Below are positions 1-64,000 of a stretch of DNA of 64,000 nucleotides, piece after piece (the first letter of the stretch is position 1; each line of letters begins with the position of its first letter). The stretch covers positions 1 through 64,000 of the forward strand of contig JAISYK010000007.1 of the NCBI GenBank assembly GCA_031269945.1, given 5' to 3'. The notes below the pieces were generated by a model. That model saw nothing but the letters and a program-made list of their open reading frames with translations, did not search any database and was not told the DNA's origin. The translations under genes and the position numbers were made by a program. The DNA comes from Candidatus Endomicrobiellum calonymphae. Its GTDB lineage: Bacteria > Elusimicrobiota > Endomicrobiia > Endomicrobiales > Endomicrobiaceae.

Positions 1-85
1 AGCTATGGAGAAGCAGTTAAGATTTGCGATTAGAGAAGGTGGTAAAACAGTCGGTTCGGGTATAGTTACCGAAATATTAGATTGA
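1..85 (+). CDS. tuf: Elongation factor Tu, 3' end (partial)
   Basis: Only the last 27 codons lie in the window; the frame begins at base 2 and ends with TGA. The C-terminal peptide RFAIREGGKTVGSGIVTEIL is the highly conserved end of EF-Tu domain III, the GTPase that delivers aminoacyl-tRNA to the ribosome. The following order rpmG, tRNA-Trp, secE, nusG is the standard bacterial arrangement downstream of a tuf gene, which supports the call. Confidence 0.95.
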   Translation, partial: AMEKQLRFAIREGGKTVGSGIVTEILD

Positions 86-266
86 TCGGTTTTATCGATT
101 ATTTACTTTTAGGTTAAAAAGTGAAGTTGTTTTGTGTTGTGTTTATTGGTTTTGTTGAAGAAAATGAGTTTTGTTTGTTATGTTTGCGTCTAGAATTGGA
201 GATTTAGTTGGATCCTCCAGCAGTAAAAGTACGTAAATATAAAATATGTCCGGAGAATTGAATAGA

Positions 267-419
267 ATGACTGAAAGATTTATTGTGACTATGGCATGTA
301 GTGTGTGTAAAAATAGAAATTATTATTTTACTCAAAGTAAAAAACAGGAGGGGAAGCTTGCTTTAAAGAAATTTTGTAAAAATTGTGGAAAAAGTACTGA
401 CCATAGAGAGACAAAATAA
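267..419 (+). CDS. rpmG: Ribosomal protein bL33
   Basis: A 50-residue protein, too short for the ORF track, starting MTERFIVTMACSVCKNRNYY. Two CxxC pairs (CSVC and CKNC) form a zinc ribbon, so this is the zinc-binding version of the large-subunit protein bL33. The ATG follows a GGAGAA ribosome-binding site. It lies between tuf and tRNA-Trp, its usual place. Length and termini agree with the family. Confidence 0.95.
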   Translation: MTERFIVTMACSVCKNRNYYFTQSKKQEGKLALKKFCKNCGKSTDHRETK

Positions 420-438
420 TTAATTAACTATAATAATT

Positions 439-509
439 AGGGGTATAAGTTAACGGTAAACTGTTGGTCTCCAAAACCAGCTTTGAGGGTTCAAGTCCTT
501 CTGCCCCTG
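439..509 (+). tRNA. tRNA-Trp (CCA anticodon)
   Basis: A 71-nt cloverleaf. The acceptor strands AGGGGTA and TGCCCCT pair over 7 bp with one G-U, and the T arm contains GGTTCAAGTCC. The anticodon loop CTCCAAA on a TTGGT/ACCAG stem gives CCA, which reads UGG. The 3' CCA is not encoded. Its position between rpmG and secE is conserved in many bacteria. Confidence 0.95.
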
Positions 510-578
510 TTTTCGTGGATGTGTTGTTGGGATGTTGAAATATAAATGCAAGCAAGGTATAAAGTGAATTTCATTAAG

Positions 579-761
579 ATGTCTGTGCAGTTTTTGAAAG
601 ACGCGTATTATGAGCTTATTAAGGTTACATGGCTTGGGAAAAAAGAAGTTGTGGGAACTACGCTAATAGTGATTGTATTTATTATTGTTATGTCTATTTT
701 TATAAGCATCGTTGATTTAATTTTAAGTACAATTATGCGTGCTATATATTACAATAATTAA
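579..761 (+). CDS. secE: Preprotein translocase subunit SecE
   Basis: A 60-residue single-span form of SecE, the small subunit that clamps SecY in the inner-membrane Sec channel. The amphipathic motif FLKDAYYELIKVTW followed by GKKEVV and one hydrophobic helix (TLIVIVFIIVMSIFISIV) is diagnostic. The ORF track opens 33 bases earlier at another ATG. I prefer the ATG at 579 because family members start a few residues before QFLK, but neither start has a clear ribosome-binding site. nusG follows, as usual. Confidence 0.9.
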   Translation: MSVQFLKDAYYELIKVTWLGKKEVVGTTLIVIVFIIVMSIFISIVDLILSTIMRAIYYNN

Positions 762-813
762 AATATATTTCAATGAATTGTGAGCGTAGAATAGTTATTG
801 AGTTGGGGTAAAA

Positions 814-1344
814 ATGGCAAATCAATGGTATGTTGTTCACACTTATTCGGGACACGAAGATAAAGTAAAAAAAAGTTTGGAAGTGAGTATTGCAAATTTG
901 AGTATGCAAGATACTGTTTCTCAAGTATTGGTTCCTTCTGAAGAAGTAGTTGAAATAAAACAAAGCAGGAAAATAGTAAAAAAAAGAAAATTTTATCCTG
1001 GTTACGTTTTCGTTGAAATGGCTATGAATGATATAACTTATTGGCTTATTAGAAATACAGCAGGAGTTACGGGTTTTTTAGGTGATGTTAAACCTACTCC
1101 AATGGCTCAAAATGAGGTTGAAAATCTTCTCAACATAATTATCAATCCGAGTGTTTCCAAACCTAGACTGGCAATATCGTTTGAAAAAGGAGAGCGTGTT
1201 CGTATTATTGAAGGCCCATTTAAACATTTTATTGGTGTTGTTGATGAAGTTAATCAGGAGAGAGGCAAACTTAGGGTTATGGTAACTATATTTGGAAGAC
1301 CTACTCCAGTAGAACTTGATTTTTTACAAGTTGAGAAAATGTAA
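814..1344 (+). CDS. nusG: Transcription termination/antitermination protein NusG
   Basis: A 176-residue NusG with the N-terminal NGN domain beginning WYVVHTYSGHEDKVKKSLE and a C-terminal KOW domain around GERVRIIEGPFKHFIGVVDEV. It binds RNA polymerase and links it to Rho and the ribosome. Length is typical. An SD-like TTGGGG precedes the ATG. It sits in the secE-nusG-rplK-rplA string. Confidence 0.97.
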   Translation: MANQWYVVHTYSGHEDKVKKSLEVSIANLSMQDTVSQVLVPSEEVVEIKQSRKIVKKRKFYPGYVFVEMAMNDITYWLIRNTAGVTGFLGDVKPTPMAQNEVENLLNIIINPSVSKPRLAISFEKGERVRIIEGPFKHFIGVVDEVNQERGKLRVMVTIFGRPTPVELDFLQVEKM

Positions 1345-1443
1345 TGTTATAATAAGTAACTAAAGTTTTATCTTACTTATTTAGTATCATGCCAGTTGAG
1401 GTTTTGAGTACAACATTTATAGAATAGTACAGGAGTTATAAAA

Positions 1444-1878
1444 ATGGCCCCCAAAAAAGTAAAAGCAATAATTAAATTGCAAATTTCTGCAGGAGGAGCA
1501 AGTCCTGTGCCGCCAGTAGGTCCTGCTTTGGGACAGCAAGGCGTAAATATTATGAATTTTTGTAAACAGTTTAATGAAAGTACAAAGAGGATGGAACAAG
1601 GTACGATAATACCTGTAGTTATAACTGTATTTGAGGATAAATCATTTACGTTCATAACAAAGATGCCTCCTGTCTCAGCCTTGATTAAGAAAGCTGTTGG
1701 TATTGCTAGGGCTTCAGGTGTTCCTAATAGAGATAAAGTAGGGAAGATTACTAAACTACAAGTGAATGAGATAGTTAAACAGAAACTTCCAGATTTGAAT
1801 GTTAATGAAAACTTGAACTCAGCTAGACTTATGGTAGAGGGGACTGCGAGAAGTATGGGTGTTGATATAGTTGAATAA
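1444..1878 (+). CDS. rplK: Ribosomal protein uL11
   Basis: A 144-residue uL11, which binds 23S rRNA at the GTPase-associated centre. Signatures are [20 protein letters not shown] near the N-terminus, [12 protein letters not shown], and a C-terminal RNA-binding domain ending [19 protein letters not shown] ribosome-binding site lies 8 bases before the ATG. Co-directional with nusG and rplA. Confidence 0.97.
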
Positions 1879-1920
1879 AAAATTTGGAAATTTTTGACAT
1901 GTTGTATAAAGGGAAAATTA

Positions 1921-2598
1921 ATGAGCAAAAGGTTAAAGGAAGCAAGAAAATTAATTGATAAAAGCAAAATTTATATTTTAGCTGAGGCTGTGACTTTGCT
2001 GAAAAAAATGTCAAAAGCAAAATTTGATGAAACTGTTGAAGTCCATATTAAATTGAGGATAGATCCTAAAAAAAGTGACCAAATGTTAAGAGGAACATTG
2101 TCTCTTCCGTATGGTATTGGAAGAACAAGGAGAGTTGCGGTTTTAGTAAAAGGGGAAAAGCAGAAAGAAGCTGAAGCGGCAGGTGCCGATATTGTTGGTT
2201 ATGATGATTTGGTTGATAATATATCAAAAGGCGATATTGATTTTGATGTTTTGGTCGCGACACCTGATGTTATGAAAGATTTAAGTAAAGTTGCAAAAAT
2301 TTTAGGGCCCAAAGGTATTATGCCGAGTCCAAAATCGGGGACTGTAACGTTTGAAATTACTAAAACAGTTATGGAGCTTAAAAAAGGAAGATTGGAATAT
2401 AAAAATGATTCTTCAGGAATAGTTCATGTCCCGGTAGGAAAAATATCGTTTGAGGAAGAAAAACTTGTGAGTAATATAAAAACTTTATTAGAAACTGTTG
2501 TAAAGTCAAAATCTGTAAGTTCAAAAGGACAATATATAAAAAGTGTTTCTATTTCATCGACTATGGGGCCTGGGATATTTGTTATGAGTAAGATATAA
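1921..2598 (+). CDS. rplA: Ribosomal protein uL1
   Basis: A 225-residue uL1, the L1-stalk protein that usually also represses its own operon. Recognisable segments are FDETVEVHIKLRIDPKKSDQ, RGTLSLPYGIGRTRRVAVL and GPKGIMPSPKSGTV. The ORF track opens at 1894, but the ATG at 1921 follows AAAGGGA and matches the family N-terminus (MSKRLKEARKLID). rplJ and rplL do not follow; a hairpin and the rimP remnant do. Confidence 0.96.
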   Translation: MSKRLKEARKLIDKSKIYILAEAVTLLKKMSKAKFDETVEVHIKLRIDPKKSDQMLRGTLSLPYGIGRTRRVAVLVKGEKQKEAEAAGADIVGYDDLVDNISKGDIDFDVLVATPDVMKDLSKVAKILGPKGIMPSPKSGTVTFEITKTVMELKKGRLEYKNDSSGIVHVPVGKISFEEEKLVSNIKTLLETVVKSKSVSSKGQYIKSVSISSTMGPGIFVMSKI

Positions 2599-2640
2599 AT
2601 GATACAAATACCTTTGAAGTGTCTGTTACGATTATTTTGG

Positions 2641-2672
2641 AGGCGACCTTAAAGTCGTCTTTCTCTTTTTCA
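2641..2672 (+). terminator. Probable Rho-independent terminator after rplA
   Basis: GGCGAC CTTAAA GTCGTC forms a 6-bp stem (one G-U) with a 6-base loop, followed by TTTCTCTTTTTC. It lies 43 bases after the rplA stop and would end the tuf-to-rplA transcript before the rimP-nusA operon. Confidence 0.6.
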
Positions 2673-2739
2673 ATGGGAATTGTTTTGATGGGAAGTATAA
2701 ACCAAAAAAGATAGTTAATTTACCGAGCATTTAATAATT

Positions 2740-3130
2740 ACCGAGAAGGAAAAAATTGAAATAGTTGATGTGTAGCATGTTGACATGTTAAGAAGAGTGG
2801 TAATTGTGTCGTAGGAATTTTTGTTGATAAAAAAAAGTGCTGGTGTGCGACTGTAAGCAATTGTGTGAGTATCGGTCATTTTTTTTTATTTTTTTAGATC
2901 ATAGATCATAATATATTTGCGTGCTCTTATTTTTTGGAAGTCTCGTCTCCCCGGAAATCGATTCATAGGGTTTTGAATAAGTAAGAAAACTTTGAGAGTT
3001 TTGTGAGAAATAGAGTAAAAATTCTGACTTTTAATTTTATAAATGATAGAAGAAAGTTCTTGAGTGCTTTTTGGATTTTGTAGATGGAAAAATGATGAGG
3101 TAGAGAGTAAATATAATAATAGATGGAATA
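2740..3130 (+). pseudogene. rimP: rimP remnant (ribosome maturation factor), stops and frameshifts
   Basis: No open frame is present, but conceptual translation across frames gives the RimP landmarks in order: IEIVDV with LRRVV, then IFVDKKK, then YFLEVSSP followed by ENFESFVRNRVKI and INDRRKF. Intact RimP carries a conserved LEVSSPGLDRPL motif followed by a segment of this kind. The position directly upstream of nusA is the canonical place for rimP. Several in-frame stops and at least two frame changes show it is dead. RimP assists 30S assembly, so its loss is notable beside intact rbfA. Edges are approximate. Confidence 0.8.
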
Positions 3131-3161
3131 TGAAACGATGAGAGGGGGGAGGGGGGGGTAA

Positions 3162-4250
3162 ATGGCAGAAAAAAGTGAAATTTTAATAGCTCTTGAACAG
3201 ATTGAAAAAGATAAAAAATTAAAGAAAGAAGATATTTTGATGACTATAGAAAGTGCACTTATGTTAGCTTATAAAAAACATGTTGGTAAAAGTGCTAATG
3301 TTGAGGCAAAAATTGATATCGACACCGGTGAAATGACTACAAATATAAGAAAAGTTGTTGTTGAAAATGTTGTAAATCCATTATTAGAAATAAGTGTTCG
3401 AGATGCAAAAAAAATTGATCAGAATACATGCCTTGGTTATGAAGTAAAAATACCTCTTAATCCTCAAAGTTTTGCACGTATTGCTGCACAAACGGCGAGG
3501 CAGATTATAGTTCAGAAGATAAAAGAGTCTGAAAAAGATTTACTATTTGACGAAATGAAAAGAAAGGTTGGACAAATTGTAAATGGAATTATATATCGAA
3601 TAACAGATAGAAATAATATCATTGTTGACTTGGGTAAAACTGAAGCTATACTTCCTGTGAGTGAGCAGGTTATTAAAGAAAAATTTAGCATAGGGCAACA
3701 TATAAAAGCTGTTGTTTTAAAAGTTGAAAGAAATACTAAAGGGCCTGACATTATTTTATCGAGGAAAAATACTTGTTTTGTAAAAAAACTTTTTGAAATT
3801 GAAGTTCCTGAAATTTATGAGAAGATTGTGGAAATAGTAAATGTGGTAAGAGAAGCTGGTGTTAGGACAAAGGTGACTGTAGTATCTCACAACCCTAAAG
3901 TAGACCCTGTAGGTGCATGTGTAGGTATAAAAGGGATGCGAGTTAAGCCTATAATTGATGAACTCAGAGGGGAAAAGATTGATTTAGTGTCTTATTCTAT
4001 GGATCCTGCAAAATATGTAGCTAATTCATTATCTCCTGCAAAAGTTATTTCTGTAGTTATTGTTTCAGATAGTGATAAAAAAGCAGAAGTTTTAATAGCC
4101 AGTGATATGTTGTCTTTAGCTATTGGTAGGAACGGACATAATGTAAGACTTGCTGCAAAACTCACTGGTTGGCGTATTGATGTAAAATCGGAAAAGCAGA
4201 AAGTGGAGATAAATTGCGAAAATAGTGAAGAAATTGAAGCGCTTAATTAA
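3162..4250 (+). CDS. nusA: Transcription termination/antitermination factor NusA
   Basis: A 362-residue NusA, which binds RNA polymerase and modulates pausing and termination. N-terminal domain about 1-130, S1 domain about 135-200 (GQIVNGIIYRITDRNNIIVD), KH domains about 230-340 (VDPVGACVGIKGMRVKPII and IGRNGHNVRLAAKLTGW). It lacks the C-terminal acidic repeats of the enterobacterial protein, as many NusAs do. The ATG is preceded by an odd G-rich tract (GAGAGGGGGGAGGGGGGG) containing the ribosome-binding site. First intact gene of the nusA-infB-rbfA operon. Confidence 0.96.
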   Translation: MAEKSEILIALEQIEKDKKLKKEDILMTIESALMLAYKKHVGKSANVEAKIDIDTGEMTTNIRKVVVENVVNPLLEISVRDAKKIDQNTCLGYEVKIPLNPQSFARIAAQTARQIIVQKIKESEKDLLFDEMKRKVGQIVNGIIYRITDRNNIIVDLGKTEAILPVSEQVIKEKFSIGQHIKAVVLKVERNTKGPDIILSRKNTCFVKKLFEIEVPEIYEKIVEIVNVVREAGVRTKVTVVSHNPKVDPVGACVGIKGMRVKPIIDELRGEKIDLVSYSMDPAKYVANSLSPAKVISVVIVSDSDKKAEVLIASDMLSLAIGRNGHNVRLAAKLTGWRIDVKSEKQKVEINCENSEEIEALN

Positions 4251-4384
4251 AGCATAACTTGTAAATATAAAAAAAATAACTTTTTTAAGTGTTGATAATT
4301 TGCTACTTCATTCAGATTAAGATTTAGGATCTAGAAAAATATTGAAGTAGTGAAAAAAGTATTTAAAAGGTAAGTGGAGTGTTT

Positions 4385-6679
4385 ATGTCATTAAAACAAA
4401 TTAATAAAGACAAAAATTCTGAAAAAAGAACCATAAAGGGAAAAATTGTATCTAATTCTAAAAAGAAGTTGAGAAAAACTGCTGCTTCAGGTGTCAAAAG
4501 AAAAACTAAAGTAAAATCTGTGGCTGAAAAAACAAAAATGAGAATTAAGCCAAAATCTGTTAAAACGAAAATTAAAAAGTCTCATCCTTCTAAAAGTAAA
4601 ACTATAAAGAAAGGTGTTTCAAAAAAAAAGAAGCTTTTAAAAGCTGGTAATGAAAAAAATATCATAGAAGAACATAATTTTGAAGATTTTGTAAAAAAAG
4701 AAAAGTTGAAAGAAACATCTGTGGAAGTGAAAGTACAAGAAATTCCAACAGTTAAGGGTGATTTATTGTCCTGTTCAAGTACTCCCGCAGTAACTGAAAA
4801 ACAAAAATCAAATTCAGCGGATCAAGTGTTTATGGATTTAGAGCAATCTGTTAAAAAACAGGAAGAACAAAAAACCATTCTAAGTGAATCTATAGAATCT
4901 GAGTCTGAAACTAATAAAAGCAAATATATAGGAACGATTTTAATAAATGAGTTGACGACTGTGAAAGATCTTGCCGATAAAATGAAATTGAAAGTTGAAG
5001 ACGTTTTGAAAAAACTTCTTTCACTTGGAAGTCTCTCTACGATAAAACAGAAACTTGATAGCGACGTAGCTATTCTTTTGGCTGGGGAATTTGGATATGA
5101 TGCAAGATTGGCTTCGATTTATTATGAAGAAAAAAAAGTAGACACTGAAAAAGAAGATCTTTCAAAATTAAAGTTGCGGGACCCTGTTATTACAATTATG
5201 GGACATGTTAATCATGGTAAAACTTCTTTACTTGATGCAATAAGAAGTAGTGATGTTGTAGCTGGTGAATATGGTGGAATTACACAACATATAGGAGCTT
5301 ATAGAGTTAAAGTTCCTGATGGGAAAAATATTGTATTTTTAGATACTCCTGGTCATGAGATTTTTACAGCTATGCGCTCTAGGGGAGCTCAAATTACTGA
5401 CATAGTTGTGCTTGTAGTTTCTGCAAGTGATGGCGTAATGCCTCAAACCGTTGAAGTCATAAATCTTGCAAAAACTGCAAACGTTGCTGTTATAGTTGCA
5501 ATAAATAAAATAGATTTGCCTGTTTCGGACCCTCAAAGAATACGCAAAGAGTTAAGTAATTATGGGTTTGTCCCTGAAGAATGGGGTGGCGACACAATAA
5601 TGGTTGATATTTCTGCAAAGCAAAAAATTAACATTGATTTATTACTTGAAATGATTTTACTCAAAGCTGAAATGATGGAGCTTAAAGCAAATCCTGATAA
5701 AAATGCTAAAGGAATAGTTGTAGAGGCTAAACTTGATTCACGTAAAGGAACAGTTGTAACGCTTTTAGTTCAGAATGGAACTTTAAAAATTGGTGATAAT
5801 TTAGTTATAGGAACTGCTTATGGTAAAGTAAGAGCTATGAGTGATGAACACGGGGAAAGACTTATTGAGGCTCCTCCTAGTACTCCTGTTGAAATTTTGG
5901 GTATGAATGAGCCACCTCAAGCAGGTGATGAGTTTGTTGTGGTTGGTCATGAATCACAGGCAAGGCAAATTGTTCAATCAAAGAAAGAAAAAATTAAAGA
6001 AGCTTCTTTAAAGCCAAGACATCATTTATCTCTTGCCGATATAAATTTAAGACAAGCGAAAGATTTGCGAATAATACTGAAAGCGGATGCTCAAGGTTCT
6101 TTAGGTGCTTTGGTTGATGCATTGGAAAGACTTTCGACCCCTGAAATAAGTTTAAAAATAATACATAAAGGTACAGGTGCAATTACAGAATCAGACGTTA
6201 CTTTAGCGGTTGCCTCGGATGCTTTGATAATTGGATTTAACTTGCGTCTCGACGCTGTAGTTGAAAAACTCATAGAAGTTGAAAGGGTAAATGTAAATGT
6301 TTACAGAGTTATTTATGATTTGATTGCAGATGTTAAAGCTGCCATGGAGGGCTTGCTTGATCCTCATATAGAAGAAAAAATACTAGGTAAGGCTATTGTG
6401 AAACAGGTGTTCAAATTATCAAACCATGGAACGATTTCAGGGTGTTCTGTTGTTGATGGAAAAATACAAAGAGGTATCAAAGCAAGAATTTTAAGAAATA
6501 ACGTTGTTGTTTTTGAGGGTAATATTTCTTCATTGAAGAGATTCAAAGATGATATAAAAGAAGTAGAGAAAGGCTGTGAATGCGGTATTGGTCTTGAAAA
6601 TTTTTCTGATGTAAAACAGGGAGATATAATTGAAAACTATATTATGAAAAAAATTGCAAGGAAGTTAGATAGTAATTGA
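4385..6679 (+). CDS. infB: Translation initiation factor IF-2
   Basis: A 764-residue IF-2, the GTPase that places initiator tRNA on the 30S subunit. The first 170 residues are a lysine-rich low-complexity region, followed by an IF2-N-like segment (LADKMKLKVEDVLKKL). The G domain has GHVNHGKTSLLD (G1), DTPGHEIF (G3) and NKID (G4); domains II-IV follow. The ORF track opens at a GTG at 4379. The ATG two codons later has AGGTAAGTGGAG at proper spacing and is the better start. Confidence 0.96.
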   Translation: MSLKQINKDKNSEKRTIKGKIVSNSKKKLRKTAASGVKRKTKVKSVAEKTKMRIKPKSVKTKIKKSHPSKSKTIKKGVSKKKKLLKAGNEKNIIEEHNFEDFVKKEKLKETSVEVKVQEIPTVKGDLLSCSSTPAVTEKQKSNSADQVFMDLEQSVKKQEEQKTILSESIESESETNKSKYIGTILINELTTVKDLADKMKLKVEDVLKKLLSLGSLSTIKQKLDSDVAILLAGEFGYDARLASIYYEEKKVDTEKEDLSKLKLRDPVITIMGHVNHGKTSLLDAIRSSDVVAGEYGGITQHIGAYRVKVPDGKNIVFLDTPGHEIFTAMRSRGAQITDIVVLVVSASDGVMPQTVEVINLAKTANVAVIVAINKIDLPVSDPQRIRKELSNYGFVPEEWGGDTIMVDISAKQKINIDLLLEMILLKAEMMELKANPDKNAKGIVVEAKLDSRKGTVVTLLVQNGTLKIGDNLVIGTAYGKVRAMSDEHGERLIEAPPSTPVEILGMNEPPQAGDEFVVVGHESQARQIVQSKKEKIKEASLKPRHHLSLADINLRQAKDLRIILKADAQGSLGALVDALERLSTPEISLKIIHKGTGAITESDVTLAVASDALIIGFNLRLDAVVEKLIEVERVNVNVYRVIYDLIADVKAAMEGLLDPHIEEKILGKAIVKQVFKLSNHGTISGCSVVDGKIQRGIKARILRNNVVVFEGNISSLKRFKDDIKEVEKGCECGIGLENFSDVKQGDIIENYIMKKIARKLDSN

Positions 6680-6880
6680 GGCACTTATTTTTGTAATGAC
6701 ATTATATTTTTATATTAAAGATTAAAAAATATTAAAATAAGGCATTATTATAGAGTTATTTGTTCCAGAGTCCTGTCTTAGTAGTTCGTTTGTGTTTGAC
6801 TTTTAAAAAAAGTAAGTTTTTACGCCCCTGCGTATAAAAGAGTTCTTAGGGACTAAATTTTAAAGGGGATTAAATCCGCT

Positions 6881-7231
6881 ATGGCGTTGTTATATAAAAG
6901 ATCTGTGAGGGTTGGGGAGCTTGTACATAAAATTGTAGCTGAAGTTGTGAGAGAAATAAATAGTTTAGATGCAAATCTTGTTACAATTACGGGTGTTAAG
7001 CTTACAGATGATTTGTTAAACTGCAAAATTTATTACTCAGTGTTTGGAGCAAAAGATGGTAAGAAAAAAACAGATGACATTTTGAAAAAAAACGTAAAAA
7101 ATGTGAGGTACCAACTGGCTTGGCGTTTAAATTTAAGATATGTCCCCATAATATCTTTTGTTTACGATAACACCGATGAGAACGTTTCAAAAATATTTGA
7201 CCTTATTAAAAAAATAAAAAAAGAAAATTAA
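6881..7231 (+). CDS. rbfA: Ribosome-binding factor A
   Basis: A 116-residue RbfA, a KH-like 30S maturation factor. The N-terminus RSVRVGELVHKIVAEVVREI, the segment VTITGVKLTDDLLNCKIYYSV and the C-terminal RYVPIISFVYDNTDENVSKI are typical. AAAGGGGAT precedes the ATG. It follows infB after about 200 bases without an evident gene. It stays intact although neighbouring rimP and truB have decayed. Confidence 0.93.
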   Translation: MALLYKRSVRVGELVHKIVAEVVREINSLDANLVTITGVKLTDDLLNCKIYYSVFGAKDGKKKTDDILKKNVKNVRYQLAWRLNLRYVPIISFVYDNTDENVSKIFDLIKKIKKEN

Positions 7232-7350
7232 TTATTATTTTATTTACTATAATAATATATAAAATTTTAATAGTAGTTGAAGATTGAATAGGATAGCGGG
7301 TTATAAGGTATCTAAATTAAAGATTGAAGGTAAATTTTGTTGTTTTATAA

Positions 7351-8361
7351 ATGGAAATTAGCGAAAGAATAAAAATCAATATGTCAGATTTTAAAAAAAT
7401 TTCTGAAATATCTAAAATAATCGAATATTCCGAGACGTTTTTTGTTGCTGGTCATATAAAACCTGATGGAGATAGTTTAGGTTCAGCCTTAGCCTTAGCT
7501 TCTGTGTTGAAAAGATTTGGCAAAAAAGTTTGTGTTTATTGCTGTGACGAAATTCCTGATTTTTTGAGGTTTCTCAAAGGTATTGATGAAATAAAAAGAA
7601 TAGCAAAAAAAAATGATGTGTTTGACTGTGCAATAATCTTAGAATCTATTGATTTTTCTAGGATGGGTGATATAATTAACCCCGGACAAGTTAAAAGAAT
7701 AATAAACATAGATCATCATCTCGCACATACAAACTTTGGTGATGTGAATTATGTTGTTCCTTCCTCATCATCAACTGCAGAGCTTGTACTAAATGTTTTA
7801 GAATATATGAAAGTTGAGCTTACAAAAAATGAAGCGGAAAGCCTCTACACTGGCGTATTGATCGATACAGGTCGTTTTCAGCAAATAAATACTACTCCTG
7901 ATTCACACATTGCTTGTGCTAAGCTCATGAGGTTTGGTATAGATGTAAATGATATTTATAAAAGAATTTATGCGAATAGTTCCGTCGATACTTTGAAGCT
8001 ACATGGATTAGCACTTTGTGGAATCGAAACGATTTTTAATAACCATGTTTCCTATATTGTTTTAAAAAAAAGTATGTTTAAAAAAATTGTCTCAAGAGAT
8101 CTCGATACAGATGATATAATAAATTATACTTTGAAGATAAAAGGCGTAAGAATTGGTTGCCTCTTCAGAGAAATAGATAAAAAAATTACAAGAATCAGTT
8201 GCCGTTCTGTAAAGGACTTTAATGTTTTGGAAATCATGCGCAGATTTGGTGGTGGGGGACATAAAAATGCTGCAGGTTGTATAATCAAGTCTGGGATAAA
8301 TGATTCAATCAAGCTAATAAGCGATATTTTAAAAGAGAGACTTAATGACGACGATATATAA
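7351..8361 (+). CDS. nrnA: DHH-family phosphoesterase, NrnA-like (oligoribonuclease / pAp phosphatase)
   Basis: A 336-residue DHH/DHHA1 protein that probably hydrolyses short oligonucleotides and/or 3'-phosphoadenosine phosphate using Mn2+. Motifs: HIKPDGDSLGS (I), INIDHHLAHTNFGD (III), GVLIDTGRFQ (IV), and the DHHA1 glycine-rich RFGGGGHKNAAGC. Motif II, usually an Asp in an ILD-type strand, reads AIILESIDFSRMGD, so Glu may replace Asp. The next start, ATG at 7381, is possible; neither start has a strong ribosome-binding site. Position between rbfA and truB is canonical. The dead truB frame overlaps its 3' end. Confidence 0.9.
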   Translation: MEISERIKINMSDFKKISEISKIIEYSETFFVAGHIKPDGDSLGSALALASVLKRFGKKVCVYCCDEIPDFLRFLKGIDEIKRIAKKNDVFDCAIILESIDFSRMGDIINPGQVKRIINIDHHLAHTNFGDVNYVVPSSSSTAELVLNVLEYMKVELTKNEAESLYTGVLIDTGRFQQINTTPDSHIACAKLMRFGIDVNDIYKRIYANSSVDTLKLHGLALCGIETIFNNHVSYIVLKKSMFKKIVSRDLDTDDIINYTLKIKGVRIGCLFREIDKKITRISCRSVKDFNVLEIMRRFGGGGHKNAAGCIIKSGINDSIKLISDILKERLNDDDI

Positions 8362-8921
8362 TGATATTCCAGGATTACTGTTTTTAGACAAACTACAAAA
8401 TATCAATTTGTTTAAAGTTGTTCATAAAATAAAAGAAATTTTGAACGTTAAAAAAGTAGAACATGTGGTACTTTAGATCCTGCAAGGGCTTGGCTTTTAC
8501 TTATACTGATAGCTGAAATCACAAAATTGCGAGGCAAATTTATGGGAAAAATAAAGTTTATGTAAGTTCTTTCCTTCTAGGTGTGGTTAATTTTGGCGAG
8601 GAAATAGTTTTTTCAAGATAGTATTTTTAATTTAGATATTAAAAGTGATAGTGAAAGTGGCAAAAATGTTTACGAGAAGTTTTCTATGTATTCGGTATAT
8701 TGTGGCAAAGATAAAAAAAGTGCTCAAGCGAAATTTTGGTAATGTTTTGAGATGTGCAGTCTAAAATAGGTCAAAACTTTTAGGGAAGGAAGAGTGGAAA
8801 ATGTTTAGTATATTGTGGGGATACCTTAATGTTTGAAGATATGATGAGTAATAATGATAAAATGATTAAGAAATTGATACTAGCAGATGAGCTTTTTAAA
8901 TTTTTTAAGTTAAGTGGTTAG
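8345..8921 (+). pseudogene. truB: truB remnant (tRNA pseudouridine-55 synthase), frameshifted and shortened
   Basis: An ATG overlapping the nrnA end opens a frame giving PGLLFLDKLQNINLFKVVHK then IKEILNVKKVEHV, which matches the TruB N-terminus. It then stops. The next frame continues the conserved GTLDPA. Later frames give FSMYSVY, resembling the conserved PPMYSA element, and a C-terminal MFEDMMSNNDKMIKKL tail. About 0.58 kb remains of roughly 0.9 kb, so material has been lost as well as frameshifted. The nrnA-truB-ribF order is canonical. Without another copy, U55 modification of tRNA would be missing. Confidence 0.82.
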
Positions 8922-8944
8922 ACATTTATGTATAAAATTATAGA

Positions 8945-9829
8945 ATGAATAAAAAATCAGTGATAGTCATTGGAACTTTTGATGGAATGCATAAAGGACA
9001 TAGATTTCTTATAAATGAGGCTCTGTCTGTTGCAAGGAAAAATGATTTAAAAAGTGTGGCAATTACACTTGAGAAGCCTGTAAAAGAAATCTATGGACTA
9101 CTCACAACGTATGAAGAAAAGTTAGAAGAGATAAAATTTTCTGGTGTAGATGAGATTATTATGGTCAGAGTACCATCTAAGATTTTATCGTATGGTCCCG
9201 ACAAATTTTTTGATGATTTTCTAGTTAAAACTCTTAAAATTTCTGAAATAGTTTGTGGTTCCGATTTTGCTTTTGGCAAAAATAGGGAGGGGAATATTGG
9301 TTGGCTTAAGAAAAAAACAAAAAGCAACAATATAGTGGTAAATATAGTTGAAACTTTGAAATATAATTCAATGTCAATTTCATCGTCTTATATAAGGTTG
9401 TTAGTTATGAGGGGTGACTTGAAGAAGGTAGCAGAGATGCTTGGTAGAAATTACTCTTTTAGTGGTGTTCCATTCAAAGATAAGGGAATAGCCAAAAAAC
9501 TTGGATTCCCCACAGTTAATCTTTGTGTAAATAATGATAAACTACTTCCTCGAGGAGTGTATATAAGTCTTATTTCGCAAGACAAAGTGCAGTACCATTC
9601 GATTACAAATATAGGTATACGTTCTACGTTTAATTTAGAAAACAAGATAGTTCCGGAGACACATATTTTTAATTTTAAAGGTACATGGAAAAAGTTGAGG
9701 ACTAAAATTACACTATTAAGGAAAATAAGAGATGAAAAAAAGTTTTTAAACGTTGAGGCACTTATATCACAGATTTCAAAAGACGTGTCGGTAGTATTAC
9801 AGTTTTTCAAAAATAGGATAGAGTATTAA
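8945..9829 (+). CDS. ribF: Bifunctional riboflavin kinase / FAD synthetase
   Basis: A 294-residue RibF converting riboflavin to FMN and then FAD. The N-terminal nucleotidyltransferase domain has GTFDGMHKGH and SISSSYIR (about 1-170). The C-terminal riboflavin kinase domain has GVPFKDKGIAKKLGFPTVNL and the strand order of the family (about 175-290). It follows the truB remnant by 24 bases, completing the canonical operon end. Length is normal. Confidence 0.95.
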   Translation: MNKKSVIVIGTFDGMHKGHRFLINEALSVARKNDLKSVAITLEKPVKEIYGLLTTYEEKLEEIKFSGVDEIIMVRVPSKILSYGPDKFFDDFLVKTLKISEIVCGSDFAFGKNREGNIGWLKKKTKSNNIVVNIVETLKYNSMSISSSYIRLLVMRGDLKKVAEMLGRNYSFSGVPFKDKGIAKKLGFPTVNLCVNNDKLLPRGVYISLISQDKVQYHSITNIGIRSTFNLENKIVPETHIFNFKGTWKKLRTKITLLRKIRDEKKFLNVEALISQISKDVSVVLQFFKNRIEY

Positions 9830-9922
9830 AAATATAAAGATATAAGTGCGTTGTCAGCATATGTAAAAATAACAAGTTTGGTTTACAATACAATATACTA
9901 TAAATATTAGGGGTTTCTTTAA

Positions 9923-10270
9923 GTGCCTGAGAACTGTCTTTTTTGTAGGATAATTAATGGTGAAGTTATATCTCATAAAATTTATGAGGACAGTAGAGTT
10001 TTTGCCTTCAAAGATGTAAATCCACAGGCTCCAATACATATAGTGATTATTCCTAAAAAACATATAAGTGGCTTGGATATTGTTTTAGAGGAAGATGAGG
10101 GGATATTAGGTTATATTCAAATTGTAATTTCAAAAATATCAAAATATTTTTTTGAAATGAAGAATGGTTTTCGTGTGATAAATAATTGTGGAATAGATGG
10201 AGGTCAGACAATTTTTCATATACATTACCATATCCTAGGAGGACGAGTTTTCAATTGGCCTCCTGGATAG
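9923..10270 (+). CDS. HIT-family nucleotide-binding protein (HinT-like)
   Basis: A 115-residue histidine-triad protein beginning PENCLFCRIINGEVISHKIY. It carries the catalytic HxHxH motif as IFHIHYHILGGR and the family segment PQAPIHIVIIPKKHI. HinT-type proteins hydrolyse purine nucleoside phosphoramidates; the exact substrate is unknown here. The GTG start follows AGGGG. rpsU lies about 50 bases downstream, so the two may be co-transcribed. Confidence 0.93.
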   Translation: MPENCLFCRIINGEVISHKIYEDSRVFAFKDVNPQAPIHIVIIPKKHISGLDIVLEEDEGILGYIQIVISKISKYFFEMKNGFRVINNCGIDGGQTIFHIHYHILGGRVFNWPPG

Positions 10271-10322
10271 GTAAAAAAAAATAGGTAAGAGAATTGTCTT
10301 TTTATAAAGAGGTGGTGTAAAA

Positions 10323-10520
10323 ATGGTCAATATTAAAATGCGTGATGGCGAATCCATAGAAGAAGGTATTAGGCGTTTTAAAAGAGAATGTGAGAGAAGC
10401 GGCGTAATGCAAGAAATAAAAAAACGTGAGTTTTATAAAGCTCCGAGCGTTTTGAAAAAAGAAAAGCTTGCAGAAATAAAAAGAAAGATTCGTCGTAAAA
10501 TGCTTAAAAATAATAGGTGA
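10323..10520 (+). CDS. rpsU: Ribosomal protein bS21
   Basis: A 65-residue, strongly basic protein with the bS21 signature GESIEEGIRRFKRECERSG and a lysine/arginine-rich tail. It joins the 30S subunit near the anti-Shine-Dalgarno region. AAAGAGGTGG precedes the ATG. Nearby dnaG and rpoD recall the rpsU-dnaG-rpoD macromolecular synthesis operon, here with one NIF3-family gene inserted between rpsU and dnaG. Confidence 0.95.
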   Translation: MVNIKMRDGESIEEGIRRFKRECERSGVMQEIKKREFYKAPSVLKKEKLAEIKRKIRRKMLKNNR

Positions 10521-10606
10521 ACAAAGTGATGATTAACTAGGTGATTATTTTATAGTTTAAATTAAATTAGTAGTATGCGAATTCTCTTTTATTTTGAGGT
10601 GATGAA

Positions 10607-11566
10607 TTGAAATTAAAAGACATACGTGATTTTTTTGTAAAAGAAGGAATCAAGGCTGATCCTAGAGGGCTAGATGTTGTTAGACAAGATTTGTTAAAAC
10701 GCAAAGAGGAATATGATGCTCTCTCTGACAAGAAAAAAGAAGATTATGATATAGAAAGTCTTACGAATCCTTATTATGATTCAAGAATTCTCTATGGGGA
10801 TGAAGACATTGAAATTAGAACGATTATGGTTGGTGTAGATATAGAAGGTCAAGAAATTTTGATTGCAAAACAGCTTATAGATTTAGGGAATAAAGTCGAT
10901 TTGATTATAGCTCACCATCCTGAAGGTTATGCTTATTCTACATTTTACAATGTCATAAGAATGCAAGCTGATATTTTGAATAAACAAGGCGTTCCTATAA
11001 ATGTTGCAGAAAAAATTGTTTCTAATAGAGTTAAAGAAGTTCAAAGAGATTTGTCGCCTCAAAACAATGAAAGAATTTATGATACGGCGAAACTTTTGAA
11101 TATACCTGTTATGACAGCTCACACTGTGGCAGATAATCATGTGGCTTCGTTTTTACAAAAGGAAATAGAAGCTTTAAAGCCGACATATTTGAAAGAAATT
11201 GTTGAATTGTTGAGTAAATATCCAGAGTATGAACATGCGTCGAAGATCGGGCATGCACCATTTATTTTGAATGGTAGTGATTATTCTCACTGTGGAAAAG
11301 TTTTTGTTGACATGACGGGTGGGACTGAAGGGCCTGTTGAATCTTTTGAAAAACTTGAATCTGCTGGAATAGGGACAATTGTTTCAATGCATCTAAGCCC
11401 AAAAAGTGCTGTGGAAGCTGAAAGACGTCACATAAATATTATATTAGCTGGGCACATTTCTTCTGATAATTTAGGTATGAATTTACTTTTTGACAAATTG
11501 GAAAACAAAACTTTTACTGAACTTAAGTTCATAGAGTGTTCAGGGTTTAGAAGATTTAGAAGATAA
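10607..11566 (+). CDS. NIF3 / YbgI-type family protein, function uncertain
   Basis: A 319-residue protein with features of the NIF3-like metal-binding family: VGVDIEGQEILIAKQLIDLG, DLIIAHHPEGYAY (metal-binding His pair), MTAHTVADNHVASF, and a late IILAGHISSDNLG. The biochemical role of such proteins is debated, with metal-dependent hydrolase activity proposed. TTG is the only sensible start; it follows TGAGGTGATG. It is inserted between rpsU and dnaG and ends 7 bases before dnaG, indicating co-transcription. Confidence 0.75.
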   Translation: MKLKDIRDFFVKEGIKADPRGLDVVRQDLLKRKEEYDALSDKKKEDYDIESLTNPYYDSRILYGDEDIEIRTIMVGVDIEGQEILIAKQLIDLGNKVDLIIAHHPEGYAYSTFYNVIRMQADILNKQGVPINVAEKIVSNRVKEVQRDLSPQNNERIYDTAKLLNIPVMTAHTVADNHVASFLQKEIEALKPTYLKEIVELLSKYPEYEHASKIGHAPFILNGSDYSHCGKVFVDMTGGTEGPVESFEKLESAGIGTIVSMHLSPKSAVEAERRHINIILAGHISSDNLGMNLLFDKLENKTFTELKFIECSGFRRFRR

Positions 11567-11573
11567 AAATAAA

Positions 11574-13340
11574 ATGACTATATCTGAAGATATAATAGAA
11601 AATATACGACTTTCAAACAACATAGAATCTGTGATAAAGGAGTATTTGCCAGACATAAAAAGAATTGGTCGAAATTGGAAGGCTTGTTGTCCATTCCATG
11701 ATGAAAAAACCCCATCTTTTTTAGTAAGTCCCGAAAAAGGAATTTTTAAGTGTTTTGGTTGCAATGTTGGCGGTGACATTTTTAAGTTCGTAATGCTTGC
11801 TGATAATATATCTTGGTACGAGTCAGTAAAAAAGCTTGCTAAAAGAGCAAATATAGAAATTAAAGAGATAAGAAGACAAGATGTAATAAAGGTATCTGAA
11901 AAAACTAGGATATTTGATATTTTAGAAAGTTCGGCTATGTTTTATTATAAGTGTCTGCTTAAAAGTTCTTATGCTGAAAAAGCGAGAAAGTACCTTGGTG
12001 AACGAGGGGTAATTCGTGAAACCATAGATAAGTTTAGATTGGGGTATGCCCCTAAGGGAGGAATTTTGAAGTTTGCTTTAAAAAAAGGTCATAAAGTTGA
12101 GGATCTTTTAAAGGCAGGAGTGATAACGAAGACCGAAAAAGGGAATTTTTTTGAGTATATGTCTGAAAGGGTAGTCTTTCCGATTTTTGATGTTCAAGGG
12201 AGAGTTATAGCGTTTGGTGGAAGAACCATTTTTAATCATGATCCTAAGTATCTAAATACACCTGAAACTGTTGTTTACTTTAAATCGTCAAATCTTTATG
12301 GAATGTATCAGACTTTATCGACGATACGCAAAGAAAGGAGAATTATTGTCCTTGAAGGATATATGGATGTTGTTATTTCACAGCAATTTGGCGTGGCAGG
12401 GGCGGTAGCTACGCTTGGTACTGCTTTTAATCAAATCCATGCCAAATTGATTTTGAGGTACTCGGATAGTGTAACATTGCTTTTTGATTCTGACGAAGCT
12501 GGAAAAGTCGCAACTCAAAAATCTCTTGAAATTTTAGTTGAAAATGCTGTGGAATGTAATGTATCGACTTTACCAAAACATGTAGATGCTGATGAGTATA
12601 TTAACAAATATGGTAAAGAAAATTTTTTAGACCTTCTTAAAAATAGCTCTGAAAGTCCGATAAATTTTATGATAAAATTATATAGTGATTTGTTTTCGAG
12701 GAGTGAAAAACTAACACCTGAAAAAAAAGCGAAAATTGTATCTTATCTTTTGAATTTTATTGCAAGAAGTCCGAATTTAATACTTCAGAGAGAATGGATG
12801 AAAAATGTTGCACAATATATGGATGTTAACGAAGAAATAATTTGGAGTGAATTTAAAAGAAAGCATGAACTAAATTCGGAAAATAAAAATTATTCGCAGT
12901 ATCATAATGCTATGGTTCCATTGCACATTACTAAAGATAGAAGATTTTCAATGTCTCTGGAAGAAAGTCTTTTAAGTATTATTTTAAATAATAGAAGTTA
13001 TATTGGAAAGTTGGATTGTGATTGTTTTGAAAATGTAAAATGCAAGGAAGTTTTTGATCTCGTTGGTTCAGGCCTGAGCGATGTGGAAATATTGAATGCT
13101 TTATCAGAAGAATATAAATCTTGGTTTTTAGAACTAATTCTAAATGTAGTGGAATATAGCAACGTTGGAGAAGCTATTGATACTATTTTAAAAGATATTG
13201 GAACTGGTAAACTTAAAAGAAAAAGACAACAACTCGAAAAAGAAATTCTTTTGATGAGTGAAGGTAAAAAAGAAAAAAATGAAAGGATACTTTACGAATA
13301 TAAAAAATTGACATCTCTTTTAAAAGGTTCAGGGAAATGA
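11574..13340 (+). CDS. dnaG: DNA primase
   Basis: A 588-residue DnaG that makes RNA primers for replication. N-terminal CHC2 zinc finger ([12 protein letters not shown] with CFGCNVGGD), catalytic TOPRIM core with Glu in [11 protein letters not shown] and the DxD of [10 protein letters not shown], then a C-terminal helicase-interaction region from about residue 440. Length is normal. No clear ribosome-binding site precedes the ATG, which follows the NIF3-family stop by 7 bases, so translation may be coupled. Confidence 0.96.
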
Positions 13341-13341
13341 A

Positions 13342-14964
13342 ATGGTGAAAAGAAATTTATCTAAGAGTTTAATTGATGTTGGTAAAGAGCAAGATTATTC
13401 GAAAAGTGGAAGATATATTTCCAGTGATATTAGGGGAAATGCTGCCGAGGTTATAGAACAATCCGTAAAAATTATGAATGAAGAAGAGGATATAAATCCT
13501 GTAAGAATGTACTTAAATGAAATGTCAAGAGTTCCGTTGCTTGAAAGATGCGTAGAAGTTGAGCTTGCAAAAAATATAAAAGAAAATGAGAAAAAGTTAA
13601 AATTTATAATTTTAGAGTCACCGCTTATTGTAAAAGAAATAAGAAACTGGGAAGCTCTTATAGGGCAGCAAGAAATGACGCCGAAAGAGCTTATGCCGAG
13701 AGGAAGAAAGTCTGAGGCACAGTTAAAGGGAATGAGTGTAAAAATAAGAATGGCTGTGGAGAAAATAGATTGTATTGAGGAGAGTATAAAAATTTGTGAA
13801 AAGAAATTGAAACTCAAATCAATATCAAGAAAAGATAGAGAAAATTGCCAAGCTAAAGTTAAAGAGCTTCGATCTAAGATTATTAATATTGTTATAGGGC
13901 TTAATCTTAATCATGATAAAATTAAGAGAATTATAAATAAAATTAAGACATTAGTTCAGAAGTTATACGAAATAAAGGATGATTTTAGTAGATTTGAACG
14001 TAAATATAAAAATCCTATTTCTAAGTTGCAAATGTTATTTAAAGATTTGAATTTAGGTAAGATTTCTGCAAGTAAATTTAAAAGATATACTACTGTTCCT
14101 GCAAAAAATGCTTTAGAAGATATGGAGAGTATTGAGAATCTTTTTGAGAGACAGAGTAATTTACAAGAGAATTTTGCTATAAGTCCTGAGGAAATGATTG
14201 AAACTGATAGAAAGATTAGAAAATATGAAGATGTCATACACAGATATAAGGTGAAGCTTATTGAAGCAAATTTTAGGCTTGTTGTTTCAATCGCAAAAAA
14301 GCATGTCGGGTTGAGTAATTTGGAATTATCAGACTTAATACAAGAAGGTAATCTCGGCTTATCAAAAGCCGTAGAAAAATTCGAGTGGAAAAGAGGGTTC
14401 AAATTCTCAACTTACGCTACGTGGTGGATAAGACAATCCATAAATCGTGCCATAGCAGACCAAGCAAGAACTATACGAATTCCTGTTCATATGAAGGAGC
14501 TCATATCGAAGCTTACTAAAATTAAAAGGAAGTATCAACAAGAGATGGGGAGAGATCCTACTATGGGAGAATATTCAAAGGTCTTGAGATTCCCTCATGA
14601 TAAGGTAAGAAGAATATTAAAGATGATGCAGGAGCCGGTGTCTCTTTCAACTCCTGTTGGAGAAGAGAAAGACTCTTGTTTAGAAGATTTTATAGAGGAT
14701 CAAAATAGTCCAAATCCCGTAGTTAAAACTCAAAGATACAGACTTCAACTTGAACTTAAAAAAGTGTTAAATACTTTAACTCCACGCGAAGCTGAAATTA
14801 TTAGTTTAAGATACGGCATAGGTGTGGGGTATCCCAGCACTCTTGAAGAAGTTGGTAAGAGATTTGGAGTGACTAGAGAAAGAGTAAGGCAAATTGAAGC
14901 TAAAGCAATAAGGAAACTACGGCACCCAAGTAGAAGCAAATTATTGCACGAGTATTTAGATTAA
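13342..14964 (+). CDS. rpoD: RNA polymerase primary sigma factor (sigma-70)
   Basis: A 540-residue housekeeping sigma factor. Region 1.2 is [17 protein letters not shown], and a charged non-conserved region spans about 100-280. Region 2 has [32 protein letters not shown] and [16 protein letters not shown]. Region 3 follows, then region 4 with [20 protein letters not shown]. It is shorter at the N-terminus than the E. coli protein, with little or no region 1.1. It starts one base after the dnaG stop. As the main sigma, it should read the TTGACA/TATAAT-like promoters seen elsewhere in the window. Confidence 0.97.
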
Positions 14965-15585
14965 TTCTATGAAGTTAAGTATACTTTAGGTTATATGGTG
15001 AATATTTTGTATTTTATGTAAAATTTGGATTCTAATTTTGGAATGGACTATGGATTGATCGAATACGATTAGTTTACCGACCTTTTATTTCAGAAGTTGT
15101 TAGTTTTTTTTTGAGTACCGAGGAATGTCTTTTTATCCATTTTTCGTCAAGATATAATGTTACAAATTATCAATATAAAAAAAGTTACGTGTACTTCGCT
15201 ATGATTTTTTTTGGCTATTATTTACATTTGACATTTAGTCCTTTTAGTCTTTTCCATTCAGGTTACAATATTTTTTACTTAGATCAATAACTAATTATTC
15301 TAGTTTTAAATTATTGCTATAACGAGAACTACTTTTGGTATCAATTTTTTAATTTGTTACTTTTTTTATGCTTTCAACATAGATAAAAGAACGTTCAACA
15401 GAGTGCTTGCCAGAATAATTTTCATGAAATACTAATAAACAATGTAAGTTCATCTTTATTTATCTATTAGCACAAATTCATGCTAATCTCTCTTAGCTTG
15501 CAGAAAATCACCTTTTATGCACTTTCACTTTGTGCACAAATAAATAATTCTATAAAAGACAAAAGGAGTCGCTTTTTTGTTATAT
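14965..15585. other. Intergenic region, probably decayed; nothing assigned
   Basis: About 620 bases between convergent rpoD and the oxidoreductase operon with no credible ORF in either direction. A minus-strand reading gives the peptide YSGKHSVERSFIYVESIKK, which I could not assign. The sequence is very A/T-rich with T-runs on the plus strand, compatible with an old minus-strand gene. Confidence 0.4.
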
Positions 15586-15589
15586 TAAG

Positions 15590-16130
15590 TGTTTAATCAA
15601 AAATTTTTGGAATTATATATAAATTTCTTATTGTACATAAATCTGAAAGGTTATTTCCATTAATACACGTAATAAAACTTGCTGAAAATAATGATGAATC
15701 ATAAAATTTCATGCATCGATCTTTATACTCTGTGTAATTTTTGTTTTAAAAATTTCTTCATTTATTGCTCTTTAGAGGCAACGAAATTTTTAGTTTTTTG
15801 GCATTGCAAACAATTGATGCCTACTTCGTATATTTTATTATTCTCACATTTAAAACTTTACATAGCTGCCGAGGTATTTTCATGTTTTTTGTAAATATTC
15901 TTACACATTTTCTATAGATATAGTATCTATCACTGTGTCAACTTCAATATTAAACTTTTGTTAATTCATTACAAAAAGTTTTGTTCCAAAAGCGGAGTGA
16001 ATGGGCTTGAATTAAAAGCAATTGTTTTTTTACTTTTACCTCTTCGAAAATACCAACTTGATCCAAAAAGTTCACTTTTAGAAACATAATTTTCCAATAG
16101 TTTTTAATGTCATAAAAAGATTATATTACG
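15590..16130 (-). pseudogene. Possible remnant of 2-oxoacid:ferredoxin oxidoreductase gamma subunit
   Basis: Directly downstream of the beta subunit, where the gamma gene normally sits, minus-strand frames give FRRGKSKKTIAFNS followed by SPFTPLLEQNFL. This resembles the gamma-subunit segment around PEARGG...ISD...YPLVEK. Upstream frames give short fragments only, and stops interrupt every frame. The length of the degenerate interval (about 540 bases) fits a gamma subunit of about 180 residues. The match is short, so this is tentative; the alternative is an unrelated decayed gene. Confidence 0.42.
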
Positions 16131-16144
16131 TTGGAATCTTAACT

Positions 16145-16882
16145 TTATCTTTTATCGCATACCACTCCAAGCGGAAAAGATTTTATAAACACCTCTTTAA
16201 CCCATTTTATTGATTCAAGTGGAGACATGCTCCAACCAACTGGACAATTTGAAATAACTTCAATCATGGAAAAACCTTTCCCATCGATTTGGCATTGAAA
16301 AGCTTTTTTTATTGCTTTTCTTGTATTTATTATGTTTTTAGGATTGTGAATTGAAACCCTTTCTAAATATATTGACCCTTCCAGTACTGAAAGAAGTTCG
16401 CAAAGTTTTATGGGGTATCCTTCTTTTTTAGAATTTCTGCCAAAAGGCGTAGTATCAGTCACTTGTCCTATTAATGTTGTGGGAGCCATTTGGCCGCCCG
16501 TCATACCGTAATTTGCATTATTCACGAATATTATAGATATATTTTCGCCTCTGTTTGCCGCATGCATAGTTTCTGCCATTCCTATTGCGGCTATATCTCC
16601 ATCTCCTTGATAGGTAAATACAAATTTGTCCGGATTTGTCCTTTTTATGCCTGTAGCAACGGCTGGCGGTCTTCCGTGAGGGGCTTCCGTGACGTCAAAA
16701 TTAAAATAGTCATAAGCAAAAACAGCACAGCCTACGGGAGCCACTGCTATTGTTTTTTCCCTTATGGATAATTCGTCTATACACTCGGCAATAATTCTAT
16801 GAACTATGCCATGCCCACAACCCGGACAGTACGACAAAGCCACATTTTTTAAGCTTTTTGGTCTCGATAACATTTTTCCCAT
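16145..16882 (-). CDS. 2-oxoacid:ferredoxin oxidoreductase, beta subunit (Kor/Vor type)
   Basis: A 245-residue thiamine-diphosphate-binding subunit. YCPGCGHGIVHRIIAECIDE opens the domain, and the ThDP/Mg motif is QGDGDIAAIGMAETMHAANR with NNANYGMTGGQMAPTT. The complex oxidatively decarboxylates a 2-oxoacid to an acyl-CoA and reduces ferredoxin. The TTLIGQVTDTTPFGR segment resembles 2-oxoglutarate or branched-chain types more than pyruvate types, but substrate cannot be fixed from sequence. It lies 9 bases after the alpha gene in the same operon. Confidence 0.88.
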   Translation of the reverse strand: MGKMLSRPKSLKNVALSYCPGCGHGIVHRIIAECIDELSIREKTIAVAPVGCAVFAYDYFNFDVTEAPHGRPPAVATGIKRTNPDKFVFTYQGDGDIAAIGMAETMHAANRGENISIIFVNNANYGMTGGQMAPTTLIGQVTDTTPFGRNSKKEGYPIKLCELLSVLEGSIYLERVSIHNPKNIINTRKAIKKAFQCQIDGKGFSMIEVISNCPVGWSMSPLESIKWVKEVFIKSFPLGVVCDKR

Positions 16883-16891
16883 ATAAGTTTA

Positions 16892-17941
16892 TTAAAGTAT
16901 TTTTAGTTTATTAAGTATTTCCTCCTCTGTAATGAGTTTACCATCTGTTTTTCCTAAAAATTCAACGCTAGATTTTCCGTTTAAAGCAAGTTTTACATCT
17001 TCAATCATCTGCCCGCCGCAAGTTAGTTCAACAGACAAGAATTTCACATTGCTTTTTGCTAGAGAGTTTATGATTTTAGATGGAAATGGCCACAGGACTC
17101 TCGGTCGAAAAAGGCCTGCTTTAATGCCATTTTTTCTTGCGAGTTTCACTGCGGATTTTGATATTCTTGACGAGATACCGTAAGCAGTTATAATAACTTC
17201 AGCATCTTCTGCCATATATAATTCATATTTAATTTCATTTTCAGATATAAGTTTATACTTTTTTTGTAATTTAATATTATTTTCTTCTAAAATACCTTCT
17301 TTCATAAACAGTGACTTAACAGATCTTGGTTTTCTATTTTTGCAACCATTGAGAATCCAATCTTTTTTACTTAATTCTGATTCTTTTTTTTCTAATTTAT
17401 TAAATTCTACAGGCTCCATCATTTGTCCTATTACGCCGTCCGAGAGTATCATAACTGGAGTTCTATATTTTTCAGCTAAATCAAAAGCATCATAAGCTGT
17501 TTCATACATTTCTTGCACCGAGTTTGGTGCAATGACAATTATTCTGTAATCTCCATGTCCTCCACCTTTTACGGCTTGAAAATAATCTGATTGGGCCCCA
17601 GAAATATTTCCAAGTCCAGGTCCTCCCCTCTGAATATTCACTATAAGAGCAGGAACTTGCATCCCAGCCATGTAAGAAATTGTTTCTTGTTTTAAGGATA
17701 TTCCAGGTGAAGATGACGATGTCATGGCTCTTGCTCCTGTTACTGCTGCACCTAAAGTCATATTTATTGCTGCAATTTCAGATTCAGCTTGAACAAAAAC
17801 TCTTCCAATTTCAATCATTTTTCTTGATAGGTACGATGGAATCTCATTTTGAGGTGTTATCGGGTAACCGAAGTAAGACTTAAGTCCTGCCGTGATTGCA
17901 CCTTTACAAAGAGCAATGTTACCATTAAGAAAGCTCTTCAT
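16892..17941 (-). CDS. 2-oxoacid:ferredoxin oxidoreductase, alpha subunit (Kor/Vor type)
   Basis: A 349-residue alpha subunit beginning FLNGNIALCKGAITAGLKSY and FGYPITPQNEIPSYLSRKM, followed by GAAVTGARAMTSSSSPGISL, all typical of KorA/VorB-like proteins. The C-terminal part (about 250-349) is a transketolase C-like domain. Its start codon overlaps the end of the upstream ferredoxin gene (ATGA type), indicating translational coupling. It works with the beta subunit and ferredoxin-like subunit. Confidence 0.9.
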   Translation of the reverse strand: MKSFLNGNIALCKGAITAGLKSYFGYPITPQNEIPSYLSRKMIEIGRVFVQAESEIAAINMTLGAAVTGARAMTSSSSPGISLKQETISYMAGMQVPALIVNIQRGGPGLGNISGAQSDYFQAVKGGGHGDYRIIVIAPNSVQEMYETAYDAFDLAEKYRTPVMILSDGVIGQMMEPVEFNKLEKKESELSKKDWILNGCKNRKPRSVKSLFMKEGILEENNIKLQKKYKLISENEIKYELYMAEDAEVIITAYGISSRISKSAVKLARKNGIKAGLFRPRVLWPFPSKIINSLAKSNVKFLSVELTCGGQMIEDVKLALNGKSSVEFLGKTDGKLITEEEILNKLKIL

Positions 17942-18195
17942 CGTATACCTTTATTCTTATAAGTTTCTATGCAAATATCTGGACACATCATGAAACAAAG
18001 ACCACAACCCGTACAGTCATTTTCTTTTTCTAGGACTGCCCAGTGATATCCAGATTTATTAAACTGTTTTGAAAAAAATATACACTGTCTTGGACAAAAT
18101 TCTATACATAAACCACACCCCTTACATCTCTCCGAATTAACTCTAATTGTCGCTTTCACACAAATTATTTTATGTTTTTTTAAAAATGAAGTCAA
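17938..18195 (-). CDS. 2-oxoacid:ferredoxin oxidoreductase, ferredoxin-like (delta) subunit
   Basis: An 85-residue protein with two [4Fe-4S] motifs, CKGCGLCIEFCPRQC and CTGCGLCFMMCPDIC, which carry electrons from the ThDP site to ferredoxin. It is the first gene of a minus-strand operon (delta-alpha-beta). The N-terminal stretch before RVNSERCKGC is longer than usual; a GTG at about residue 13 is an alternative start. Confidence 0.9.
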   Translation of the reverse strand: MTSFLKKHKIICVKATIRVNSERCKGCGLCIEFCPRQCIFFSKQFNKSGYHWAVLEKENDCTGCGLCFMMCPDICIETYKNKGIR

Positions 18196-18646
18196 TTTTG
18201 ATATTTAAATTTTAAAATGAATGTATGTATATGTAAACGAATATACTTAACTACTACTTAATTCATTGATAAACTATAAATTTGCTATGGAGCAAAAACA
18301 TATTGAATTTGATACTTATAGTTGTGGGGAGTACACTCTTCATCTGCCTTTTATTCTAGAAGGATCTTAGAATGCTTGCTGTGGGAACTTTTCCGCTATG
18401 ACTGTGACAAGTGCCTGTGAAGTGATGAGGATTTATTTGCCAAAAATTTGTGCGAGATAAAGGCTAGAAAGAAAATAATGACGTATAACACAGAAGGTGA
18501 GTTTAAGTTTACTAATAGAATAATAAAAAATACTTGTTCCATACATGCCTAGACATTAGATGATGATATAACATCGATAAAATTAGAGCAAGTAACACGT
18601 ACTAACATGGCCTTAATTTTTAGTAAAAATTGAAGTAATACCTATC
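18196..18646. other. Intergenic region with possible remnant; nothing assigned
   Basis: About 450 bases upstream of the oxidoreductase operon. A plus-strand frame near the end reads MTYNTEGEFKFTNRIIKN then, after one stop, TLDDDITSIKLEQVTRTNMA. This looks like formerly coding sequence, but I do not recognise the family. The operon promoter should lie here; no convincing -35/-10 pair was picked out. Confidence 0.35.
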
Positions 18647-18717
18647 TGCCCGACCTGGACTCGAACCAGGAAACTTCTGCTTCAGAGGCAGATGTGCTAC
18701 CAATTACACCATCGGGC
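18647..18717 (-). tRNA. tRNA-Gln (CTG anticodon)
   Basis: On the minus strand GCCCGATGG...GTCGGGCA folds as a 71-nt tRNA. The acceptor GCCCGAT/GTCGGGC pairs with one T-G. The D arm is AATTGG, the T arm is CTGGTTCGAGTCCAG, and the anticodon loop CTCTGAA on TCTGC/GCAGA gives CTG, reading CAG (Gln). The 3' CCA is not encoded. Confidence 0.94.
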
Positions 18718-19320
18718 AACTACGACTGCTCCAGCAATTATAAAGTTTAACGCAAAACTTTATCTCATCGAACTACGTAGAATTGCTGTGCAATTTTATG
18801 TTTTCTAAGATCGATCACTATATTTACACTATCAAGCTATTTACAAGCTTACATAATTAAATTCACAAAGAAAAAACTCAACAGCAAAACACGCCAAAAG
18901 CAACGTACCCCCCCCCACCTTGCACGTTGATATCAACACTAACCGCTCAAGATTTATAGCTTTTATTTTTGACTACAACATAAATCATGACTATTTTGCT
19001 GTTTTAGTTTAACAAGAAGCTACATCTTTTAATGTAATTGCCATATATGCAAACTTTATTACCTCAAATCATTCATTTTTTATAAGTATCTTTTGATTTG
19101 CTCCATTAAAGACATATAAGCACACATAAATCTAAAAACAACACCACGACACAAAAAAAGTTACGATTTTTTATTTTTCAAGCCACTTTTTATAAATTAA
19201 GAAGATGTATCGGTGTCTTTATTCATAAAAAGTACAACAAATAATACCCCGGATTATAGATGCAAACGTGTGAAGTGACACAATTACTTACTTGTAAATA
19301 TTTTCATGATTTTTACAGAG
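18718..19320. other. Intergenic region between tRNA-Gln and ssrA
   Basis: About 600 A/T-rich bases without a credible gene on either strand. Features seen: a C-homopolymer (about 10 C, near 18908) whose flanks form a CAACGT/ACGTTG inverted repeat. Transcripts of ssrA on the minus strand should end here; no strong terminator hairpin was identified. Confidence 0.5.
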
Positions 19321-19772
19321 TGGAGGTGGCGGGAATCGAACCCGCGTCCGAAAATGTTTCAGTAAGACCGCTACAGGTTTAATCTGGAACTTCTTCATCA
19401 TACAACGCTACTTCCAGACAAGATCACGTTATAAACTGCTACTCTTTCATTCATTTTGAACCTACGACACAAATCGCCAATAACCAACTTGCCCTTTGTA
19501 GTTTTGCTCTTACAGCAGACGCCCAAAATAAAATACGACTTGTTTGTTCTAAGCAGCTATTGGCATTTCTCTAAGACTCCTAAAGTCCTTAAAACCATTT
19601 TTTATTCCAAGAAGAGCCAACAAGAACATTCCCAATCCTAGAATTTTAAAACTCTGCATTGAAGTAAAATCATTATTGTTGTTTATTTTTTAGTCGATTT
19701 TTACGGAGCCATCGACTAACTCCGACCTGCTGTCATTACATCAATCGTTCCCGTCGAACCCCATTCACCCCC
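19321..19772 (-). ncRNA. ssrA: Transfer-messenger RNA (tmRNA) with unusually long tag frame
   Basis: The minus-strand 3' end GGACGCGGGTTCGATTCCCG plus CCACCTCCA is the tRNA-like domain. The 5' end GGGGGTGAATGGGGTTCGAC pairs with it over 7 bp (GGGGGTG with CACCTCC). Pseudoknot 1 is visible as GGAG/CTCC and AGTCGAT/ATCGACT. About 7 bases after it the U-A-A-A-C spacing precedes a resume codon, as in other tmRNAs. From AAC at 19680 the frame stays open for 43 codons to TAG at 19549. It begins NNNDFTSMQS and ends REMPIAA, a proper AA degron end. Tags are usually about 8-35 residues, and the RNA (452 nt) is about 90 nt longer than usual. tmRNA rescues stalled ribosomes with SmpB. Confidence 0.93.
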
Positions 19773-20312
19773 CCCCATTGCTATCTCACAACTTAATAAA
19801 CCTCGCCTTTTTCTATTTTCAATTCTCCTTTCTTTAAAAAAACTTTTGATGATATTTGAGCATCTAGTACTCAAATATTCTTCTTTCCCGCCATTGACCT
19901 CTGTCTTATGATTAAGTTTTTTGCATACATTTGCTTTACATATGCCTTCATCGCATACACCAACCTTTTTGTAGAATGCACCAAAAACGATTTTCTCTAT
20001 TCTAGCGTTTAGTAAAGCTCCCATACACATCGTACAAGGCTCTATTGTAACATATATGGAGCAATTGTTCAAACGATAATTCTTCAACTTTTTTGCAGCT
20101 TTTCTCAATGCAACGTTTTCAGCATGAGCTGTAGGATCGGATAATGTAATACATTTATTAAAACCTCTTGCTATTATTTTTTTATCTTTAACTATAACTG
20201 CCCCTATAGGTATTTCTTTTACTTTTTTTGCTTTATAAGCTTCCTTTATAGCTTGAAGCATAAAATAAGCATCATCTATCTCTGCGATTTGTTTGTTTTT
20301 CTCTTTATTCAT
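19716..20312 (-). CDS. tadA: tRNA-specific adenosine deaminase
   Basis: A 198-residue deaminase that converts A34 to inosine in tRNA-Arg. Catalytic zinc motifs are DPTAHAENVAL (HAE) and EPCTMCMGALLNARI (PCxxC), with GAFYKKVGVCDE downstream as expected. The core ends near SFFKERRIENRKRR. The frame has no stop there and continues about 28 residues through a 9-G run into the ssrA gene, stopping inside tmRNA pseudoknot 1. It therefore overlaps ssrA by 57 bases on the same strand. No clear ribosome-binding site precedes the ATG; a later ATG at YFMLQ is possible. Confidence 0.9.
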   Translation of the reverse strand: MNKEKNKQIAEIDDAYFMLQAIKEAYKAKKVKEIPIGAVIVKDKKIIARGFNKCITLSDPTAHAENVALRKAAKKLKNYRLNNCSIYVTIEPCTMCMGALLNARIEKIVFGAFYKKVGVCDEGICKANVCKKLNHKTEVNGGKEEYLSTRCSNIIKSFFKERRIENRKRRGLLSCEIAMGGGEWGSTGTIDVMTAGRS

Positions 20313-20825
20313 TGCTTAGTTAAGTCCTTTTTGTTTTTTATACTTTTGAAATACGTAAAATTTTAAGTATGCGTTATTTACAAATTTACCTCTGATTAGA
20401 TAAACGTATGTTGACATATTAAAGAAAAAAAATGGGATGAATAAATTTTTTTAATTCTATTTAGACATCTAGTGACTAGTAATTAATGTACAAGTTAACT
20501 ACAATAGCAGCATATAATATCTAATTTTTTTATGGATAAAAAACAAGAAATAGCAGAGTATGAATTTTGAGAGGTTATAGTGGGCAGATAATTTGAACTT
20601 ATTTGAAGATTTAAAGTCTATTTATTGGCTGTTTGTAGTTAAAATGGTGTATACAACCTAAAGAGGTTGTTGCGTTAATTTAAGAATAAGAAGTGATGAA
20701 ATAGGACTAAAGTTTAGAAATTTCACTTGGCGTGTGATTTTGGTTTTAAGCAAAACTTTTTCGCGGAATCTTTGAAAATAATTTAGGGTTTGCAGTATTA
20801 TTACTTACAACAGGTATCATAAAAT
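20313..20825. other. Divergent intergenic region between tadA and malic enzyme
   Basis: About 510 bases that must hold promoters for both directions. A TTGACA occurs near 20412 on the plus strand without a clear matched -10. A compact hairpin (ACAACCT AAAG AGGTTGT, near 20656-20673) is present. Short open stretches in between look like random or decayed sequence; no gene recognised. Confidence 0.4.
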
Positions 20826-22211
20826 ATGTTTGTGGTGCGTCGTAATAGGAGATATAGTGTGGAAAAACGAGAAAAAGTTGATAGGAGAAGGCTTTTAGGG
20901 GTGGCATATGAGCCATCTAGAATTGCGAAAAAGTTGCATCCTTTTTATAGAGGAAAAATTGAAATTGTCTCTAAGTGTAGAATTAAAAATTTTGACGATT
21001 TTTCTGTATGGTATAGTCCAGGAGTTGCGGAAGTGTGCAAAGATATCTCTAAAGAACCAGAACTTGTATACGAGTACACAAATAAGTGGAACAGCGTTGC
21101 AGTAGTAAGTGATGGAACAAGAGTTTTAGGTTTAGGTAATATAGGTCCTGAGGCTGGGATGCCAGTTATGGAGGGGAAATCTCTTTTGTATAAATATCTT
21201 GGCGGAGTTGATGCGTATCCCATATGTCTTGGTACTATAGATGAAAATGAGATAATACGAACTGTAAAGATATTACAACCATCTTTCGGCGGCGTAAATT
21301 TAGAGGATATAGAGCAGCCTAAATGCTTCTCTGTATTAGATACTCTGAGAAAGGAGTGTAACATACCTGTTTGGCATGATGATCAGCAGGGAACAGCAAT
21401 TGTAACGCTTGCAGGATTAATAAATGCTTTGAAAATTGTTTCTAAAAAGATAGATAAAATTAAGATCACGATGGTAGGGGCTGGCGCTGCTAACATATGT
21501 ATATATAAACTTTTATCTCTTTATGGTGCTAATCCTGCAAATATAATTTTAGTTGACTTACATGGTGTTATTAATAAAAACAGAAGCGATTTGACACTAC
21601 ATTCTGAAAAGTGGAAAACGGCTATGAATACGAATATTAATAACTTAGATGGTGGAATTAAAGAAGCTATGGAAAACGCCGATGTCGTTATTGCTTTGTC
21701 GACTCCGGGGCCGGATGTGATAAAAAAAGAATGGATAGAAACAATGGCTAAGAATCCTATAATCTTCGCGTGTGCGAACCCTGTACCGGAAATTTGGCCA
21801 TGGGAAGCAAAAGAAGCAGGAGCAGCTGTGGTGGCTACAGGGAGAGGCGATTTTCCAAATCAGGTGAATAATTCTTTAGGGTTTCCTGGTGTTTTTCGCG
21901 GAGTACTTGACGTGAGAGCATCCACAATTACAGACAGCATGTGTATAACGGCTGCACTTGGACTCGCTTCTTGCATTGCGGATAATAAAATTAGGTCAGA
22001 CAAAATTCTTCCTAGTATGGATGACTGGGAAATCTTTCCTAAGATTGCAGCTGCAATAGGAGTAAAAGCCATAGAGGAAAAAATTGCCAACAAAAAGTTG
22101 AGCTACGATGAGATTTTTAACAATGCAAAAATGATAATAAAAAGAAGTAGAGCTATAACTAAAACAATGATGGAAAAAGGTTATATAAAAAGTGCGGAAG
22201 ATAAAATCTAA
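20826..22211 (+). CDS. Malic enzyme (malate dehydrogenase, oxaloacetate-decarboxylating)
   Basis: A 461-residue short-type malic enzyme that decarboxylates malate to pyruvate with NAD(P)+. Signatures are VWYSPGVAEVCKDISKEPEL, GLGNIGPEAGMPVMEGKSLL, PVWHDDQQGTAIVTLAGLIN, the nucleotide-binding VGAGAANICIYKLL and ANPVPEIWPWEAKEAGAAVV. The first 25 residues (RRNRRYSVEKREKVDRRR) are basic and may not all be translated. Its end overlaps the fumarase alpha start, so the genes form a malate/fumarate operon. Cofactor preference cannot be read. Confidence 0.93.
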   Translation: MFVVRRNRRYSVEKREKVDRRRLLGVAYEPSRIAKKLHPFYRGKIEIVSKCRIKNFDDFSVWYSPGVAEVCKDISKEPELVYEYTNKWNSVAVVSDGTRVLGLGNIGPEAGMPVMEGKSLLYKYLGGVDAYPICLGTIDENEIIRTVKILQPSFGGVNLEDIEQPKCFSVLDTLRKECNIPVWHDDQQGTAIVTLAGLINALKIVSKKIDKIKITMVGAGAANICIYKLLSLYGANPANIILVDLHGVINKNRSDLTLHSEKWKTAMNTNINNLDGGIKEAMENADVVIALSTPGPDVIKKEWIETMAKNPIIFACANPVPEIWPWEAKEAGAAVVATGRGDFPNQVNNSLGFPGVFRGVLDVRASTITDSMCITAALGLASCIADNKIRSDKILPSMDDWEIFPKIAAAIGVKAIEEKIANKKLSYDEIFNNAKMIIKRSRAITKTMMEKGYIKSAEDKI

Positions 22212-23034
22212 AACTATTATAGAATCCGTTGAAAATTTATGTGCTAAAGCAAATTTTGAACTCCCTGTAGATGTTTTGAAATCTTTAGAGAAAAGTATTG
22301 TTTTTGAAAGAGGAAGTATTGCCAAAGATATTTTGGAGGAAATTGTTGAAAATGCGTTTGTTGCAAAAGAAAGGCAAATTCCATTATGTCAGGATACTGG
22401 CACTGCAAATTTCTTTGTAAGGTTTGGGGATAATGTGATTATAGAAGATGGGAATATTTACTGTGCAATAAATAAGGGTGTTTCTTTAGGATATACAAAA
22501 AATTATTTACGTAAATCTATTGTTTTTGATCCACTTAATAGAAAAAATACTAAAGACAACACACCAGCAAATATTTATATTGAAATAGTGTCTGGCGATA
22601 AAATAGGAATTACTTTTTTAGCTAAAGGTGGCGGAAGTGAAAATGCAAGTTCATTAAAGATGCTTACTCCGTCAGCGAGCTGGAATGGAATAAAAGAATT
22701 TGTTTTGGATACTGTAAATGAGAAAGGTAGGAATGCCTGTCCTCCTCTGATTGTTGGTGTTGGTATAGGTGGAGATTTCTCATCAGTTGGCCTTATGTCA
22801 AAAAAAGCACTAATCCGTAAAATAGGTAGCGAAAATAAAAATATTTTTTATGACGAAAAAGAAAGAGAGTTACTAGATGAAATAAATAAGTTGAATGTTG
22901 GTCCTATGGGAATGTGCGGAACAACAACAGCATTAGCAGTATTTATTGAGACAAATCCGGTTCATATAGCTTCTTTGCCGGTGTCCGTGAATATCCAATG
23001 TCATTCATTTAGAAGAAAATCAATTATGATATGA
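22192..23034 (+). CDS. Fumarate hydratase class I, alpha subunit
   Basis: A 280-residue [4Fe-4S] hydro-lyase subunit, the N-terminal half of class I fumarase, which interconverts fumarate and malate. Cluster/active-site segments: QIPLCQDTGTANFFV, AKGGGSENASSLKML, CPPLIVGVGIGGDFSSVGLM and GPMGMCGTTTALAVF. The GTG start overlaps the malic enzyme end by 20 bases. Its TGA overlaps the beta-subunit ATG. Class II fumarase or tartrate dehydratase (TtdA) are relatives; the malic enzyme neighbour favours fumarase. Confidence 0.9.
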   Translation: MRKIKSKTIIESVENLCAKANFELPVDVLKSLEKSIVFERGSIAKDILEEIVENAFVAKERQIPLCQDTGTANFFVRFGDNVIIEDGNIYCAINKGVSLGYTKNYLRKSIVFDPLNRKNTKDNTPANIYIEIVSGDKIGITFLAKGGGSENASSLKMLTPSASWNGIKEFVLDTVNEKGRNACPPLIVGVGIGGDFSSVGLMSKKALIRKIGSENKNIFYDEKERELLDEINKLNVGPMGMCGTTTALAVFIETNPVHIASLPVSVNIQCHSFRRKSIMI

Positions 23035-23552
23035 AAGTAAATTTGCAGGATTTAATTTTAGATTCTAAAATTTTAAAAGCGGGACAAAAAGTTTTACTTA
23101 GTGGGGCTATTTATACAGCGAGAGATGCTGCTCATGATAGAATTATAAAAATGTTGAATTGTGGCAAGAAGATACCCTTTGATCTGAAAAATATCGCAAT
23201 TTATCATTGCGGTCCGTCACCAGTGAAGCCAGGTATGATCATAGGAGCGTGTGGCCCTACTACATCTTCAAGGATGGACGGTTTTACTCCTAGATTTTTA
23301 GAAGAAGGTGTTAAATTCTTGATTGGGAAGGGTGCTCGTTCTAAAGTTGTTGTTGATTCTATAGAAAAAAACAATGCAGTTTATCTTGTAGCCACTGGTG
23401 GTGTTGCGGCGCTTCTTTCTAAAACTGTAAAAAAATTTGATTTGATAGCTTTCGAAGATTTAGGACCTGAAGCAGTTTATAAGCTTGAAGTTGAAGATAT
23501 GCCGTTGATTGTCGCTATAGATAGTTTTGGTGATACTGTTTTTAAAATTTAA
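23031..23552 (+). CDS. Fumarate hydratase class I, beta subunit
   Basis: A 173-residue C-terminal half of class I fumarase with the swivelling domain motifs LLSGAIYTARDAAHDRI, GPSPVKPGMIIGACGPTTSS and RMDGFTPRFLEEGVKFLIGK. ATGA overlap with the alpha gene implies coupled translation and 1:1 assembly. Length is typical for the split form. Confidence 0.92.
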   Translation: MKVNLQDLILDSKILKAGQKVLLSGAIYTARDAAHDRIIKMLNCGKKIPFDLKNIAIYHCGPSPVKPGMIIGACGPTTSSRMDGFTPRFLEEGVKFLIGKGARSKVVVDSIEKNNAVYLVATGGVAALLSKTVKKFDLIAFEDLGPEAVYKLEVEDMPLIVAIDSFGDTVFKI

Positions 23553-23683
23553 TTCCTTGTGATGAAATATATTTTATCGGATTTTCAAAATCTACAGACG
23601 CTGCTTTTTCAGCTAAATAAATTACGTTGTAATAGTAATTTTAGTACTTGGCTAATTAAGAAGAGAGTGCATATTAAAAAAGT

Positions 23684-24481
23684 ATGTTTCTAGCATTGGA
23701 TATTGGCAATACAAATATAACTGTTGGGTTGTTTGGTATGAGAGATGGTAAGATTTTGCCTAAACCATTGAAAGTTTGGAGAATGTTGACTAAAAAAGAT
23801 GGAACTTCAGATGAATATGCAGTGATGCTTATGAATATGCTTTTTTATTCTGGTTTTGATGCAAAGGAAGTAAATAATATTGCAATTTCGAGTGTTGTTC
23901 CGTTGTTAATCGATGTTTTTAAAGAACTTTTCAAAAAATATTTTGACAAAGAGATATTTTTTGTGAGCTGTGATAGTTGTGGAGAACTTATCTTTTCGGC
24001 AGAAAATTCTAAGGAAACAGGTGCTGATAGAATTGCCAACGTTGTGGCTGCATATTCTTTTTACAAGGAAGGATGTATTGTTGTTGATTTTGGTACAGCG
24101 ACAACTGTTGACTGCATAAATTGCAGTGGAGAATATATTGGCGGAGCAATAACTATGGGACCGTTAATTTTGATGCAATCGTTAAATTTAAAGGCACCGC
24201 AGCTTCCAAATATTGTTAAAATAAAAAAACCTTTAAGATCAATAGGTTTTAATACTTTTGAGTGTATGCAATCTGGTATTTATTTTGGATATGTAGGACT
24301 TGTAAAAGAACTTATTACAAGAATGAAAAAAGAAATAAAGGTTAAACATGTGATCGCTACTGGTGGCTTGGCGGAAGTTATGTTGGATGATATAAAAGAT
24401 ATAGAAATTGTTTTCCCGAATTTGACTTTAGAAGGGATACGCATTATATGGGAGAAAACAATTAAAAGTAACAAAGATTGA
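23684..24481 (+). CDS. coaX: Type III pantothenate kinase
   Basis: A 265-residue ASKHA-fold kinase catalysing the first step of CoA synthesis. LALDIGNTNITVGLF is the phosphate-binding loop, TGADRIANVVAAYSFY and IVVDFGTATTVDCI hold the catalytic Asp and K+-site region, and GGAITMGPLILMQSL follows. Length is normal. It follows the fumarase genes after 131 bases and precedes bamA. coaD, a later CoA step, lies at 49.3 kb. Confidence 0.95.
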   Translation: MFLALDIGNTNITVGLFGMRDGKILPKPLKVWRMLTKKDGTSDEYAVMLMNMLFYSGFDAKEVNNIAISSVVPLLIDVFKELFKKYFDKEIFFVSCDSCGELIFSAENSKETGADRIANVVAAYSFYKEGCIVVDFGTATTVDCINCSGEYIGGAITMGPLILMQSLNLKAPQLPNIVKIKKPLRSIGFNTFECMQSGIYFGYVGLVKELITRMKKEIKVKHVIATGGLAEVMLDDIKDIEIVFPNLTLEGIRIIWEKTIKSNKD

Positions 24482-24569
24482 TGTTTTCGTAATTATGGCT
24501 ATTACTGAAATAAATAAATAAATAGATTTAGAGTGTTGCGTTATTTTTCTTTGAGAATTGAGGATTCTA

Positions 24570-26909
24570 GTGAAAGTTTGTTATATGTTCGTTTTAATAT
24601 TTGTCTTTATGTTTTTCCCTATGCATTCTTATGCAAATAATAGTTATAGGATTTCAGATGTTTTAATTAAGGGATTGAAAAATGTAAGTTTAAAAAGTGT
24701 TTTGGCAGTTGTAGATCTTAAAAAAGGGAAACAATATTCAAAATATAAGGCAAAAAAAGACGCAGCTTCAATTGCAAGCCTGGGTTATTTTGATAATGTT
24801 AAAGTTTATTTTAATAAGCAGAACGGGAATCTTATTTTTGAAGTTAGTGAAGATCTTTTCATAGAACGTATTGTTTTTAGGGGAAATTCAGAGTTTTCTC
24901 CATCTAGGCTTAAGAGTATAAGTAGGTTAAAGGAAAGAGGTTGTTACGATTTTTCAAAACTTGAGGATGCTAAGAAAAAGATAGGCGTTTTGTATAGGAA
25001 TAAGGGTTATGTTAACTGTAAAATAGAAGTTCATCATACAGTTAACACAGATACAAATAAAGTGACAGTAACTTTTCTTATAACAGAAAATAAAAAAATC
25101 GTTATAAAAAGTGTTAAAGTTAAAGGTGTAATTCATTTTAAAGAAAAAGAAATTCTGAAACTTATGAAAACAAGATTGAAAAAAGTATTTAAGGAAGATA
25201 TTTATCAAATGGATTTAAAATCTATCGAAACATTTTATAAGAATAATGGTTTCGTAGATTACCAATTTATTTCTTCAAGTGTTGAGTATAATGATGCTAA
25301 AACAGAAATGTTTCTAACTTTAAATATTAACGAGGGCACTAGATATAAAATAGGTTCTGTAACTTATAATGGGAATTTTAGTATTTATGATGATGGGCAA
25401 ATAGGGAAGATGATTAAAATTAAAAAAGGTAAGGTTTTTAGCCAGCATGATATTGAAGAAATTACGAATCATATTCGTGAATTTTATGTTAATAAGGGAT
25501 ATTTAAGGATAGTAGTTGAGCCGTGTTTTGATAAAAAAAGTATTTATGGGATTATAGATGTAAATTTTTTAATTAAAGAAAATGAAGTTTTTTATTTAGG
25601 GAATATTTATATTAATGGGCTTTATTCAACTAAAAACAAAGTGATAAAGAGAGAAATGCTTATGAAGTCAGGTAAAGTGTTTTCGGTTGAAAAATTGTTA
25701 AGAAGTATTGAAAGAATTTATAGCTTAGGTTTTATTGAAAATGTGGAACATAATGAACTATTCACTGATGTGCCTAATGTCATTGATGTAGAATTTTATG
25801 TTACTGAGAGTGCTCGCAATTCTACTACTGCTGTTAGTTTTGGTTATTCCTCATCTGCATCCTTTACTGGTTTGGTTCAACTTCAACATATAAATGTATT
25901 TGGATTAGGACAAAAGTTGAATTTGTTTTATGAAGTAAGCAAAAAACAACAAAATTATGAGATTGGTTGGATGGATCCATGGGCTTTTGATAAAAATATG
26001 AGCTTAAATTTGAACGCTTATAGAAGAAATAATATTTTGCATAGAAAGATGAGAAATTGTGATAAAGGATCAATCTCTTCGGTCTTGGTGTCTAGAAATA
26101 AGAATGAAAATAAGAATATTATAGAAAATGATAAAAGGATTGGGATTGAGACTAAATTGGGACCTAGAATTGGTGAACGAGTAAGTTTATTGTTTGGATA
26201 TGGATATGAGAATGTTGACTTTTGTTCAATTATTAAAAAAGAGAATGTTAGGGAAAAAAATAACGAAACCGCTCGTATTAGATCTGAATATTCTGGAGAT
26301 GAAGTTTATGTTAGTAGTGAAAAAGGCAAGATATCAAGTATTTTTTCTCACTTTTTGTATGATTCAAGAGATTACGTTTTTGATCCTTCAAAAGGGAGCG
26401 TAAAGCTTGTAACTTTGCAAATAGCGAGCAAAGCATTTGGAGGTAATAAAAATTTTGTCAAGGGTATTGTTAATTTAAAGTGGTTCTTTCCTACGTTTTA
26501 TAAATTTGTATTAAGTACTAATTTGCAGTTTGGACTAATTACCCCCTATGGACGACATCAATCAGTTCCTATTTATGAGAGATTTTATATAGGTGGAGCA
26601 AATACTGTAAGAGGTTACGATAGAGATGAAATTGATCCCTATAATGGTGGAAAATTTATGGGGATAATAAATGTCGAACATAAATTTCCGATAATTTCTC
26701 AAGGTAATAGAACGGTTATTCAAGGATTTTTATTCTATGATGCAGGTGAACTTTTTGTTAAAAAAACACAAAAATATTTGTATCAAAGCGTAGGATTTGG
26801 AATTAGATTACCTATACCTATGCTTCCTATAAGATTTGATTGTGCATATGGGCTAACTAAAACCAAACATAAACCAAAATTTTATTTTACTTTAGGAAAT
26901 ATTTTTTAA
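24570..26909 (+). CDS. bamA: Outer membrane protein assembly factor BamA
   Basis: A 779-residue Omp85 protein that folds and inserts outer-membrane beta-barrels. A signal peptide (VKVCYMFVLIFVFMFFPMHSYA) is followed by five POTRA-like repeats (about 25-420) and a C-terminal barrel with GGANTVRGYDRDE and terminal Phe (LGNIF). The ORF track opens at TTG 24558, but GTG 24570 has GAGG at good spacing and starts the signal peptide directly. Retention of BamA shows the outer membrane persists although lipid A genes downstream are dead. Confidence 0.95.
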   Translation: MKVCYMFVLIFVFMFFPMHSYANNSYRISDVLIKGLKNVSLKSVLAVVDLKKGKQYSKYKAKKDAASIASLGYFDNVKVYFNKQNGNLIFEVSEDLFIERIVFRGNSEFSPSRLKSISRLKERGCYDFSKLEDAKKKIGVLYRNKGYVNCKIEVHHTVNTDTNKVTVTFLITENKKIVIKSVKVKGVIHFKEKEILKLMKTRLKKVFKEDIYQMDLKSIETFYKNNGFVDYQFISSSVEYNDAKTEMFLTLNINEGTRYKIGSVTYNGNFSIYDDGQIGKMIKIKKGKVFSQHDIEEITNHIREFYVNKGYLRIVVEPCFDKKSIYGIIDVNFLIKENEVFYLGNIYINGLYSTKNKVIKREMLMKSGKVFSVEKLLRSIERIYSLGFIENVEHNELFTDVPNVIDVEFYVTESARNSTTAVSFGYSSSASFTGLVQLQHINVFGLGQKLNLFYEVSKKQQNYEIGWMDPWAFDKNMSLNLNAYRRNNILHRKMRNCDKGSISSVLVSRNKNENKNIIENDKRIGIETKLGPRIGERVSLLFGYGYENVDFCSIIKKENVREKNNETARIRSEYSGDEVYVSSEKGKISSIFSHFLYDSRDYVFDPSKGSVKLVTLQIASKAFGGNKNFVKGIVNLKWFFPTFYKFVLSTNLQFGLITPYGRHQSVPIYERFYIGGANTVRGYDRDEIDPYNGGKFMGIINVEHKFPIISQGNRTVIQGFLFYDAGELFVKKTQKYLYQSVGFGIRLPIPMLPIRFDCAYGLTKTKHKPKFYFTLGNIF

Positions 26910-27053
26910 GTGATAAAAAAAGAATAAAGCATTTTAAGGAATATTATTTTTGTTTGGCGGAGTGATATGTAAGTGTATAAATATTGAAATGTTTTAGTGT
27001 AGAGACTGAGTTGTATAATCAAACTGAGTTGTAAAAAAATGCTAAAGCATAAG

Positions 27054-27298
27054 ATGAAAATCATAGCAGTGGAGCTTTCGATGGTTGTTTCAGGGAAACT
27101 TTTTGGTAATAAAGATATATTTTAACAGAGTATTGTAGCTTTAGATAGTGTTCATGGCGTTGTAGTAATGAAGTTTATGAAGCATAAAAATTTTAGACTT
27201 GATAGGCTTTTATATTTATTTAATTGGTGAGCTTGTGGAATCCAAAGTAGTTGTTGATAAACCTGAACATCGGAGTATAATATATTTTCATAAAGGAA
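27054..27298 (+). pseudogene. lpxD: lpxD fragment (UDP-3-O-acylglucosamine N-acyltransferase)
   Basis: An ATG opens MKIIAVELSMVVSGKLFGN then KDIF, a stop, then IVALDSVHGVVVMKFMKHKN, and in another frame LVESKVVVDKPEHRSI. This follows the N-terminal uridine-binding domain of LpxD. Only about 80 codons of the usual 330 or so remain, and the hexapeptide-repeat acyltransferase domain is gone. The bamA-lpxD-fabZ-lpxA order is canonical, which supports the call. Confidence 0.72.
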
Positions 27299-27301
27299 TT
27301 T

Positions 27302-27823
27302 TTGAAGAAAGTAATTGTTGAAACAGATGAAACTTCAGAAGTAATGGATAATAATACTAAACAAGCAAAGTTAACGAGAACAGAAATGGTGTTAGGTCTT
27401 AAGGAAATTTTGAATTATATACCTCATAGGTATCCATTTCTAATGATTGATAAAGTAAAAATTGGCAGAGTAAATCCTTCAAGTGCTATTGGGTATAAAC
27501 TTGTAAGTGGAAATGAAGATTTTTTTCAGGGTCATTTCCCGGGATCGCCAATAATGCCAGGTGTTTTAATTATTGAAGCAATGGCACAAACATCGTGCGT
27601 TATGTTTTTATCTAAACCTGAAATAAGAGGTTGTCTTGCGTATTTTATATCTATAGATAAGGCAAAGTTTCGTAGACCAGTGAGGCCGGGAGATGTTTTA
27701 GAACTACATGTAGAAGCAGTTAAATATAGTGGGAAACGTGGTAAAATAAAAAGCAGAGCCTACGTTGATAAAAAATTAACCACTGAAGCTGAGTTTATGT
27801 TCGTCATTGTTGATAAAAAATAA
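27302..27823 (+). CDS. fabZ: 3-hydroxyacyl-ACP dehydratase FabZ
   Basis: A 173-residue hot-dog-fold dehydratase of type II fatty acid synthesis. The core reads ILNYIPHRYPFLMIDKV, then FFQGHFPGSPIMPGVLIIEA (catalytic His and Glu), and FRRPVRPGDVLELHVEAVK. The TTG start follows AAAGGAA at short spacing. An ATG at 27386 would give the usual 145-residue length, so the extra N-terminal 28 residues are uncertain. It remains intact between dead lpxD and lpxA because phospholipid synthesis needs it. Confidence 0.93.
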   Translation: MKKVIVETDETSEVMDNNTKQAKLTRTEMVLGLKEILNYIPHRYPFLMIDKVKIGRVNPSSAIGYKLVSGNEDFFQGHFPGSPIMPGVLIIEAMAQTSCVMFLSKPEIRGCLAYFISIDKAKFRRPVRPGDVLELHVEAVKYSGKRGKIKSRAYVDKKLTTEAEFMFVIVDKK

Positions 27824-27954
27824 AGATTATAATGTATAACGTATTCACAAAATTTGCTGTAAGCTTGTAGAGATTTATTTTATTTAATCCCTTAGTGGAT
27901 ATCTACATATGTGTTGTTTTTTTGAAAGTGTTTATATGTGTGATACATATAGGA

Positions 27955-28700
27955 TAGCTGTTGTTTATAAAAGTGCAATTATTGAAAAGTATAAGAATGT
28001 ATAAATTGGTCTTTGTTCTATATGTTATAAAGTCATGGTACAAATTATAAGAAGTTGGGCAAAGAGAGATCTGGATGCTGGCTTGTGGGGTGTAAGTGTG
28101 GAGTACTGAAATTCGTTAAATTTGCTGCTGTAAGGGAATAATTGTAAAGTTTCTAGCTTCTTCCCAGTAATAAGATAGGTGTCCGAGGGATTTAAAATAT
28201 TGTAACGAAAAACGAAAATTATAGGTTGTTTGGTATGTATTATATAGTAGGCACGGGTTGCATTTGGCGATATTATTGTTTGAGGAAATTGTTATGTTTA
28301 TTGTCATATGTGTGTAGCTCATGATTACGCAGATTGTGGAATACATGGTTATAATTTGATATTCAGCAGAACTTGCTATTGTCGTATTATAGAATCGACG
28401 ATCGATGGTATGTATCAATATTTTGTAAATTTGTGAAAAGTTTTGTTATTAATAGATGATATGGTGCGTTGCTGATGATTAGTATGGACGTTGTAGCACC
28501 TTGTATAGTGTATAAGTGCACGTAGCCCAGAGTAATTCTAGTTAAGTTAGACAAATATTATGGGATTACGAGGAGAGAAAATAGAATTTTGTGAGATTGA
28601 GAGCATAAAAAACTTACAGAACATTATTTATATCAAAATTAGCTTTAAATGGTGCTATTAATTCAACTTTGAGATTCATTTATATTTTAAAGAAAATATA
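27955..28700 (+). pseudogene. lpxA: lpxA remnant (UDP-GlcNAc acyltransferase), many stops and frameshifts
   Basis: Spliced frames show LpxA landmarks in order: SAIIEKYKNV with IGLCSICYK (hexapeptide start), CPRDLKYCNEKRKL (matching PQDLKYKGEKTKL), HMCVAHDYADCGIHGYN (matching HVAHDCxVGNxVxxAN with the catalytic His), APCIVYK, and GLRGEKIEFCEIESIKNLQN (matching GLKRRGFSxExIxxIKxAY). Nearly full length is still traceable, but every frame is broken. It sits just after fabZ, as expected. Confidence 0.8.
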
Positions 28701-28899
28701 GAGCACGTGGGGTGGGGGTGTCAATAGTGGCAAAACCTAGTGCCACTCTAATGTTGAATAAAAAGAAGCTTTAGATATGGCAAAAAAAAAAGATAGGAGC
28801 TACTTATTAATAGCTATTGTGGAGGAACAGTAAAATAGTAACTATTGACTGAATTTTAGGACTAGTAGATACATTATTAATTAAGAAAATAAAAAATTA

Positions 28900-30080
28900 A
28901 AAATATGTGACAGATGTATAGCGTATTTTATTTGTTGGAGAAAAAAACTTGTTAAAGAAATTTTAGGTCAGGGTATCATTGCTTGCATGTGGGTGAGTAT
29001 GTTAGGCAGTTTGAGTAGCTTTTTTTAAGTATTTCTAATATGGAGTTTAGGATTGTGAGAGTTAAGTTTGACGGTGTTGCTTCGTGTAATTCTTTTGATG
29101 TGTAGGAGTCTTGGTGGGTGATAAGGTTATTACAGCGTCTTTTTTCGTTCATAGCTACGTCAAATTCAATTCTTTTTTTTGTGGTGCTCTTTTGTGGTGG
29201 CCTGTTTTTGTGGATATTAATCAAAAAACTTCAAATACAGACCTCGTTGAAATAGGAAGAGTGTAAAAAAAAAGAAAAAATGTTTTGGTCTGTTTTAATA
29301 GTTCATTTTTGTGGGGTGCATTGAGATAAAATATGGTAGTGATTGTGGTGTTTAGAAGAAAATGTAAGTTTGTACTTATCGAAGATTCATGTCGAGCACA
29401 TAGTGCTGATTTTGAAAATAAAAAAGTGTATTCTTTTGGTGTGAGAGGACTCTGATTTCTCTTTTTATACTACGAAAAATATGATAACGACTGAAAGTCG
29501 GTGTTGTATTATTGCAAGTGATGAAGATATTGGTAGATGTTTGAAGTCAGCTTAGAAATCATGGTAGATATAGTTACTTATTACACATTATTTTTTAGGT
29601 TACGGATTGATAAACTCGCGAATATTGTTGTTGCGGTAAGTAGGTATATGGCTCAATTAGGATAGTTTGGAAATTGGATGTGAAAAAGGATTATGAATGC
29701 TAAAAAATATAATGAAGCTTTTAAAAGTTTGTGTTTTGTAAAAATATTTAATATTTTTAAGAAGTATAAGATATGTTTTACATCAATATACGATAAGAAT
29801 TTCGTCAATTAAATGGTTTACAGATAATGATGCAAGTAGTGTTAGTGTAGGGTTGAAGAGTTTGTTATGTAATAACGTATTTGTATAAATGTCCGCTTTG
29901 CAAACGCCGCAGGTATTGATCTGTAAAGTGTTGAGGTAAGGGAGCTTAAAAAAACTGTTGAGAAAGTTTTGACGTTTTCTCTCCACATCCTGCTGCCCAC
30001 CACCATACCGCTGTCGCATCTGTATCTCTCAAAATATAATTTGGATGAGATAATTGAAAAAGTTATGAATGGATGTAAAA
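28900..30080 (+). pseudogene. DegT/DnrJ/EryC1-type sugar aminotransferase remnant (GnnB-like)
   Basis: Frames combined across stops give GDKVITASF and PVFVDINQKTSNTDLVEIGR, then IVHFCGVH, LIEDSCRAHSADFENKKVYS, SFYTTKNMITTE (PLP-lysine region) and SRILLL/NAKKYNEAFKSL. These match the DegT aminotransferase order GDEVI...PVFVDI...PVHLFG...IEDAAHA...SFxxTKN. The position between lpxA and lpxB, next to a Gfo/Idh/MocA remnant, is that of gnnB, whose product transaminates UDP-3-keto-GlcNAc for diamino lipid A. The GnnB role is inferred from context. Confidence 0.75.
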
Positions 30081-30082
30081 AA

Positions 30083-31010
30083 ATGGAGGTGAAAACTGCT
30101 GTTGTCTGGAGTAGCTACTTATGACAACATCATGCAAAAATTTTTAAATATTGCCCTAATTCAAGACTTGAATTTATAGTATATAAATGAAAAAGTTAAT
30201 AAAATTGCAAAAATAAACAGAGGAATTATTTTACTGGCTTCAATTTACTTCTAAGAAAAAATTGATGCAACAGTGATCCCAACGCTAACTTTTTATCATT
30301 ACAAATAACGAAATTGTTCCTAAGAAACAATGTGCATTATTTTGTTGAAGTTTTTTTACTTTAAATCATAAAGAAGTCGAATAACTTATAGAATCAGCGA
30401 GAGTTAAAAATTTGATTTCACTAATAAGGGCATACTGAATAATTTAATCCTGCGTTCATTTTTGCGGTACGTTTTATAATAATAAATAATCTAAAATTTA
30501 TTGAAATCAATAGAATATAAGATTGGGACTTTATAATTTACGACTAATCATATAGGCGTAGTGCTAGATTTGATGATCCACGGTTTGGATGTTTTATTTT
30601 CTCATTGAAGAATAAAGTCGTTTTTTTAGGTGCATGTGAGCGAGAGTTTTGACGGATGATGCGTGAAGACACTATAGAAATTGAGATTAAAATATTCAAA
30701 CGATTGTGTAGCACGGGATGTATCTTGCAAGTAGAATTCCAACGAAAAACATAGAAGAATAAGAATTTTTAATTTTGACGACTATAACACCTCCGCAGAT
30801 TGTACAAAAAAAATGATTAAAAAAATAATTTCTTCTTTCAACATAGAAATTAAGAGTCATAAGCTCTACATTCGAATGAACCTCTTTTTTTACTATCTCG
30901 GCAAAATTTTGGCCAGTATATTTATATCAACGCTAAGAAATTAAATATTACGAATGAGCATGGTAATGGATGCGGTTGAATTAGGCAATTAATGTTTTTA
31001 AAATGTGATT
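30083..31010 (+). pseudogene. Gfo/Idh/MocA-type sugar-nucleotide dehydrogenase remnant (GnnA-like)
   Basis: An ATG opens MEVKTAVV, then QHHAKIFKYCPNSRLEFIV, KIDATVIPTLTFYHYK with NNVHYFVEV (matching DAVxIATPTxxHYxIA and LVEKP), FNPAFIFAV with NLKFIEINRI, VVLDLMIH, and RRIRIFNFDDY with EPLFLLSRQNF. This is the full domain order of a Gfo/Idh/MocA oxidoreductase of the type often found near lpx genes. Stops and frameshifts are spread throughout. Next to the DegT remnant, and between lpxA and lpxB, it fits GnnA (UDP-GlcNAc 3-dehydrogenase); that assignment is contextual. Confidence 0.8.
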
Positions 31011-31117
31011 TTCAGAGTAATAAAAATAAATAACGCCAGCATAAAATTAAGTTGGTTGAAAAATTTGACAAAATTGTTGATTTAAGAACAAAAATTAAAA
31101 GTATTATTATTTAGAAT

Positions 31118-32095
31118 AAAAATGATAAAATCCTTCTTTTTACTTGAGATCTTTAGGGTGTGATATGTGCACTTCAGATCTTTCAAGAGAAATAAAAAAA
31201 TCGATTCTTCATGTTACATTTTGTTGTTGGATGTGTTGCCCCAAAATTGGTTGATGATGAATTTTTTGATTATATATATAAAAGTAAATGATGATGTAGA
31301 TGCTTTTAGTATCTTGCCTACAAAATAGTTCTTATGTTTAAGAAAAATTTTGAAAAAGATTTAAAGCCATTTTATTGAACAGCATCATGATAAAATTGTA
31401 CCAGTTGACTATTATTACATAAGTCCTCAAGTTTGGGCGTATAGCGGTAGGATAAAAAATATGCGAGGTAGTAAAAAAATGTTTGTAATTTTTGCGTTTG
31501 GGAAAAATTGTGTCAAGACGATGATGTTGATGCCGTTTTTGTCGGAAATGCCTTAATAGATAATATACAAAAAGGTAAATTTTACAGGGATTTTTTTGTG
31601 TATGTTCCCATGTAGTTGTAAAAATACAATTAAGTGTCATCCTCTTGTCATTAAAGCTGTTAAAGCTGTTAAAATACTTAAGTGTCAAGTGTAAAAATTA
31701 AATGCAGAGTTTATAATGTTTAGTGCAACTGAGAGTATTTATTTTCGTTTGGCGGAATATATTGAGATTTGTAAATCTGTAAATTTTGAAAGAAGAAAAT
31801 CAGTAGACTTTACTATTTGCACTTCCAAAACTGTAAATCCTGTAAAGACACTGATGGTAATTTCTATCTAAACTATTTTTTTGTAAAAGCAGTAATCATA
31901 AAAGTAAAATATATAATCTTGACAAATATTTTAGCTGATAAAAACGTTATTTCGAAATTTGTGCGAGTTAACTAACGCAAAACCAAAGGAAATTGCACTC
32001 TCTGTACTAGTTGCAATTGGAACCCAGAAATCACACATATAAAAATAAGGAGTTAAACGCTCGTAATCTCTGAAGTGAACAAAACAGATGCTGAG
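31118..32095 (+). pseudogene. lpxB: lpxB remnant (lipid A disaccharide synthase)
   Basis: Traceable LpxB segments are KILLF and DMCTSDLSREIKKS (matching GEASGDLHASNLxxEIKK), VPVDYYYISPQVWAYSGRIK (matching YxSPQVWAW...RIK), VDAVFVGNALIDNI (matching VxFVGHPLxD), DFTICTSKTVNP (matching DLxxxSGTATLE) and KVKYIILTNILADKNVISKF (matching YxSLPNILAxxxxxPE). All frames are interrupted. The position after lpxA and the sugar genes agrees with lipid A clusters. Confidence 0.85.
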
Positions 32096-32186
32096 GCTAT
32101 TTATTTAATCCGGTTGAGATTATAAATAATACAAAATAAAAATCCACGATCTTATCAATTTATGAGCATCTCATGTCTATTATTAA

Positions 32187-32378
32187 CTATATTGCTTTTT
32201 TAATTTTGTTTGACTTGATGCAGGACGTGCAAACATACTTATGTTTCTTCTTCCCGTCAATAATAATGTCTAAACTTTGCAAATTAGGCTTGAAAAGTCT
32301 TTTGGAAACTTTGTTTGAGTGACTGACCGTATTTCCTGATCTCGAACTTTTGCTGCAAATTACGCACCTGTAGGACAC
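32187..32378 (-). CDS. rpmB: Ribosomal protein bL28
   Basis: A 63-residue intact gene on the strand opposite to the surrounding remnants. It begins [20 protein letters not shown], continues [20 protein letters not shown], and ends with [13 protein letters not shown]. Two CxxC pairs (CVIC, CTSC) form the zinc site of the C+ form. The GTG start follows AGGGGGAGGG at about 6 bases, a strong ribosome-binding site. Its order and size match bL28 closely. It is one of two surviving genes in the 27.9-38.6 kb interval; recG beside it in opposite orientation is dead. Confidence 0.93.
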
Positions 32379-32639
32379 TTTACATCCCTCCCCCTGAAAC
32401 TTGAATTGACTATATTTTAACTGTTCATTGAAATTAAATTCTAACCACCTTTATATTATAATAAATTTGCTAAATTTAGGGATAGGATTGCAAAACTCAA
32501 AAGGGTGTGGAGTTCGCACTTACACATATGTTTTCGAAATTTGGCGTAAAAACTATTACTAAGATTTACTTACTTTTCCCCAACTCGCTATTAAGATAGA
32601 ACGAAAACCTTCCCATAAGTGGTACTTAAAAATAGTCAC

Positions 32640-34640
32640 AAAATTGTTGTACATTTAGTAGAATAGAAGGGGCATATGAGAGGAAATTTACAAAAAACAG
32701 TATCTTTTAAGTATAAAAAAAGATATTTGAGAACATTTATATGCCTCATATTTGTTTTTTAGGAAATTGATATATTTACTTCTATAAAAGGAGTTTTTAA
32801 TCATGTACTTTTACCTGTGTTTATGGTGAAATAAAAATAAAATACAATAGTACTTTTCACTTTTATTCTAGTAGACGATTATGAAATTGTAAAGAAAATG
32901 ATACTTCTTACTTTGTTATTCAGAAGGGTTGGTTTCGTTCATCTTGCTTTGTGCAAAAAGGTAACCCAGGTATGCATTATGCGGAAATGCATATACGATG
33001 TGCTGAGTGTACGATTATATTGTCATATAAAAGTTATTGACCCTGTAAGTAATTGAATATTAAAAGTAAGTGTTCATATACGCAATACTGCGTTAGTGAG
33101 AATTCATTATCCAGATAGTTTTAGGGGGTGCTGAAAACGTGCACAGATCGTTTTCGTTGGGGAAATTTTTTTGTATTGAACTCTGCGTTGTGTCTATCAC
33201 AAAATAATTTAAAAAAATAGTAAAAAAATAAAAATTGCGAGTCAAAGTTAAATTTGCTGAAAAATTGAAAAACAATTTAAAACTTGAGTTTATAAGTGAT
33301 CAAGCAAAAAGTTAATAAAAAATATATTTAGTAACATGCAGAGCGAACATTCCATGAATAAAATACTAATTGGCGATGTTTGTTGCATTGTGAAAAAGTT
33401 GTTGTTGCACTAAGTACAATAAAATTACTTGTTATAGAAAATAAGTTGTCAAACAACGATTATCGTGTCGATTGTGAAAAATATTAGCTAAACAATATTA
33501 TTTATCATCGCAAAATAAATGTTAGATTTGCTTTCAAGAATTAGCGTTGAAATTGCGTTATTGACTGATTTATCATTAAAGAAAAAAGATAAAAAAAGAT
33601 GTGATGTTGGCGAATTTTGACAGTAATGATATACAACAGATAGCAATCGGTAACGCATTCGTTGGTGGTTATTAAAGATAGGGCAGAGTTTGCAAATATA
33701 TCATTAATTAGTGATTGACGAGCAATATAAATTTGGTGTTTAACAAAAATTTAGCATTAAAAAATGTCTTCCCATGATGCGCTTGATTATGACTGCAACA
33801 CCACCTATACCGAGTGCGTCGTCTATGAATTAAATTATATATGGAGAGATGATAAGATGGGATCTATAATCAAAATATTTTCGCACTTGCAGGCTTTCTG
33901 TAATAGCTTATGTTCCAGATGATAAAACTGCGTATCAAAAAAAACAATTGAGAAACTTAAAAGAGTGGTACCCAAGCGTAATAATATGTACAGTGCGCCC
34001 ACTTCTTGATGATTCTGAAGAGTCTGATTTGAAGTCACTTGTGTAAGAAAAAAAAATGCTGCCTTAAATGCGTAGTTTAAAAATTTTAGAATTAGATTAT
34101 TCCGCAGTCAATTTAGATCGAAAAAAGATGAAGCGTTACTAAATTTAAAAATAAAGAAATTGATAGGTTAATATTTATAACAATGATTGTAGTATGTGGG
34201 GTAAGACATACTTTATGATCTGGTATAACAGCGATGATATACAACATGCTGAAAGATTTGGGTACCACAATTGTGTCAATTGAGATGTAAAATTGGTAAA
34301 ATTAACAAGCGATTCCATCTTATACAAAAATCAAAAAGCGAATTTTCAGATAAAAGGATTGAATTATAGAATTAGCAAATGACGAATTTAAGATTGGTGA
34401 GGTAAGTAGATCTTAAAATATGTGTAAGCTTGAGAGAACTTTATAGAGATAATGCAGCATGAATTTTCAAAATTCAAAGCTGATGATGATATAGCAAAAG
34501 ATGTGGATATTGTTGAGTACGCAAAAAATTGTGCAAAAAAAATGTTGCGATGATCCTACGTTATCAAAAAAGAAAAAAAACTTTTGTGTTAAAAAGCTTG
34601 TATTTAAGTGTTTTTTTGTGAAAAAGATTTTAATTAGTAT
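32640..34640 (+). pseudogene. recG: recG remnant (ATP-dependent DNA helicase)
   Basis: Recognisable RecG segments in order: ALVRIHYPDSF with KRAQIVFVGEIFLY (matching LRxIHFPxS...KRLxFEELF), ILIGDVCC (matching LLQGDVGSGKT), VIDEQYKFGV (matching VIDEQHRFGV), MMRLIMTATPPIP (matching MTATPIPRT), DDKTAYQKK with RPLLDDSEESDLKSLV (matching CPLIxESEExDLKS), and QHEFSKFKADDDIAKDVDIV near the C-terminus. About 2.0 kb is retained, near full length. The Walker lysine is lost and stops occur in all frames. Confidence 0.85.
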
Positions 34641-34649
34641 ATGTTAGAT

Positions 34650-35302
34650 CTCTACTTTTATTAAAACTAAAACTGTTTGAGTAGTTGAAAAAGTTTGTTA
34701 AGGTCAGATAAGTTTATCTACGCATTTGTTGGAATATTTGTGAAGTTTGTATGGTTTTTAGCGACGCTTCTATTTTTTATATTTGGAAGAGCTGCGATTA
34801 TTTGCCATAGTTCGTTTGACTTTCTCATTAAGTGTTCTTTAACTGTGTATTTTACTTAGGTTTTTCATAAAGTCACTCCAATAGTAATTTTTTTGTTACC
34901 ATTTGATTTGTGATTTTATTGTTTTTTTTGTTTCGCATGTAAAACTATCGTAGTGTTTTAATGTCTTTATGATTAGTTCTAATCCACTTTTTGAATTTAT
35001 TTCGTTTATGTGTTTTGCATATACGATGGTGTAATCAGTTTTTTGTATTTTAGTTCATGAAAAGCTAGTTCATGATAGATGCGGTAATCGAAATATAAGT
35101 ATAAGCACAGTATAATTTTTGAAAAATTGTCATATTTTTTGTTTTATTTAAAGCGAGAATTATTAACATACTCGATAATTTTTTTTCCTTTTTTCATAAC
35201 TAAAAGTCTTCTAGATTTTTTTTTGATATAATCAACAGAGTGTTGGGCTTGGGCTTTAAGTATTAAAGAGTGTTGTTTTTAACTTAAAAGTAATTTTAAT
35301 AA
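34650..35302. other. Decayed or intergenic sequence, not assigned
   Basis: About 650 bases, T-rich on the plus strand, which suggests a dead minus-strand gene. A minus-strand reading gives YLYFDYRIYHELAFHELKYK and GLELIIKTLKHYDSFTCETK, resembling real protein but not recognised. No intact ORF. A TTGATATAAT stretch near 35223 could contribute a -10 for the MATE gene. Confidence 0.35.
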
Positions 35303-35389
35303 ATGGTAACTGAATTACTTTGTATCAACAAAAGTGTATATGACAAAAATTTAACAAAGATAAAAATTGCTGGGCGTTTTATTGTAAAT

Positions 35390-36787
35390 ATGAGTATTTT
35401 TAATAACGTAAAAAGACAATATTGGACCGCTGGGGGTTATTTAGAATTTTTGAAAATAGCGGTTCCTCTTATTGTTTCTACAAGTGTTGGGGCAATTCAG
35501 CTTTTTATAAATAGAACTTTTCTCTCTTTATATTCTCAGGAGACTTTCGCTGCTTCTGCCCCAGCTGGTATTTCTAATTGGGCGATTGTTACTCTCTTTC
35601 TTGGAACTTTAGCATACGTTGATGTTTTTGTAGCACAATATTATGGTAAGGGAGAGTATCAAGAGATAGGTCCATCAATTTGGCAAAGTGTTTATCTAGC
35701 ACTGATCGCGGCTTTTGTGATTCTTTGTATTTCTTTTTTATCTGAAAATATCTTTATGAATATAGGGCACCCATACGCTGTGGCATGCGAGGAAGTAAAG
35801 TTTTTTAAAGTATTGTGTTATGGTGCCTTCCCAACTCTATCTGTGGCGGCGTTGTCTGGTTTTTACGCTGGGAGGGGCAAGACTAAAGTAGTTTTATTAG
35901 TTGGTGTTTGTGGTGTTATAATAAATATTATTCTGGATGTTTGTTTAATTTTCGGGTATTTAGGGTTTCCAAGATTGGGTATTCTTGGCTCAGCGTGGTC
36001 AAGCAATATCTCTTCAACTATTATGTTTATAATTTATGTTTTTATGATTATTGCAAAAAGCAATAGTGTTTATAATACGAGATGTATTAAACCTAATTTT
36101 AATTTTATGAAAAGGTTATTGCGTTATGGTTTTCCAAATGGGGTTCAATTTTTTTTTGATATGACGGGATTTGGAATTTTTATACTTATAGTTGGAACAC
36201 TTGGTATTACAGAGCTTACGGCTAGTAACATAGTTTTAAATGTAAATAATCTGATTGTTATGCCTCTTGTGGGGTGTGGTATGGCAATATCAATAATGGT
36301 TGGTAATTATTTGGGTAAGAATGAAACATCTCTTGCAAAAATTAGCGTTAAATCTGCTACTCACATAATGTATGCCTATTCAGTAATTGTTATTTTTATC
36401 TTAATTTTATTGTCAAATAAGCTTTTTTATCCATTTTCGTATGGATCGCAAGTCTTGTTAATGGATAGGGTAAAACCAATGGCTGTAAATCTTTTAAAAA
36501 TTTTAGCGATATACTTAATCTTTGATACTACTGGGATAATTTTTGCATCGGCTATTAAAGGCGCTGGCGACACGGTATTTATCATGAAGGTACTTACAAT
36601 CTTCACTGTAATTTTTGTAATTATACCGACATATCTCATTGTAATAGTCTTTAAATTTGGTATGTATGCTGCATGGTGTTTTATGCTGACTTATAGCATA
36701 GCTCTTGCAATTAATTTTTATTGTAGATATCGATCCGGTAAATGGAAAAGAATGCGTGTTATAGATATGAATGTTGTTGATGATTGA
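35390..36787 (+). CDS. MATE-family efflux transporter
   Basis: A 465-residue integral membrane protein with about 12 hydrophobic helices. Typical MATE features are LKIAVPLIVSTSVGAIQLFI in TM1, FVAQYYGKGEYQEIGPSIWQ after TM2, and PKL-like repeats such as GFPRLGILGSAWSS. The family exports cationic compounds using Na+ or H+; substrate is unknown. The ORF track opens at 35303, but family members start shortly before this motif, so I prefer ATG 35390; neither start has a good ribosome-binding site. It survives among dead genes. Confidence 0.9.
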   Translation: MSIFNNVKRQYWTAGGYLEFLKIAVPLIVSTSVGAIQLFINRTFLSLYSQETFAASAPAGISNWAIVTLFLGTLAYVDVFVAQYYGKGEYQEIGPSIWQSVYLALIAAFVILCISFLSENIFMNIGHPYAVACEEVKFFKVLCYGAFPTLSVAALSGFYAGRGKTKVVLLVGVCGVIINIILDVCLIFGYLGFPRLGILGSAWSSNISSTIMFIIYVFMIIAKSNSVYNTRCIKPNFNFMKRLLRYGFPNGVQFFFDMTGFGIFILIVGTLGITELTASNIVLNVNNLIVMPLVGCGMAISIMVGNYLGKNETSLAKISVKSATHIMYAYSVIVIFILILLSNKLFYPFSYGSQVLLMDRVKPMAVNLLKILAIYLIFDTTGIIFASAIKGAGDTVFIMKVLTIFTVIFVIIPTYLIVIVFKFGMYAAWCFMLTYSIALAINFYCRYRSGKWKRMRVIDMNVVDD

Positions 36788-36869
36788 GACCGATTGCAAA
36801 AATGAAGTTAAAATACTTATATAATCAAAGCTGCTAGCACATTGTGGAGGATGGGGAATGATGGATATT

Positions 36870-38640
36870 TGTTTGGAATGGAAATTTAATGAATTTAATA
36901 AGGTTTTTGTAGTTTTAGGTTTATTTGTTGATGTAGTGTAAATATTAAGATTTAGCATTTTTTACAAAGGATTAATGTAAGAAATAGGAAGGGGTAAGAA
37001 AAAAAAATAGGCTTTTATATGGGAATTGCCATTCAAATTATAGTTGTTTTTACTGCTAAAAGCGTCAGATGCCGTACGCCAGTTTATTGATGTGAATTGA
37101 TGACGTAAGGACTAGAAATAAATTTTGCAAAAGAAATTCGGGGCAACTTATATAGTAAAATTATTTTTCAAGATTTGAAGTTTTTTTTTATAAAAACAAT
37201 TCAGAAAATTTTTTAGTATGTTTTATTGGTAGTTTAAGTACAAATACAACGGGAGAAGCCGTACTAATAGGAATCGTAAATTAAATCACAGCTTCTGCTA
37301 AAGATGCATCTTCGGAAGTCTTTTTGGATTTTTCTTATGTTCGAAAAAACTTGATATAGTTATCGTTGTGCTGATATTTTCCATATTAGCGTTTTATCCA
37401 AAAGTGTATTTTTTTGGTAGAGTGGAAAATAAAAAATGTTTTTTCGAATGTTATAGTGCTCTTAGTAATTTGTATCTATTTTTAACTCAATCTTTTCAAG
37501 GAGTTAAGGTTATCAAATTTTGTAATACGGAAGAAATTGAGTCACAAAAAATGATAGGTAGATGGTGTTGTTGAGATAGCAAGCGTTCAAATAAAGGTGA
37601 TAAAATAATAACATTTTAAGTCCTTTGGTAGATGAGGAATTCTTTGAAAAAGTTGTTATAACTGCAGATTTCATTTATGGAGAATGTAGGGTTTATGTAT
37701 AGTCATCTCGCTGTAGACAAGTTTTATGGATTTTCTGGTTGCCAATAAGTCCATTGTATGAACATCCAAAATCTTTAACGAATTTAGGCTCATATATACA
37801 CAGAGGGTGGGTGGGGAAAACTGTTGTTGATCGTGTTTTGCAGTAACGTATCGGAATTTTAAAATAGTTGATAAATCCAATGAGAAAATATTAAAAGAAA
37901 TATATGAGCTTATAAATATCGCAAATATTAGATTTAGTTATATTTCTGGCGTCGAAATTTCACATAGCATTAATTTGAATCTAAATAAAGTGAAAGGAGT
38001 TGCGTTAGTCGATGCTGCGGGTTTTGTGGAATCTACTTTAATTTAATGTTAATGGGTTTTGATGTTGTAAGAGGAAGTGTAAAAATTGATGAGAAAAATA
38101 TAAGGAGATGCAGAAATGAAGGAATTGGTAGATAATTGTAGTTTTTGTATCTCGAGATGTTGTGTTTTAATGTTTTAATGACATTACTTAAATAGTACTT
38201 TAATGAATAGATAGGGGTAAACGCTACGAATGATGAAACTACGAAAGCGGTCGTCTTAAAAGACTTCAATATGTAATCTTAATAGTAATTCAAAAAAAAA
38301 GTTGACACGCTACGGACGCGTTTGTAGAGGAAAGAAACAATAATTTATTGTGTGGATAGAAATAAATGATGTATGTTTGTAAGAAATTGGTGAAGCTGCA
38401 AATTTTTTGAATTACATGTCCTAAAGAATGGTACAAGAAAGTCTCGAAGTACTAATGAAAGGAAAAATCTATAGCTGTGGCACACCGCTTTCTACGATAA
38501 TTAAGTTTCGATAGAATATAGTATGTGTTTTCGAATCTGGCAATATTGTGGAACTTGGAATTTATTAAGGACTTATTGGTTTAAATGAATATTGTACGAA
38601 TCTTTACAATGTTCGGCTTATGCAAAATTGATTTGTAGAA
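36870..38640 (+). pseudogene. msbA: msbA-like ABC exporter remnant (lipid A flippase)
   Basis: Fragments follow an MsbA-type half transporter: a hydrophobic start, LYSKIIFQDLKFFFIK, QSFQGVKVIKFCNTEEIESQ (matching GxxxVKxFxxExxE before TM5), then the ATPase domain VKGVALVDAAGFVESTLI (decayed Walker A), KIDEKNIRRC, ESLEVLMKG with GTPLSTI (matching HRLSTI) and VCVFESGNIVELG (matching VLxxGxIxExG). The key GSGAGKST loop has decayed. It lies about 5 kb beyond the lpxB remnant. A general lipid/drug ABC exporter is the alternative. Confidence 0.75.
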
Positions 38641-38656
38641 TTTAAGGTTACGATCG

Positions 38657-38685
38657 TTGTTAAAAATTTTTGATTTTTGTATAGT
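38657..38685 (+). promoter_or_regulatory. Probable sigma-70 promoter for the his operon
   Basis: TTGTTA and TATAGT are separated by 17 bases. The predicted transcription start lies only about 7-8 bases before the hisD ATG, leaving almost no leader and no ribosome-binding site. Confidence 0.5.
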
Positions 38686-38699
38686 ACAAGTCTAAAAAT

Positions 38700-39872
38700 A
38701 TGAATAATATTAAGCAAATTAGTAATTATGTCTCAAGCATTATTAAGGACATAAAGAAAAATGGTGATAAAGCCGTTTTTAAATATCTTAAAAAGTTTGA
38801 TGATGTGAGTTTATCTAAAAAAGGATATAGGGTTTATCAAGAAGTAATGGATAATGCTGTTGATCAGGTTCCAAGGTCGTTAAAAAATGCAATAAGATCT
38901 TCTTATTTAAATGTTTTAAAATACCATAAGTACGAATACTCTAAAATTAAGAAGACGTGGAAATATGAAAAAAATGGATTAAAAGTGGGACAATTTTATA
39001 CGCCTGTAGAATCTGTTGGCGTTTACGTGCCGGGAGGGCGCTTTGCATATCCATCAACTGTCATTATGACTGTGGTTCCTGCCGTCGTAGCCGGCGTAAA
39101 GAGAATAATAGTAACCACTCCACCAAAAAATATGAGTAGTGTAGTTTTGTTTGCTGCAAAACTGTGTGGGGTAAGGGAAATATACTGTGTTGGCGGAGTA
39201 ATGGCTGTGGCGGTACTTGCTTACGGAACAGAAACATTAGAAAAAGTTGATATGGTTGTTGGACCAGGGAATGCTTATGTGAATGAAGCTAAGAGGCAAG
39301 TCTTTGGGTGCGTAGGTATAGATTCTCTTGCTGGACCCAGTGAGGTGGCAATAGTTGCGGATGAGGGTGTCCCTGCAAATTACGTTGTTGCTGATATAAT
39401 GGCTCAAGTAGAGCATGATCCTATGGCAAGGGCTTATCTTTTGTGTAAATCTAAAAATAAAATATCTGAAGTTAAAGAATTGCTTCCTAAAGAAGCTTTC
39501 AAACAATTGAAAATAGAATTTTGCTCTTTGGATGAGGCTATTGAAAAAGTTAATAATATAGCTCCTGAACACTTGGAATTGTTGGTGAAGGACTATAAAA
39601 CTTTATTGAAAAATGTCAAAAATGCAGGGGCAATTTTCGCAGGCTATCAAACTCCTACTGCTTCTGGCGATTATTGGGCAGGACCATCGCATGTTTTGCC
39701 TACAAATGGGTCTGCAAAATTTTCGAGCGGTGTTTCAGTGATGACGTTTTTAAAGAGGTCTACGTACGTAGAAATGAACAAAAAAAATAAAAAGGCGTAC
39801 AGAACTATTGCTAGTTTTGCACAATCTGAAGGTATGAAGTATCACAAGGAATCTTCAGTGATAAGAATATGA
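38700..39872 (+). CDS. hisD: Histidinol dehydrogenase
   Basis: A 390-residue Zn-dependent enzyme catalysing the last two steps of histidine synthesis. GVYVPGGRFAYPSTVIMT, VGPGNAYVNEAKRQVFG, the segment DSLAGPSEVAIVADEG, EHDPMARAYL and APEHLELLV contain the substrate and zinc ligands. It is 30-40 residues shorter at the N-terminus than many homologues, but no upstream frame exists. First gene of hisDBHAFI; its end overlaps hisB by 4 bases. Confidence 0.95.
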   Translation: MNNIKQISNYVSSIIKDIKKNGDKAVFKYLKKFDDVSLSKKGYRVYQEVMDNAVDQVPRSLKNAIRSSYLNVLKYHKYEYSKIKKTWKYEKNGLKVGQFYTPVESVGVYVPGGRFAYPSTVIMTVVPAVVAGVKRIIVTTPPKNMSSVVLFAAKLCGVREIYCVGGVMAVAVLAYGTETLEKVDMVVGPGNAYVNEAKRQVFGCVGIDSLAGPSEVAIVADEGVPANYVVADIMAQVEHDPMARAYLLCKSKNKISEVKELLPKEAFKQLKIEFCSLDEAIEKVNNIAPEHLELLVKDYKTLLKNVKNAGAIFAGYQTPTASGDYWAGPSHVLPTNGSAKFSSGVSVMTFLKRSTYVEMNKKNKKAYRTIASFAQSEGMKYHKESSVIRI

Positions 39873-40459
39873 GTCAAAGAAAAGCAAAAATTGTGAGAAA
39901 AACTAGAGAAACTTGTATTTCTGTTGAAATTAACCTCGATAGATGTTTTGTATCATCAGTATCAACCACTATAGGCTTTTTAGATCACATGTTTGAACTT
40001 TTTGCTATGCATTCAGGAATAGGTTTTAAAATTAAAGCTGAAGGGGATACCCGTGTAGATGATCATCATTTAGTTGAAGATTCGGGGATTGCTATTGGTC
40101 AAGCTTTTAAAAAAGCTCTCGGAGATAAAAGAGGTATTGTGAGATATGGGCATTTTCTTTTGCCCATGGATGAGGCTTTGAGTTATGTGGCTTTAGATTT
40201 ATCAGGTAGATCTTACTTAAGCTATGAGGTAAATATAAAGTTTCAAAAAAGTGGATTTAACTATGACTTAATACGAGAATTTTTTTGTGCTCTTGCGAAT
40301 AATGCCGGGATCACGTTACACATCAAGATGATTAAGGGAAGGAATAATCATCATATAGCAGAATCTGTTTTTAAAGCTTTTGGTCATGCTTTAGGAAGAG
40401 CAGTAGTACATTTAAATAGTGAAAAATTATCTATACTTTCAACTAAAGGAGTTCTCTAA
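39869..40459 (+). CDS. hisB: Imidazoleglycerol-phosphate dehydratase
   Basis: A 196-residue monofunctional HisB (dehydratase only, without the phosphatase domain). Metal-binding motifs: GFLDHMFELFAMHSG, DDHHLVEDSGIAIGQA, DEALSYVALDLSGRSYL and GRNNHHIAESVFKAFGHAL. ATGA overlap with hisD. The histidinol phosphatase and hisC/hisG functions must be encoded elsewhere. Confidence 0.96.
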   Translation: MSQRKAKIVRKTRETCISVEINLDRCFVSSVSTTIGFLDHMFELFAMHSGIGFKIKAEGDTRVDDHHLVEDSGIAIGQAFKKALGDKRGIVRYGHFLLPMDEALSYVALDLSGRSYLSYEVNIKFQKSGFNYDLIREFFCALANNAGITLHIKMIKGRNNHHIAESVFKAFGHALGRAVVHLNSEKLSILSTKGVL

Positions 40460-40463
40460 AATA

Positions 40464-41102
40464 GTGCAACGAATAAGAATTGCAGTTATAGATTATGGTT
40501 TTGGCAACATTAAAAGTGTTATAAATGCTTTATATTATTGCGGCGTCGAGGCTTGTGTTATTGATTCACCTTTAAAAATTTCAGGCTTTGGTGGTGTAAT
40601 ACTTCCTGGTGTTGGAGCATTTGGACCTGCTGCAGATTTTTTAAGAACTAAAGATTTTGATAAAGCTATACGTGATTATGTAGATTCCGGGAAAATGCTT
40701 TACGGAATATGTTTGGGATTTCAACTCTTGTTTACTAGAGGCTATGAGAGTGGTAATCATGAGGGGCTTGATCTTATATCTGGAGAAGTAAAAAAATTTG
40801 AGTTTAAAGACGAACTATTAAAAATTCCACATATGGGTTGGAATGACGTAAATGTAGAAGATAGTTTATACACAAAGAAAATGTTTCTTTCGATAAATGA
40901 TAGAGAAAGCTTTTATTTCGTACACTCTTACTACGTAATACCTGAGAACCTTTTGTGCATTTCCAGCACGTGCGAATACGGTTTAAAATTTTGTTCTTCC
41001 GTAGCCTATAAAAATTTATGGGGTAGTCAGTTCCATCCTGAAAAAAGTGGGAAAGCGGGATTAAAGATTTTAAGTAACTTTGTAAAAGAGGTAGGTAGAT
41101 GA
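40464..41102 (+). CDS. hisH: Imidazole glycerol phosphate synthase, glutaminase subunit
   Basis: A 212-residue class I amidotransferase that supplies ammonia to His[15 protein letters not shown] opens it; the nucleophile Cys is in [13 protein letters not shown], and the His/Glu are in [10 protein letters not shown]. The ORF track opens at 40419 inside hisB. The GTG at 40464 follows AAAGGAG and is the better start. Ends with an ATGA overlap with hisA. Confidence 0.94.
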
Positions 41103-41821
41103 TTGTTATACCGGCAATTGATGTAAGACAAGGTAATTCAGTAAGACTAAAGCAAGGAAAAATCGATGCTGAAACTATTTATTCAACAGATCCAATTTTT
41201 ATTGCAAAGCTTTGGAAGGCAAAAGGAGCACAGCGTATACATGTTGTGGATTTAGATGGTGTTTTTAATGGAATGAACATAAATAAAGATATTATTAGGA
41301 ATATATGTGCAGAAGTTGATATTCCCATTGAAGTAGGTGGCGGAATAAGAGATATGAATAAAGTAAGAGAAGTTTTTGATATGGGTGCTTCGCACGTAAT
41401 TCTGGGCACAGTGGCTGTTTATAACCCTGAAATTGTAAGAAAGTCTATAGATAAGTATGGATCTAAAAAAATAATCGTTGCTGTTGATGCGAAAGATGGA
41501 AAAATTGCAATAGGCGGCTGGAAAGATATAACTCCAGTTGATATTTTAGAACTTGTAAATAGACTTAAGAAGATAGGAGTTGAGGAGATTTTATATACCG
41601 ATATAACTAGAGATGGAATGTTTACAGGTCTTGATTTATCAGGGCTTGAAAAATTATGTGAGAGTGGTTTGAGGATAATTGCTTCAGGGGGTGTAAGGAC
41701 TGTTGATGACTTAATTGAATTAAAAAAATATGAAGAGAGAGGTGTTTTTGCTGTAGTAGTTGGCAGTGCACTGTATACAAGTGATTTTAAGCTTGAGGAT
41801 GCAATAAAAAGAGTTAAATAA
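41099..41821 (+). CDS. hisA: ProFAR isomerase (1-(5-phosphoribosyl)-5-amino-4-imidazolecarboxamide isomerase)
   Basis: A 240-residue beta/alpha barrel catalysing the Amadori rearrangement in histidine synthesis. [20 protein letters not shown] holds the first catalytic Asp. [16 protein letters not shown] and [18 protein letters not shown] hold the phosphate site and second Asp. Overlaps hisH by 4 bases; hisF follows. Confidence 0.96.
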
Positions 41822-41902
41822 ATATTTTAAAATACTTAGTAGAAGCTGGATTGGATTATAATATAATCAATCCTAAGTTGTGGAAAAGAGGTGAATGGTA
41901 GA

Positions 41903-42664
41903 GTGTTAGGGGTAAGATTAATACCATGTTTGGATGTTGCAAATGGGCGTGTTGTTAAAGGAATGAATTTTGTTAATTTAAAAGATGCAGGTGATCCTGT
42001 TGAAGTGGCGAAACAATATTATTTGGATGGTGCTGATGAAATTGTGTTTTTAGATGTTAACGCAACTCATGAAAGGCGTGATACTACAATTGATTTAGTG
42101 AGAAGAACTGCCGAAAAGGTTTTTATTCCTCTTACAGTGGGAGGGGGAATAAGGACTATTGAGGATATAAGAAATCTTTTAAATGCAGGGGCAGATAAAG
42201 TTTCACTAAATTCTTCAGCGATTAAAAATCCTGAAATTGTTAAAAAAGCAAGCGATAAATTTGGTATTCAGTGCATAGTAGTCGCAGTAGATGCAAAAAA
42301 ATCAGGTAAGAAGAGGTGGAATGTGTTTATTCATGGTGGTAGAATAGATACCGGGGTTGACGTCGTTGTTTGGTCTAAAAAAGTTATGAACCTAGGTGCT
42401 GGAGAAATTTTGTTAACTAGCATGGATAAGGATGGGACAAAAGATGGCTATGACTTAGAACTTTTAAAGTCAGTTTCAAATTCTATTAAAATACCTGTTA
42501 TTGCATCTGGCGGTGCTGGAAAAATGGAACATTTTTCTCAAGCTTGTGAATTTGGTGCTTCGGCAATACTTGTTGCCTCTTTGTTTCATTATAATGAGTT
42601 GACAATAAAAGAAGTTAAAAATTATTTAAAGTCTAAAAATATCTCTGTTAGAACAACGAGTTAA
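41903..42664 (+). CDS. hisF: Imidazole glycerol phosphate synthase, cyclase subunit
   Basis: A 253-residue barrel that partners His[21 protein letters not shown] and [19 protein letters not shown] contain the two catalytic Asp; [18 protein letters not shown] is the phosphate site. The ORF track opens at GTG 41891, but GTG 41903 sits about 9 bases after AGAGGTG and matches the family N-terminus. Confidence 0.95.
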
Positions 42665-42777
42665 AAAAGATAAAATAAAAGATAAAATTTGTGAATATAT
42701 GATTTTAGGAGGCTAAGTTTGTGCATGTCTTATGTAAAAAAGTTGAAGTGTGGGTGCGTTAAAAAAGAGGTGTTTTT

Positions 42778-43167
42778 ATGAATGATTTTATTGAGAATTT
42801 AAAATTTGATGATAAAGGACTTATTCCAGTTGTAATTCAAGATTGGGAAAGTAATGTAGTTTTGATGATGGCTTATATGAACGAAGAAGCCGTTGAAAGG
42901 ACTCTTGAAACAAAAAAAGCTACTTTTTGGAGTCGTTCTAGAAGATCTTTTTGGGTTAAAGGTGAAGTTTCAGGGAACATACAAGAAGTAAAAGAATTTT
43001 ATTACGATTGTGATGGTGATTGTATTCTTTTAAAAGTAAATCAAATTGGATTAGCAGCATGCCATACTGGACATAGAAGTTGCTTTTTCAAAAAAGTTAC
43101 GTCCCATGGGGCTACGAAAACGGTAGGTAAGATACTATTTGATCCTAGTAAAATTTATAAAGAATGA
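42778..43167 (+). CDS. hisI: Phosphoribosyl-AMP cyclohydrolase
   Basis: A 129-residue HisI with [30 protein letters not shown] (metal ligands) and [12 protein letters not shown] (zinc). It is monofunctional, as no HisE pyrophosphohydrolase domain is attached and none follows in the window. AAAGAGGTG precedes the ATG. Last recognised gene of the his cluster. Confidence 0.96.
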
Positions 43168-44551
43168 TGAGAAATTATATAAGTTTGACAGAAAATTTTG
43201 ACAAAAGATATTATGTAAAAACTATCAGAAAGCTTGTTTGCAATAGAAAATTTAAATTCTATCTTCTATCATCTATAAATTGTTTTGTCAATTGTGTTTC
43301 ATGCTTCAATGGGGTTATGCCGTTTCGATGTATGTCGTTGTTGGATTGTTTATCTATTATTTTTTGATTAACGTATCCACAAGTGTCGTCTATTCAGTAA
43401 CTGATTGCATAGGTCCTAATTCCGTTGTTGTGTTTGTTTTGCTTTAATACGATTAGAAAAGTTTGACGCTAAAAATTCTTGTATAATAGAGTTGTGTTTT
43501 GCAAAAGCTTAAGAGTTAAATAAAGTATCGAAGTAAATTATGCGTGTTGGTTGAAGGTGTTTATATAGGCTTGAGTTAAAAATTAAAAAAATTTAAAACC
43601 GCGATAAGAGACTTTGAAATAGAAACTTAATTTATGGGATATATCAATTAAGATATTTAGATTTAAGATCTTCTAAAGCTGTTTGTTATTGTAGGGTTCG
43701 AGAAATTTAGTTTAATAGGCAGAAAGATCTATTCTACTGTGTTTTTGGCGAGTATTCTATCAACATTTTTACATTTATCTAACGGCTTGTATGGCGCGGG
43801 GGTTGGTAAGTTAAGTGTACCTATAAAAGATGATCTTGTCTTGTAATAATGCTTTTTTATTAATGCGAAATAAAAATAATAAAAGAAATTCTTTCTGTTT
43901 TGAAAAAAAAATAAAAATGAAAATTATAGTTCGACTAATAAAATTTTAGTAATGTATTGCGAGAAATTGAATGTGAATGTGTTGTCAATTATAGTGTTGG
44001 AAAAGAAGCGTATCAGTATAAAATCTTCTGTTACACAACTTACTTACGTTCGTTGGGCTCAATAGGCAAGAGTCTTGTTGTCCAGGTGTGTGACGTTGCA
44101 AGAAAAATGGGGGGGGGATTTTATTATAAAACAAAGCTGAAAGTGTTAGGAAAGCTCTGTTTATTATGACGAATACAAAAAAGCAAAAAAGTCTAGGAGG
44201 CAAGTGTTATCGATAACGAAGGTAGAATTCTATGTTTTTACGGATGGTGATTTAGAAGATAATTTTTAGGCTTATAAAAGTGTGCTGAAAAATATGATGT
44301 CTGTTATGACTAAGAATCTAAAAGTTATATGCTGCTGGAAGGTGGAGTAGATTTAGAAGTGGTGATAATTTTAAAAAAATACGATATAGAATAATACCTA
44401 GGTTGTGTAGGGTAAAAGCAGTGAGTTTTTAATTATTTTAGATCGAGAGGATTTGTTAGCATAAGGTTTTCTTGATTAATGTTGATGTTGTTTAACAATG
44501 TGAGACTTATTGTTAAAGTAGAAATGAAATGGGTGGGGAGGAAAGTTAAGT
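43168..44551. other. 1.4-kb region without recognised genes, probably decayed
   Basis: Between hisI and accD. A 67-codon plus-strand ORF overlaps the hisI stop (ATGA) and begins [19 protein letters not shown], but it is not recognised. Further plus-strand fragments, such as GFEKFSLIGRKIYSTVFLAS, TTYLRSLGSIGKSLVVQVCD and MLLEGGVDLEVVIILKKYDI, read like real protein in different frames. The likely reading is one or two plus-strand pseudogenes, partly membrane proteins. A G8-9 tract lies near 44108. Confidence 0.4.
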
Positions 44552-45352
44552 ATGGAAATAGCAATTGAAAGTGCATTTGAGAAAAAAGGTCTCCCTGCGG
44601 GTATTTGGACTAAGTGTAAAAAGTGTGATAATGTTCTCTTGCAGAGGGATTTTGAGGAAAATTTCATGGTGTGCACTGAATGTGGTTATTATGCGAGACT
44701 TAATGCAAGCAAAAGAATTGAATTTATTGTTGATAAAGGGAGCTTTAAAGAGATTAACGCGAATATTAGATCTGTAAATTTTTTAGATTTTCCGGAATAT
44801 TCGGACAAGGTAGAGAACTATAAAATAAATGATGCTGTTGTTACAGGCGAAGCGAAAGTGAATGGATATAGCATTGTGATTGCGGTTATGGATTTTGGGT
44901 TCATGGGTGGTAGTATGGGATCTGTTGTGGGTGAAAAAATAGTAAGAGCTATAGAGCGGGCTTTGAAAAAAAAATATCATGTAATTATAGTTTCTGCATC
45001 AGGTGGAGCAAGAATGCAGGAAGGAATAGTATCTCTCATGCAAATGGGCAAAACTAGTGCAGCTCTTGCAAAACTTGCTAATAGAAGACTTGCGTTCATT
45101 TCTATTTTAACAGACCCTACTACTGGTGGAGTTGCTGCAAGCTATGCCATGCTTGGGGATATAAACATTTCAGAACCGAAAGCTTTGATAGGTTTTGCTG
45201 GGCCTAGAGTTATTGAGCAAACTATAAGACAACAACTTCCTGAAGATTTTCAGTTTTCTGAGTTTTTGGAAAAGCATGGGATGATTGATATTGTTGTAGA
45301 AAGAAAGAATATGAAAGATGTTCTTACCAAAATATTGAAATTTTTACAATAA
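44552..45352 (+). CDS. accD: Acetyl-CoA carboxylase carboxyltransferase subunit beta
   Basis: A 266-residue AccD. The N-terminal zinc ribbon is CKKCDNVL with CTECGYY. The crotonase-like carboxyltransferase core includes VVTGEAKVNGYSIVIAVMDF, FMGGSMGSVVGEKIVRAIE, SASGGARMQEGIVSLMQMGK and PTTGGVAASYAMLGD. GGAGGAAAG precedes the ATG. It makes malonyl-CoA with AccA, which is not in this window. accD-folC adjacency is common. Confidence 0.96.
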   Translation: MEIAIESAFEKKGLPAGIWTKCKKCDNVLLQRDFEENFMVCTECGYYARLNASKRIEFIVDKGSFKEINANIRSVNFLDFPEYSDKVENYKINDAVVTGEAKVNGYSIVIAVMDFGFMGGSMGSVVGEKIVRAIERALKKKYHVIIVSASGGARMQEGIVSLMQMGKTSAALAKLANRRLAFISILTDPTTGGVAASYAMLGDINISEPKALIGFAGPRVIEQTIRQQLPEDFQFSEFLEKHGMIDIVVERKNMKDVLTKILKFLQ

Positions 45353-45355
45353 ATA

Positions 45356-46627
45356 ATGAATAATGTTTTTGAGGCTCTAGAAGAATATAAAGGAATGGTG
45401 CCAGGACTTTCGAGAATAGGGAAATTTCTTGAAAGTGTGGGTAATCCTCAGGTTGAGTTGAAAGTGATTCATATTGCAGGAACTAACGGAAAAGGATCAA
45501 CAGCGGCTTTTATATCTGGTATTTGTAGAGCAGGTGGATATAAAACAGCTTTGTACACATCCCCTCATTTAATTAATATTACTGAGAGAATTAAGGTCAA
45601 TGATACAGAAATATCCAGAGAAAGTTTTGATTATTTATCAAAAAAATATTTGGCAACAGCATTAAAATATGAACTTTCATATTTCGAATATTTAACTTCG
45701 TTGGCTTTTATATATTTTGCTGATTTAAAGGTTGATATTGCTGTAATTGAGACAGGTCTTGGTGGCCGTTTTGATGCAACAAATGTTATAGAAAAGCCGT
45801 TAATGTGCGTAATAACATCCATTTCAATGGAGCATCAGGAAATATTGGGTAATAATGTCAAAAAAATAGCTTTTGAAAAAGCTGGAATAATAAAAAAAGG
45901 TTCTTATGTCATTTGTGGTAAGTTGCCATCTAAAGCTGTTGATATAGTTGAAAACAAATCGATTCCGTATCTGTATGGAAGAGATTTTAGAAGTGTTGGT
46001 AGCAACAAGAATAAAAATAAAGGTATGGAATGTGGGCAAGAATTTGATTATACAAGTGCAGGTACTAAACTAACGAATATTAGAATACGACTTTTAGGTG
46101 ATCATCAACTCATTAATGCAGCAGTTGCGATTTTTGCTACGGAGCTTTTAAATAGAAAAGGGTACTTTTTAAGTGAGGCTAATATAAGGACAGGACTGCA
46201 TAGTGCAGTTTGGCTAGGAAGATTTGATATAAGGAGAGTTGTTTGGAAGGGCAAAAGTTTTAAGTTAATTATAGACGGTGCACATAATATTGAAGGTATT
46301 AATGCCTTTTTCAGAACATTTGAGCAACTTGATTTTTCGAGTCAAAAAAGGATTTTTATTTTTGGCATTATGAAAGAAAAAAAATATAAGCATATGATAA
46401 AAAAGGTAGCTTTTTTTGCAAAGAAAATAATATTATTGAAGCTGGATAATAGTAGGGCTTTGGGTTATGAAATTTTAAAACGAGAGTTTTCAAAATATAT
46501 AAAACGTAATAAAATCTTTACAGTAAATTTAGTGGAAGATGCTTTTGATACAATAGAAAGTGATGAAGTGGTTGCTGCAGTAGGTTCTCTTTATCTCTCA
46601 GGTGAACTTTTGAGGTGTATCGGATAA
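45356..46627 (+). CDS. folC: Folylpolyglutamate synthase / dihydrofolate synthase
   Basis: A 423-residue Mur-ligase-family enzyme. HIAGTNGKGSTAAFISGICR is the P-loop, LYTSPHLINITERIKVND the folate-binding segment, IETGLGGRFDATNVI the Mg site, and GDHQLINAAVAIFATELL follows. C-terminal domain begins near LIIDGAHNIEG. Starts 3 bases after the accD stop, implying coupling. Confidence 0.95.
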   Translation: MNNVFEALEEYKGMVPGLSRIGKFLESVGNPQVELKVIHIAGTNGKGSTAAFISGICRAGGYKTALYTSPHLINITERIKVNDTEISRESFDYLSKKYLATALKYELSYFEYLTSLAFIYFADLKVDIAVIETGLGGRFDATNVIEKPLMCVITSISMEHQEILGNNVKKIAFEKAGIIKKGSYVICGKLPSKAVDIVENKSIPYLYGRDFRSVGSNKNKNKGMECGQEFDYTSAGTKLTNIRIRLLGDHQLINAAVAIFATELLNRKGYFLSEANIRTGLHSAVWLGRFDIRRVVWKGKSFKLIIDGAHNIEGINAFFRTFEQLDFSSQKRIFIFGIMKEKKYKHMIKKVAFFAKKIILLKLDNSRALGYEILKREFSKYIKRNKIFTVNLVEDAFDTIESDEVVAAVGSLYLSGELLRCIG

Positions 46628-46711
46628 AGTTTAAGTGAAATGTAAGCATTTTTAATTTTTAAGTGTCAAGAGGCGTTTAACAATGGATAAAATAAAAATG
46701 GTGTATGTATT

Positions 46712-48907
46712 ATGCGTATTGCGTGTATGGCCGCTAATAATAACTTTAAAATGGATAAATCATTGTCTAAATCCAGTAAAATAATCGCCTTTATCACATT
46801 GTTGTTGTCTTTGCTGCTATTAAGTGTGGGTGTTTTTGCTTTTGAGATTGATGTAACTGCGGATGGCCTTGAATACAGCGACAAGCGAGGAGATAATTTT
46901 TCGGCAAAAGGAAATGTTGTTGTTAGGTGGAAAGATAAAAAATTGCATGCCGACTATGTTGAATTTTTTCTTGCAGAAAAAATTGTAAGTGCTTATGGTA
47001 ATGTTAAAATTGAAGAATCTAAGAGTGGTGTAATTTATGCGGATAGTGCTACGTATAACTATGATGAAGAAAGCGGCAATATGAAAAGAATTTTTGGATA
47101 TTCTTCCAATGTGTTTATACGAGTAGGGTATATTGAAGGAACTGGCAATAACATGAATACGTGTAATATGAATAATATAAAATTTTCATATTGTGATTTA
47201 GATAATCCTCATATTTATTTTAAAGCAAAAAGAGGAAAAATTGTATTAAATGAAAGAGTGACTATTTATAATGCAATTCTTTATATCAATAAGGTCCCAG
47301 TATTCTATGTGCCTATACACACGAAATTTTTAAATGAAAAAGTTTTTTTTTCCAAATTGAAAGTAAATAACGTGTTTTTCCGTGATGAAAAAGGATTATC
47401 TTCAAAAACAACGCTTTCATATCCGTTAGCTGAGTTTTTAACTAGTAAGATTATATTTACCCCATTTAGAAAAGCAACAGCTATCTGGGCTGGATCGTTG
47501 AAGTATAAAACTAGGGATGCACTAGGAATTATTCATGCTTATCATGATGCCGATGACAACAAGTTATTGTCTAAGGTGAACCTTGTCTATATCAGTATCA
47601 TAAATGATGATTGGATCGTGAGATCTAAAATGGTTGCATATTTTAATTCCCATAATTTAAATTTGAGTAATTATGAAGTTTATAGACATTTTTACATAGC
47701 TATGACTAGACAAAAAAATGATTCGAATTTAAGTATTGGATTTGGGTTACCGCAACATAATTCGCAAAGTTCTTATGAAGAAAAACTTGTTGTAAGTTCT
47801 ATTAGTAATATCGATGATATTAGATCAGCAGATGGTTATAAAAAAGTACTTTTAATACGCCCTAAAATAAATTTTACATATTATCCTAGGAATATTTTTT
47901 GGGGAATAATGCACAAGTTTAATTTTATGTACGATAGTATTTTAAATGAGAATTATTATAATGATCGTTTTTACTACTGGTGCAATGATGTTGAATCTGA
48001 ATATGCTAGTGGATATAATCTGTATAGTGAAGAGACAATTAACGATAATGTGTGCTTAGGATATATTCTGACAAAAAATTTTAATTTTTGGAAAAGATTT
48101 ACGTTAAAACCTACTTTAGAGATGTTGGGAAATTGTAAAATCAAGTTGAGACAAGATGCTTATAGTGCTTTTGCTATAAGATGTGCGGGATGTTTAAATT
48201 TAAGATTTAGGGTTACAGACTGGATGGACTTGGACTTTAATTATTGTTTAAAAAAAGTGAAAAATAAAGAGAATTTTTTTGATATTATAAGTCATTTGAC
48301 TGCTAGTAATTGCGGTTATGATGGATTTTCTTTAGTAAATTATATTTATATTGGGAATATGACCGTAATCAAAAATTTTTTTTCGTGTAAGGAAAAAGAA
48401 GCACCATTACTCACAGAAATAACATGGAATCCTAAAAGTTTTATAATTGCATATGTGAAACAGTCTCAATTGTTATGTCCATTTAAAACTGATTATTTTC
48501 AGTTTTGTTCTAAAATTGGGGAATTAAATAAATCTTATTTAAATTTTAATGTTTTTTACAAAGATAGCGAGAATAGTAGGATTGGTAGTATATGGGGGCT
48601 TGGATTTTGGCTTGGTCGCAGATTGAGGTTTGATTATAACATGATGATAGTGAATAAAAATAAATCTTCTATTGATCCATTGCACTTTGAGATTAATGGG
48701 TTTGAGTTTAAAATTTTCAAGAGCTTGCATTGTTATAATTTCGATATACTTTTTAGGACGACAAAAAACTCTTCTGGTTTCTTGAAACTGAATGTATTTT
48801 TCAAGTTTAGTACCAAAACAACAAATGTATTTTTTAACGAAGAAAAACAAAGAGTAGGAAGTTATTTCAAAGATTTTGAAGGGATTCCAAAGTTGTGGCT
48901 TTATTGA
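46712..48907 (+). CDS. lptD: LPS-assembly protein LptD (OstA/Imp)
   Basis: A 731-residue outer-membrane protein. A signal segment (IIAFITLLLSLLLLSVGVFA) is followed by an OstA-like beta-jellyroll domain (VTADGLEYSDKRGDNFSAKG, then NVVVRWKDKKLHADYVEFF, about 45-170), then a long aromatic-rich C-terminal barrel (about 210-731) typical of LptD but poorly conserved. LptD inserts LPS into the outer leaflet, so an apparently intact frame is surprising where lipid A genes are dead. The start is uncertain; ATGs at 46727 and 46751 are alternatives. Confidence 0.8.
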   Translation: MRIACMAANNNFKMDKSLSKSSKIIAFITLLLSLLLLSVGVFAFEIDVTADGLEYSDKRGDNFSAKGNVVVRWKDKKLHADYVEFFLAEKIVSAYGNVKIEESKSGVIYADSATYNYDEESGNMKRIFGYSSNVFIRVGYIEGTGNNMNTCNMNNIKFSYCDLDNPHIYFKAKRGKIVLNERVTIYNAILYINKVPVFYVPIHTKFLNEKVFFSKLKVNNVFFRDEKGLSSKTTLSYPLAEFLTSKIIFTPFRKATAIWAGSLKYKTRDALGIIHAYHDADDNKLLSKVNLVYISIINDDWIVRSKMVAYFNSHNLNLSNYEVYRHFYIAMTRQKNDSNLSIGFGLPQHNSQSSYEEKLVVSSISNIDDIRSADGYKKVLLIRPKINFTYYPRNIFWGIMHKFNFMYDSILNENYYNDRFYYWCNDVESEYASGYNLYSEETINDNVCLGYILTKNFNFWKRFTLKPTLEMLGNCKIKLRQDAYSAFAIRCAGCLNLRFRVTDWMDLDFNYCLKKVKNKENFFDIISHLTASNCGYDGFSLVNYIYIGNMTVIKNFFSCKEKEAPLLTEITWNPKSFIIAYVKQSQLLCPFKTDYFQFCSKIGELNKSYLNFNVFYKDSENSRIGSIWGLGFWLGRRLRFDYNMMIVNKNKSSIDPLHFEINGFEFKIFKSLHCYNFDILFRTTKNSSGFLKLNVFFKFSTKTTNVFFNEEKQRVGSYFKDFEGIPKLWLY

Positions 48908-49139
48908 TAAACTACAAAGTTATAAATTACAATTTTTGTAGTAAAATTTGCTTGCGATATTTTACTGTGCGTAAGGTGTGTTAATTTAAGATTTTATTAT
49001 TAAATAAATCAAAGTTAGTGGCAGTATATTGTTGTGTTTGACGTACCGAAGTAGAGGTGGTAATAATAAATAGAAAATCAAATAAGTAAAATTTTAATTA
49101 GTGAAGGAAGATTAGTTTTGTTTTGGTGTTTTAAAATAT

Positions 49140-49227
49140 GGAGAAGTGGCCGAGTTGGTTTAAGGCGTCAGTCTCGAAAACTGATATATGGAAACCCGTA
49201 TCGAGGGTTCAAATCCCTCCTTCTCCG
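49140..49227 (+). tRNA. tRNA-Ser (CGA anticodon)
   Basis: An 88-nt class II tRNA. The acceptor GGAGAAG pairs with CTTCTCC, discriminator G. The anticodon loop CTCGAAA on TCAGT/ACTGA gives CGA, reading UCG (Ser). A long variable arm (TATATGGAAACCCGTATC) and a T arm GAGGGTTCAAATCCCTC are present. CCA is not encoded. Confidence 0.95.
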
Positions 49228-49336
49228 ATTTATTTTTTACTTATTGTATTGAAGTAAGATTATGGGTAGGTTCATTTTAAGACGCGATTTTACTAAATTG
49301 ATGAAACGGTCGAAATGTGTAATATATACCTCGAAT

Positions 49337-49849
49337 ATGACTAAAGAGATCTCGGCAGTTTATCCTGGAAGTTTTGATCCCCCTACTAACGGACATTTAG
49401 ATATTGTGTCTAGAGCTTCTTGTCTGTTCCCGAAAGTGATAGTTGCGATAACGGAAAATGTGTCTAAGAAGCATATTTTTTCATTGGGTAAGCGCATTAA
49501 TTTGTTCCAAAAAATTACGAAAAATTTTGAAAATGTAAAGGTGACGTCTTTTTCGGGTCTTCTAGCAGATTATCTCGGGCAAATCAGTTCTTTTATTTTA
49601 ATAAGAGGATTAAGAGCTCTTTCCGATTTTGAATATGAGTTTCAAATGGCATTAATGAACAGAAAATTGAACAGAAAAATCGAAACAATATTTCTAATGA
49701 CTGATCAGGCTTACACGTTTATTTCATCTAATATGATTAAAGAAATTGCAATGCTCAGAGGCAATATTAGCGATTTCGTACCTGCTTGCGTAGAAAGAGA
49801 GCTAAAAAAATATGTAGCTGATTTATCAGGGAAAAATTGTAAAAAATAG
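49337..49849 (+). CDS. coaD: Phosphopantetheine adenylyltransferase
   Basis: A 170-residue CoaD, catalysing the penultimate step of CoA synthesis. SAVYPGSFDPPTNGHLDIVS holds the nucleotidyltransferase HxGH-type motif (GHLD). LIRGLRALSDFEYEFQMALM and FISSNMIKEIAMLRGNISDF are family signatures. The ORF track opens at 49262; the ATG at 49337 fits the family start (5 residues before AVYPGSF), but no ribosome-binding site is clear for either. Confidence 0.94.
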   Translation: MTKEISAVYPGSFDPPTNGHLDIVSRASCLFPKVIVAITENVSKKHIFSLGKRINLFQKITKNFENVKVTSFSGLLADYLGQISSFILIRGLRALSDFEYEFQMALMNRKLNRKIETIFLMTDQAYTFISSNMIKEIAMLRGNISDFVPACVERELKKYVADLSGKNCKK

Positions 49850-49997
49850 TGAATGTGTTGTATATGTATGGGGTATTTATGGCAATATAAAATATTATAT
49901 AAAGCTTAGGCATATCGGTAGGTGTGGTGGTTAATAAATGGATATGTAATTAAGTATTTGAAATTTGTCTTTAATGTAATTGGAGTGAGTTATAGCA

Positions 49998-50648
49998 GTG
50001 ATATCTTTCATATTAGGGTTGGTTTCGATTTTTTGTGCAGGGTTTATATTGGGAAGTATAATATACAAAACATATTTTGTTAAACTTCTTTCTGCTTTTG
50101 CCTTTGTTTTTCTTTTTTGTAAGTTTTCTTTTTCATTTCAGTTTATTATATTTGCCTTACTCATATTTTTGTTAATTTACGTTTCAGTAATAGATTACTT
50201 TTATAAAATAATACCTGTTATATTCCCGACTTTTTTAATTGTTTTTGGTATTTTTTCAAGTTTTGTAAATTCAATTTTGGGTGGAATATGGTTGTTGAGG
50301 TTTATAAATTCCTTTCTAGGTGCTATTATGGGTGGAGGAGTGTTGTTCATCGTGAGAATATCAGGGTGGCTTATTTATAAAAAAGAAACTATGGGTTTGG
50401 GGGATGTCAAACTTATGGTAGCTGTTGGAACGTTTATAGGATGTGAAAAAGTTTTGCTTGCTCTATTTATTGCGGTACTTTTTGGTAGTATAACGGGGTT
50501 AGTGTTTATAATTTTTAAAAAAATTAAAAAAAATGGATATATCCCTTTTGGCCCGTTTTTATCGGTCGCGTCTTTTATAGTTTTGTTTATTCCTAAACTT
50601 TCTTCATTTTTTAATGTGCCTTTTATATGGGAGAAATGTATTTTATAA
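49998..50648 (+). CDS. Prepilin peptidase-like protein (A24 family), short form
   Basis: A 216-residue membrane protein with about 6-7 hydrophobic helices. The two catalytic Asp of the aspartic prepilin peptidase are seen in VSVIDYFYKIIP and TMGLGDVKLMVAVGTFIG (GxGD motif). The N-terminal cysteine-rich methyltransferase domain of PilD is absent, and only part of the GxxxGS start (FCAGFILGSIIYK) remains. No pilin or secretion gene is nearby. It may be a peptidase-only form or slowly decaying. GTG start. Confidence 0.82.
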   Translation: MISFILGLVSIFCAGFILGSIIYKTYFVKLLSAFAFVFLFCKFSFSFQFIIFALLIFLLIYVSVIDYFYKIIPVIFPTFLIVFGIFSSFVNSILGGIWLLRFINSFLGAIMGGGVLFIVRISGWLIYKKETMGLGDVKLMVAVGTFIGCEKVLLALFIAVLFGSITGLVFIIFKKIKKNGYIPFGPFLSVASFIVLFIPKLSSFFNVPFIWEKCIL

Positions 50649-50715
50649 GAGCATAGAAATAATGTGCGTAAATATTTAAAGCGGTTTCGTTGAGTAATAG
50701 TAATTCAATTTTTAT

Positions 50716-50744
50716 TTGACAATAAGCTAAAATTGTTGTAGAAT
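50716..50744 (+). promoter_or_regulatory. Sigma-70 promoter for isocitrate dehydrogenase gene
   Basis: TTGACA and TAGAAT are separated by exactly 17 bases, a near-consensus housekeeping promoter. It lies 36 bases before the ATG at 50781, leaving a leader with GCGGAGG and GGTAGGGG. Confidence 0.75.
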
Positions 50745-50780
50745 CGCTCGTGGGCAACAAGGCGGAGGGTGGTAGGGGTT

Positions 50781-51830
50781 ATGGCGTATAAGATTAGTCT
50801 TATTCCAGGTGATGGTATAGGGCCTGAAATTGCTGAAATTACGATGAAGGTTGTCGAAGCAACAGGAGTAAAAGTTGATTGGGAGGTAGTGCGAGCAGGT
50901 GTTGAGATAATGGCGAAGGAAGGAACGCCTCTGCCTTTAGGTGCTTTGGAATCTATAAGAAGAAATAGGGTGGCCCTGAAAGCTCCAATAACAACTCCCA
51001 TAGGTACGGGATTTCGTTCTGTGAACGTTGCCATAAGGAAGGAGCTTGATTTATTTGTCTGTCTTAGGCCTTGCAAAATTTATAATGGTGTACGGTCAAG
51101 GTATGAAAATGTAGATTTAGTCATTGTAAGAGAAAATACGGAGGATTTGTATGCAGGTGTTGAGTATCCGCAGAATTCTAAGGAATCTCAAGAGATAATC
51201 AGGCTTTCAAATAGCAAAATAAGAGAGTGTTCCGCAATATCGATAAAGTCCATTTCTGCTTTTGCTACAGAGAGAGTTGTTCGTTACGCTTTTGAATACG
51301 CACTAAGATGCAATAGAAAAAAAGTTACTGCTGTTACAAAAGCTAATATAATGAAATGTACCGACGGGTTATTTTACGAGACAGCAAGAAGGATTGCGAG
51401 AAATTATGAAGATAAGATTGGATATGAAGAAAGATTGATTGATAATATGTGTCTGCAGCTTGTTCAGAAACCAGAACTTTATGACGTTATAGTGGTTCCG
51501 AATCTTTATGGGGATATTCTTTCAGACTTATGCGCCGGGCTTGTTGGGGGATTAGGTGTTGCACCTGGAGCAAATTTGGGAAACGATATTGCAGTTTTTG
51601 AAGCAGTTCACGGTTCTGCTCCTAAGTATAAAGGATTGAATAAAGTAAATCCGGTGGCTTTAATTCTCTCTGCAAAGCTTATGCTTGAGTATTTAGGGGA
51701 AACAAATGCTGCATCAAGACTTGAGCAAGCAGTATCAGATGTCATAATGGAAAAAAGGTGTGTTACTTATGATTTGGGTGGTACTGCCGGAACAAAAGAA
51801 ATGGGTCAAGCAATAATTGAGAAGCTCTGA
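50781..51830 (+). CDS. Isocitrate dehydrogenase, NAD-type (isocitrate/isopropylmalate family)
   Basis: A 349-residue beta-decarboxylating dehydrogenase. [14 protein letters not shown] opens it. The segments [20 protein letters not shown] and [14 protein letters not shown] are characteristic of isocitrate rather than isopropylmalate dehydrogenases. [20 protein letters not shown] holds metal-binding Asp residues, and [12 protein letters not shown] the cofactor loop. The ORF track opens at 50769, but ATG 50781 follows TAGGGG. It supplies 2-oxoglutarate; leuB or homoisocitrate dehydrogenase are less likely alternatives. Confidence 0.87.
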
Positions 51831-52021
51831 GTTGTGTTATAGGTAGGTGCCCATGTGTATGTTAAGTTATATGTAGGGAAGGAAGTTGCTGGCGTTGGAG
51901 AACAAATTTGAAGTGGAATGATTATTGATATTTGTGATCTGTGGATAGTTGTGTAGTATGTGATGTGCTTTATAAGCACTAAATAAAGTGTAATAATGTT
52001 AATATAAAGAAGTTTTGTCAT

Positions 52022-53233
52022 ATGAAAATATTGGTAGTTAATTGTGGATCATCGTCAGTTAAGTATACTTTGTTTGAGATGGCGAGCGAAAAAAGGATTG
52101 CTTGGGGCGTGATTGAATGTATTGGTCTTCTTGAATCACATTACAAAAGGCAAAATATCAATACTCATGAGCAAAAAGATTGTGTAAAGGTTGCAGACCA
52201 TAAAGAAGCTATTGAGATTATAATTAAAGATCTTTTTGATAAAAAAATTGGCGTTGTTGTGGATGCAAGCGAAATTGCTGTTGTTGGGCATAGAGTGGCA
52301 CATGGTGGAATCAAATTTTTAAAGTCAGTTTTAGTCACTGAAAAAGTGAAAAAAGATTTAAAAGAATATTTTGCGATAGCACCTTTACATAATCCTGCCA
52401 ATTATGCTGGGATTCTTGCCATAGAGAAGATGCTTCCTGGAATTCCATCAGTTTTAGTTTTTGATACGGCTTTCCATCAGACAATGCCTGATTATGCCTA
52501 TATGTATGCCATTCCATATGAATATTACGAAAAAGATCATATAAGAAAGTACGGTTTTCATGGGACGTCACATAATTATGTCTCTCAAAGGGCGGCTGCG
52601 ATGTTTAGAAAATCCACGGATGAACTTAAGTTGATTACAGTTCACCTTGGAAATGGTAGTAGTATAGCAGCAATTGAAAGAGGGAAAGTTGTAGATACTT
52701 CAATGGGCTTTACTCCGCTTCAAGGAGTTGTTATGGGAACGAGGTGCGGCGATATAGATCCTGCAATTGTACCTTACATTTTAAGTACCTACCCTCAACA
52801 ATACAAAAATAGCAGCGAATTTTTAAATACTTTAATGAATAAGAAAAGTGGACTGTTGGGCATTTCGGGGCTTTCAGCTGATATGAGAATTATTGTCAAA
52901 GCGGTTGAGTCTGGGAATAAAAGGGCAAAACTTGCTTTTGAAGTGCTTTGCTATAGTGTAAAAAAATATATAAGTGCTTATTACGGAGTGTTAAATGGGA
53001 TTGACGGGTTGATTTTTACAGCTGGTATAGGTGAAAATTCTCCACTTGTTAGGGGAAGGATATGTGCCAATTTGCATGCTTTGGGAATTGAAGTGAGTTT
53101 AAAAAAAAACAATGTGAAATCAAGAAAAGAAAGATTAATTTCATCTTCAAAATCTAAAGTTAAAGTTATGGTAATTCCTACAGATGAAGAGTTGATGATT
53201 GCAAGAGAATCTAAGATTTGTATGTATGAGTAG
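52022..53233 (+). CDS. ackA: Acetate kinase
   Basis: A 403-residue ASKHA-fold kinase making ATP from acetyl phosphate. [91 protein letters not shown] and [13 protein letters not shown] are all present. Length is normal. pta is not adjacent. It marks acetate fermentation as an energy route. Confidence 0.97.
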
Positions 53234-53676
53234 AGAAAAAAATCCTGTTTTTCTAATTTGTAATTTTTTTATTAGATTATTTAAAAGGAGTGTTTATAAG
53301 AGATTGGTTTTATTGTTTGTATACTTAGAAGTGGACTATCGCTTTTTTTGTAGATCTACGCTTTCCTTTGGTTTGCATTTGAATTGTTACATGTACGATA
53401 AATTTAATGTGTTGAACACGTTGAGAAATTGTTGGGTAAAATTCTATAAAAATTGTTGTGTTTATGGCAATTGATTGATTTGTGTTTTTAAAATTTTTAG
53501 AATCAGCGGGCATGTTATTGAAGACAAAAACATAGAATGATTCGAGACGCTATGCATGGGTAATGGTTTTATGTCATATGGTATTGATGAAAAGAGACGT
53601 CGCGGATACTAATGAGTTTTATAATAGAAAGTTAGTAAAATTGTTTAATAAAAACAATTGGGGGGAAAGTAAAAAA
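53234..53676 (+). other. Region before rpmF, possible DUF177 (YceD) remnant
   Basis: About 440 bases where a DUF177/YceD gene usually precedes rpmF. A plus-strand frame gives VDYRFFCRSTLSFGLHLNCY, loosely like the CxR motif region of that family. A later frame gives DTNEFYNRKLVKLFNKNNWG just before rpmF, loosely like its DPRxxxLxxLF tail. No intact gene; the match is weak. Confidence 0.3.
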
Positions 53677-53886
53677 ATGCCGAATCCAAAAAGAAAACAT
53701 ACTCCTCATAGAAGAGATTGTAGGAGATCGGCAAATTCAAAGCTTGATGTGCCGAATTTGAGCAAATGTCCGAGTTGTGATGTAGCAAAATTGCCGCATA
53801 AAGTATGTTCTAAATGTGGATTTTACAATGGAAAACTTGTGATAGCTAAAAAAATTAAAAAATCTGTTAAAACACCACGGCAGTGA
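53677..53886 (+). CDS. rpmF: Ribosomal protein bL32
   Basis: A 69-residue bL32 starting MPNPKRKHTPHRRDCRRSAN, with a zinc site of two CxxC pairs (CPSC, CSKC). The ORF track opens at 53563. The ATG at 53677 follows GGGGGGAAAG and matches the family N-terminus. The rpmF-plsX-fab order is canonical. Confidence 0.95.
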   Translation: MPNPKRKHTPHRRDCRRSANSKLDVPNLSKCPSCDVAKLPHKVCSKCGFYNGKLVIAKKIKKSVKTPRQ

Positions 53887-53910
53887 GTTATTAATGGGAG
53901 TTATTATAGA

Positions 53911-54936
53911 ATGATAATCGCACTTGATGCTATGGGTGGTGATTTTGCGCCGGGTTCCACAGTTGAAGGTGCAGTTTTTGCGGCTAAAGAATCTGAACAC
54001 AAAGTTGTTCTTGTAGGGCCTGAGAGACTTATATGTAAAGAACTGTTAAAGCATAGTAAGCGGTATGATCTCACGTCACTTAATATAGATATAGTAGAAG
54101 CCCCTGAAATTATTGCCATGGATGAACATCCTGTAAAAGCTGTAAGAAAAAAAAAGAAATCTTCTTTGTGTGTTTGTGCACAGCTTGTAAGGGATGGGAA
54201 GGCTGATGCTTTTGTTTCTCTAGGTAATTCTGGAGCTGCTATGGCAGCAGCCCTTTTTTATTTGAAGAGAATAGAGGGTGTCTTAAGGCCTGCGATTTCA
54301 ACAACCTTTCCTACTGTTAATGGTTCTTGCATAATTGCCGATATAGGGGCAAATGTAGATTGCACACCTGAGTATCTTCTTCAGTTTGGAATAATGTCAA
54401 GCTTGTTTTGCGAAAAAGTTGTTGGTATAGATAGGCCTAGAGTTGGGTTAGTTTCAATTGGAGAAGAGCCTATAAAAGGTAATAAGGTTACTTTAGCGGC
54501 TTTTGAGCTTTTTAAAAAAGCTGATATAAATTTTATAGGGAATATTGAGGGTAGAGATATTCCCAGAGCGAAGGCGGATGTAGTTATATGTGATGGATTT
54601 GCAGGTAATATAATATTAAAATTTGGTGAAGGGCTTGCAGAGATGATGCTTAAGCTTGTAAGAAAAGGATTGAGGCAACATCCTGTAGCATGGGCGTCAC
54701 TTCCTTTTTTGTGGTCTGCTATAAAGGATTTAAGAAGAAAAGTTGATTATAGCGAATTTGGTGGTGCACCACTTTTGGGTGTTAATGGAATATGTATAAT
54801 AGGGCACGGAAGCTCAAATGGGAAAGCAGTAAAAAATGCGATCTTTGCTGGGGTAAAAACTGTAAAGCATGATCTTGCGATTGAAATAAAAAAAGCAATA
54901 GCTAGGTATAGTAAAGAAAGCAGTGGACATGGGTAA
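53911..54936 (+). CDS. plsX: Phosphate acyltransferase PlsX
   Basis: A 341-residue enzyme making acyl-phosphate from acyl-ACP for phospholipid synthesis. IALDAMGGDFAPGSTVEGAV at the start, SLGNSGAAMAAALFYLKRIE, and DGFAGNIILKFGEG near the C-terminus are typical. Follows rpmF by 24 bases. Its stop is immediately followed by the fabH ATG, so the two are co-translated. Confidence 0.96.
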   Translation: MIIALDAMGGDFAPGSTVEGAVFAAKESEHKVVLVGPERLICKELLKHSKRYDLTSLNIDIVEAPEIIAMDEHPVKAVRKKKKSSLCVCAQLVRDGKADAFVSLGNSGAAMAAALFYLKRIEGVLRPAISTTFPTVNGSCIIADIGANVDCTPEYLLQFGIMSSLFCEKVVGIDRPRVGLVSIGEEPIKGNKVTLAAFELFKKADINFIGNIEGRDIPRAKADVVICDGFAGNIILKFGEGLAEMMLKLVRKGLRQHPVAWASLPFLWSAIKDLRRKVDYSEFGGAPLLGVNGICIIGHGSSNGKAVKNAIFAGVKTVKHDLAIEIKKAIARYSKESSGHG

Positions 54937-55926
54937 ATGAAGAAGAAAATAGGTGTGAAAATTTTAGGAACAGGTTCGTATTTTCCCGAAAAAGTTCTTA
55001 CTAATTTAGATTTAGAAAAAATAGTTGATACCTCTGATGAATGGATAAGTGCAAGAACAGGTATCAAAGAAAGAAGAGTATCTGAGAAAAACGAGCCAAC
55101 CTCAGAACTTGCTTTTAGAGCTTCTGTAGAAGCTTTTAAATTTGCAAATATTTTACCTAAACAAGTAGATATGATAATTGTAGCTACAATTACTCCAGAT
55201 ATGTTTTTCCCGTCAACGGCCTGTTTTTTGCAGAGGAAGTTAAATATTCCTTCAGTCCCGGCGTTTGATCTATCTGCTTCGTGTAGTGGTTTTATATATG
55301 GAATTTCAGTTGCGAAAGCTTTTATAGAGTCAGGATTGTATAAAAAAATTTTATTGGTTGGGGCTGATGAACTTACGAAAATTACTGATTGGACTGACAG
55401 AAATACGTGTGTTTTGTTTGGAGATGGTGCAGGTGCGATGGTTCTGTCTGCCTCGCATGAAAATGACGATATTTTATCAGTGTTTTTAGGGGCTGATGGG
55501 TCATATTCAAATTTGCTTTTTTTACCTGCGGGTGGTACATTTAACCCTGCAACGGTGGATACTGTGAATGAGAGATTGCATACTGTAAAGATGTATGGTA
55601 AAGAAGTTTTTAGAGTAGCTGTTCCGAAAATGGTTTTTGCTGCTGAGAAAGCACTTGAATTTTCGGGAAAAAAACTTGAAGATGTGAAGCTTTTTATTCC
55701 TCATCAAGCAAATATGAGAATAATTATGGCGGTTGCAAAGAAAATTGGTATTTCCATAGATAAGGTTTTTGTGAATATTCATAAAACGGGAAATGTTTCT
55801 TCAGCAACTACGATTACAGCTTTGGATGAAGCAATAAAATCCGGTAGATTGAAAAGTGGAGATATTGTAGAATTAGTGGCTTTTGGCGGTGGATTTACAT
55901 GGGGCGCCTCAGTTATTAGAATTTAG
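54937..55926 (+). CDS. fabH: 3-oxoacyl-ACP synthase III
   Basis: A 329-residue KAS III that starts fatty-acid synthesis from acetyl-CoA and malonyl-ACP. The catalytic triad is visible: Cys in FDLSASCSGFIYGIS, His in LFIPHQANMRI, Asn in NIHKTGNVSSATT. SARTGIKERR (CoA site) and the C-terminal VAFGGGFTWGASVIR are also typical. Starts directly after the plsX stop codon. Confidence 0.97.
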   Translation: MKKKIGVKILGTGSYFPEKVLTNLDLEKIVDTSDEWISARTGIKERRVSEKNEPTSELAFRASVEAFKFANILPKQVDMIIVATITPDMFFPSTACFLQRKLNIPSVPAFDLSASCSGFIYGISVAKAFIESGLYKKILLVGADELTKITDWTDRNTCVLFGDGAGAMVLSASHENDDILSVFLGADGSYSNLLFLPAGGTFNPATVDTVNERLHTVKMYGKEVFRVAVPKMVFAAEKALEFSGKKLEDVKLFIPHQANMRIIMAVAKKIGISIDKVFVNIHKTGNVSSATTITALDEAIKSGRLKSGDIVELVAFGGGFTWGASVIRI

Positions 55927-56069
55927 TTTTAAGGACATTGGGTTGGAGTTGAGGCATGTGGAAAATTGAGTAAATAAAAATATTTGTAAGGCTTTAAGGT
56001 TTGTTGTATTTAAGAATATGTGTATGTCCTTGATTTAAAATAAATTTTTGTGATTTTTTGAGAGGTGCG

Positions 56070-57005
56070 ATGTTTAAAATAGCATTGATGTTTCCTGGGC
56101 AGGGTGCTCAAAAAGTTGGGATGGGAAGAGATCTTTATGATAAATATCTAAAAGCTAGAGAAGTGATAGATGTAGTGGGAGATGGGCTTAAAAATATTAT
56201 TTTTGAAGGTCCGGAGGAAATTCTAAAGCTAACTAAATATGCACAACCTGCTATATTTGCGATAAGTGTAGCTGCTTTTGAAGTTTTTAAAGAGTTATAC
56301 GATTTTTCAACCAGCAATTTTGTTGCCGCAGGTCACTCTTTGGGCGAGTATTCTGCCTTGTGTGCAGCTGGTTTTTTCGATTTTAGAGACGGATTGGCAA
56401 TGGTCAGAGCGAGAGGTGAATTTATTCAGAAAGCGTCCGAAGAAAATCAAGGTACAATGGCTGCAATCATTGGTTTAAAAAAATCTGTTATTAAATGTAT
56501 ATGTAAACAAGCTTCAAATTTTGGTGTTTGCGAGCTAGTCAACTTCAACTCATTTGAGCAAATTGTTATAGCAGGGAATTTGTTATCTGTAAGTGAGGCA
56601 ATTAAACTCGCGACTGCTGCTGGGGCAACAAAATGTGTTACTCTAAATGTTTCTGGAGCATTTCATTCTTCTCTTATGATTTCAGCTGCGTCTAATATGT
56701 CAAAAGAGCTTGAGAAATATAATTTTAATGTACCGTCTTTTGGAGTATTTACGAATTGCGATGCGTTGTTAACTACTGATGAATTCTCTGTTAAGAAAAA
56801 ACTTACAGAGCAGATTAAGAGCCCTGTGAAGTGGGACGAAATTGTGAGCGGTATCATTGCTGCAGGTTTTGATAGGTTTATAGAAATTGGGCCAGGTAGA
56901 GTCTTGTCTGGACTTTTAAGAAGAATAGATAAGTCAAAAAAAGCGTTAAATATAGAAGATTCAGTAAGCTTACAAAAAACGCTTGCGAAGTTAAGTACTA
57001 AATAA
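56070..57005 (+). CDS. fabD: Malonyl-CoA:ACP transacylase
   Basis: A 311-residue FabD that loads malonyl onto ACP. FPGQGAQKVGMGRDLYD opens it; the nucleophile is in AAGHSLGEYSALCAAG. VSGAFHSSLM and EIGPGRVLSGLLRRI follow. The ORF track opens at TTG 56058; ATG 56070 matches the family N-terminus and follows GAGAGG. The gene ends one codon before fabG. Confidence 0.96.
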   Translation: MFKIALMFPGQGAQKVGMGRDLYDKYLKAREVIDVVGDGLKNIIFEGPEEILKLTKYAQPAIFAISVAAFEVFKELYDFSTSNFVAAGHSLGEYSALCAAGFFDFRDGLAMVRARGEFIQKASEENQGTMAAIIGLKKSVIKCICKQASNFGVCELVNFNSFEQIVIAGNLLSVSEAIKLATAAGATKCVTLNVSGAFHSSLMISAASNMSKELEKYNFNVPSFGVFTNCDALLTTDEFSVKKKLTEQIKSPVKWDEIVSGIIAAGFDRFIEIGPGRVLSGLLRRIDKSKKALNIEDSVSLQKTLAKLSTK

Positions 57006-57749
57006 ATGAAGCTTAAAGATAAAACAGCAGTCATCACAGGTTCTTCTAGAGGAATAGGTAGAGCTATAGCGGAAGTTTTTGCGTCTGAGGGAGCACAACT
57101 TGTGATTACTGGAACTAGCATAAAGTCAGCTCAAAAGACAGCTAGTGAAATAGTGGCAAAATATAATTGTAAAGCTGTGGCAGTTGCGTTAGATGTTTCA
57201 AAACTGGGAAGTTGTGAAGCTTTAGTCAAAGCTTCTCTTGACAATTTTTCTAAAATAGATATACTGGTCAACAATGCTGGAATAACGAAAGATAGTCTAG
57301 TTTTTAAAATTAAAGAATCAGAATGGGATGAAGTTATAGCTGTTAACCTAAAGGGCGTGTTTAATTGTATAAAAGCAGTTAGTAAACCTATGTTTAGGCA
57401 AAGGCATGGTAGGATATTGAACATAACTTCTGTTGTAGGGCAAATTGGGAACGTAGGTCAGATAAATTATTCAGCATCAAAGGGTGGGATAATCGCGATT
57501 ACTAAAACTTGTGCTAAGGAGTTTGCTTCAAGGAATATATTGGTAAATGCTATTGCTCCTGGATTTATTCATACATCTATGACAGATAAGTTTACGGAGG
57601 AGCAAGAGCGGGTTATGGCTTCAGTGATACCACTTAAAAGATTTGGAGAAACTTTTGATGTAGCCAAGGCGGCGTTGTTTTTGGTGTGTGATGATTCATC
57701 TTATATAACTGGACATATTTTATCTGTTAACGGGGGGATGTATATGTAA
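57006..57749 (+). CDS. fabG: 3-oxoacyl-ACP reductase
   Basis: A 247-residue short-chain dehydrogenase. [16 protein letters not shown] is the NADPH fold, and [14 protein letters not shown], Ser in [14 protein letters not shown] and [13 protein letters not shown] supply the catalytic site. [12 protein letters not shown] follows. Starts immediately after the fabD stop; acpP follows after a 118-base gap. Confidence 0.97.
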
Positions 57750-57867
57750 TATTAAACTAAAAAATATTGAAAAAAATATGGACATGACTTTGGATTTACT
57801 TGTTGAGTTTTTTTTGTGTAATGTTGAGTCAGTCAAAAGTAAAGAGATAGAGGGAGGAGTATACGAA

Positions 57868-58107
57868 ATGGCGGATTTTGAAGATAGAGTGAGAAAGATT
57901 GTTGTTGAGCAGTTGGGGGTTAATCCGACTGAGGTAGTGCGTAGTGCGTCATTTGTTAATGATTTAGGTGCGGATTCTTTGGATACTGTGGAACTTGTTA
58001 TGGCTTTCGAAGAAGAATTTGGCATTGAAATTCCAGATGAAGAGGCGGAAAAAATTCAAACAGTAGGAACTGCTGTAGATTATGTTAAAACTCATGCTAC
58101 AAAATAG
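57868..58107 (+). CDS. acpP: Acyl carrier protein
   Basis: A 79-residue acidic ACP with the phosphopantetheine site Ser in [20 protein letters not shown]. The ORF track opens at 57778. ATG 57868 follows GAGGGAGGA, a strong ribosome-binding site, and gives normal length. It carries growing acyl chains for the flanking fab enzymes. Confidence 0.97.
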
Positions 58108-58116
58108 GTTGTTAAA

Positions 58117-59361
58117 ATGAGTAAGAAAATAGTTGTAACTGGCATAGGTGTGGTTACACCTATAGGTATAGGTAACACTGAGTTTACTGAAGCATTGAAA
58201 ATCGGTAAATCTGGTGTTTTTGCTATTGGATCGTTTGATGCAAGTGCATATGCCACAAGATTTGCGGCTATTGTTAAGAATTTTGTTCCAGAGCAATTTA
58301 TTGATAAAAAAAAAGCAAAAAAAATGGCGAGGTTTACGCAATTTGGATTTGCATCAGCCAAAATGGCTATTGAAGATTCAGGACTCAATTTACATAATGA
58401 AGATTTGTCAAGAATCGGTGTTGTGAGTGGAACGGGGATTGCTGGTTTGGATGTAATTGAGAAAGAAGAGCAAACTCTTTTGAGACACGGGCCTAGGAAA
58501 GTAAGTCCTTTTCTAGTACCTATGATAATTACAAATATACTTCCTGGAGAGATAGCCATTCATTATGGGTTTAAAGGGCCAAATTATGCCATTACGAGTG
58601 CATGTGCATCTTCTAATAGTGCTATTGGAGATGCCTTACAATTGCTTAGAAGTGGTGATGTAGATGTAATGATTTCAGGGGGTGCGGAAAGTACAATTGT
58701 CCCGTTGGGACTAGCTGGCTTTTGTTCTATTAGGGCTTTGTCCAGGAGGAATGATGATCCGCAAAGAGCCTCGAGGCCTTTTGACAAAGAACGCGATGGT
58801 TTTGTTATGGGCGAAGGTGCTGGTATGGTTGTACTTGAGACTTTGGAACATGCAATAAATAGAGAATCAAAAATATACGCTGAGCTTGCTGGATATGGAG
58901 CATCTAGTGATGCTTATCACATTACTGCCCCTGAACCTGAAGGAAAGGGAGCTGTTTTGGCTATAGAGAAGGCTATACTTGATGCTGGTATTTCTAAAGA
59001 AGAAGTTGATTATATAAATGCACACGGGACATCAACTGTTTTAAATGACAGGATTGAAACTCTAGCAATAAAGAAAGTTTTTGGTAAAAGGGCATATAAA
59101 ATACCTATTTCATCTACAAAGTCAATGGTGGGGCATCTTTTAGGTGGTGCGTCTGTTGTAGAGTTGGCAGCGACTATTCTTGCAATGCAAAAAGGCTTTA
59201 TACATCCTACAATAAATTACGAGATTCCTGACCCAGAATGTGACTTAGACTATGTTCCGAATATTGCAAGGATGAAATATGTCAATTGTGCCATTTTGAA
59301 TTCTTTAGGTTTTGGTGGGCACAATGCTACTCTTGTAATAAAGAAATATAATGCTGAATAA
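58117..59361 (+). CDS. fabF: 3-oxoacyl-ACP synthase II
   Basis: A 414-residue KAS II elongation enzyme. The catalytic Cys is in ITSACASSNSAIGDAL, His in NAHGTSTVLND and His in STKSMVGHLLGGAS. GVVTPIGIG at the start and SLGFGGHNATLV at the end are typical. It starts 9 bases after acpP, and its end overlaps rnc by 11 bases. Confidence 0.97.
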   Translation: MSKKIVVTGIGVVTPIGIGNTEFTEALKIGKSGVFAIGSFDASAYATRFAAIVKNFVPEQFIDKKKAKKMARFTQFGFASAKMAIEDSGLNLHNEDLSRIGVVSGTGIAGLDVIEKEEQTLLRHGPRKVSPFLVPMIITNILPGEIAIHYGFKGPNYAITSACASSNSAIGDALQLLRSGDVDVMISGGAESTIVPLGLAGFCSIRALSRRNDDPQRASRPFDKERDGFVMGEGAGMVVLETLEHAINRESKIYAELAGYGASSDAYHITAPEPEGKGAVLAIEKAILDAGISKEEVDYINAHGTSTVLNDRIETLAIKKVFGKRAYKIPISSTKSMVGHLLGGASVVELAATILAMQKGFIHPTINYEIPDPECDLDYVPNIARMKYVNCAILNSLGFGGHNATLVIKKYNAE

Positions 59362-60058
59362 AAATCACGAAAAACTTCAAAAAGTTATTGGGTATAGATT
59401 TAATGATCTTAAAATTTTAAATGTGGCTTTGACACATAAATCTTACATTGTTGGAACAAAGGAAAAAGATTACAATGGACGTATGGAGTTTTTAGGAGAT
59501 AGTGTTCTCTCTACAATTGTTGCGGAGAGTCTTTATTTAAAGTATGCACATGAGAATGAAGGAAAGTTGTCACAACTCAAAGGCCAGATTGTTTCGGCTT
59601 CTAATTTGAGTAATTGGGCTAGAGCGATAAATTTGGGAGATTATGTGTTTTTATGTAAGAATGAAGACACAAGGGAAACAAGAATAAAAGATAACTTATT
59701 ATGCGATGTATTTGAATCTGTTGTAGGAGCGATGTATTTAGATGGTGGATTTGAAAACGCAAAAGAATTTGTTTTAAAGTTTTTAAATAGTCAAAAAGAA
59801 ATGGTAACTTGTGATTACAAAAGCAGATTGCAAGAGCTTACTCAGTCTATTTATAAAAAACTTCCTGAATACGTAGTAGTAAAAGAAGTTGGACCTGATC
59901 ATAGTAAAAAATTTGTGGTTGCAGTGTATGTCGAAAATAAATTATTAGGAAGAGGTGTAGGAAATTCTAAAAAAGAAGCTCATCAATCTGCTGCCAAACA
60001 AGCGATGGAAAGTGGAAAAGTGCAAAACATTCTGCCAGATCCGTTAATGAAAATATAA
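59351..60058 (+). CDS. rnc: Ribonuclease III
   Basis: A 235-residue RNase III that processes rRNA and double-stranded RNA. The N-terminal domain has RMEFLGDSVLSTIVAESLY (signature and metal ligands) and CDVFESVVGAMYLDGG. The dsRNA-binding domain occupies about 155-225 (SRLQELTQSIYKKLPEYVVV and KKEAHQSAAKQAME). Overlap with fabF and the acpP-fabF-rnc order are canonical. Confidence 0.96.
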   Translation: MLNKNHEKLQKVIGYRFNDLKILNVALTHKSYIVGTKEKDYNGRMEFLGDSVLSTIVAESLYLKYAHENEGKLSQLKGQIVSASNLSNWARAINLGDYVFLCKNEDTRETRIKDNLLCDVFESVVGAMYLDGGFENAKEFVLKFLNSQKEMVTCDYKSRLQELTQSIYKKLPEYVVVKEVGPDHSKKFVVAVYVENKLLGRGVGNSKKEAHQSAAKQAMESGKVQNILPDPLMKI

Positions 60059-60122
60059 GTGATGTTTTTTAATAATAAATTTTAGTCAATTTTTCTTTGT
60101 TACTATTTATAGGAGCTTTAGT

Positions 60123-61292
60123 ATGGTAATGGATTATATGTTGTCTGAAGAAGAACAAATGATAGTTGAAATTGCAAGAACAATTGCGATTGAGAAAATA
60201 AAGCCATTGAGAGACTATTATGATGAAAAAGAGGAGTTCCCTTGGGATATTGTAAAAGAGTTTGCCAAGGCTGATTTGTTTGCTACATATATTCCAGAAG
60301 AGTATGGCGGTTTCGGGAAAGGTGTTATGGGTCTTGTACTTGTAGTTGAAGAACTTTGTAAAGTCGATGGAGCGATTTCATTATCACTTGCTGCAACGGC
60401 ACTAGGGGCTTTCCCTATTTTGATATCGGGCAGCGAGGAGCAAAAGAAAAAATATTTGCCTGATATTGCATCAGGTAAAAAAATTGCAGCTTTTGGTTTG
60501 ACAGAAGCAGGAGCTGGTTCAGATGCAACTGGGATGACTACAACCGCTGTTAAAGATGGAGATTATTATATATTAAATGGGTCAAAGCGTTTTATTACTA
60601 ATGGTGGAGATGCAGAAACGTATGTGATTTTTGCAAAGACCAATCATTCTCGAGGGGCAAGAGGGATATCGTGTTTTATTTTAGAAAAAGGCGATCCAGG
60701 TTTTAATTTTGGCAAAAAAGAAAAAAAAATGGGTATAAGAGCATCTTCTACGAGAGAGCTCGTATTTAATGATTGTAAAATACATAAATGTAGATTACTT
60801 GGAAGAGAAGGACAAGGTTTGGTGATAGCACAAACTACGTTAGACAATTCTCGTCCAGGCGTTGCGGCTCAAGCATTGGGCATTGCAACTGGAGCTTTAA
60901 ATGAGGCTGTTGATTATGCAAGAAAAAGAGTGCAATTTGGACAACCTATAATTTCTTTTCAAATTATACAACACATGCTTGCAGATATGGCTACTGAGAT
61001 TGAAGCGGCAAGGGCACTACTTTACGCTTCTGCAAGAATGATTGATTCTGGGAAGGTGAGGCGTACAAGTAAAGAATCAGCTATGACTAAGCTTTTTTGC
61101 TCGGAAGTGGCAATGAAAGTTACTACGAATGCTGTGCAAATATTTGGCGGTTATGGATACACTAAAGAGTATCCTGTAGAAAAAATGATGAGAGATGCGA
61201 AAATTACAACTCTTTATGAAGGAACAAGTCAAATTCAGAAGAATGAAATCGCACTTAATCTTATTAAGGAATATGTGACAAAGTCTAAATAA
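60123..61292 (+). CDS. Acyl-CoA dehydrogenase
   Basis: A 389-residue FAD enzyme that oxidises acyl-CoA to enoyl-CoA, or in anaerobes can work in reverse as butyryl-CoA dehydrogenase with ETF. AFGLTEAGAGSDATGMTTTA and FITNGGDAETYVIFAKT bind FAD and substrate, and the catalytic Glu is in TTLYEGTSQIQKNEI. AGGAGC precedes the ATG. It is followed by etfB and etfA, its electron-transfer partners. Chain-length preference cannot be read from sequence. Confidence 0.92.
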   Translation: MVMDYMLSEEEQMIVEIARTIAIEKIKPLRDYYDEKEEFPWDIVKEFAKADLFATYIPEEYGGFGKGVMGLVLVVEELCKVDGAISLSLAATALGAFPILISGSEEQKKKYLPDIASGKKIAAFGLTEAGAGSDATGMTTTAVKDGDYYILNGSKRFITNGGDAETYVIFAKTNHSRGARGISCFILEKGDPGFNFGKKEKKMGIRASSTRELVFNDCKIHKCRLLGREGQGLVIAQTTLDNSRPGVAAQALGIATGALNEAVDYARKRVQFGQPIISFQIIQHMLADMATEIEAARALLYASARMIDSGKVRRTSKESAMTKLFCSEVAMKVTTNAVQIFGGYGYTKEYPVEKMMRDAKITTLYEGTSQIQKNEIALNLIKEYVTKSK

Positions 61293-61360
61293 ATAGTAAT
61301 GTCATAGGTGTAGTTATCCAGCTATCTATGTATGTGCTATGATGGATGTGGTGTGACAAT

Positions 61361-62149
61361 ATGAATGTAATTGTTTGTATTAAGCAAGTCCCAAGCTTGG
61401 CAAATGTGAAAATTGACCTCGAGACTGGAAGATTTAAAAGAGATGGCATAGAATCCGTAATTAATCCTTTTGATAAGTATGCTGTAGAAGAAGGTGTGAG
61501 AATCAGAGAAAAAATTGGGGGTAAGGTTATTGTTATTACAATGGGGCCTCCACAAGCTGAATCTGCTTTGAGAGAGACTATTTCAAGAGGTGCAGATGAA
61601 GCATTTTTAATAAGCGATAAAATTTTTGGGGGATCAGATACTTTAGCAACATCTTACACATTATCATCGGCAATAAAATTTATAGGTAATTACGATATTA
61701 TTATTTGTGGAAAACAAGCATTAGATGGTGCCACTGCACAAGTTGGTCCTGGAGTTGCCGAAATGCTTAATATACCTCACGTAGCTCATGTAAAAAAAAT
61801 AGAATTTATTGATGATAAATTGATTAGAGTAGAGAGAATGATGGAAGATGGGTACGATTTAATAGAGAGTTCATTTCCGGTTCTTCTAACGATTATCGAA
61901 GGAATAAACAGCCCAAGAATCCCTTCTCTTAGAGGTAAGATGTTTTCAAAGAAAGCGATTATTAAAACCCTTGATGCCGAAACTATAGGTGTAGATGCTA
62001 AAAAAACAGGTCTTAATGGATCTCCAACGCAAGTTATGAAAGTCTTTGTGACTCAGCAGCAAAGAAATTATGGGAAGAAGTTTAGTGGTGATGTAAAAGA
62101 GATTGCTGTTGCTTTAGTCAAAAGATTATCTAAGTTAGGAATAGTTTAG
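61361..62149 (+). CDS. etfB: Electron transfer flavoprotein, beta subunit
   Basis: A 262-residue ETF beta subunit. NVIVCIKQVPSLANVKIDLE at the start, NPFDKYAVEEGVRIREKIGG, then GADEAFLISDK and QVGPGVAEMLNIPHV are typical. The ORF track opens at 61346. ATG 61361 fits the family N-terminus. It transfers electrons between the neighbouring acyl-CoA dehydrogenase and other carriers together with EtfA. Confidence 0.94.
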   Translation: MNVIVCIKQVPSLANVKIDLETGRFKRDGIESVINPFDKYAVEEGVRIREKIGGKVIVITMGPPQAESALRETISRGADEAFLISDKIFGGSDTLATSYTLSSAIKFIGNYDIIICGKQALDGATAQVGPGVAEMLNIPHVAHVKKIEFIDDKLIRVERMMEDGYDLIESSFPVLLTIIEGINSPRIPSLRGKMFSKKAIIKTLDAETIGVDAKKTGLNGSPTQVMKVFVTQQQRNYGKKFSGDVKEIAVALVKRLSKLGIV

Positions 62150-62319
62150 AGATTACAAATTTAGTAGCAATTATTAATAAATTAATAAATGGTTGGGTTA
62201 TAACATTTTTTTGTTTGTTAGCATGTTTTCTCGCTAGATTTTGAGCAAAAAAAAGTGTGGCTAACTTTATTTGCTTTTGAATATTTCGAATTCTAAATTT
62301 TATTTTAGGGGTTATTTAA
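62150..62319. other. Gap between etfB and etfA
   Basis: About 170 bases with no gene; A/T-rich with a T8 run. No repeat or clear promoter seen. It is unusual for etfB and etfA to be this far apart when co-transcribed. Confidence 0.4.
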
Positions 62320-63567
62320 GTGGGAAATAGTATAAAAGTAATAGCTAATAAGTGCGTTGGTTGTAAGATGTGCGAGAATAAATGTCCTTTTGGTGCGATC
62401 TCGGTACTCGAAAGACCAAAACATAATAAAAAATTTGGGCTTGCAGTTATAGATTTAGACAAATGCACATATTGCGGGTCGTGTGTCTGTACCTGTAAAT
62501 TTGATGCAATAAAGTTGAAAAAATGTGAATTACAAACTAAGATTGACAAGATCAAGACTGATAAAAGCTTGTATAAAGGTGTATGGGTTTATGCGGAGCA
62601 GAGGCATAGTAAGATACCAAATATTGTATATGAGCTTTTGAATGAAGGTCAAAAACTTGCGGAAAAGCTTGAAACGGTTTTAAGTGCTATTTTAATCGGT
62701 AGTGGTATTAAGTCAAAAGCTCAAGAACTGATAAGTAGAGGGGCAAATAAGGTTTATGTTTGTGACGATCCTATTTTTTCTGAGTTTCAAGACGATCCTT
62801 ATACTGATGTTTTAACTAAACTTATAGAAAAAGAAAAACCCGAAATTATTTTAATGGGTGCAACAAATATAGGGCGTTCATTTGCGTCACGAGTTGCATC
62901 AAAGATTCGTACTGGGCTTACCGCAGATTGTGTTTCGTTAGAAGTGGATCCTGTAACGAAAAATCTTCAACAGACAAGACCGGCTTTTGGAGGAAATGTT
63001 ATGGCGACTATTTTAACTTCAAAGCATCGTCCACAAATGGCTACTGTTAGACATAGGGTTTTTAAGGAAGCTAAAGCAGAAGCAAGGAGAAATGGGGAGA
63101 TTGTTGAGTGTGAAGTGGATGCGCAAACTTTGTTAAATAGAACAAGATTTTTAGGTTTTGTCGAAGATACTGTTAATACTGCTGTCAATCTTAGCGATGC
63201 AAATGTTGTTGTATCTGGCGGAAGGGGGTTGGGTAAGCCAGAAGGCCTTAAGCTCATTAATGAGCTTGCTGAATGTTTGGGTGGGGCTGTAGGTGCTTCA
63301 AGAGTGGCCGTTGATTTTGGTTGGATACCGAATATGTGTCAAGTGGGGCAAACAGGTAGGACTGTATCTCCAAGAGTTTACATTGCCTGTGGAATATCTG
63401 GACAAATTCAGCATATGGTGGGTATGAACTCATCTGATATTATTATTGCAATAAATAAAGATGCGACTTGTCCTATGATGCAAGCTGCATCCTATGCTTT
63501 TGAGGGTGATTTGTATGAAATTATTCCAAACGTAATAAAGGAGATAAAGTTGTTTAGGTCTATTTAA
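62320..63567 (+). CDS. etfA: Electron transfer flavoprotein, alpha subunit, with N-terminal ferredoxin domain
   Basis: A 415-residue EtfA. The first 70 residues carry two [4Fe-4S] motifs, CVGCKMCENKCPFGA and CTYCGSCVCTCKFDA. The normal alpha subunit follows: GVWVYAEQRHSKIPNIVYEL, SRVASKIRTGLTADCVSLEV, and the FAD site VSGGRGLGKPEGLKLINELA, GQTGRTVSPRVYIACGISGQ. The extra ferredoxin domain suggests electron exchange with ferredoxin. GTG start. Confidence 0.93.
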   Translation: MGNSIKVIANKCVGCKMCENKCPFGAISVLERPKHNKKFGLAVIDLDKCTYCGSCVCTCKFDAIKLKKCELQTKIDKIKTDKSLYKGVWVYAEQRHSKIPNIVYELLNEGQKLAEKLETVLSAILIGSGIKSKAQELISRGANKVYVCDDPIFSEFQDDPYTDVLTKLIEKEKPEIILMGATNIGRSFASRVASKIRTGLTADCVSLEVDPVTKNLQQTRPAFGGNVMATILTSKHRPQMATVRHRVFKEAKAEARRNGEIVECEVDAQTLLNRTRFLGFVEDTVNTAVNLSDANVVVSGGRGLGKPEGLKLINELAECLGGAVGASRVAVDFGWIPNMCQVGQTGRTVSPRVYIACGISGQIQHMVGMNSSDIIIAINKDATCPMMQAASYAFEGDLYEIIPNVIKEIKLFRSI

Positions 63568-63657
63568 AATTTATAGATAAGTACGGGTTTGGGTTGTATT
63601 GTGGAATTGTAGGGAATAAATATTTATTAATTAAAAAGGGAATGTAGATAGTTAAAA

Positions 63658-64000
63658 ATGAATAATAGAAATGATTTAGATGTGAATGTTGAAGTTGTAG
63701 ATACCTCGGAGATTTTAAAAGTACTTATTCGACGTGTTAAAGAGTCTCAGAAGATATATTCTAATTTTAATCAAGTGCAAGTAGATAAAATTTTTAAGGC
63801 TGCGGCAATGGCTGCTAATCACGAGAGAATTTCTCTTGCTAAGATGGCTGTTGAAGAAACTGAGATGGGAATTGTCGAAGATAAAGTTATTAAGAATCAT
63901 TTTGCTTCTGAATATATTTATAATAAACATAAGAATACTAAAACATGTGGAATTATTAGTGAAAATAAATCGAATGGAATTAAAATTGTTGCTGAATCTA
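63658..64000 (+). CDS. adhE: Bifunctional aldehyde-alcohol dehydrogenase AdhE, 5' end (partial)
   Basis: The window ends about 114 codons in. The N-terminus matches the aldehyde-dehydrogenase half of AdhE: FNQVQVDKIFKAAAMAANHE, AKMAVEETEMGIVEDKVIKN, HFASEYIYNKHKNTKTCGII. AdhE reduces acetyl-CoA through acetaldehyde to ethanol and recycles NADH. AAAAAGGGAA precedes the ATG. A stand-alone CoA-acylating aldehyde dehydrogenase is the alternative, since the alcohol dehydrogenase half is out of view. Confidence 0.85.
   Translation, partial: MNNRNDLDVNVEVVDTSEILKVLIRRVKESQKIYSNFNQVQVDKIFKAAAMAANHERISLAKMAVEETEMGIVEDKVIKNHFASEYIYNKHKNTKTCGIISENKSNGIKIVAES

Follow-up and report, generated by a model that had tools for sequence, protein, structure and literature searches.

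A predicted tmRNA tag with a hydrophobic core in Candidatus Endomicrobiellum calonymphae and its relatives in one clade

The tmRNA tag is usually regarded as a short soluble degron of 8–35 residues, which is the length range given in reviews (PMC3968760, PMC8012679). Tagged proteins are degraded by ClpXP, ClpAP, Lon and FtsH, the last of which takes the membrane-associated ones in E. coli (PMC3985003). Our literature search retrieved no work on tmRNA in the genus studied here, and tmRNA is unmentioned in the group's genome paper. Here, we analyse an unusually long tag encoded in a window of 64,000 nt, i.e. the whole stretch of DNA under study, from the genome of Candidatus Endomicrobiellum calonymphae (designated G000), an endosymbiont of termite-gut flagellates. 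A covariance search revealed a full-length match of the window to Rfam RF00023 (19318–19772, minus strand, model positions 1–374, E 1.7e-51). The features of the locus are as follows, in window positions:

19716–20312, minus strand: tadA-like deaminase ORF directly upstream of ssrA, its frame entering ssrA by 54 nt
19321–19772, minus strand: one-piece tmRNA (ssrA), 452 nt to A73, CCA not encoded, RF00023 score 128.4 bits
19692–19724, minus strand: pseudoknot 1 (PK1), intact as judged from the sequence, in a 92-nt layout as in relatives
19681–19686, minus strand: resume determinant AUAAAC (U-5, A-4), the same or nearly the same in 38 distinct tmRNAs
19549–19680, minus strand: tag reading frame by translation, 43 codons plus TAG, frame homologous across the genus
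19603–19644, minus strand: hydrophobic core, tag residues 13–26, ILGLGMFLLALLGI, KD 15-mer maximum 2.21, found in four species
19567–19602, minus strand: basic segment, tag residues 27–38, KNGFKDFRSLRE, net positive after the core in 4/4 core tags
19552–19566, minus strand: C-terminal degron MPIAA, an MPxAA-type end frequent in the genus
19385–19548, minus strand: PK2–PK4 region, partly eroded, keeping 47/57 consensus pairs of the 3' part vs 50–57 in relatives (a score that leaves the pseudoknot partner stems aside)

The acceptor stem, read from the sequence as GGGGGUG/CACCUCC with a G3–U70 pair, and the T arm are normal. Together with the full-length match and PK1, they bear out a previous sequence-only reading, which had considered the tmRNA well supported at its ends and at PK1, had placed A73 at 19321, and had noted U(-5) and A(-4) in front of the resume codon (AUAAAC followed by AAC). 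The genome also carries an smpB gene, which scores 160 bits, above the cut-off, and has an open frame. ARAGORN made no call for the window tmRNA and often missed or misread those of genus relatives as well; since the program is blind to such genes, others may be unannotated. Position of tadA directly upstream of ssrA in the relatives checked indicates that the ssrA genes are orthologous. The tadA-like ORF has no stop ahead of ssrA in the window and at three further loci (L066, L065, L029), and tmRNA 5' maturation would thus leave a non-stop tadA mRNA. The two genes overlap by 69 nt in G012 and by 5 nt in G033 and G016, and in ten other species tadA stops before ssrA. A similar overlap has been described for smpB/ssrA in Carsonella (PMC4131195).

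Translation from AAC at 19680 to TAG at 19549 yields NNNDFTSMQSFKILGLGMFLLALLGIKNGFKDFRSLREMPIAA*, ending in REMPIAA-TAG, and reproduces the 43-codon open frame proposed earlier. A set of 38 distinct tags, including two from beyond the genus, was read from the homologous resume codon; over 1055 codons the tag frame contained no stop, as compared to 73 and 95 in the alternative frames, and no relative was found to use a different frame. Sequence comparison hence indicates that resume site and tag frame are homologous across the genus and that the frame is secure; its being more open than expected by chance is explained by the need for a degron. The RNA preceding the tag measures 92 nt in nearly all species and the part following it 226–233 nt in most. 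As both parts are near-constant, the excess in length corresponds to tag codons, as had been suggested, and amounts to ~63 nt when the RNA is measured against its own genus (455 vs 391). Tags of the genus comprise 14 to 50 codons with a median of 25.5, and six out of 36 exceed 35 codons. Tags beyond the genus, as called by ARAGORN, have 8–24 residues. With 43 residues, the window tag falls outside the range of the reviews. In the class, 78 genomes gave a match, and of these G000, G015, G062, G006, G033 and G039 have a tmRNA of at least 450 nt. In G039 the length results from an insert of ~100 nt in the PK1 region (locus L036), while the tag is ordinary (ANENLALAA). In G021 (L054), the contig holds a tmRNA without most of PK1 and without the tRNA-like part at the 5' end, which could reflect the assembly; its tag has 49 codons and an internal near-duplication.

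A hydrophobic core is predicted in the tags of four species, which comprise 43, 43, 43 and 47 codons: in the window, in Ca. Endomicrobiellum glyptotermitis (G062; NNNLVSMQNFKVFVSGMFLVGLFFGMRKKSKGFENLGAMPVAA), in Ca. E. mastotermitis (G015; NDDLTSTQNSKIPILGTLLLGFFLWIEKKFKGFKNLGAVPMAA) and in Endomicrobium sp. Md513_bin60 (G006; DSNSIPMHNTNSLAGLGGVMLALLALRTRKTNTKRENFRMQEVSMAA). Their KD15 values range from 2.15 to 2.27 as compared to at most 1.58 in all other tags, and their longest runs without charged residues, N, Q, H or P span 13–15 residues, whereas those of the other tags span 4–12. All four share one layout, that is a polar start, a hydrophobic 14- to 15-mer, a basic segment and an -AA end. 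Such a core is missing from all remaining tags examined in the genus. The alignment of relatives shows frame, length and hydrophobic segment to be conserved. The suggestion that the segment is a private in-frame insertion merely held open by the degron was not borne out, as it is common to at least three other species. In the FtsH tree, the four species and G001 form one clade with a support of 100/100, in which G006 branches first (99/97; 99.9/100 in a three-gene tree). Judged from these sequences, the hydrophobic segment extends beyond this species within one well-supported clade, which is a new finding. The tag of G001 has 22 codons and no core, showing that the core is dispensable. Due to this short tag, the tree requires two changes, either a gain with a subsequent loss or two gains; the three-gene tree leaves the placement of G001 loose, and the two scenarios are equally parsimonious.

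What does the core confer on the tag? With 14–15 residues and a KD15 of 2.2 it is short for spanning a membrane completely, and summing over 19 residues on the biological scale gives positive, i.e. unfavourable, values. The basic segment behind the core fits poorly with a tail that crosses the membrane and should stay cytoplasmic. When modelled on the basis of the four-sequence alignment, the tag forms one helix over residues 3–37, with the best pLDDT at residues 11–20 (block mean 88). When the tag was searched against known domains and solved chains, no homologue was found. A separate small protein starting at an internal ATG is unlikely, as G015 lacks an ATG ahead of the core. Tentatively, we favour a working tmRNA whose tag has gained a clade-specific module, in which a hydrophobic helix and a basic segment would together provide a membrane-seeking tail in addition to the usual degron.

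The main rival of this membrane-tail reading is neutral drift of tag length, which is possible. In that case, the tag would need no more than its resume end and its -AA end, codons in the middle would come and go in small endosymbiont populations, and a T-rich stretch would encode hydrophobic residues by chance. Tags of the genus indeed differ widely in length and have unrelated middles, including non-hydrophobic ones of 49 and 50 codons, and the core is missing from one member of the clade, G001. Moreover, an equally hydrophobic 15-mer occurs in 5–6% of random open 43-codon stretches at the GC content of this genome (32.5%). At this chance level, a single tag alone would be unremarkable; its recurrence in four species is remarkable. 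The architecture is the same in these species despite large divergence, identities to the window tag being 26–48% across the hydrophobic-core tags. Hydrophobicity is also retained better than in substitution shuffles (a rough test with a star tree and a hand-made alignment gives a joint P of 1.4e-4 to 1.6e-3), which is unlikely under neutrality. Per-position amino-acid identity of the three 43-codon tags, in turn, does not exceed that obtained with shuffled substitutions, as drift would predict, leaving strong purifying selection on identity unsupported. The dN/dS of the tags is near 0.3–0.5, calculated from few sites. Overall, the evidence that selection keeps the core hydrophobic is moderate, not strong.

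It is unlikely that the core acts as a stronger soluble degron, i.e. as an exposed greasy stretch that is read by Lon or ClpX and has no role at the membrane. G000, G062 and G015 each have an intact Lon, and the clpX of G015 survives as fragments with broken frames, flanked by intact clpP and lon genes (L186, G015:C6:38000-43200). There is a precedent in Mesoplasma florum, which lacks ClpXP and has an ssrA tag of differing length and sequence that is read by Lon (PMC8138137). However, G000 and G062 retain both ClpX and ClpP intact, and a basic flank would not be needed for such a degron. Intact ClpXP also led us to reject its loss as the cause of the long tag; that is, no switch of protease was forced on G000. 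Decay of the tmRNA to a pseudogene with a leftover reading frame could account for the partial loss of PK2–PK4 pairs in G000, but it is very improbable, as tRNA-like domain, PK1, resume site, frame and -AA end are all kept, SmpB is intact, and sister species with the same tag type hold 54–57 of the 57 pairs. There is next to no chance that the middle segment is a structural RNA insert or a mobile repeat that is open by accident. Single sequences do fold at about -25 to -29 kcal/mol, but the relatives have no strong fold in common (consensus -10.6 kcal/mol) and no shared helix is seen in the middle segment; the presence of such a helix had been named as an observation that would speak against coding. 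The 132-nt stretch is present in a single copy in the genome, arguing against a repeated element.

Under the membrane-tail reading, the module would have been inserted between the ordinary N-terminal part of the tag (N/D...MQ) and its ordinary C-terminal degron (MPxAA). Rescued polypeptides would gain a membrane-seeking tail and might come to lie at the surface of the inner membrane; there, membrane-bound FtsH could take them from the exposed C-terminus using the C-terminal 17–21 residues as a handle. ClpXP and Lon would still be able to read the -AA end. SmpB, ClpX, ClpP, FtsH and Lon are all intact in G000, and we infer that the tag probably favours membrane-associated proteolysis by FtsH beside ClpXP and Lon. 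The hydrophobic tag of unusual length that retains its -AA end, as described initially, stands, and the targeting to a membrane or a different protease proposed along with it may follow from this architecture. The full scenario, in which trans-translation in this clade adds a membrane-directing tail that brings rescued polypeptides to the inner membrane for clearance by FtsH, is doubtful. In the hydrophobic-tag clade, whose genomes are 60–85% complete, searches found neither an intact copy of periplasmic-type Prc nor the second FtsH-like protein that many relatives have. A clade whose tag carries a retained hydrophobic helix would imply that the fate of rescued proteins, beyond tag length alone, can evolve. 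The genus provides a natural series of short, long soluble and long hydrophobic tags, along with species in which clpX is broken or possibly absent. In G033 and G029 (L041, L049), full matches to ClpX or ClpP were not detected in genomes that are 95% and 80% complete, and the tags end without AA (PLFA and QSVV).

Mesoplasma and Mycoplasma, whose tags are read by Lon, likewise combine an unusual tag with a reduced genome. Those bacteria lack ClpXP, which is present here, and the portions of the two sources at hand (PMC3985003, PMC8138137) do not describe a membrane-like core for their tags. With ordinary tags of its own genus (e.g. NDKFVPMQSVKPFMGFGAMPIAA), the window tag shares the N-terminal N/D..MQ motif and the MPxAA end, and it differs from them by ~20 extra codons, which hold the core and the basic segment. 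As in the standard bacterial tmRNA, exemplified by E. coli with its tag AANDENYALAA, there is a tRNA-like domain, PK1, the resume rule, an open frame and a C-terminal -AA. Unlike the E. coli tag of about 10 codons, however, the tag described here comprises 43, with a hydrophobic core and a basic segment inserted.
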